A DNA stretch of 29,383 bases from a virus: positions 10 through 29,392 of the IMG/VR virus record IMGVR_UViG_3300000128_000004, one strand, 5' to 3'. The notes under the pieces were generated by a model that was not told the origin of the DNA, did not search any database, and saw only the letters and a program-made list of their open reading frames with translations. The position numbers and the translations under genes are program-made. Every line of letters starts with the position of its first letter. Within the stretch, counting starts at the first letter, position 1. This document shows positions 1 to 29,383 of the stretch, in pieces.

Positions 1-783
1 TTTATCAAACTTAGCATCTTTCTTTAAAGATTTAATTTGAGCATCATCAGATTTAACAGCTCCTTTATAATGGTCTGCTTTTTCTTTATCATCTTCAGAA
101 TCAACTTTCTTATCTCCTTTATCTTCTAACTCATCACCTTCTTTCTCATCTTCTTTACCTTTAGCTTCAGCACCTTCAGCAAGAGGATCAGCAGAGGCTG
201 CTACAGGAACAGCATAATCTTCTGGCTCTTCATCATCATCGTGATAAGAAATGTTTTTATTAATAGTTTCTTCTTTTTCTTTAATGAAATCTTCGAAAGC
301 CATAATTCTTCTTGTAGCTTTAGGAGTTTCTTTTTCTTCAGAAGCAACATCTACACCATCTTCATCTTCAACTTCATCAGCTTCAGCAGGAACTTCTTTT
401 GTGATTTCTTGTTCATCAGAAACTAAGTCATCCTCAACTTCTTCTTCAACTTCTTCAACTTCAGCATCAACTACTTCTTCATCGCTGCCTTTGCCTTCAG
501 TACCTTCTAAAGACTTTGGAGATCCTTTAGCTTTTATTTCATCTTCAATATCATCGGCTCTATCTTCTTCGATTTCATCCTCAGATATATCATTACTTTT
601 TGCAAACGTCTTAGACATTGCTTCGAGTTTTGAAAGAAGATCTTTCTCCTTTTTTAACTCTTCTATACTGTCAAAACCAATCTTTTTGATCAATTCATCA
701 ACAGCTTCTTTTGTTACTTTTGCTGACTCGGTGATCGGTTGATCTTTTGCAGTCATTGCAGAAAACTTTTTGATTGACTTCAT
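1..783 (-). CDS. Very acidic protein, partial (runs off left edge); possible prohead core/scaffold
   Basis: An ATG at 783 opens a minus-strand frame of 261 codons with no stop before the left edge, so the C-terminus is missing. About one third of the residues are Asp or Glu (87 of 261 by my count), in long E/D runs broken by Lys, Ala and Val, so it is probably largely disordered. The start MKSIKKFSAM is followed by QPITESA; I-T-E fits the (L/I)-x-E cleavage rule of T4 prohead protease gp21. An internal MAFEDFIKE (residues 161-169) also resembles a T4 capsid-targeting peptide. A short A-rich leader precedes the ATG, and UvsW ends 56 nt upstream. Composition and the ITE site suggest a prohead core or scaffold protein, but this is inference; another acidic phage protein, such as a DNA mimic, is possible. 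Codon structure supports it as the real gene over the Ser-rich frame on the other strand. Confidence 0.72.
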   Translation of the reverse strand, partial: MKSIKKFSAMTAKDQPITESAKVTKEAVDELIKKIGFDSIEELKKEKDLLSKLEAMSKTFAKSNDISEDEIEEDRADDIEDEIKAKGSPKSLEGTEGKGSDEEVVDAEVEEVEEEVEDDLVSDEQEITKEVPAEADEVEDEDGVDVASEEKETPKATRRIMAFEDFIKEKEETINKNISYHDDDEEPEDYAVPVAASADPLAEGAEAKGKEDEKEGDELEDKGDKKVDSEDDKEKADHYKGAVKSDDAQIKSLKKDAKFDK

Positions 784-800
784 TTTAGTTATTTTTATTT

Positions 801-808
801 TTTTTATA
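801..808 (-). promoter_or_regulatory. Possible T4-type late promoter box (TATAAAAA)
   Basis: Minus-strand TATAAAAA differs by one base from the T4 late promoter box TATAAATA. It lies in the 56-nt gap between UvsW and the acidic gene, about 18 nt before the ATG at 783. T4 late promoters are read with the phage sigma factor gp55. The surrounding A/T runs make a chance match likely. Confidence 0.25.
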
Positions 809-839
809 TATCCATGTCTTAGTGAAAAGATATTCTATA

Positions 840-2345
840 TTAGAATCTTATGTTCTGAACTTCGAATGGAAACTTTTCTTCTTTATATATTGTTCGCCTA
901 GCAATACCATGGCGGTAGATATAATTAACCCAATCATGGTCTTCGGCCTTATATCTAAAATCATCTATAAAATCATAGATTTTTACAACATCTTTTGATG
1001 CATGCTTTCTTAACCCTCTACCAATACTTTGTCTGATAATTACTTCAGATTTAAAACTTTCAGTAAAAAAGATATTATGTATATTTTTAATTGAAATACC
1101 AGTAGAAAAAGTACCATAAGATGCTACAATAATAACATCATCATTCTTCTCCATTCTACTTTTAAATTCTTCTCTTATATCTACATTAACTGAACCATCT
1201 ACATAATATACCTTTTTATCAGTTATGTGTCTTAATTTATTATATACTTTTTCACCGTATGCTATCTTATGAAATAGTACTAATGAATTTGCTGTTGACT
1301 TTTTAATTACTTGGCAAACAAAATCTAACCTCTTTTCACTTTGATTTATAAAATTTTGCTCTAATCCAAATAGTCTTTGTCTATCTTGTGGGTTTTTAGA
1401 TAAAAATGAAAATGATTCTTTTTGAGCATCAGTTGCATAATCCATATGAAGTTGCATAACCTTACAGCTAGCTATAAAACCTTCTTTTTGTAATTGGTTT
1501 GCTTTAACTTGAGTAACTAATGGACCCATGGCAGACATTAAGCTTAATCTATTAACAGTTCCTTTTTTAGGTATTGTTCCACTTAAACCAAACCTAAAAT
1601 CACAATGCCAACATTTATCCATAATCTTTTGAATAGAATTAGCTTTTGCTTTATGAGTTTCATCTACAAATACCGCATCAAACTGACTAAAGTATTCTTC
1701 ATCTTTTTTAACCAAAGATTGATATGTTCCAATAACTAGATTAGAACTTTTTCTTATTTTTACACCAGCGTATATTTGCTGAGTCTTTAGCGGAACACCT
1801 ACTTTATTATATTCATCAAAATCACCAGTAGCTTGTAAAACTAAATTTACATTTGGAACAATCATTAAGATCTTTTTCTTATTTAATTTATCCATAAGAT
1901 AAGCAACTACCATAAATGATATTAAAGTTTTACCAGCCGACGTTGCTAATTCAGCTAAACATCTTCTATACTTTAATATTTTAAATGCTGCATCTATTTG
2001 ATATTCTCTAGGTTTAAAATCTGGCTGTTTTTTAAAAATTTCAGTAACCCATAACCTAAATGCATCTTCTTTAATTTCAGTATCAAATATATCAGTTATA
2101 TTATTTAAGGTAACTGGGAAATCATAATCTTTACAAATATCTAATATTTCTTTCCATAAACCAGCTGGTATTTTATTTCTCTTAACAAATGAAACATTAC
2201 CATCCCACACCTTCTTTTTAACCAAAGGGTGGAATCTCCATCCTTCAATTTTTTTAGTTAAGCTACTCTTTAGCTGCTCATACTCTAATTCAGTACAGGC
2301 ATCTATAACTAAAAACTTTTTATTTTCAGATAGGGATAGTTCCAT
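840..2345 (-). CDS. uvsW: UvsW-like superfamily 2 DNA/RNA helicase
   Basis: At 501 aa this nearly equals T4 UvsW (about 503 aa). UvsW unwinds branched DNA and R-loops, promotes branch migration and helps switch from origin-dependent to recombination-dependent replication. An N-terminal region of about 100 residues precedes the helicase core. Visible motifs are REYQ (113-116), Walker A TSAGKT (135-140) with K139, DETH (228-231) as motif II, SGT (255-257) as motif III, a motif V region around 411-427 and QSIGRGLRKH (439-448) with the motif VI arginines R443 and R446. All key ATPase residues are present. Its start overlaps the stop of the UvsY-like gene by one base (TAATG), which suggests translational coupling. 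A general SF2 helicase is the alternative, but length and neighbours favour UvsW. Confidence 0.9.
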   Translation of the reverse strand: MELSLSENKKFLVIDACTELEYEQLKSSLTKKIEGWRFHPLVKKKVWDGNVSFVKRNKIPAGLWKEILDICKDYDFPVTLNNITDIFDTEIKEDAFRLWVTEIFKKQPDFKPREYQIDAAFKILKYRRCLAELATSAGKTLISFMVVAYLMDKLNKKKILMIVPNVNLVLQATGDFDEYNKVGVPLKTQQIYAGVKIRKSSNLVIGTYQSLVKKDEEYFSQFDAVFVDETHKAKANSIQKIMDKCWHCDFRFGLSGTIPKKGTVNRLSLMSAMGPLVTQVKANQLQKEGFIASCKVMQLHMDYATDAQKESFSFLSKNPQDRQRLFGLEQNFINQSEKRLDFVCQVIKKSTANSLVLFHKIAYGEKVYNKLRHITDKKVYYVDGSVNVDIREEFKSRMEKNDDVIIVASYGTFSTGISIKNIHNIFFTESFKSEVIIRQSIGRGLRKHASKDVVKIYDFIDDFRYKAEDHDWVNYIYRHGIARRTIYKEEKFPFEVQNIRF

Positions 2346-2794
2346 TAATATTCTTTATCGTCTAGGTTTATTCTGTTACGAATAGCAAATGCTAAATTAT
2401 CACAAGTTTTAATACATTCTTGATAATAGTCCATGTGAGATTGTAACATTTCCATTTGGGTTCTTAAATGAGATAAATCTGCTTTAATAAAAGCAACCTT
2501 TTCTCCGCTTGTTAATTTGATGTCATAGTCAATTGAATATTCCCTATACTTAATTTTATAGTATCTGTCGTATGCACCTTGTCTTTTTTGTTTTGTTGTT
2601 TTAAAGTCTGTAATTTTATCTAATAAGATTTGCCTATAAGATAACATGTTTACTTGGCATTCTGCTAAATGACGAACTTCTTTTAATAAGCTAACTAAAT
2701 GACTTATTTTTACTTTCCAATCATCTCTATCTTTAGCTAGTCTCTTTGCTAATTCCTCATTAGCACCCCCTGTCGCCATATCATTATACTCCAT
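2345..2794 (-). CDS. uvsY: UvsY-like recombination mediator protein
   Basis: This 149-aa, mostly helical protein is rich in Lys, Tyr and Gln. T4 UvsY (137 aa) loads the UvsX recombinase onto gp32-coated single-stranded DNA. Shared layout: a helix with a Y/L-rich start (residues 48-62), a basic stretch (67-88, including KQKRQGAYDRYYKIKYRE), a lysine-containing segment around 93-105, and a final helical part (107-142) ending in AFAIRNRI, comparable to the T4 C-terminal helix. Sequence identity to T4 looks low, so the call rests on layout, size and its position directly before uvsW, which mirrors the T4 neighbourhood. It starts at an ATG overlapping the upstream stop by one base; an ATG five codons further in is an alternative start. 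No uvsX is in the window. Confidence 0.68.
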   Translation of the reverse strand: MEYNDMATGGANEELAKRLAKDRDDWKVKISHLVSLLKEVRHLAECQVNMLSYRQILLDKITDFKTTKQKRQGAYDRYYKIKYREYSIDYDIKLTSGEKVAFIKADLSHLRTQMEMLQSHMDYYQECIKTCDNLAFAIRNRINLDDKEY

Positions 2795-3015
2795 TAAAAT
2801 ATACCTTTATCATTATTAATCTTTTTAAAACCCTTTACTTTAGGCTGAAACTTCTTTTTAGGTGTTGGTATAGAAAAATTAGTTTTTACTTTTTTTATTT
2901 CAGATTTACTAAATGTAGCAAATAATTTTAACTTTTTATTACTATTTTCTAAATCTTTATAAAAGTCATCTACCTCTTCACTCACAAAATTATTATAATT
3001 TTTTAAACTCATCAT
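2794..3015 (-). CDS. Small protein with capsid-targeting-like N-terminus and basic C-terminus
   Basis: This 73-aa protein lies between the primase and uvsY genes. It starts MMSLKNYNNFVSEE; from the second Met the pattern K-x-Y-x-x-F-[VI]-x-E matches the T4 internal-protein targeting peptide MKTYQEFIAE. The N-terminal third is acidic (EEVDDFYKDLE) and the rest is strongly basic, with Lys-rich segments around 27-31, 38-44 and 52-69. The initiating ATGATGA overlaps the primase stop by four bases, so translation is probably coupled. I do not recognise a family. It may be an uncharacterised small protein of the uvsY.-1/-2 type, or a DNA-binding internal head protein; the second idea rests only on the N-terminal match. 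Confidence 0.7.
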   Translation of the reverse strand: MMSLKNYNNFVSEEVDDFYKDLENSNKKLKLFATFSKSEIKKVKTNFSIPTPKKKFQPKVKGFKKINNDKGIF

Positions 3016-4085
3016 ATAAAAATAATATCTAATGAATCTTTTGTAAAGTATTTATCTAGGTCACCTAAGCACCCAGATCTATTGCTGAACTCCCATTTAA
3101 CTAAATCATTTAAATCTTTAACTTTTCTTGATGGAATATCAAAATCTTTTAAAAACTTATCCCACATAAATACAGTTTGCCCACTCTTTAATTTATCAAT
3201 CATTCTGGTTTTGCCTTCCATATCATTATCAAAGAAATAACGAGCAGTAGGTATTTCATTAAATTCTATTATCTGTTTTTTAACCCCAGTTAATCCAATA
3301 GAATTATTCATAAACATTGCATCAATAGGCCCTTCAAATATAGAAAAGTCTCTAGCCATATCAACTGTTAAAATACCGAATAGCATTGATATTTTATTTA
3401 GGTTATCTAATTCTTCTTCAGTTACATCTAATTTTAATTTTAGCCTATCATAGATTCTTTCTATGTTCCATGTTTTATATTTAGGACCACTATTGCCACC
3501 TAAGTCTCTAGTCTGAAATCCTAATATTTTACCTTCGGGTGTTAAATTAAAAACATATAGTTCTCTACGCCTTGGATCAAAACCAAACCTTTCAGTTTTA
3601 TGATGAAGTAACCTGCTCTTTAAATAAGGATATGCTTGGTAAGTTAAAGAATTAATTGGATAAACATTAAAACCTAGTGCTATCTCATCAAAATTTAATG
3701 CTAATTGTTTTGCTTTATCAAATAGATAAAAATCTAAATTTTCACCTAATGAGAAGTGTTTACGATTTTCTTTAATATAATTAATTACATCAATTCTATC
3801 ATCGCCTTCAAAGTTTTCATTATGTTCTGCTAAAAAAACATCTAATGATGCATGTGCAGAGCAGTTATAACAATGAAAGAATAAATCATTCCAATAAAGA
3901 TTACCTCTCTTCTTTCTAATGTTATCATGAGAATCTCCACAGTATGGGCAAGCAAAATTTAGCCTACCTTTACTCTCCAACATTCTTCTTTTTTCTGGAT
4001 GAGTGTGGTTAGCATGAAGAACTCGGACCACCTTATTAATGATCCGAGCTTTCATTTCAGAAGATATTATTACTTCTTCTGCCAT
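3012..4085 (-). CDS. DNA primase, T4 gp61-like, with zinc finger and TOPRIM domain
   Basis: This 357-aa protein would synthesise RNA primers on the lagging strand together with a gp41-type helicase, which is not in this window. The N-terminus has a CHC2-type zinc finger with C46-x2-C49 and C72-x2-C75, plus H53 after CPYCGDSH. The TOPRIM core shows FEGPIDAMF with E251 and D255, then FFDNDMEG with D286 and D288, and KDLNDL (323-328). T4 gp61 is 342 aa with the same order of parts, so the protein looks complete. It begins five bases after the gp32 stop and overlaps the next gene by four bases, placing it in a gp32-primase-73aa-uvsY-uvsW operon. The primase assignment is strong; the gp61 label is supported by size and context. 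Confidence 0.9.
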   Translation of the reverse strand: MAEEVIISSEMKARIINKVVRVLHANHTHPEKRRMLESKGRLNFACPYCGDSHDNIRKKRGNLYWNDLFFHCYNCSAHASLDVFLAEHNENFEGDDRIDVINYIKENRKHFSLGENLDFYLFDKAKQLALNFDEIALGFNVYPINSLTYQAYPYLKSRLLHHKTERFGFDPRRRELYVFNLTPEGKILGFQTRDLGGNSGPKYKTWNIERIYDRLKLKLDVTEEELDNLNKISMLFGILTVDMARDFSIFEGPIDAMFMNNSIGLTGVKKQIIEFNEIPTARYFFDNDMEGKTRMIDKLKSGQTVFMWDKFLKDFDIPSRKVKDLNDLVKWEFSNRSGCLGDLDKYFTKDSLDIIFI

Positions 4086-4090
4086 AATTA

Positions 4091-5014
4091 TTAAAGATCT
4101 AAACCATTAATGAAATCATCAAAGTCATCTGCTTTTTCACCTTCCTTTGCAGGTTCAGCTTTAGGAGATTCCTTTGTTTCAGTTGTTGCTTTAGTTGAAG
4201 CAGCCTCAGTTACACTTGGTGTAGATGGTGCCGGTTTTGATCTTGTGATGTTTTGGATTGAATCACCAGGAGATGTAAATTGCGATAATACATTCATTAC
4301 CTTTCCTCTTACTACATCATCCCATGCTTTATAACCCCAGCTTGATAAATCTGGTGCAGTACCTAATAAATCTAAAATTGATTTACGGCTTGCATCATCA
4401 TTTAATACAGGCTCACCTTTAATTGTCATTGGAGATTTATTTCCATGAAATTTACTTGAGTCATAATTAGGAAATCCTGCTTTTTTAGAAATAACCAATT
4501 CAAAGTTCTTTCCATCAAACGGATCAAATACTTGAGTAGGTTCATCAAATTGTGGATTCAGTTCTTCATCAATTTTAGTTTTGATTTTGTAACCAAATTT
4601 CATAATTTTAACTTGCCCTTCAAGATCTCTGTTTTGTGGATCCTTTACGATTTGTACCAATGCATAAAATACTTCTCTACGCTTTAAACCTTCTGACATT
4701 TTTTTGTCTACAGCAGATTCAGAGTTTCTCAGTTTAAAGAACATATCCTGTACTGGACATTTTTCTCCAACTGTAGATGGTGAGTCAGCATAAAAGCCGT
4801 TTCCTTCTCTGTCTTCTAGCCAGTAAACATATTTACGCTCGAATGGTTTTCTTGGGTTTTTAGCATTAGGTAGAAACCTAATTAAAGAACGGTAAGTTCC
4901 GTCCTGTCCTTGATCTGGTTTAGGTGAATAGAGATCACTACCTGCGGTAGATGGTCTTTCGCCAGTGTCTAAATCTTTTACACTTACATTAAAAATGTCG
5001 AATTCATTTGCCAT
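4091..5014 (-). CDS. 32: Single-stranded DNA-binding protein, T4 gp32-like
   Basis: At 307 aa it is close to T4 gp32 (301 aa). gp32 coats single-stranded DNA and organises replication, recombination and repair. Recognisable parts are LIRFLPN (44-50), YVYWLEDREGNGFYADSPST (62-81), a VKDP..EGQVKIMKFGYKI segment near 124-145, FDPFDGKNFEL, and GFPNYDSSKF, matching the gp32 core VSGFSNYDESKF. A Ser/Thr/Pro/Ala/Lys linker leads to an acidic tail ending DDFDDFINGLDL, which resembles the T4 tail that recruits partners. The T4 zinc motif is degraded: only C86 remains (CPVQ where T4 has CPVC), and it is the only cysteine. The T4-type basic N-terminal LAST motif (KRKST) is also absent; the N-terminus is acidic. 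A 164-nt repeat-bearing leader lies upstream and may regulate translation. Confidence 0.9.
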   Translation of the reverse strand: MANEFDIFNVSVKDLDTGERPSTAGSDLYSPKPDQGQDGTYRSLIRFLPNAKNPRKPFERKYVYWLEDREGNGFYADSPSTVGEKCPVQDMFFKLRNSESAVDKKMSEGLKRREVFYALVQIVKDPQNRDLEGQVKIMKFGYKIKTKIDEELNPQFDEPTQVFDPFDGKNFELVISKKAGFPNYDSSKFHGNKSPMTIKGEPVLNDDASRKSILDLLGTAPDLSSWGYKAWDDVVRGKVMNVLSQFTSPGDSIQNITRSKPAPSTPSVTEAASTKATTETKESPKAEPAKEGEKADDFDDFINGLDL

Positions 5015-5040
5015 GTTAATTGCCTTTTTTTGTTATTATT

Positions 5041-5048
5041 AATTTATA
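5041..5048 (-). promoter_or_regulatory. Possible late promoter box (TATAAATT) before gp32 gene
   Basis: Minus-strand TATAAATT matches seven of eight bases of the T4 late box TATAAATA. It lies 27 nt before the gp32-like ATG, which would give a leader of about 15-20 nt. T4 gene 32 also has late transcription. The region is very AT-rich, so this is weak evidence. Confidence 0.3.
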
Positions 5049-5120
5049 ATTGATAACAAAGCTCTATGCCTAAACTACTTATTTAATTGCCTATTTATTT
5101 TGCCTTGTTATCGCCAGTTT

Positions 5121-5147
5121 AAAAGTACCAAACTTTTTAGTACCTTT
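5121..5147 (-). other. Hairpin downstream of GroES-like gene; possible weak terminator
   Basis: The minus-strand transcript can fold AAAGGUAC with GUACUUUU: eight pairs including one G-U, with an 11-nt loop. It begins about 32 nt after the GroES-like stop. The U run is part of the stem's 3' arm and no further U tract follows, so it is not a standard intrinsic terminator. It may instead be mRNA structure in the gp32 leader. Confidence 0.25.
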
Positions 5148-5178
5148 GTTTATTATATATCCCCTAAGTCAGTTTGTT

Positions 5179-5463
5179 TCAGACTACTCTAATCTTTTTA
5201 TCTATTATTGCAGTTATATCCCTTTCCCTTAAACTTAGTACAGTTTTTCCATTATATTTAAATTCACTACCAGCTAAATCATGGAAAAGAACTTTTATAC
5301 CTATTTGAAAATCAGTGTCCTCTACACCATTACCTACACCTACTATAGTTCCTGAATATGGTGGGGCAAATTGGCCTTCTTTTTTTAGTAAAATTATACT
5401 GCCTTTTTTATCTGGCTGTTCATCTTTATCTAAAAATATTCTATTTCCTAAAGGTTTTATCAT
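5179..5463 (-). CDS. GroES-like co-chaperonin (Cpn10 family)
   Basis: At 94 aa it has the usual length of bacterial GroES and is closer to that family than to T4 gp31 (111 aa). Family features are the IKPLGNRIFLDKDE start (residues 2-15), a GSIILLKKEGQ mobile-loop region (about 21-31) that would contact GroEL, PPYSGTIVGVGNG (34-46), a GIKVLFHDLAGSEFKYNGKTVL segment and a C-terminal RDITAIID. In T4, gp31 replaces host GroES so that GroEL can fold the large capsid protein gp23; the same role is likely here. It has its own 85-nt upstream gap with a possible host-type promoter, and the gp32 leader follows it. A degenerate mobile loop is not evident. Confidence 0.88.
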   Translation of the reverse strand: MIKPLGNRIFLDKDEQPDKKGSIILLKKEGQFAPPYSGTIVGVGNGVEDTDFQIGIKVLFHDLAGSEFKYNGKTVLSLRERDITAIIDKKIRVV

Positions 5464-5495
5464 TTTATTTTAATTTTTTTCATAGAAAGCTGAAA

Positions 5496-5503
5496 CAAAG
5501 TTA
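5496..5503 (-). promoter_or_regulatory. Possible Bacteroidetes-type -7 box (TAACTTTG)
   Basis: Minus-strand TAACTTTG fits the Bacteroidetes -7 consensus TAnnTTTG exactly and lies 33 nt before the GroES-like ATG at 5463. No convincing -33 TTG at the usual spacing was found. One chance match in this much AT-rich intergenic sequence would not be surprising. Confidence 0.3.
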
Positions 5504-5548
5504 ACATGTTGCAATATAATTTTTAACTACTCAGAGAAAGAAAAGTAT

Positions 5549-6208
5549 CTAGTTATTAGCCTTTAGTGCTTTAAGTATAAAGTAGGCATCGACTATGTCA
5601 TCAATGGGTTTAGGAATTTTAATGCTGAAGTCTTTTCCTTGACACCATTTCCATAATTTATTAGATCTTAAGCTCTTATCATTAAGGACATCATCTTGGA
5701 ATGCTTTAGCCATATAATGTTTATTAGCATTTCCTTTCCCAGCCAATTTTTTAACATGAGATGGTTGAAAGACAGATAAATTTTCAATAGAGTACTTATC
5801 TATTAGTTCCTTTCTTAAAAATGTATTATATTGAATTATGTCTATAAATGAATTACCTTTAGAGCCATATGAAAATCCTTCTAAGGCAACAGAAACTTCA
5901 TCTCCTTCAAATAATGTAGAAAATATATTAACCATAAGAGAACTTATATTTCCAGCATCTTGTAACTTTTGTCGTTCTCTAGGTAAAAATTCTTTACTAG
6001 TTACATCTCTATTGTAAGGAAATCCTAATAAAGCAGAGTCATCCATTAATTCTTTATGCACACTAAATGATTTAGGTATTTTTCTACCTTCTTCATCCCA
6101 TATACGATTTCCGTAATTAAAAAAAGTTATAAAGTGATATTTACCGTCGGCTGTTTCAATACAGGCACCAGGGCTATTTAATGAAAAGTCAATTCCTATG
6201 TGAATCAT
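5549..6208 (-). CDS. RuvC-like Holliday junction resolvase (RNase H fold)
   Basis: This 219-aa protein has the acidic residues expected of RuvC-type junction nucleases: D7 in HIGIDFSL, E110 in VALEGFSYG, and D203, D204 and D207 in KPIDDIVDAYFILKAL. Between them, FQPSHVKKLAGKGNANKHYM (147-166) matches the RuvC-family stretch around its conserved Lys and Gly residues. RuvC-like enzymes cut four-way junctions and would process recombination and replication intermediates before packaging. T4 does this with the unrelated endonuclease VII (gp49), so this would be a replacement of function. It begins five nt after the glycine-zipper gene. The family call is firm; the actual DNA substrate is inferred. 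No RuvA or RuvB partner is visible. Confidence 0.82.
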   Translation of the reverse strand: MIHIGIDFSLNSPGACIETADGKYHFITFFNYGNRIWDEEGRKIPKSFSVHKELMDDSALLGFPYNRDVTSKEFLPRERQKLQDAGNISSLMVNIFSTLFEGDEVSVALEGFSYGSKGNSFIDIIQYNTFLRKELIDKYSIENLSVFQPSHVKKLAGKGNANKHYMAKAFQDDVLNDKSLRSNKLWKWCQGKDFSIKIPKPIDDIVDAYFILKALKANN

Positions 6209-6213
6209 TCTAA

Positions 6214-6570
6214 TTATATTCTCTTGCCGATAACTGCACCTAGCGCAGCACCTACAAGACGTGAGGTTAATAAATCATAAAGAACACCTTTAGTAACACC
6301 TAATACTTTAGCTACAGCCTTACCTATAGTTTTACCTAAAGCAAAACCAGTTAAACCACCAAAGATACTTCCTAGTAAACCTTCATTAATTATTTCTTCA
6401 ACGCAGTCTTCTAAGTTTTTACCTTCTTTCTGAGCTTCGAGAATTCTTTCTACTGCTACATCAATTGCAGCATCTTGTTCTTTAGTTAGCTCATGAGATT
6501 CATTTAATAAATCCTGTATGTCTAAAGAGTCTTCTTTGCTTTCGGTTAAATAATCTTTAAAGGTTTTCAT
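6214..6570 (-). CDS. Glycine-zipper protein with capsid-targeting-like N-terminus
   Basis: The 118-aa protein starts MKTFKDYLTES, closely matching the T4 capsid-targeting peptide MKTYQEFIAE, which gp21 cleaves after the Glu. Residues 11-63 are acidic and helical and contain further (L/I)-x-E sites (LNE 22-24, ILE 43-45, INE 61-63). Residues 64-118 form a Gly/Ala-rich hydrophobic domain with an unusually regular small-xxx-small array: G67, G71, G75, G79, G83, A87, G91, G95, then G107, G111, G115. Such glycine zippers pack membrane helices. A cleavable head-targeting peptide joined to a membrane-active domain suggests an internal protein packed in the capsid and possibly ejected into the host membrane. 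This is inference; a small structural or inner-membrane protein is the alternative. No known family is recognised. Confidence 0.8.
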   Translation of the reverse strand: MKTFKDYLTESKEDSLDIQDLLNESHELTKEQDAAIDVAVERILEAQKEGKNLEDCVEEIINEGLLGSIFGGLTGFALGKTIGKAVAKVLGVTKGVLYDLLTSRLVGAALGAVIGKRI

Positions 6571-6584
6571 TTGTATTCTTTATT

Positions 6585-6592
6585 TGTTTATA
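6585..6592 (-). promoter_or_regulatory. Possible late promoter box (TATAAACA)
   Basis: Minus-strand TATAAACA matches seven of eight bases of the T4 late box TATAAATA. It sits in the 24-nt gap before the glycine-zipper gene, ending 14 nt before its ATG at 6570. Position is suitable for a short leader, but the gap is AT-rich and chance is possible. Confidence 0.28.
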
Positions 6593-6594
6593 TA

Positions 6595-7149
6595 TTAAGC
6601 TACGTTAACAACGACATCTAAGACATTATAACTAAATTCAATATCAAAAGTTTGGAATTCAATAGTGTTACTTGAAAAGTTTAAATCCAATGCACCTATA
6701 TTTGAAATAAACATATCCTTTAATTGAATAGTGACAAATACTGTACCATCTGCATCTAACATTTGCACACCAACACCTTCCGGTAAATAAGGATGCTTAC
6801 CACTTAATTTATAATAGTAATCAAACATTTCAACAGCCATCCAATAATTAACATAACCGTCAAATGCCTGCATAGTAACAGTTAATGATTTATCAAATAA
6901 TTGTTGCTTAGGTAAACTAGATCTAAATGCACGTTGGTTACCTGGATAATCTACTTGTGTTACTGGATCAAATGATGGTCCTGGTAAATTTAATGACTGT
7001 ATACCATAATTCCAATAATCTATAGGTTCTTTTATTAAACCGCCTGGTATCCTATTAAGAAATGGTTTATACTTTTTAGCAATTGGCTCAGGTATAAAAT
7101 TTCTAGGGAAGTCAAATTTAAATTGGTTATTTCTTGCGCTTAATATCAT
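6595..7149 (-). CDS. Tail tube family protein, T4 gp19-like
   Basis: At 184 aa it is slightly longer than T4 gp19 (163 aa), which forms the inner tail tube. The C-terminal stretch IGALDLNFSSNTIEFQTFDI (about 152-171) parallels the gp19 ending NVGELQLDWDSNNEIQTFEV. The middle (about 85-110) contains DKSLTVTMQAFDGYVNYW, comparable to the gp19 strand and helix around WTVTVMNDEAHDARQKFVDW. A Pro-rich N-terminal extension (residues 15-70) with IPGGLIKEPIDYW is not typical of gp19 itself, so the protein could be a tube-fold baseplate protein such as a tube initiator (gp48/gp54 type) rather than the main tube subunit. It is the last of the virion genes before the glycine-zipper gene. Confidence 0.65.
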   Translation of the reverse strand: MILSARNNQFKFDFPRNFIPEPIAKKYKPFLNRIPGGLIKEPIDYWNYGIQSLNLPGPSFDPVTQVDYPGNQRAFRSSLPKQQLFDKSLTVTMQAFDGYVNYWMAVEMFDYYYKLSGKHPYLPEGVGVQMLDADGTVFVTIQLKDMFISNIGALDLNFSSNTIEFQTFDIEFSYNVLDVVVNVA

Positions 7150-7155
7150 AATTTA

Positions 7156-8136
7156 TTAATATCTTCTTCTATCTCCGTATGCATCATCAAAGAATCCACG
7201 AAAACGGTTTCCTATTGAATTTCTTCCTATTGTAAAATTTTGTAAATTCCTAGCAGCATTTGTATAGAATCCTATTTGTTTAGATTTTGTTTGTGCAACT
7301 GTTGCACGTTTTTTAATTGCTATTATTTGCTGCTTCTTTTTTTGTTGTTTAAGACTAAATGCAATAGCGTCCTTAGCTCTACGATTAATTTGTTCTATGA
7401 CTGTAGATTTTAACTCTTTACTAAGCTCTGCTAATTCATTTGTTAATTCGTCATTACTGTTTTGTAATCTTATAATAGTTAAATCATCTTCTTCAGCAGA
7501 ATTTAATAACTCTGCATTTTCTGCTTTAATCATTGCTACATCATTTTGTAAGCTTGCTAGTAATATACTATATTCTAAACGTAATTCTTCAATTTGTCTA
7601 GTAAGAGCTACTCTATTTGCATCATCAACGGCTAGCCATATACCTTGATATAAAACTGATTCATCAGAAGTAGATCCATCATTAGGATCAATCATTTTTG
7701 TAGAGATGTAAAAGTTATTATTATTTAATGCTAATATCTTTTTACTATCAGATCGCGTTATTCTAAATAATACTTCACCTTGTGATAAGTCAACTTCTTC
7801 TACTTGTGTGTGGTTTTTTATATCTATATCATCAGTATCTCCTATAAAGTTTAAATATAATGTTCCTACATTACTTAAATCAATTGGGGTATCTTCGCCA
7901 TCCACCTCATCATACAGCGTAAAAAGAAAATAATCGTCAAACGGAGATATTCTTATCATACCATCTCCTTGCGGCAACGGCATCTCGTTAACTGAAAGAT
8001 TAACAAATCTTTGGTAAAATTCCTTTTCAGTTTTGGTTAATGATATATTAGTGTTCACCCCACCAACTACTTGTTTTGTTATAGCCTTTTTCTGAATTTG
8101 CTCGGCTACTGATAATTTATTCTGTTTCGCTGCCAT
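7156..8136 (-). CDS. Structural-type protein: beta domain, coiled coil, basic tail
   Basis: This 326-aa protein has three visible parts. Residues about 60-168 are beta-rich (MIRISPFDDYFLFTLYDE, GTLYLNFIGD, GEVLFRITRSDSKKIL, NFYISTKMID, VLYQGIWLAV) and recall the N-terminal domain of phage baseplate upper proteins (BppU type). Residues about 176-246 form a long coiled coil with Leu/Ile repeats and many Glu and Asn. Residues 246-326 are strongly basic (RRAKD, KQQKKKQQ, KKRA, RGFF, DRRRY). It overlaps the upstream 463-aa gene by 20 nt. The parts suggest a trimeric baseplate or fibre connector; I infer a virion role from neighbours and cannot name a T4 counterpart. Confidence 0.7.
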   Translation of the reverse strand: MAAKQNKLSVAEQIQKKAITKQVVGGVNTNISLTKTEKEFYQRFVNLSVNEMPLPQGDGMIRISPFDDYFLFTLYDEVDGEDTPIDLSNVGTLYLNFIGDTDDIDIKNHTQVEEVDLSQGEVLFRITRSDSKKILALNNNNFYISTKMIDPNDGSTSDESVLYQGIWLAVDDANRVALTRQIEELRLEYSILLASLQNDVAMIKAENAELLNSAEEDDLTIIRLQNSNDELTNELAELSKELKSTVIEQINRRAKDAIAFSLKQQKKKQQIIAIKKRATVAQTKSKQIGFYTNAARNLQNFTIGRNSIGNRFRGFFDDAYGDRRRY

Positions 8137-9508
8137 TGGTTTGTGTTATTGTTTGTATTTTAACTGGAGAAATTGCAGCCTTAACTTTTATTCTATCTCT
8201 AAAGGTAGTTACATAACTAGTCTTTACTACTAATTTCTCTACAATTTGTTCCGAAGTATTCGCAGTAGTTATACCACTACCTGCGCCAGCTCCACCGGTT
8301 CCTATTACCAATTGTTTACCTGTATCATTATTAATTTGATTGTAAACATTAGCTACAGTTGGAACAACGCCTAAATTAATTTGTATCATTTGGGGTCCAT
8401 ATTTTTGAGTATCAAATGAAGTTAACTTAGCATTTTTAATAATCTGTGTAGCGTCAGCTCTATTATATAATCTTAATACATAAGCAATAGAAAATGAAAC
8501 TGCACTGTTTGCGTTTTTAATAATTGGTCTAAATAATACTGGCTCGTCATATAAAGAATCCTGTGATATTACTTGAAAACTTGTTTGTGAAAATACTTGC
8601 CCAATTTGTTCTGTAACACTTATTTCATGAAAAACAACGTAGTTACCGCCTGATGAATTTAATTGAGCAATAAAATTACTAAACGTAGATCCCGTAACCT
8701 GTCCTGATAATTCAAAATAATCTCCACCGTCTGATTGTTTTACTTCAGCATATAAATTATCATAAATATCTCTATTTAAAATTGAAACAGAATTAATTTC
8801 CTGCATTTCATAAAAGCTATATGCATTCTCAGTAATAGTTTGAAAAATACCACTTGCTTTTAATGTTATAGCAGGAGTTCCAAGAAACCCTTGCCCTTCT
8901 GTTAATTTATAAGCAACACCGTTTGCATCTGATGCAGTAAATAAATTATTCATATAATATAATGAAGGAACTCTCCATTCAATAAAAGTAGCATATAATT
9001 TATCTGCAATTAATAACGGATCAGGATTAAATGTTGGGGTATCTGTTTTTAAGAAATTAATTGATGAAAGATTTAACATTACACCATCTCTCCTTGGTGC
9101 TAATGATTCAAAGACAATTCCATCAAATCCTTCAAAACTAAATCCAGAAATAAAATGAATTCTGATCTTGTCATAAGCCACATCTAATTCCGGAGTAAAC
9201 GTTTGTAAAAGATTAGCTGAATCGGTTAGAGCTGGACTAAAGTCATTATATGGAACACCTATATCAGTATCTAGTGAAACATATTGTGTTCTAGCTGTAT
9301 TATTAGACACTGCAGAAATATCTCTATAATTACCCATCACAGCAGAAACTGTATCGGTATTAAAGAAATAAGTTCCTTTAGTATTAGTATCCCTCATAAG
9401 CTCAATAGGGTATGTAGCAGTATTAAACGTAGTCGGTGTTGCCTGACTAGTATAAACATACTCTATAAGTATTTGCTCAGATATTTGTATAAACCTTGAT
9501 GATTCCAT
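8117..9508 (-). CDS. Putative virion structural protein, 463 aa
   Basis: I do not recognise a named family. The sequence is rich in Asn, Thr, Ser and aromatic residues with alternating beta-strand patterns, as in phage baseplate and fibre proteins. Notable stretches are SEQILIEYVYTSQ (10-22), YDKIRIHFISGFSFEGFDGI (about 110-129), and DKLYATFIEWRVPSLYYMNN (about 168-187). Near the C-terminus a flexible Gly-rich segment GTGGAGAGSG (about 402-411) separates the main body from a final strand region. It lies 14 nt downstream of the membrane-anchored 261-aa gene and overlaps the next gene by 20 nt. Virion function is inferred from composition and from its place among tail genes. Confidence 0.68.
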   Translation of the reverse strand: MESSRFIQISEQILIEYVYTSQATPTTFNTATYPIELMRDTNTKGTYFFNTDTVSAVMGNYRDISAVSNNTARTQYVSLDTDIGVPYNDFSPALTDSANLLQTFTPELDVAYDKIRIHFISGFSFEGFDGIVFESLAPRRDGVMLNLSSINFLKTDTPTFNPDPLLIADKLYATFIEWRVPSLYYMNNLFTASDANGVAYKLTEGQGFLGTPAITLKASGIFQTITENAYSFYEMQEINSVSILNRDIYDNLYAEVKQSDGGDYFELSGQVTGSTFSNFIAQLNSSGGNYVVFHEISVTEQIGQVFSQTSFQVISQDSLYDEPVLFRPIIKNANSAVSFSIAYVLRLYNRADATQIIKNAKLTSFDTQKYGPQMIQINLGVVPTVANVYNQINNDTGKQLVIGTGGAGAGSGITTANTSEQIVEKLVVKTSYVTTFRDRIKVKAAISPVKIQTITQTNGSETE

Positions 9509-9522
9509 TCTATTCTATTTAT

Positions 9523-10308
9523 TTACCATTGCAAAAGCTTTGGATTCCAAGAAATTCCTAATCCAATATAAGGTCCAAAATTACCATCTCCAGTAATACC
9601 CATACCCATATTAATTCCGAAACCAAAAGGTTTTCTATTTTTCATTTGTATACTTTTAAACTCAAGACTATTTTGATCAATCATAATCCCTTGTGTATTA
9701 TTAAATGTTGTACCAGGATAATCAGAAGTTAATTTTATAAAAACTTCCTTGTTATTTTGATCTTGTGATAGCGTTGCATCTAACCATATATTTTGTTTTA
9801 ACTCTATTGTTGCAGAACCAAACATTAAACTATCTTTAAAAGTATAAGGTAAAGATACATCAATTAATCTTGAGCTCTTTTCCCATTCATTCTTTGAGTT
9901 AAAACTTAATACCGAACCAAATTCAATACCATCTTGTTTAACTACAGTGTCTTTTGTTTTAACTGGAACTTTAACTATTCTTTCTTCAATGATTGTTTTA
10001 TATTTAACAATTGTTATAGGCGGTCTACCTTTTTCATATTCTAAACTATCTCTCAATTCTTCTAAAGATAAATTTAAACCTTTAATCTCACCAACAGATT
10101 CACCGTTCTCATTTACATAATTAAGAATAGTATCATTAGCTGCCGAAAGATTATTTTGAAATCTTGTAACCTCTCCTTTTGCTTCTTCAGTTTCATTACA
10201 CTGTCTAACCAATAAAAATAATAATATTCCAATCCCACCCAATAAAAACATTCTAGTGTTCTTTGGGTCTGTTAGAATACCAAGAATGTTTTTAATAATT
10301 AAAATCAT
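9523..10308 (-). CDS. Membrane-anchored coiled-coil protein, spanin-like candidate
   Basis: The 261-aa protein has a short cytoplasmic N-terminus, one transmembrane helix (about 20-35, LLGGIGILLFLLV), then a periplasm-type coiled region (about 40-95) with NNLSAANDTILNYVNENGES. A central beta-rich part (about 125-225) follows, and the end is FGFGINMGMGITGDGNFGPY plus IGLGISWN (about 228-255), resembling outer-membrane beta-strands. This order (inner-membrane anchor, coil, outer-membrane-like tail) is common in Bacteroidetes phages and would suit a one-protein spanin that bridges the envelope for lysis. That role is inference; holin and endolysin are not in the window. It overlaps the preceding small gene by four bases (ATGA). 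Confidence 0.72.
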   Translation of the reverse strand: MILIIKNILGILTDPKNTRMFLLGGIGILLFLLVRQCNETEEAKGEVTRFQNNLSAANDTILNYVNENGESVGEIKGLNLSLEELRDSLEYEKGRPPITIVKYKTIIEERIVKVPVKTKDTVVKQDGIEFGSVLSFNSKNEWEKSSRLIDVSLPYTFKDSLMFGSATIELKQNIWLDATLSQDQNNKEVFIKLTSDYPGTTFNNTQGIMIDQNSLEFKSIQMKNRKPFGFGINMGMGITGDGNFGPYIGLGISWNPKLLQW

Positions 10309-10538
10309 TTTATATACTTCATTAACTTATTAGGTGTTACTTCGGCAGCACCATATTTTTTAGCAATTTTATCAATAAACTTTTTTTCTTTAAGTTTCAT
10401 TCCATCAACTTCTTCAAAAAGACCATCTCTTTTCTTTGCTAAACTCTCAATACTTTTTTGCATCAGATCTAAAGAAAGTTGAATTTCCCTATACCTGCTT
10501 ACAAAACCATTTAAATCATTTATTTCTTTTCTTGTCAT
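10305..10538 (-). CDS. Small coiled-coil protein, 77 aa
   Basis: Residues 1-58 are charged and helical, with Leu/Ile spaced for a coiled coil (FVSRYREIQLSLDLMQKSIE, LAKKRDGLFEEV). The C-terminus, IAKKYGAAEVTPNKLMKYIK (58-77), looks like a small capping segment. The family is not recognised. Its stop overlaps the start of the membrane-anchored 261-aa gene by four bases, so the two are probably translated together and may act together. No signal peptide or membrane helix is seen. It could be a scaffold-like or accessory protein of the envelope protein downstream. Confidence 0.65.
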   Translation of the reverse strand: MTRKEINDLNGFVSRYREIQLSLDLMQKSIESLAKKRDGLFEEVDGMKLKEKKFIDKIAKKYGAAEVTPNKLMKYIK

Positions 10539-10563
10539 TTTATTTAAATTAAATTAATTATTC

Positions 10564-12939
10564 TTACACGCCAACATATATAATATATGCTAGAGAATAG
10601 TAAGGTGGTAAGTTTGCGTTAGTAGCTGATACTCCTGTGGCCCCTACAGTTCCTCCAACCCCGAGCGTGACTGATTTTGTTTGACTTTTCACAGGATAAG
10701 AATTACCACCCCCAGCTGGAGTTCTATCACCTGACTCATCTGGCCACCCAGTCCCATAAACTCCGGTATATCCATGATTGTGGTTTGATGGACTGATAGA
10801 TCCTGTCCACGTATGTTGGTGTGATACAACTACTGCATTTGCCGCAGTATTGCTAAGGGTTGCACCAGGTCGTAGACTAGGGTATGTAGTATCAGCATTA
10901 TCGGCGGTTGACCCTACTATAAATTTATCTCTTAAATCAGGGGTTACTACTGAATTTTGTGTTGAACCATCACAAAGGAACCATCCTAATGCATTAGGAA
11001 TGTTGGATATATTTCCTGACCACATTATTATACCTCCTAGGGGTATAGGTGCTGCTGTTATTTTTTTAACCAAACCATCAGCTGTTGCAACTAATGCACT
11101 TGTAGGTTCTGTGGTTGCTGTTGTTATTGTTCCTATAGTTAACTGCTCTTTTATAGTAAGACCGGTGTTGGTTAGTACGTTTGTACCAATACCTACGTTA
11201 CCTGCTGAGTTAATTCTCATTCTTTCATTAGACGTTCTAATGGCTGAAAGAGAGTTAGCAACAGTGGTAGTATAAAATATCATTTCTCCTGCAGAGCTAA
11301 GACCCCCAGACTGAGAAGTTCTTAGAAAATCTATACCAGCTAAATAACCTGGATTTGCAACATCCCTATAGCCTGCTCCCCACAAACCACCAGAGTAGTA
11401 ACTAGATGTACCTGTTTGCCTATTATCTAAAAGTATAATACTTTCGCTGCCAGCCGTAGCAGTGTCTTTTTTTAGATGTAAAAGAGTATATGGGTTATCA
11501 GTTCCTATCCCCACATTTCCTCCGCCTCGAAAAGTAGCTGTTAATGTTCCCCCAGTAATTATATCAACATTTCCAGTATTTGTTTTCAGATTTATATTTC
11601 CACCGGTAGAAGGGAGGGTTGCAGGAAGTGTTGATTTGTTTTCAATAATAATATTTCCTCTGGCACCAGCACTTACACCACCTTGTGTAATATTAATATT
11701 ACCTAGTTGTGTAGTTAAATCATTTGCACTCACCGTTCTTAAACCAATATTTCCAGCGTTTGTTAATAGATTTATAGCACCAGAACCATTTGATGTAATA
11801 TTCTTTGTAGTATCTAAATTAATAGCACCACCTGAAAATAAATTAATTTCACCAGCAGGGCTTGTTGCTACTTGTACTAGACTAGCCTCTAATCCAAATG
11901 AACCTGTTGCAGTATTTGTTGTAACTGCTGGAGCTATATTACCTAGTCTAAGCAAGGAGTTTCCTGCGGTTCCGCTAACCGATACTTCAAAACTATTACC
12001 GGTCGTGCTTGCACCGTTTCCTACATCAATTTTAAAAGGAGAATCTTCTGAAGGTATTCCTGCATATGGAATATTATCACGACCAGTAGAAAAAGTTACA
12101 AATTTACCTGCTTCATAGTTTTGGCCTCTTTTTTCTGTTGTAACATTAAAACCAACTACATTTGTTAGGTTTCCCACAGGTGATGTTGAAGGTTTTGCGC
12201 CTGCACCATTTATTACAAATTTATCATCTGTACCGATACCAATACTAGATAAGTTGGAAAATGTTGATTGTTCAAAGTTTTCAGCTAGATTTGCATTACC
12301 ACCATGAAAGACTATAGCCTTAGTTGTAGCATTTTTTTGATGTATAATAGTTGATACTCTACTAGATATAACATCTGTAGCAATATCATTTGGAATTATA
12401 TATGCATTAGTTAATGGAAAGGCAGTAAGAGATTGTGTGGTGCTTACTGCCCCACCAATCATAATAGATGGTATACCTTCGTTATCTGCAGTAGTGCCGG
12501 CACCTAAAGAAGCTGCATTCGGTGCATTATAGAGCGCAGTAATTTCATTTATACCAGGCGAACCGAATGAATCGCCAAACCCACCACTTTGCCCGGCTGG
12601 TCCAACTGGCCCAGTTAAGTTTATAGTAGTAATTGACCATGTTAGTCCAGTATATTCCCATACTTGACCATTAAATTGTAAATAGTAATCATTTGGTAAG
12701 GGTGTTGCGGTTGGTGGTACTGCAATAGGAGTATTTCCTGGTGCAACGCTAGCAGTATCTTCATACCACGTAGTTCCTTGTGGGCCCCTTCCCCCACCAG
12801 GCCCAACAGGCCCTTGGCTACCGGCCGGTCCAGCAGGCCCTCCACCATTAAGTAACAATTGATCAAAATTAAAATTTGTTTTATCGACCAGTTGTGAAAT
12901 AGTATCCGATGCTATTATTTCTTGTATAGTAATTGGCAT
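10564..12939 (-). CDS. Tail fibre with collagen-like region and C-terminal tail-collar domain
   Basis: This 791-aa fibre starts with a short module (residues 1-30, ITIQEI..SDTIS..VDKTNFNFDQLL). Next come collagen-like Gly-x-Pro runs at about 32-56 (GGGPAGPAGSQGPVGPG) and near 111-121 (GPVGPAGQSGG). A long, strand-rich shaft follows, with NVGIGT motifs near 475 and 580, frequent in Bacteroidetes fibre proteins. From about residue 632, IPLGGIIMWSGN...GWFLCDGS...TPDLRDKFIVG is a phage tail-collar domain, as in T4 gp12 and related fibres. A His-rich part (SHQHTW, SNHNHGY) recalls the metal-binding HxH sites of T4 fibre tips. The end NLPPYYSLAYIIYVGV is typical of such proteins. Likely role: host-surface adhesion by a short tail fibre. 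No chaperone is identified next to it. Confidence 0.85.
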   Translation of the reverse strand: MPITIQEIIASDTISQLVDKTNFNFDQLLLNGGGPAGPAGSQGPVGPGGGRGPQGTTWYEDTASVAPGNTPIAVPPTATPLPNDYYLQFNGQVWEYTGLTWSITTINLTGPVGPAGQSGGFGDSFGSPGINEITALYNAPNAASLGAGTTADNEGIPSIMIGGAVSTTQSLTAFPLTNAYIIPNDIATDVISSRVSTIIHQKNATTKAIVFHGGNANLAENFEQSTFSNLSSIGIGTDDKFVINGAGAKPSTSPVGNLTNVVGFNVTTEKRGQNYEAGKFVTFSTGRDNIPYAGIPSEDSPFKIDVGNGASTTGNSFEVSVSGTAGNSLLRLGNIAPAVTTNTATGSFGLEASLVQVATSPAGEINLFSGGAINLDTTKNITSNGSGAINLLTNAGNIGLRTVSANDLTTQLGNINITQGGVSAGARGNIIIENKSTLPATLPSTGGNINLKTNTGNVDIITGGTLTATFRGGGNVGIGTDNPYTLLHLKKDTATAGSESIILLDNRQTGTSSYYSGGLWGAGYRDVANPGYLAGIDFLRTSQSGGLSSAGEMIFYTTTVANSLSAIRTSNERMRINSAGNVGIGTNVLTNTGLTIKEQLTIGTITTATTEPTSALVATADGLVKKITAAPIPLGGIIMWSGNISNIPNALGWFLCDGSTQNSVVTPDLRDKFIVGSTADNADTTYPSLRPGATLSNTAANAVVVSHQHTWTGSISPSNHNHGYTGVYGTGWPDESGDRTPAGGGNSYPVKSQTKSVTLGVGGTVGATGVSATNANLPPYYSLAYIIYVGV

Positions 12940-12949
12940 TTCTTTTCTA

Positions 12950-15900
12950 TTATTTTTTAACTATTGTTACACTGAACCCATATGATTCAGAGAAACCTGT
13001 TCTTTTATTATATATTAGCTTTAAATCAAATGCATTTGTATTTAAGGTTTTTGATCCTACATTATTATTTATAGTTAAGCCATTACTAATTTTTTGTGCA
13101 TTAGTTAATTCGGCTGTGCTATACGTAGAACCTGCTTTACTTCTGCTTGCTAAAGTATAAAAATCTACTTTTTCTACTTTATATAATTTTAATATGTTTT
13201 CTCTTATATATTCATTTACATCATCATCTAAGGTTTCTAAATTACCCCACCCATATAAATCTTTTACATATTTTTGAAATTGTTTTTTAATTGGAATAAA
13301 CAAAAATTCTGTTAATCTTTTTTCATTAAATAAATAGAATGTTTCTAACGGCGCTGATGGTTTTGTATTAACAACCCTATTATTTAAAACGCCTACTGAT
13401 TTTATTATTCTTTTGCTAATTGTTACTGAAGGTTGGTCTTGGTGCATAAATGTTCCATCTATTAAACTAGGTTGTCTAATAGCACCCTTTACAAAAGGAT
13501 CAGGTTTAAATGTTTCTAATATTATTTCTTCTGGAATTTTAAGGTATTTAGATCCAAAGAATGATTTTCTTTCAAGCATTGATCTAGTACCAATAATCTT
13601 TTGTATTTGAGCTTTATCAATACTTTTAGTAAAATAAGAAGGTTCCCAGTTTGAAGAAAACATATAAAAATCTTCATAATCAATTCCTATTTCATTAATA
13701 AGAGGATATAAACTAGGAAATGCACTTTCTTTAGATAATTCTAAAACAGTAGAAGGGTCTTCTTCATTTACTTTATGATAAAAGAAATTTTGTATTTGCC
13801 CAAACTTTAAATCAGAACTATTAAATTGTGAATTTTTATATTTACACAAGTTCATTACTTTTATTTTATATGATGCATCATTAATAATTACACCACCAGT
13901 AACTTCATCAAAATCTAAATTTTGATAAGGATCTCTAAATGAAAGTAATGGTAATGCATAAGGTGCATAATAACCAGCATGCCTAGCAAATGGAGTTATC
14001 CTAGGTTTTTCTTGTAAAGATAAATCATAACCTACAACATCAGTTAAGTTAAATGTAGTTGGTTTAGCAGGATCAGGTAGCACTCCTACATATATTGATT
14101 TAAGTATATCAGCCTGTGCCCTAAGCTCTATTCCAAAAGTTTGAGCCAATGAACCGTCACTATTTTTAACTTGAGATCCACTACTGTTTATTGTTTCATA
14201 AATAACCATAGGGTTACCTTGATTTACTGCATCAAACAATTCTCCAAATGAAGAACTGTTTAAACTCCTAGTAAACTGCTGATAGCCACCCTCCGATATC
14301 TTATACACTGCGATTATTAATTCGGCATTACTCGGGGATGGGGTTGGTAGTTGTATTACAGCACCATTTTTAGTAACTCCACCAGGATTTATCTTAAGAG
14401 TATTATTACTTACAACGGAAGCAATTTTAGCAATTACAAAATTATCCCCATCTATTGTAAATTGAATCTTCCCAAAGCTACCATCAGCCAAAATCCTAAC
14501 ATCGTTTACTAATTCCGGTAATGTGCCAGCTGAATCAGGTTGAAACTTAAGTATAGTAAAACCTTGTGAGTCTATACTTGATGATACAAACGAAGGCGCA
14601 CCTCTTACTATTGTAGGTTGGTAGTCGTAGGCTGTAGCAATAGCAGTAACAGTCACAGTAGCATCTGCACCACCTCCAGTAATAGTTAATACATCTCCAA
14701 TACTATATCCAGCACCGCCGGCGACTAAAGTTGCAGTTGTTACAGGTGATCCTGCACCTCCACTTGTTATTGTAGTAATCGTAGCACCTGATCCTCCAGC
14801 TGGAGAAACCGTTGTTGCAACACCAGTAGCACCAGTATACCCAGTACCTCCTTTTAAACTACCAAAAGTAGTAACAACATCATTAATAGGCGCGCATGCA
14901 TCTACTCCTACTGCTACAGTGGTATAATTACTATTAAGTGAATATAAACTTGTTCTATCTATAATAGATAATGACCCTTCTTCATTTAAACATTTTACTG
15001 CATATGCAATAGAGATTAGCATAACTACAGTTTTCCACTTTTCGTTCTTTATAAACTTAATTTCAAATTCTGGTTTATCTGGTAAATTAGGTACATATAT
15101 AACGGAAAACCTATAATCATTAAATGATCCATTATTTACATAAGATAATGACCTAGCGTTAAAATCTGCCTTTTCGGTACCTATTGCTTTATCTTTAACA
15201 ACAACCCTAACACCTCTTAAAAATGTTTCTGCAAAATTCTTTTCATTACCACCAGAAAATCTACCATATCTTAATTGTCTATCTATCTCTGTAATAGTTC
15301 CACCAGTAGTAAATTTTTGTATTATAAAATAATCATCAAAATAATTTGTATTAACATTTTGAAAAGTTCCTGGAACAAAAACCTGGCCCGTTATCAAATT
15401 AGCTTCAGTATTATCGGTAGGAGCTTTATCAATATAACTCCAAGAACTTTTAATAGCGTCCGGTGTAAAATATTCTGGAAATTCAGACAAATAATACCAC
15501 TCATGTGTATATCCACTAGATTCCTGAATCTTATCCCATTTAGACGGTGCAAAATTATTTAAACCAAACGCTTCATTAACATCTAATCTATAAGGGTGAT
15601 TTCTAACATCTTTTCCATCATTAACCCACCCCCATTTATTAATGTAAGGTGTAATTCTAGATATTGCAGCCTGTGATGTTAAAAAGTTTTCCTCTAGTCT
15701 AACATATTCACTTTTAATATATTCGTCTTCAGGGTTTTGTTTTTCAGCATCATTTAATAATCCAATAAGATTATAAAACCCACCATTATCATAAAAGTTT
15801 CTAATTTCTGGGGTTTTACTTACCCCAACATAATCATTTATTCCAAACGGTCTAACTGCTCCATCCTGTAGTTGATTATATTCTGCTTCTTCAAAAGCCA

Positions 15901-17911
15901 ATTCACCTTCTTCACTATAAAGCGTACTGTAAAAATCAAAATCAAAATCCCTAACATTAAAAAACGAGAATCTACCAAATGAAGGTTTATAATCTGAATA
16001 TAATGCTACTTGGTTAGATCTTGTGACCATTATTTGATTATTATTACATGTAATAATTACATACTTATCAATATCAGTATACCCAATTATTTCATCTAAC
16101 CCATTATAGATAGGTTCATCAGTATAAGGAACCCATTCTCCTATTTCAGCAAAACCACCGGTTGTCTGTATAAAATTACCCTCTATAAATCTATCTTGAT
16201 CCCCTAGTTTAACTTTTAATAAACTATTCTTCACATCATTACCACCAACAAAGTTTTTTTCTGGTACTGTAATTGAAGTTATTGGGTAAGTTTCTAATTG
16301 TGTAAACATTTCAGGATAGTCAACATCCATTTTAAAATTTAATCTATCAAATCGATTGCCGCTAAATCTAGATTTAATGTAAACTGTACTATCATTAAAA
16401 GAAGCTACAAAATATCTGATATTTTCATCTATACCTTTATTAATAGCAGAGGCTATAGATTGGGCTACTTCCTGTATTGTACCATTAGGATTAAAAAATC
16501 TTTCAAAGGATTTGCCTGGTACTGTTGCCAGTGTACTGTTAGCAAATATTTTGCCAGTAAAATCTACACCATCACTAAAAGAAATGCTACACCCTTCTTG
16601 TACATTTTTTAAAACTTTAATATACATTTGTGCCACACCAGCTCTATTAATAATACTTGCATCTGCAAAAGTATCAGGTTCTTTATAACCTGTAAATAAA
16701 GATATATCAACCTTAGTATCAAATAATCTTATTTGATTTTTATCCCAGAATGAACCTTTCTTAATCGTATGAAAATCATCTTCTTTATCTTTAACATAAA
16801 ATATTGATTCAACCTCATTAACCCGAGGTGGTGTTGGTAATCCTGTAATAGTTTCTGTTTTTGTAGGATCTAAATATAATAATATACCATTTTCATTTGT
16901 CATTTCAAATGGTGTATTTAAAAACTGTGATACTTCTGTTACAGTAGTTATTGTAGGCTGTTGGCTTTTCTCTACTGAAGTTCCTTTATAAAAAGCCTCA
17001 CCTGAAATATCAAACTTACCTTCCTCAATATCATTAACATACATACCAAAATATCTATTAATAGAATAATCACTAGCGGTAGGATCATCAAATAGAAATT
17101 CCATATTTAAAAGATTAGCTAAAAGAATACCATTATTTTGAAATCCTTGTGTAAATAAGTATTCATCTTGTATAATAGTAGAATCCTTAACAACTAAATC
17201 TTCATAAGCAAAATTACCAGAACTAGTAAACCCTCCACTTTTATAAGATATGCCATTCCATAAAATAGGCTCATCCTTTCTCCATGAAATATTTAATGGT
17301 ACCTCAGGAAAGCTTTCTTGATTTCTATAATTCCTAATATAAGAACCTAGTGGAGTAGCTTCTGTTAAATCAAAAGTTTTAATTGCAGTGCAATTTTCTA
17401 AAACATTTTTATTAAAATCAGCTGAAGTTTGCGCGTTTGCAGTATTCGCATTTTCTGTTGCTGCACGAAGATTATTTACGGCAGCCGGATTATCTAATCT
17501 AAAAATTACAAAATAATTAGGCAATTGTTCATTTAACCAAAGAGGAGCTAATGTAGCTAAACTCTGAGAATAAGACTCTGATGCAACCGACCTAGTACCA
17601 GCACAATAAAACATTTCATACTGATTACCATATTTTGAAAGTACTGCAGCATCTTCATATTCTTGGAATACTTCATATGCAGCTTCTATTGGAAATTTAC
17701 CAAAATCAAAGAATTTAAAAACATCTTGATCATAGCTACTTGTACTATCAACTTTAAATGCTTTAAATTTTTGAGAAGATAGTCTTGTATTAGCACTAAA
17801 GGATTCCAGGTAAATATCTATACCGTCAGATACAACCTTTACATTAGCAGTTAATTTAGGATTAGTTCTAATTAAACTATATGATGCTTTATCGAATAAG
17901 TTTTCAGCCAT
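12950..17911 (-). CDS. Giant putative baseplate/tail structural protein, 1653 aa
   Basis: This is the longest gene in the window. Its product is Asn-, Tyr- and Phe-rich with many beta-strand patterns and no transmembrane segment or enzyme motif that I can see. A Gly/Thr/Ala-rich insert at about residues 1010-1090 contains GGTGYTGATG, GGSGATITTI and GGAGYSIGDVLTITGGGADA; such GxGYxxGDxLTVTGG segments occur in other phage structural proteins. Before and after it, the sequence has ordinary mixed composition. The gene follows a 55-nt gap holding a possible promoter and ends ten bases before the fibre gene. Position between baseplate-type genes and the collar fibre suggests a baseplate or fibre-attachment protein; I cannot assign a T4 counterpart. 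Confidence 0.75.
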   Translation of the reverse strand: MAENLFDKASYSLIRTNPKLTANVKVVSDGIDIYLESFSANTRLSSQKFKAFKVDSTSSYDQDVFKFFDFGKFPIEAAYEVFQEYEDAAVLSKYGNQYEMFYCAGTRSVASESYSQSLATLAPLWLNEQLPNYFVIFRLDNPAAVNNLRAATENANTANAQTSADFNKNVLENCTAIKTFDLTEATPLGSYIRNYRNQESFPEVPLNISWRKDEPILWNGISYKSGGFTSSGNFAYEDLVVKDSTIIQDEYLFTQGFQNNGILLANLLNMEFLFDDPTASDYSINRYFGMYVNDIEEGKFDISGEAFYKGTSVEKSQQPTITTVTEVSQFLNTPFEMTNENGILLYLDPTKTETITGLPTPPRVNEVESIFYVKDKEDDFHTIKKGSFWDKNQIRLFDTKVDISLFTGYKEPDTFADASIINRAGVAQMYIKVLKNVQEGCSISFSDGVDFTGKIFANSTLATVPGKSFERFFNPNGTIQEVAQSIASAINKGIDENIRYFVASFNDSTVYIKSRFSGNRFDRLNFKMDVDYPEMFTQLETYPITSITVPEKNFVGGNDVKNSLLKVKLGDQDRFIEGNFIQTTGGFAEIGEWVPYTDEPIYNGLDEIIGYTDIDKYVIITCNNNQIMVTRSNQVALYSDYKPSFGRFSFFNVRDFDFDFYSTLYSEEGELAFEEAEYNQLQDGAVRPFGINDYVGVSKTPEIRNFYDNGGFYNLIGLLNDAEKQNPEDEYIKSEYVRLEENFLTSQAAISRITPYINKWGWVNDGKDVRNHPYRLDVNEAFGLNNFAPSKWDKIQESSGYTHEWYYLSEFPEYFTPDAIKSSWSYIDKAPTDNTEANLITGQVFVPGTFQNVNTNYFDDYFIIQKFTTGGTITEIDRQLRYGRFSGGNEKNFAETFLRGVRVVVKDKAIGTEKADFNARSLSYVNNGSFNDYRFSVIYVPNLPDKPEFEIKFIKNEKWKTVVMLISIAYAVKCLNEEGSLSIIDRTSLYSLNSNYTTVAVGVDACAPINDVVTTFGSLKGGTGYTGATGVATTVSPAGGSGATITTITSGGAGSPVTTATLVAGGAGYSIGDVLTITGGGADATVTVTAIATAYDYQPTIVRGAPSFVSSSIDSQGFTILKFQPDSAGTLPELVNDVRILADGSFGKIQFTIDGDNFVIAKIASVVSNNTLKINPGGVTKNGAVIQLPTPSPSNAELIIAVYKISEGGYQQFTRSLNSSSFGELFDAVNQGNPMVIYETINSSGSQVKNSDGSLAQTFGIELRAQADILKSIYVGVLPDPAKPTTFNLTDVVGYDLSLQEKPRITPFARHAGYYAPYALPLLSFRDPYQNLDFDEVTGGVIINDASYKIKVMNLCKYKNSQFNSSDLKFGQIQNFFYHKVNEEDPSTVLELSKESAFPSLYPLINEIGIDYEDFYMFSSNWEPSYFTKSIDKAQIQKIIGTRSMLERKSFFGSKYLKIPEEIILETFKPDPFVKGAIRQPSLIDGTFMHQDQPSVTISKRIIKSVGVLNNRVVNTKPSAPLETFYLFNEKRLTEFLFIPIKKQFQKYVKDLYGWGNLETLDDDVNEYIRENILKLYKVEKVDFYTLASRSKAGSTYSTAELTNAQKISNGLTINNNVGSKTLNTNAFDLKLIYNKRTGFSESYGFSVTIVKK

Positions 17912-17939
17912 TTATCTTTCACTTTTTTTATTTATTCAC

Positions 17940-17947
17940 CAAAGATA
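17940..17947 (-). promoter_or_regulatory. Possible Bacteroidetes-type -7 box (TATCTTTG)
   Basis: Minus-strand TATCTTTG matches TAnnTTTG and lies 28 nt before the ATG of the 1653-aa gene, in one of the few wider gaps (17912-17966). No clear -33 TTG is present at normal spacing, so confidence is low. Confidence 0.28.
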
Positions 17948-17966
17948 AAGTTAAAATAAATTAAGA

Positions 17967-20900
17967 TTAAAAATCCCTTTGCAAAGGTCCACGTCCACCG
18001 TCCACATTTAATAGTGATGGTCTTCTAGATATACTTGTTTGGTTTAATGATGGTCTTAATCCTGCTACTACTTTCTCTAAATCATTTAATCCTTTTGTTA
18101 CTGTTTTGGCTGGGAATACATCTATGCTTAATCTATCAGATCTATATTTAGCATTAATTTCAATATCATATTGTACAACATCTGAATTATTAGGATAAAT
18201 ATCAATTCCTATTCTTTTTGCATATGTAAGATTAACAATTGAGCCATTAACATCCCCACCAATGTTTCCTATACCAGTACCTCCTTGAATCCCGAAGTAA
18301 TCAGTCATTCTATATTGAAATACTAATGGAATATTAATTGCATTTTGCTGACCAAAACCTATAACCTTTTGAGACTGTATAGAATCACCGTCTACTTGAA
18401 TGTTTTGATGATTATCTGATGAAATAAACAAATAAGATCCACATGACTGTTTACCTAACGTATATTGATCAAACCCTTCAAATGAGCTTTTTGCATTTCT
18501 ACTATAGCCACCTGCAACATAACCTGCTGCAGATGTATCCCATAGGTTTTCTAATGCAGCAGTCGATAATGATGGACTAGCCTCTAAGGTTTGCCCAGTA
18601 TCAAAAAGTCCTGGTTGCAATGTTGTTGATAATGCAATTAAATCTGTAACATTTTCATTAAGGTATATTGCCTGTTGGGTTCCAATTGTACTATCTGAAG
18701 GTAATGGTGCAAATTTTGATTGTCTAAATATAACACTACCAGTGCTATTACAGTTTAGTGGAAATGTAGGTGTGCTTGGTAAAGTAGCAGTATCACCAGT
18801 TAAATTAATATACGCATTTCTATATGCTTGATAATTAATCAAAAATGGGTGAGCAATTGAAACTGTTGTTATATCATCATCTGAATTACCTACTATTGGA
18901 TTAGCAGGGTACGCAGGTCTTGTGGTAGGTAATCCATTTGCATCAAAACCTCCACCCCAAATAAATTCAGTAGCAGGTGCTCCTGTGTTGAGAAAAGTAA
19001 TACTACTATAAAAGTTTTCAATAGTATCTAAATTAAAAGTATAATCTTGTTCAGGATTAATGTAGCTATAAAAATCACCTTCTGCAGATACATCACTATA
19101 TCTACTATAAATAAATTGATTCTTATTCTGAGTTGACTGAAATGGTGGTACTGATATCATTTGCCCATACTGTGTACTTGCAGTAACATCAGGATTAGTT
19201 AAAAGAATAGGTGTTAAATCATATTTTCTAACTGTATTGTAATCTTGATCATCTCCTCTATATGTTTGTCTGCCATCTGATTGATTAATAGAACTATTAT
19301 CTAACCATGAGTATGTTGCTGGTAATATAGTAGCACCAGATGTTATTGCACCTGGGCTCGCTGAAGAATAGGAAGCAGGATCTTCAGACTGTCTTACCAT
19401 TCTTTCTCTATTTCCTGTAATCCTAGCTACTAATTGCAATCCTGTTTGTGAAGTATTTGCAATATTAATAAAATATGTTTTAGTTATAATCGCCCCTCTC
19501 GGATCATCCAAACCAAGAACTTCTTGTGAATAAAACCCAGCAAAGTTTTTGCTAACTGAGTTCCTTCTTAAGTTAGTAACATTACCTTGATCATCTATTA
19601 ATGTAACTGCAATTTCACCTTGTGCGTTACTTAATATTTCAGAAAATAAATCTAATTGATTTTGCATTTCATTTAACTTTGTAAACAAATCAATAGGTGT
19701 TTGGTTTTCAGATAAAAATCCAGATGCAATCACAGGAGAGGAATGTGCAAAATATGTTTCATTTGCAATAAATGAACTACTTAAGTGAGTAGGAAGATCA
19801 ATAGCTTCTAAATTTTCATTTAATGCAACTTGTGCTAAGTCTTCTTGATTCTGTGCTAATATAGATTCAATAGCATTATCCGAACTTAAGTCTGCTGGAA
19901 AGTCTACTCTTATAGCGGTACTATATTCACTCGCAAGTGGATTAGATGGCCAGCCTGCTTCTGAAATAGATTTTACTTCTATTTCAACCTGCTCACCTTT
20001 TCTTATTGGAATATCTAATTGATTAATATTTACTGAATCTGCGTTATCATCATCGATAGGAGACCACTCATATAAGCCAGTTATAGAATTTTTTTCCCTA
20101 GGTCTTAATACACTATCAACTATTACATAATTAGAAAATGCACCTTGGCTAGTTCCTGAGCCATCAGTGTAAGTAAATTGGCTAACTGCATTAGCAGCAC
20201 CATCAGCAGAAAGATATCTATAACGATACTGGAATTTAATTATATCTTGTACACCAGTATCTGGTGCAGATTTTTCTTGAGGCATTGCCCAAAACCCTCT
20301 TACTCTATATTTAGGAGTTACACTGCTTACTGAATTATCAGAAGCAAAAGAACTTATTTCAGTTACTACTGATGCATATAATTTAGCTTGTGAAGATCTC
20401 TCTGTAATTAAACCTTGTAAAGCATTTTTATCTGCATCTCTTTCAACCTCAGTTGTATAATTAGTTGTTTGTATCTTTGTTCTACTTTGAGCAATTGCAA
20501 CATCTAATTCTGATAATGTAGCTTGTATAGTATTCTTTTGATTATTTAAATCTTTAAGTTGAACTATTGCATCTGAATTACTAACTTGTCCATTTATTAA
20601 TGAAACAGTAAAATCAGCAGAATCTAATACTGGTGTGTTAGGTGTTAAACCTTCTCTACTTGTTGGTATTTTATCTTGTGCAAATGATAAAAGATATCTA
20701 CCAAAATCAACAGCATTTTGCTGATAATAATCTGCAAGTGTTTGTGCAGTTCCCTCAGAATCAATAGTAGTTAAATCATTTGTATAAAAACCACTACCTG
20801 GAGACCAATTAACTGCAGGTATTTTTGAATCAGGATCAATTGGTTTAATAAAGGTTACACACCTTTCATTAAATCCAACTGTTACATCTACCTCTAGTAT

Positions 20901-21842
20901 GTCATTTAAACTAGATCCTATCTTTAAAACATCAGCTCCAATACTTATTGTTCTAGAACCTTCTTGTAATCTTACAATAACAGAATTTGTACTTGTATCA
21001 ATTTGTGTTACAGTATATCTTGTATCAATTGGTGTAGACACAACCTCTAAACTATCACCTACTTTAAGTTGAACCGTGTCAGCAAAATCAGCCTCTGAAT
21101 CTGTATAGAATACTTTATTTAACTTATATAATTTTTGAACTATAGTTTGCTCAATACCATTAACAGTCTCTGTAACACTTTCTTCACCAATTCTTATTAC
21201 GCTAAAATTACCTGAATATCTCTTGTCCCTTGGTGGTAAATCTACAACTGCTTCATCTAATACATAAGATATATTTTTTTCTACTATTTCTTGTAAAAAT
21301 GTATTATAGTTAATTGCTGCATTTCCATTATATTGAGATTCAAAGTAATTAATTTTACTTTGAGAATTTGTATCTAAAATATATCTTTGTATAATAGATC
21401 TTTCAGTATCAATAGGAGCCTGTCCTGTAATATCAAATGCTACATATAATAATGGATTAATTAATTCTTCAAAAAACCAATTAGGTTTAATATCAAATTC
21501 ATTAATAGAATTTAATGAAGTTAAGTCTTGTGCTTCTGTTGGCAATTTAGCTAAAACTAATTTTCTAAATGTACCGTCAGCTAATCTTATAGAACTATTA
21601 CCATCATTAAAATTAGTAATTGTATTAATGTTTGTATTTAATCTATCTACAGAGTTTTTAAGAAACCCAAAACTTGGAATCGTAATTCTAGAATTAGTTC
21701 CATCATTATTTTGAATGTTAACAGTTACCGAATCTCTGCTTGAAGTAATCGCTTGATTGACTTTCTCAAAGCTCTCCAGCGAATTGTTAAAAAGTCTTAA
21801 CAGTTCTGGGAGCATTGTTTGTATTGAATTATTTTCAGCCAT
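17967..21842 (-). CDS. Putative baseplate structural protein, 1291 aa, with FN3-like region
   Basis: The protein opens with a helical segment (residues 1-45, LPELLRLFNNSLESFEKVNQ) and continues with beta-rich sequence. A coiled coil lies at about 420-490 (QLKDLNNQKNTIQATLSELD onward). Residues about 505-640 (KYRVRGFWAMPQE, IIKFQYRYRYLS, GEQVEIEVKSISEAGWPSNP) have the strand order of a fibronectin type III-like domain, including the Y-x-Y-R strand and the VEIEVKSISEAG strand. A second helix is near 720-745 (DLFTKLNEMQNQLDLFSEIL). The rest is Asn/Thr/Ser-rich, typical of virion surface proteins. No catalytic motif is visible. Neighbouring giant genes suggest a baseplate part; a specific T4 equivalent cannot be named. 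Confidence 0.75.
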   Translation of the reverse strand: MAENNSIQTMLPELLRLFNNSLESFEKVNQAITSSRDSVTVNIQNNDGTNSRITIPSFGFLKNSVDRLNTNINTITNFNDGNSSIRLADGTFRKLVLAKLPTEAQDLTSLNSINEFDIKPNWFFEELINPLLYVAFDITGQAPIDTERSIIQRYILDTNSQSKINYFESQYNGNAAINYNTFLQEIVEKNISYVLDEAVVDLPPRDKRYSGNFSVIRIGEESVTETVNGIEQTIVQKLYKLNKVFYTDSEADFADTVQLKVGDSLEVVSTPIDTRYTVTQIDTSTNSVIVRLQEGSRTISIGADVLKIGSSLNDILEVDVTVGFNERCVTFIKPIDPDSKIPAVNWSPGSGFYTNDLTTIDSEGTAQTLADYYQQNAVDFGRYLLSFAQDKIPTSREGLTPNTPVLDSADFTVSLINGQVSNSDAIVQLKDLNNQKNTIQATLSELDVAIAQSRTKIQTTNYTTEVERDADKNALQGLITERSSQAKLYASVVTEISSFASDNSVSSVTPKYRVRGFWAMPQEKSAPDTGVQDIIKFQYRYRYLSADGAANAVSQFTYTDGSGTSQGAFSNYVIVDSVLRPREKNSITGLYEWSPIDDDNADSVNINQLDIPIRKGEQVEIEVKSISEAGWPSNPLASEYSTAIRVDFPADLSSDNAIESILAQNQEDLAQVALNENLEAIDLPTHLSSSFIANETYFAHSSPVIASGFLSENQTPIDLFTKLNEMQNQLDLFSEILSNAQGEIAVTLIDDQGNVTNLRRNSVSKNFAGFYSQEVLGLDDPRGAIITKTYFINIANTSQTGLQLVARITGNRERMVRQSEDPASYSSASPGAITSGATILPATYSWLDNSSINQSDGRQTYRGDDQDYNTVRKYDLTPILLTNPDVTASTQYGQMISVPPFQSTQNKNQFIYSRYSDVSAEGDFYSYINPEQDYTFNLDTIENFYSSITFLNTGAPATEFIWGGGFDANGLPTTRPAYPANPIVGNSDDDITTVSIAHPFLINYQAYRNAYINLTGDTATLPSTPTFPLNCNSTGSVIFRQSKFAPLPSDSTIGTQQAIYLNENVTDLIALSTTLQPGLFDTGQTLEASPSLSTAALENLWDTSAAGYVAGGYSRNAKSSFEGFDQYTLGKQSCGSYLFISSDNHQNIQVDGDSIQSQKVIGFGQQNAINIPLVFQYRMTDYFGIQGGTGIGNIGGDVNGSIVNLTYAKRIGIDIYPNNSDVVQYDIEINAKYRSDRLSIDVFPAKTVTKGLNDLEKVVAGLRPSLNQTSISRRPSLLNVDGGRGPLQRDF

Positions 21843-21865
21843 TATCTAGGTTTCAATTTTATTAT

Positions 21866-23986
21866 TTATTTGATGCAATCATATGCAAAATTTAACACAC
21901 CTTGCTCTGTACATATTAAATCAATGATAGGAATATCATTTAATTTTGAATTAGGTATAGTTGCAATTAATTTACCAAACGAACCAGTATTAAGTCTGCT
22001 TGGGGCATCAGTGTATATTTTTATATCTCTTGATCCTATAAGAAGAACATTATTAAATGTTAGCCTCATAACTTGACCAGTTCTCCACTGTATATCAGTA
22101 TCATCAACATAAATAGAAATATCACCATTTGCCTGGTTAATAGTATCCAATCTTAACATATTAGTATATGGAAATAAATCCACAAATACACTAGGAGCAA
22201 CTACATTTAAATTTAAAGGTGCAGTTTGCGTAATAGGAACATTACCATTATCAAGAGGTACCATTAACTTATAAGCCTGTACATTATTAGATATTTGAAT
22301 TTGATTAGGTGTATTAGTATTAACAGTTATTCCTGTTCCTTGTCTAACAACATCTGTATTATATTGTAAAGTTGTAGCAACCTCGCCATTAGCTAATGCC
22401 TGAATCTCATCAGAGTTTTTAGCAATTAAATCTAATAATGTAGTACTGCTTGCAAACGCTAATGAAGCATTATCAAGCTGAGTTTGTAAATTATTAATTT
22501 GTAATTGTAAAAATGCAGATGTGCTAACTGAATTAAGCGTATTTTCAACAGATGCCAATCTTATTTCCATATCGGCTATTTCTAATTGCTGTCTTTGGAA
22601 TATTTGAGCTGATGCTTGTAATTGCGCAGATGCATCTGAAAATAATCCCATTGAAAAAGTATTATAATCATTTATTATTGTATCAATACCTGCACTACCT
22701 GGGGAAGCGTCAAACCTTAAATTAATTTTAAATCCATAACTGTTACCATTTTGGCCAGTTACAAAATTAGGTTTAAATTTTGGATATCTTTGAATATATC
22801 CACCATCAGTAGTTGGTGTTACATTATCTAATACTAAAATACCGTATAAATTAGTTTTTGTTTTAGATGAATCACTCAAGTCTACCATATCATAATAAAC
22901 CGCCACTGCATTAAATTCAAATGATTCAGCTAAATCCGTTCCATTAAATTGAGGTATAGAAGCTATAGTTGCATCCTGTACAATTTGTTGATAATTATTA
23001 GGATTAAAATCTACAGAGATTCCATCTAATTCAGATCTTACATAGGCAGAAGCAGAAAACCCTGGTGGGTTATTGTAATCAGCAGCATATTTTTGAATAT
23101 TAGCATTAAGAACACTAGTAAATGTTGTAGGTTCAGTAAAGTAAGCATCTACTGTATTGGAAGTAACACCCGGACCTAATCCCATCCAATCAGCAGCAGG
23201 ATCTGTATAACCAGCAGGGCCTGTTCCTTGTAATTGTTGATCATAATCATAAAATGCAAATATATCTAATCCTTGTGGGTGAACTGTTGTTGAGTTCCTT
23301 CCCATTATAAATTCACTTGTACCTTGTATTTTTAATGATGGTTGATAATTCGTATCAGAAATAGAATCAAAGAGGATAGTAGGTGTTCTACCTACCTCTG
23401 TCGGTACATTAATATATAATTCTGTGTAAGCTTCACCAGCCTTATCTACATTATTTACAATATCAATTTCACCGATATATCTAACTACTCTTCTGTATTG
23501 TCTAGTTCCTGTAAGTGCTTCATCTTCTTCAACAAATCTAGGTGCTGTTATGCTACCTGCTTTTTCTAAAACAGTAGCTTCTCTAAATCTCATAGCGCCA
23601 GTTTCCTTTAACCACTTAAAGAATACCCTCTCGGTAACAGTTAGGTTTGTAGTGTTATCATATGTTGGATCACTAATAATAAGTTCTTCTAAATTCAGCG
23701 CATAGTTTTGAAGACTTTCAGTAAAATTAACATTAGGATCACCTTTTAAACCACCATTCCATATTGCGCCATCTATTGTATCAAACTGCATGTAATTTTG
23801 AAAATTACTAAATGTGTTTGGGTCTAACCTATCAAAGTCTGGTAAATTAAGAAGCACAAACTTAGAAAAGACTAATTTAAGCTCGTCATTATTAAGAGTT
23901 CTAGATAAGTCTTTAGCAGAGGAAGAGAACGTATAAAACGATCCCCCATCTGCTTGCGGAGTTCTGATTAAGGGCGTTGTTGCCAT
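21866..23986 (-). CDS. Putative tail/baseplate structural protein, 706 aa
   Basis: The N-terminus (IRTPQADGGSFYTFSSSAKD, residues 7-26) and the following NDELKLVFSKFVLLNLPDFD (about 34-53) look like a conserved structural opening seen in marine T4-like phages as far as I recall; I could not check this. The body is beta-rich. Residues about 455-535 form a long helical coiled-coil stretch (LQASAQIFQRQQLEIADMEI, LQLQINNLQTQLDN), followed by a compact C-terminal beta domain (about 540-706). This head-coil-domain order suggests an elongated oligomeric protein. It starts 22 nt after the 216-aa gene. The role is inferred from context. Confidence 0.72.
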   Translation of the reverse strand: MATTPLIRTPQADGGSFYTFSSSAKDLSRTLNNDELKLVFSKFVLLNLPDFDRLDPNTFSNFQNYMQFDTIDGAIWNGGLKGDPNVNFTESLQNYALNLEELIISDPTYDNTTNLTVTERVFFKWLKETGAMRFREATVLEKAGSITAPRFVEEDEALTGTRQYRRVVRYIGEIDIVNNVDKAGEAYTELYINVPTEVGRTPTILFDSISDTNYQPSLKIQGTSEFIMGRNSTTVHPQGLDIFAFYDYDQQLQGTGPAGYTDPAADWMGLGPGVTSNTVDAYFTEPTTFTSVLNANIQKYAADYNNPPGFSASAYVRSELDGISVDFNPNNYQQIVQDATIASIPQFNGTDLAESFEFNAVAVYYDMVDLSDSSKTKTNLYGILVLDNVTPTTDGGYIQRYPKFKPNFVTGQNGNSYGFKINLRFDASPGSAGIDTIINDYNTFSMGLFSDASAQLQASAQIFQRQQLEIADMEIRLASVENTLNSVSTSAFLQLQINNLQTQLDNASLAFASSTTLLDLIAKNSDEIQALANGEVATTLQYNTDVVRQGTGITVNTNTPNQIQISNNVQAYKLMVPLDNGNVPITQTAPLNLNVVAPSVFVDLFPYTNMLRLDTINQANGDISIYVDDTDIQWRTGQVMRLTFNNVLLIGSRDIKIYTDAPSRLNTGSFGKLIATIPNSKLNDIPIIDLICTEQGVLNFAYDCIK

Positions 23987-24008
23987 GTATATTTTTTTCT
24001 TTAATTAT

Positions 24009-24659
24009 TTATGATAATACATATCCTGTTCCACCAACAATAAACCAAACCGGGACACCGGATCCATTGTCAGTTGCTAAAAGATGTACAGTTTCTCCAA
24101 CTGCATTTAAAGTTATTATATTATTTGCTCCGGTTGTTACTATGTAATTAGTAGCAGCTGGTGAAGCTATATTAACAACGCCACTACCTTCTGTACAAAT
24201 AAAGAATATTTCTTGTCCTATACTTCCTTGAAATAATGATAAAGATAATGCTGTTGTAATATCTGTATTTCCACATCTATTAATTGTAAATGCTGGAATT
24301 GCAGTACTAGTACCAACATTAATCGCCATTGTTGCACCTGCCGTAGTATCATTAAGAACTGTTGGGTTTTGATCATTTCTGAATACACCACCACCTGACA
24401 TATTTAAATTACCCGACATTTTAACATTAGTTAAAATATCAAAAGTACTAGCATTGATGTCAAGTAAAATAGTACTTAACCCAACTCTTAATGCCTCCGT
24501 TGATAGATTATTTAAATTTGTGACAGTACCTGCAGTTGGAGCAAAATATACTTCCATTGCATTAATTTCACTAGCAAGAACATTGAAGTTATCATTAATA
24601 ACTAATCTCGATCCTGATAAAGAATCGGTTCCTAAAATTTCTGTTACGCTAATTGCCAT
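24009..24659 (-). CDS. Small fibre-like structural protein sharing the fibre N-terminal module, 216 aa
   Basis: The N-terminus ISVTEILGTDSLSGSRLVIN followed by DNFNVLASEI aligns with the start of the 791-aa collar fibre (M-x-I-x-x-x-E-I-x-x-x-D-x-[LI]-S ... N-x-N-F-x-x-L). Residues 60-130 are repetitive beta-type sequence (NVKMSGNLNMSGGGVF), and 150-216 form a compact C-terminal part with hydrophobic strands (IGQEIFFICTEGSGVVNIAS, GETVHLLATDNGSG). No enzyme motif is seen. It is probably a short fibre or whisker-like part attached to the baseplate, from the shared N-terminal module and from lying between the 1382-aa and 706-aa genes. The product has no recognised name. Confidence 0.72.
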   Translation of the reverse strand: MAISVTEILGTDSLSGSRLVINDNFNVLASEINAMEVYFAPTAGTVTNLNNLSTEALRVGLSTILLDINASTFDILTNVKMSGNLNMSGGGVFRNDQNPTVLNDTTAGATMAINVGTSTAIPAFTINRCGNTDITTALSLSLFQGSIGQEIFFICTEGSGVVNIASPAATNYIVTTGANNIITLNAVGETVHLLATDNGSGVPVWFIVGGTGYVLS

Positions 24660-24672
24660 TTGATTATTTGTT

Positions 24673-27600
24673 TTAAATTTGTTGAGATGTTTTAATCTCT
24701 TTTATATTTAAGATATTTCTACCTTTTTTATATTTATTCCCATTCGTATCAGTAAGTTCTAATGTTATCATATACTTTCCTGGGTCTTTAAAAAGGTATG
24801 TTAGATACTTGCTCTCAAAATATATATCCGCCACTGATGAGTTAGTAGTATTGGAGATGGTCCATTTAGGAGCTTCCTTACCAACAACCCTACATTTATC
24901 ATAGACAAACATAGCCCATGACATCGGCGGTAATGTTTTACCATCATTAATAAATTTAGCAGTTCCCCACGTAGGATTACTTGTTATGCTTTGGCTAGAT
25001 TTATAAATTCTACTTAAACAGTCTACATTTCCACCAGAAGGATCTATTTCAAAAGGTACATATTTAGATAATGTTGAAGGAGATAAAAATATTGAATCTA
25101 ATATAGTAGTGCTAGGTGTTACTAATAACTTACTTATGTAATCAGTATATAAAGCATGCCCTAATGGATTATCTGTTGCTACTAAAGCAGGTGTAGTAGC
25201 TGTCCACTCTGGTGCTAAAGTCCCACCACTTATATAAGTAGCAATAAAATTCCATTCTGCATATATTAATAAGTACAAATACTCTCTCATTAGTAATGCT
25301 CTGAATTCGTCTAGAGTTTCTCCTGGTTGTTGTGAATAACCTGATGTATCAAATACACCATTATTAATTGCCTCGGACATTGCAGCATAAGTTGGTCCTG
25401 ACGGTGAAGTTTGATTAAATACATTAGGATATGCACCAGGTAAACCAAATGTTGTTATTGTATGTAAAAGATGCTCCAATACTTCTGTAATTTGAGCCTG
25501 TGGTGTAAGAGTGGTGTTTTCCCAAACAAAATCAACATTAGCATTATTATCAGATGTTTGGTCCCACCCTGCTAATGTTTCTAAATTAGGAGTATATGAT
25601 CCCATTCCAATATACCCAATTCTCTGAATTGTTTTTAATGATTGCATTTTTTGCAACACGGCAGCTTGTTTATTATAAATTATACTAGAGCCAGTAGGAT
25701 CTAATATCATTTCCACGCACCTAGCTACTTTTTCTACAAAATTATCTGTTACTGCAGGTGCACCACTAATGGCCCCTACTGAAAGTAAGGTCATTCCATT
25801 TATTGGTAATGCTTTAGCAAAAGGTGGGTATAGTGTAGTTGCTGCTATCTCCCCTCCAAAATAATCCGTAGCATTACCAGTTCCACTAGCGCAAATTCTA
25901 AGACCATTCACATCTACAATATCAACAGATTTAAAATCACCATGTTTGCCAAAATATCTAGATACTGCTTGAACAAACATTGCATTATTAGCAGAATTTA
26001 AAACTAAGTTATAAACATATTTATTAATTATAGAATTTGTACTAACATTAAGTTGGGCAACCGCGTCAGCTAAAGTATATGTTGCTGCATTAAAGAAATG
26101 ACTACCGACAGCTCCATTAATATCTGTGATTTGTAAATATGTGTTGGGTTTCATTTCACTGAATTGAAAAAATGCAGGAGTATCACCAGTCGTTGCTGTC
26201 ATCTCCCACCACAAGTGGTATCCATTTTCCCAAGTGCATAATTTTTTATTTAAATTTTTCCATTGATAAGGTCCACTAAAACTAGCCTTACCATTATCTT
26301 GATAATTTAATAATTGAAAATCGGTAGATGTTCCAATCCCAAAGGTATTCAATATTGCATTAACCCTGTCAAGAGATTCATATAAACTTGGAGTTTCCTC
26401 GTCCCAGGTTACTGAAGGTTCTATTGGCAGATCCCACAAGGATCCATAATTTTTCCATGTATATTTGCCTTCACTCCCCCAAGTATATCTACGCTTTCTT
26501 GATTGATACCAACCTGAATATTCTACTTCTCTAGCATCTACACAAATTGCATCTTGTTTTACCGAAGATGATATATTATTATATAAATCAAATAATTTCA
26601 TTTCAACATTATATGTACCAACATAAGGTAATGTTATAGGTAATATTCCATATTTTCCAATAGATCCTCTTATTTGAAAAAAGTACGCTGGTGAAATATC
26701 AGTTGCATCTTTATATATGGACCATTCTATTTCTGTAAAATTACCTGACTCTAAACCATCCCAAGTAAATAAAGTTTCACCTGGTAATTGAATATCACTA
26801 AATACACCACCACTTGCAGGATTGGCTAATACAACAGATGCAACAAATCTATTAATATCATTTCCATAACCTCTAATGCACGGGCCTATATCATTTGTAA
26901 CCTGTGACCAATCAAACCATAACCAAGGATCTGTTTGTGCTGTCTTAAATGCAGCTACTTGATTAAATATTGATGTTGTAACAGATTGTACTGTATCTCC
27001 TGCTATTACTGTATGTGTTGCTGTTGTACCTGATGCTGGATCGCTTAACGTATAAACATCACCTAAATCTAAACAACCTTGTACATTAAAATCAAATGTA
27101 AAGAAATCATTAGCATTTGTTAATTGATCCCATGTACTATTAATGTTATTCCATGTTAAATTATTAAAACTATCATTAGTTAATGTAATTAATGCTCCTG
27201 TTGGGGTACCAGGTTGGTCAGGTAAATATTCCGAAGAATAACCTTGTTTATAATTTAAACCTGCTACTTTATTTAAATTAGGAGCATATCTTGAGAAATA
27301 AGCTGCATATACACCAGCAGCAGATTGAATAGAAACATTACCACCATCCTCTAACGCACCTAGCACGCTATTAGGATCTGGTCCAATTGGTGGTGGCGGT
27401 AAAATCTCTCCAGGTGTGTAATCCATTATCATATTTTGACCAATAGCAGCCGCTCCTCCTGCACCAGATAATGGTGCAACATAAGCATTACAAAACCCAA
27501 TTACTGCTGAACTAACGACAGCTGCTTCTTCTAAACAAAAGGAATCAAATTTTCTTAAATCCTCTAAATATGTGCATGCAGATGGAGCAATTTTAAAATC

Positions 27601-28821
27601 AGTATTAATACCTGCTCTAATTGTATTTGTATCATTCCTACTTATGGTATTAGTAACTTCCAGTAAACCAAAAAAATCGGCCTCTGCTGTAATTCCTTTA
27701 ATATGAGCATTAAGTGGAAGATACTCATTTTCTAATTTTCTCTTTAAACCAAATAGTTTAATAAGTATCTCTTCAATTGTGAAGTCTTGTAATTCTTCTG
27801 TAACAGGTAAATCCTCATCAGTAAATTCACCAGGAACTATTCTATTAATTCTATAAATAAGACTAAACATGCTAGTCTTTCTAAAGTTTTTGTTTGGTAA
27901 TGTTATTTTTTTATCATCAAACTGAGCAGTAGGAGAAAATAAATCTACTGAATTACTTTGAATTAATTTACCAAACTGAGGAGAATTTGCATTTACATTT
28001 TTCCAAAACTCTTTAATCTTTAAATTATCATAGCCAAAAAACTTAATAGCATTTATTAATCCTTTATAAGAACCTATGAATGGGTATACATTATGACCCT
28101 CCATCATTATCTCTTTACGCTTAAGATTAATTTCTACATAATCAGGTAACACTTCTTTTAAATTAGTATCTCTAAAAACTGTACTATCGGATGCAATAAC
28201 ATTATAGCCCATATTCTGAGTCATAACTCTTAATCTTTCATCTTCCTCAATACTCTCCGCATAAACTGTAAATTCTGCAACTGTAGTATTAGTACATTCA
28301 TCTATAATAATTAATTTTCTTTTATAAGTATTTTCTTCACTAGATGAAAATGCTATATCTACTTGTAATGCTTCTGATTTAATTTCATCTGTTATGATAA
28401 AACCATCAGGAGATACTGTTTGATTAGCATCATATTGTAACGGCGCAAGTAATTTATCTACTTTTATAAGTGGTGGGCCATCAGGTTCTTGCACTAAAGC
28501 AGACTGTGTACCAGTGTTAAAATCTTTATTAAATTGAAAAAGAAATATTTTATCAGGCTGGGTAGTTTCCCATTCAACAGTCCAATCACAATTATCACCA
28601 GTGGACTGTTGAGCATAACCATGAGGGTAGCCAAACATAAAGGTACCACTATTTGTATCTTTCATTTTTTGTAAAATGAATAACTGCCCTACTTCAAATA
28701 AATCAATAGAAACTTGCGGCAAGAAAATGTCACCAGTCCACTTATCAGCAGAACTGTCATATTTCATATTGTAGTTTTTCCCGCTTTTATCAAAGAAAAA
28801 TAAATGTTTCCAATTAGCCAC
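24673..28821 (-). CDS. Large baseplate wedge-type protein with P2-I-like and PKD-like regions, 1382 aa
   Basis: This 1382-aa protein begins with a beta-rich N-terminus (about 1-200). Around 227-277, KRKEIMMEGHNVYPFIGSYK leading into GLINAIKFFGYDNLKIKEFW resembles the GT-x-x-x-[LIV]-x-x-A-L-x-x-x-G-Y region of P2 gpI-type baseplate proteins. Two stretches resemble PKD/Ig-type folds: about 677-767 (WSIYKD..., LPYVGTYNVEMKLFDLYNN) and the C-terminus about 1307-1382 (FKDPGKYMITLELTDTNGNK). A Trp-rich part near 770-850 (WYQSRKRRYTWGSEGKYTW) follows the first. In T4 the long wedge protein gp7 (1032 aa) occupies a similar place at the start of the baseplate cluster, so a gp7-like role is plausible but not shown. 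It lies 6 nt from the 89-aa gene. Confidence 0.72.
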   Translation of the reverse strand: MANWKHLFFFDKSGKNYNMKYDSSADKWTGDIFLPQVSIDLFEVGQLFILQKMKDTNSGTFMFGYPHGYAQQSTGDNCDWTVEWETTQPDKIFLFQFNKDFNTGTQSALVQEPDGPPLIKVDKLLAPLQYDANQTVSPDGFIITDEIKSEALQVDIAFSSSEENTYKRKLIIIDECTNTTVAEFTVYAESIEEDERLRVMTQNMGYNVIASDSTVFRDTNLKEVLPDYVEINLKRKEIMMEGHNVYPFIGSYKGLINAIKFFGYDNLKIKEFWKNVNANSPQFGKLIQSNSVDLFSPTAQFDDKKITLPNKNFRKTSMFSLIYRINRIVPGEFTDEDLPVTEELQDFTIEEILIKLFGLKRKLENEYLPLNAHIKGITAEADFFGLLEVTNTISRNDTNTIRAGINTDFKIAPSACTYLEDLRKFDSFCLEEAAVVSSAVIGFCNAYVAPLSGAGGAAAIGQNMIMDYTPGEILPPPPIGPDPNSVLGALEDGGNVSIQSAAGVYAAYFSRYAPNLNKVAGLNYKQGYSSEYLPDQPGTPTGALITLTNDSFNNLTWNNINSTWDQLTNANDFFTFDFNVQGCLDLGDVYTLSDPASGTTATHTVIAGDTVQSVTTSIFNQVAAFKTAQTDPWLWFDWSQVTNDIGPCIRGYGNDINRFVASVVLANPASGGVFSDIQLPGETLFTWDGLESGNFTEIEWSIYKDATDISPAYFFQIRGSIGKYGILPITLPYVGTYNVEMKLFDLYNNISSSVKQDAICVDAREVEYSGWYQSRKRRYTWGSEGKYTWKNYGSLWDLPIEPSVTWDEETPSLYESLDRVNAILNTFGIGTSTDFQLLNYQDNGKASFSGPYQWKNLNKKLCTWENGYHLWWEMTATTGDTPAFFQFSEMKPNTYLQITDINGAVGSHFFNAATYTLADAVAQLNVSTNSIINKYVYNLVLNSANNAMFVQAVSRYFGKHGDFKSVDIVDVNGLRICASGTGNATDYFGGEIAATTLYPPFAKALPINGMTLLSVGAISGAPAVTDNFVEKVARCVEMILDPTGSSIIYNKQAAVLQKMQSLKTIQRIGYIGMGSYTPNLETLAGWDQTSDNNANVDFVWENTTLTPQAQITEVLEHLLHTITTFGLPGAYPNVFNQTSPSGPTYAAMSEAINNGVFDTSGYSQQPGETLDEFRALLMREYLYLLIYAEWNFIATYISGGTLAPEWTATTPALVATDNPLGHALYTDYISKLLVTPSTTILDSIFLSPSTLSKYVPFEIDPSGGNVDCLSRIYKSSQSITSNPTWGTAKFINDGKTLPPMSWAMFVYDKCRVVGKEAPKWTISNTTNSSVADIYFESKYLTYLFKDPGKYMITLELTDTNGNKYKKGRNILNIKEIKTSQQI

Positions 28822-28827
28822 GCTCTA

Positions 28828-29097
28828 TTAATTTATTTTTTGATACCACTTAGGAACTGCAAAGTTATAATAAATTCTTAAGTATTTAACTTTGTTAATA
28901 TAAAAAACCATTATAGGAGTTAAATAGTCATTTAAGAATTTACCTAAATGTATATTTCTAAACATATAATTTGACATCGTAATTTTTAATAATGTTTTAG
29001 AATAATCATATCCTGTATTTTTTAATTCCCACCCTTCTTCATATGTAGCTCTATATAAGCTAGGGAATCCTGTTCTATCATTTTTAACTGTTGCCAT
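28828..29097 (-). CDS. Small uncharacterised protein, 89 aa
   Basis: The product starts MATVKNDRTGFPSLYRATYEEGWEL and is rich in Tyr, Lys and Asn. There is no signal peptide; a moderately hydrophobic stretch (about 60-80, TPIMVFYINKVKYLRIYYNF) is too charged for a clear membrane helix. It is set one base after the stop of the partial gene to the right and six bases before the 1382-aa baseplate gene, so it belongs to the same transcript. I do not recognise a family. A small baseplate or assembly accessory is plausible from position only. Confidence 0.65.
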   Translation of the reverse strand: MATVKNDRTGFPSLYRATYEEGWELKNTGYDYSKTLLKITMSNYMFRNIHLGKFLNDYLTPIMVFYINKVKYLRIYYNFAVPKWYQKIN

Positions 29098-29098
29098 T

Positions 29099-29383
29099 TT
29101 ATTTTTGTTTTAATGCTTTTAGTGTAGGGTTAGCTTGTAACCTACCTGTATTTAAACCTGCAGAATTTGCACCAGTTGCAATCGTAGTACCTCTGTTTCT
29201 TTTAGTACTATTATATTTTTCTTGTTGTATTTTATTATAAAGATTATTTGCAATTGCTTCTTTATAGAATATATTAAGTGAACCTATTTTATTAGCTTCT
29301 GGTATTGGCTCATAAAAGGTACCATTCCTATCTTTCCACCCGCCTCGGATAATTGCTATATCATTGTTTTCAATAATAACATC
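29099..29383 (-). CDS. C-terminal part of an unidentified protein (runs off right edge)
   Basis: A minus-strand frame is open from the right edge to a TAA at 29099-29101, giving 94 residues of C-terminus with the start outside the window. The visible part begins DVIIENNDIAIIRGGWKDRN, then has PIPEANKIGSLNIFYKEAIA and a Lys/Arg/Asn/Thr-rich flexible tail ending LQANPTLKALKQK. The stop ends one base before the next gene's ATG (29097), which fits the tight gene spacing elsewhere and supports this as coding. No family can be named from this fragment; it is probably another virion protein by position. Confidence 0.6.
   Translation of the reverse strand, partial: DVIIENNDIAIIRGGWKDRNGTFYEPIPEANKIGSLNIFYKEAIANNLYNKIQQEKYNSTKRNRGTTIATGANSAGLNTGRLQANPTLKALKQK

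Follow-up and report, generated by a model that had tools for sequence, protein, structure and literature searches.

A 118-aa protein encoded on the minus strand at positions 6214..6570 of the window (the whole 29,383-base stretch of DNA analysed here, part of a 44,234-base IMG/VR record, G000) begins with what is, to judge from its residues, very probably a T4-type capsid-targeting sequence (CTS), and ends in a glycine zipper, which is the most conserved stretch nearby. Sequence searches indicate that the protein is shared by hundreds of large phages of marine and gut origin. Tentatively, it may be either the channel for DNA entry through the inner membrane or the link between prohead and membrane in a large group of T4-like giant phages, made as a capsid-targeted, protease-activated precursor and belonging to a set of a dozen to about 40 tagged cargo proteins; we regard this reading as possible rather than probable.

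Gene, relatives and N-terminal peptide

The window carries T4-like baseplate and tail genes and replication-type genes for a UvsW-like helicase, a UvsY-like protein, a primase and a gp32-like SSB, together with GroES-like, RuvC-like and tail tube genes. The conserved neighbours of the zipper gene are a gp19-like tail tube gene upstream (6595..7149, minus), which is matched in 84 of 88 loci, and a RuvC-like resolvase gene downstream (5549..6208, minus), which is matched in 81 of the 88. A sequence-only reading had described an ORF at this place, with MKTFKDYLTE|S as residues 1-11, L/I-x-E triplets directly before residues 11, 25, 46 and 64, and small residues at positions 67, 71, 75, 79, 83, 87, 91 and 95 and again at 107, 111 and 115; the ORF is real, lies on the minus strand (6570..6214), and has all of these residues at the positions given. 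The dN/dS values among relatives are 0.04 for residues 1-10, 0.39 for 11-22, 0.15 for 23-63 and 0.13 for 64-118, which argues that the gene is not a chance ORF. The constrained ends, with a drifting stretch just behind the targeting peptide, fit a signal plus a working domain.

Relatives in IMG/VR numbered 151 in a first scan and at least 511 and at least 526 in later profile scans. No relative was found in 85,000 bacterial and archaeal genomes, and the protein is therefore, at that sensitivity, confined to phages. Among annotated phage records, relatives occur in LR756500 (462 kb, 51% identity) and in 15 records of Lak Prevotella megaphages (34-40%). There are four architectures among the relatives. 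Clade A, the clade of the window (44 distinct sequences), has the order MKTFKDYLTE...INEG-zipper, and its sister clade B (34 distinct sequences, including that of LR756500) starts with MKTFNEYLVE or MKDTKTFNEYLVEQ. In L177 and L178, the same C-terminal domain directly follows LNE|G and closes a different protein of 216-218 aa. The Lak homologue, of 108 aa, starts with MSEKYNNLFEG and has VDEG before a partly degraded zipper. The expected association of the N-terminal peptide with the zipper spacing thus holds generally among homologues, but not in Lak, where no MKTF-type peptide is recognisable and the zipper is partial. Beside the tube gene of Tenacibaculum and Chryseobacterium phages, and of other huge phages with a tube homologue, no zipper gene was detectable; the protein is therefore not universally needed.

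T4 internal proteins (IPs) carry an N-terminal capsid-targeting propeptide of 10-19 residues that is removed by gp21, and mutation of IPIII revealed that residues 4 and 7 govern targeting and residues 8 and 10 govern processing (PMC9026906). IPI starts with MKTFKEF, and IPII and IPIII start with MKTYQEFIAE; codons 1-10 of the window gene (6541..6570, minus) encode MKTFKDYLTE, with F4, Y7, L8 and E10 as the equivalents of the IPIII determinants. The aromatic-aromatic-aliphatic-Glu spacing is found in 44/44 sequences of clade A and 31/34 of clade B. A nine-column CTS profile was trained on 21 LR756500 N-termini alone, with segments after internal methionines as the null. The 99.5% null level is exceeded by 37 of 683 N-termini in LR756500 (3.4 expected; training sequences are among the 37), and by 6/217 in G001 (181,663 bases, the contig of L025), 7/212 in G010 and 10/200 in G011 (about 1 expected each). 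Applied to 263 T4 ORFs, all outside the training, the profile placed ipII first, ipIII second and gp61.1 third, followed by a sharp drop in score; since the T4 scores fall steeply below the top three, the counts do not reflect a general N-terminal bias. The window protein's own score has p=0.0024 against the null. A fixed-position N-terminal motif had given the T4 IPs low ranks, the peptides of T4 and the window being 3 residues shorter than the group consensus, and a small offset was then allowed; this one method change was introduced after the first result was seen, a point to keep in mind when weighing the ranking. CTS-like starts are also present on many otherwise unrelated proteins of the same genomes (MKYIKEYEEFLNE-type in LR756500, MKHIKLFEQFLNE-type in G010 and G011, and MKSLSSYLTEA-type in L177), and in L177 and L178 a series of short CTS-like proteins is encoded after the zipper gene. 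The T4-like capsid-targeting N-terminus proposed earlier is supported by the blind cross-phage test, by a tag common to many unrelated proteins of the same genomes and by the match to the IPIII determinants.

Upstream of the zipper gene lies a late-promoter-like element, AATATATAAACAAATA (6581..6596, minus), which clade A retains even in members where the sequence around it has diverged. Its core, ATATATAA, occurs at most 45 nt upstream of 25 of the 217 G001 genes (1.0 expected), many of which are structural or CTS genes. They include the genes for the portal, the protease and tail and baseplate proteins, the zipper gene itself, a CTS protein at 22041 that adjoins the major head protein, and CTS-like genes at 76376, 77476, 121159, 174235, 177346 and 180966. 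Judged from this distribution, the ATATATAA element looks like a late promoter. A second promoter-like element of G001, CATATAAAAA, precedes six other genes; it was not found upstream of genes in three other genomes checked.

Candidate processing sites and the zipper domain

T4 gp21 cuts after L/I-x-E (PMC9026906). Candidate sites of this type lie after residues 10, 24, 45 and 63 of the window protein, and cleavage would create a new N-terminus at S11, S25 or G64 (GLLGSIFGGLTGFALGK). The gp21-type protease on which the proposed processing depends is indeed encoded in related genomes: its family, phrog_207, was present in 7/7 tested related virus records with the zipper gene, the window's own 44-kb record being a fragment. 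G001 encodes a portal protein, a gp21-type protease, a major head protein and a late sigma factor, and in Lak the zipper gene lies about 4 kb, a few genes, from the prohead protease gene. The G001 protease (L087:18182-19903) comprises 573 aa and continues into a long repetitive scaffold-like region, in which YSEYxAE/YxxYLGE units are repeated; by its sequence, it is apparently a protease-scaffold fusion.

The second candidate site, LNE|S (codons 22-25; 6496..6507, minus), belongs to an [LIM]-x-E-[SGA] motif near residue 24 that is retained by 44/44 sequences of clade A and 32/34 of clade B. The boundary site INE|G (codons 61-64; 6379..6390, minus) is canonical in 43/44 clade A sequences, in LR756500 and in L177/L178 (LNE|G). 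In clade B, 13/34 sequences have I/L/V-N-E-G and most others T-N-E-G, and Lak has V-D-E. E63-G64 is invariant in 22 aligned relatives and falls where helix 53-63 is predicted to give way to helix 65-90. The suggestion that an INE site could release the zipper is supported as regards a candidate site at a predicted domain boundary, but P3 drifts to Thr in part of clade B, and the E-G invariance could reflect the start of helix 65-90 instead of cleavage. Internal (LIVF)NE(AGS) sites in CTS proteins were enriched in G001 only (OR 6.1); when the class was defined more strictly, three other genomes gave no convincing enrichment, and one control motif was raised too. This enrichment was given little weight because the G001 result was not replicated.

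Codons 64-118 (6217..6381, minus) encode the glycine-zipper helical domain. Its run of 8 small residues at spacing 4 is unusual, as a run of 8, counted at spacing 3, 4 or 7, arises in 0.44% of composition shuffles; positions 99 and 103 are Asp and Ser. Residues G67, G71, G75, G79, G83, G91, G95, G107, G111 and G115 and the pair E63-G64 never vary in 78 distinct homologues, and the 22 aligned sequences all agree at E63, G64, G71, G79, K84, L90, G91, T102, S103, L105, A109, G111, A112 and G115. When the window is compared with G010, G011 and LR756500, identity is 73-80% in the zipper core, 38-45% in the tube and 57-58% in UvsW; the conservation of the C-terminal zipper domain exceeds that of the tail tube, the primase and UvsW.

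The net charge is -12 over residues 1-63 and +6 over residues 64-118. The highest mean hydropathy over 19 residues is 1.57 (96-114), followed by 1.35 (60-78); these values are borderline and fall below the 1.6 that usually marks a clear membrane helix. Helix 65-90 contains lysines 80, 84 and 88. An AlphaFold2 model built from 22 sequences (mean pLDDT 76.9, pTM 0.68) predicted helices at 30-48, 53-63, 65-90, 96-101 and 104-117, with a break at G64. The remaining four models had mean pLDDT values of 51-69, and the helix packing is therefore not to be trusted. No significant fold match was obtained with Foldseek against viral models and the PDB, and no match in PHROGs. Three Pfam glycine-zipper families scored below their cut-offs (PF13488, 17.0 bits against 25; PF05433, 13.3 against 24.2; PF13441, 10.8 against 28.9). 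An acidic propeptide shielding a marginally hydrophobic, basic zipper peptide would suit soluble storage with later insertion, but it would fit a soluble bundle too.

Possible roles in the head and at the membrane

The explanation that we consider best, at somewhat less than an even chance, is a late protein of the head core that loses its acidic propeptide and whose basic zipper is packed with the DNA and acts at the host inner membrane during entry. From the sequence, we infer processing, packaging, ejection and membrane insertion as follows. Residues 1-10 would bind the prohead scaffold core and bring the protein into the head, a step that the sequence supports well, and a gp21-type protease would remove the acidic propeptide after E10, E24 and/or E63. 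The remaining basic fragment would be 25-118 or, more likely, 64-118; its predicted helices, presumably packed by the small residues, would be stored with the DNA. On infection, the fragment would exit via the tail, either before the DNA or together with it, and the zipper helices would assemble in the host inner membrane as a passage for the DNA and the other tagged cargo. The CTS profile, the protease in all seven records, the shared late-promoter-like element, the invariant E-G and the frozen zipper core speak for this explanation, whereas the borderline hydropathy, lysines 80/84/88, the Thr at P3 in part of clade B and the lack of a fold match speak against it. In contractile-tailed phages, moreover, breaching of the envelope is usually ascribed to tail proteins.

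The known systems offer partial parallels. Among them are IPI, IPII and IPIII of T4, together with Alt. No relation to the IPs was detected for the mature part of the window protein, a helical glycine-zipper domain by prediction, and the propeptide of the window protein, in contrast to the short one of the T4 IPs, may extend to 63 residues with several candidate sites; its packaging is read from sequence. T7 gp14/15/16 and P22 gp7/16/20 are internal proteins that exit the head and form an envelope passage (PMC8954989), a role like that proposed for the window protein. However, no sequence or fold match to these ejection proteins was found for it (PHROGs, Foldseek), and they belong to short-tailed phages and are far larger than the 55 residues of fragment 64-118. 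In the T6SS effector Tde1, glycine zippers are needed for inner-membrane permeation, and the GxxxG runs of Tde1 and of tape measure proteins have been proposed to insert into or permeabilise the inner membrane, as we propose for the window zipper (PMC10240207). The zipper of Tde1 is the N-terminal part of a DNase effector, and its likeness to the window protein is one of spacing.

The main rival, itself unlikely in our estimate, is that the protein anchors the assembling prohead to the membrane: the CTS would be held in the scaffold core and the zipper in the inner membrane of the producing cell, until cleavage at INE|G frees the matured prohead and leaves the zipper behind, absent from virions. 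In T4, prohead assembly begins at the inner membrane, and the proheads come off it when gp21 proteolysis takes place; SPN3US proheads without proteolysis remain on the membrane (PMC9026906). The membrane-bound portal initiator of T4 requires gp40 (PMC9958956), a head-vertex assembly chaperone whose function is membrane-associated, as that of an anchor would be, and whose N-terminus (MNKDDLDLDLEIIDESP...) is not CTS-like by the profile. Such attachment until proteolysis (PMC9026906; PMC9958956) favours an anchor, as do the domain order of core-binder, cleavage site and zipper and the strong conservation, which fits an assembly function. However, the tag is common to many CTS proteins, whose simplest reading is as cargo, the hydropathy is borderline, and cleavage after residues 10 and 24 would release the zipper already; to our knowledge, T4 prohead release works without such a zipper protein. 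Also rather improbable is a soluble internal head protein, in which a zipper oligomer would organise the core or bind DNA or the portal through its charge of +6, with no membrane role. The basic mature part, the acidic propeptide, lysines 80, 84 and 88 and the borderline hydropathy are consistent with such a protein, and GxxxG packing is known in soluble helical bundles too. Nevertheless, invariant GxxxGxxxG runs in both helices and largely hydrophobic faces are typical of membrane zippers, and the nearest Pfam matches, though below cut-off, are by name glycine-zipper families of membrane proteins.

A product of the tube operon that acts in the tail, with an N-terminus merely resembling a CTS, would account for the fixed position beside the tube gene in the marine clades and for a weak tape-measure match of the L177 homologue (E=0.02). 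We consider it very unlikely, as the zipper gene has its own promoter-like element, the CTS profile result stands against it, and the Lak gene lies close to that for the prohead protease, with no tube match found in the 12-20-kb Lak loci. An injected factor for host takeover or superinfection exclusion, like IPI (anti-restriction) or Imm, is the least probable of the alternatives. T4 IPs are injected, IPI being an anti-restriction protein and IPIII, required on one host strain, being thought to act against a defence (PMC9026906, PMC9391042), but T-even internal proteins are highly diverse outside the CTS (PMC3012670). The window protein is, in contrast, extremely conserved, and a C-terminal domain more conserved than the tube, primase and UvsW is the opposite of what an arms-race protein would show. 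The early-takeover reading was set aside on these grounds, and the former suggestion of exclusion of other phages or host inhibition is weakened by the same comparison with tail tube and replication genes. Because this domain has hardly changed, whereas the internal proteins of T-even phages have only the CTS in common (PMC3012670), the inner-membrane DNA-entry role is preferred over host takeover. If the CTS reading is true, the zipper protein would be a nearly frozen member of the cargo, and it would open two long-standing questions to testing: which component makes the inner-membrane passage of T4-like phages, and which one tethers proheads to the membrane until proteolysis.

Other proteins with capsid-targeting-like starts

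CTS-like N-termini of the MK[YH]IKxYEEFLNE type are found on about 10-40 otherwise unrelated proteins per genome (LR756500.1, L097-L106; G001, L087-L096; G010, L267-L275; G011, L276-L284), and most of those scanned gave no family match. The tagged set is predicted from sequence to be capsid cargo. If the CTS reading is true, the capsid cargo of uncultivated huge phages could be listed from sequence, at this number of proteins per genome, most of them of unknown function. CTS cargo as a kind of protein is already known. Within the limits of our searches, what appears to be new is the idea of cargo in the form of a near-invariant glycine-zipper peptide, and that of listing, through the CTS, what uncultivated huge phages pack into their capsids. 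The zipper family was not found under any name in sequence libraries or the literature within the searches made.

In the window, a 73-aa ORF with a CTS-like N-terminus (MMSLKNYNNFVSE; MMSLKNYNNFVSEE) lies between the primase and UvsY-like genes (2794..3015, minus) and has a counterpart in G001 at 172004; it would be a member of the same tagged set if the CTS reading is right. T4 gene 61.1 (L285:18966-19130, minus) encodes a protein that starts with MKTFKEFIKEDMVAGD, the third-best CTS match in T4, and by this start gp61.1 may be an unrecognised capsid-targeted protein. A CTS-bearing protein of 421-427 aa occurs in G001 (L095:15985-17256; 175985), LR756500 (267941) and G011 (70945). The G001 copy contains an EKTDGQN stretch that resembles the KxDG motif of nucleotidyltransferases and ligases, and the protein has no PHROGs match and no Pfam match above cut-off; it is possibly a packaged nucleic-acid enzyme. 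A CTS protein of 148 aa with a glycine-rich hydrophobic stretch (PITLTFAIAGIGIAFGP), present in G010 (L274:10576-11019; 150576) and G011 (123750), is by its composition a candidate for a second packaged membrane-active protein. Several Lak proteins near the zipper gene (L084, L085 and L179) have starts of a similar pattern ending in LFE or LMES (MNKNIRDTMNILFES, MKKYIYNLMESLF and MSEKYNNLFEG), which, going by these few cases, are perhaps the Lak version of the targeting peptide. Repeats of the NWNTSSVTDMxxMFxxxxxFNQ type are present in a protein of the window's own record (L082:14761-15324), and similar NWNTSSVTDM-type repeats are found in the Lak gene directly after the zipper gene (L179:6357-7832), which has a CTS-like start too.
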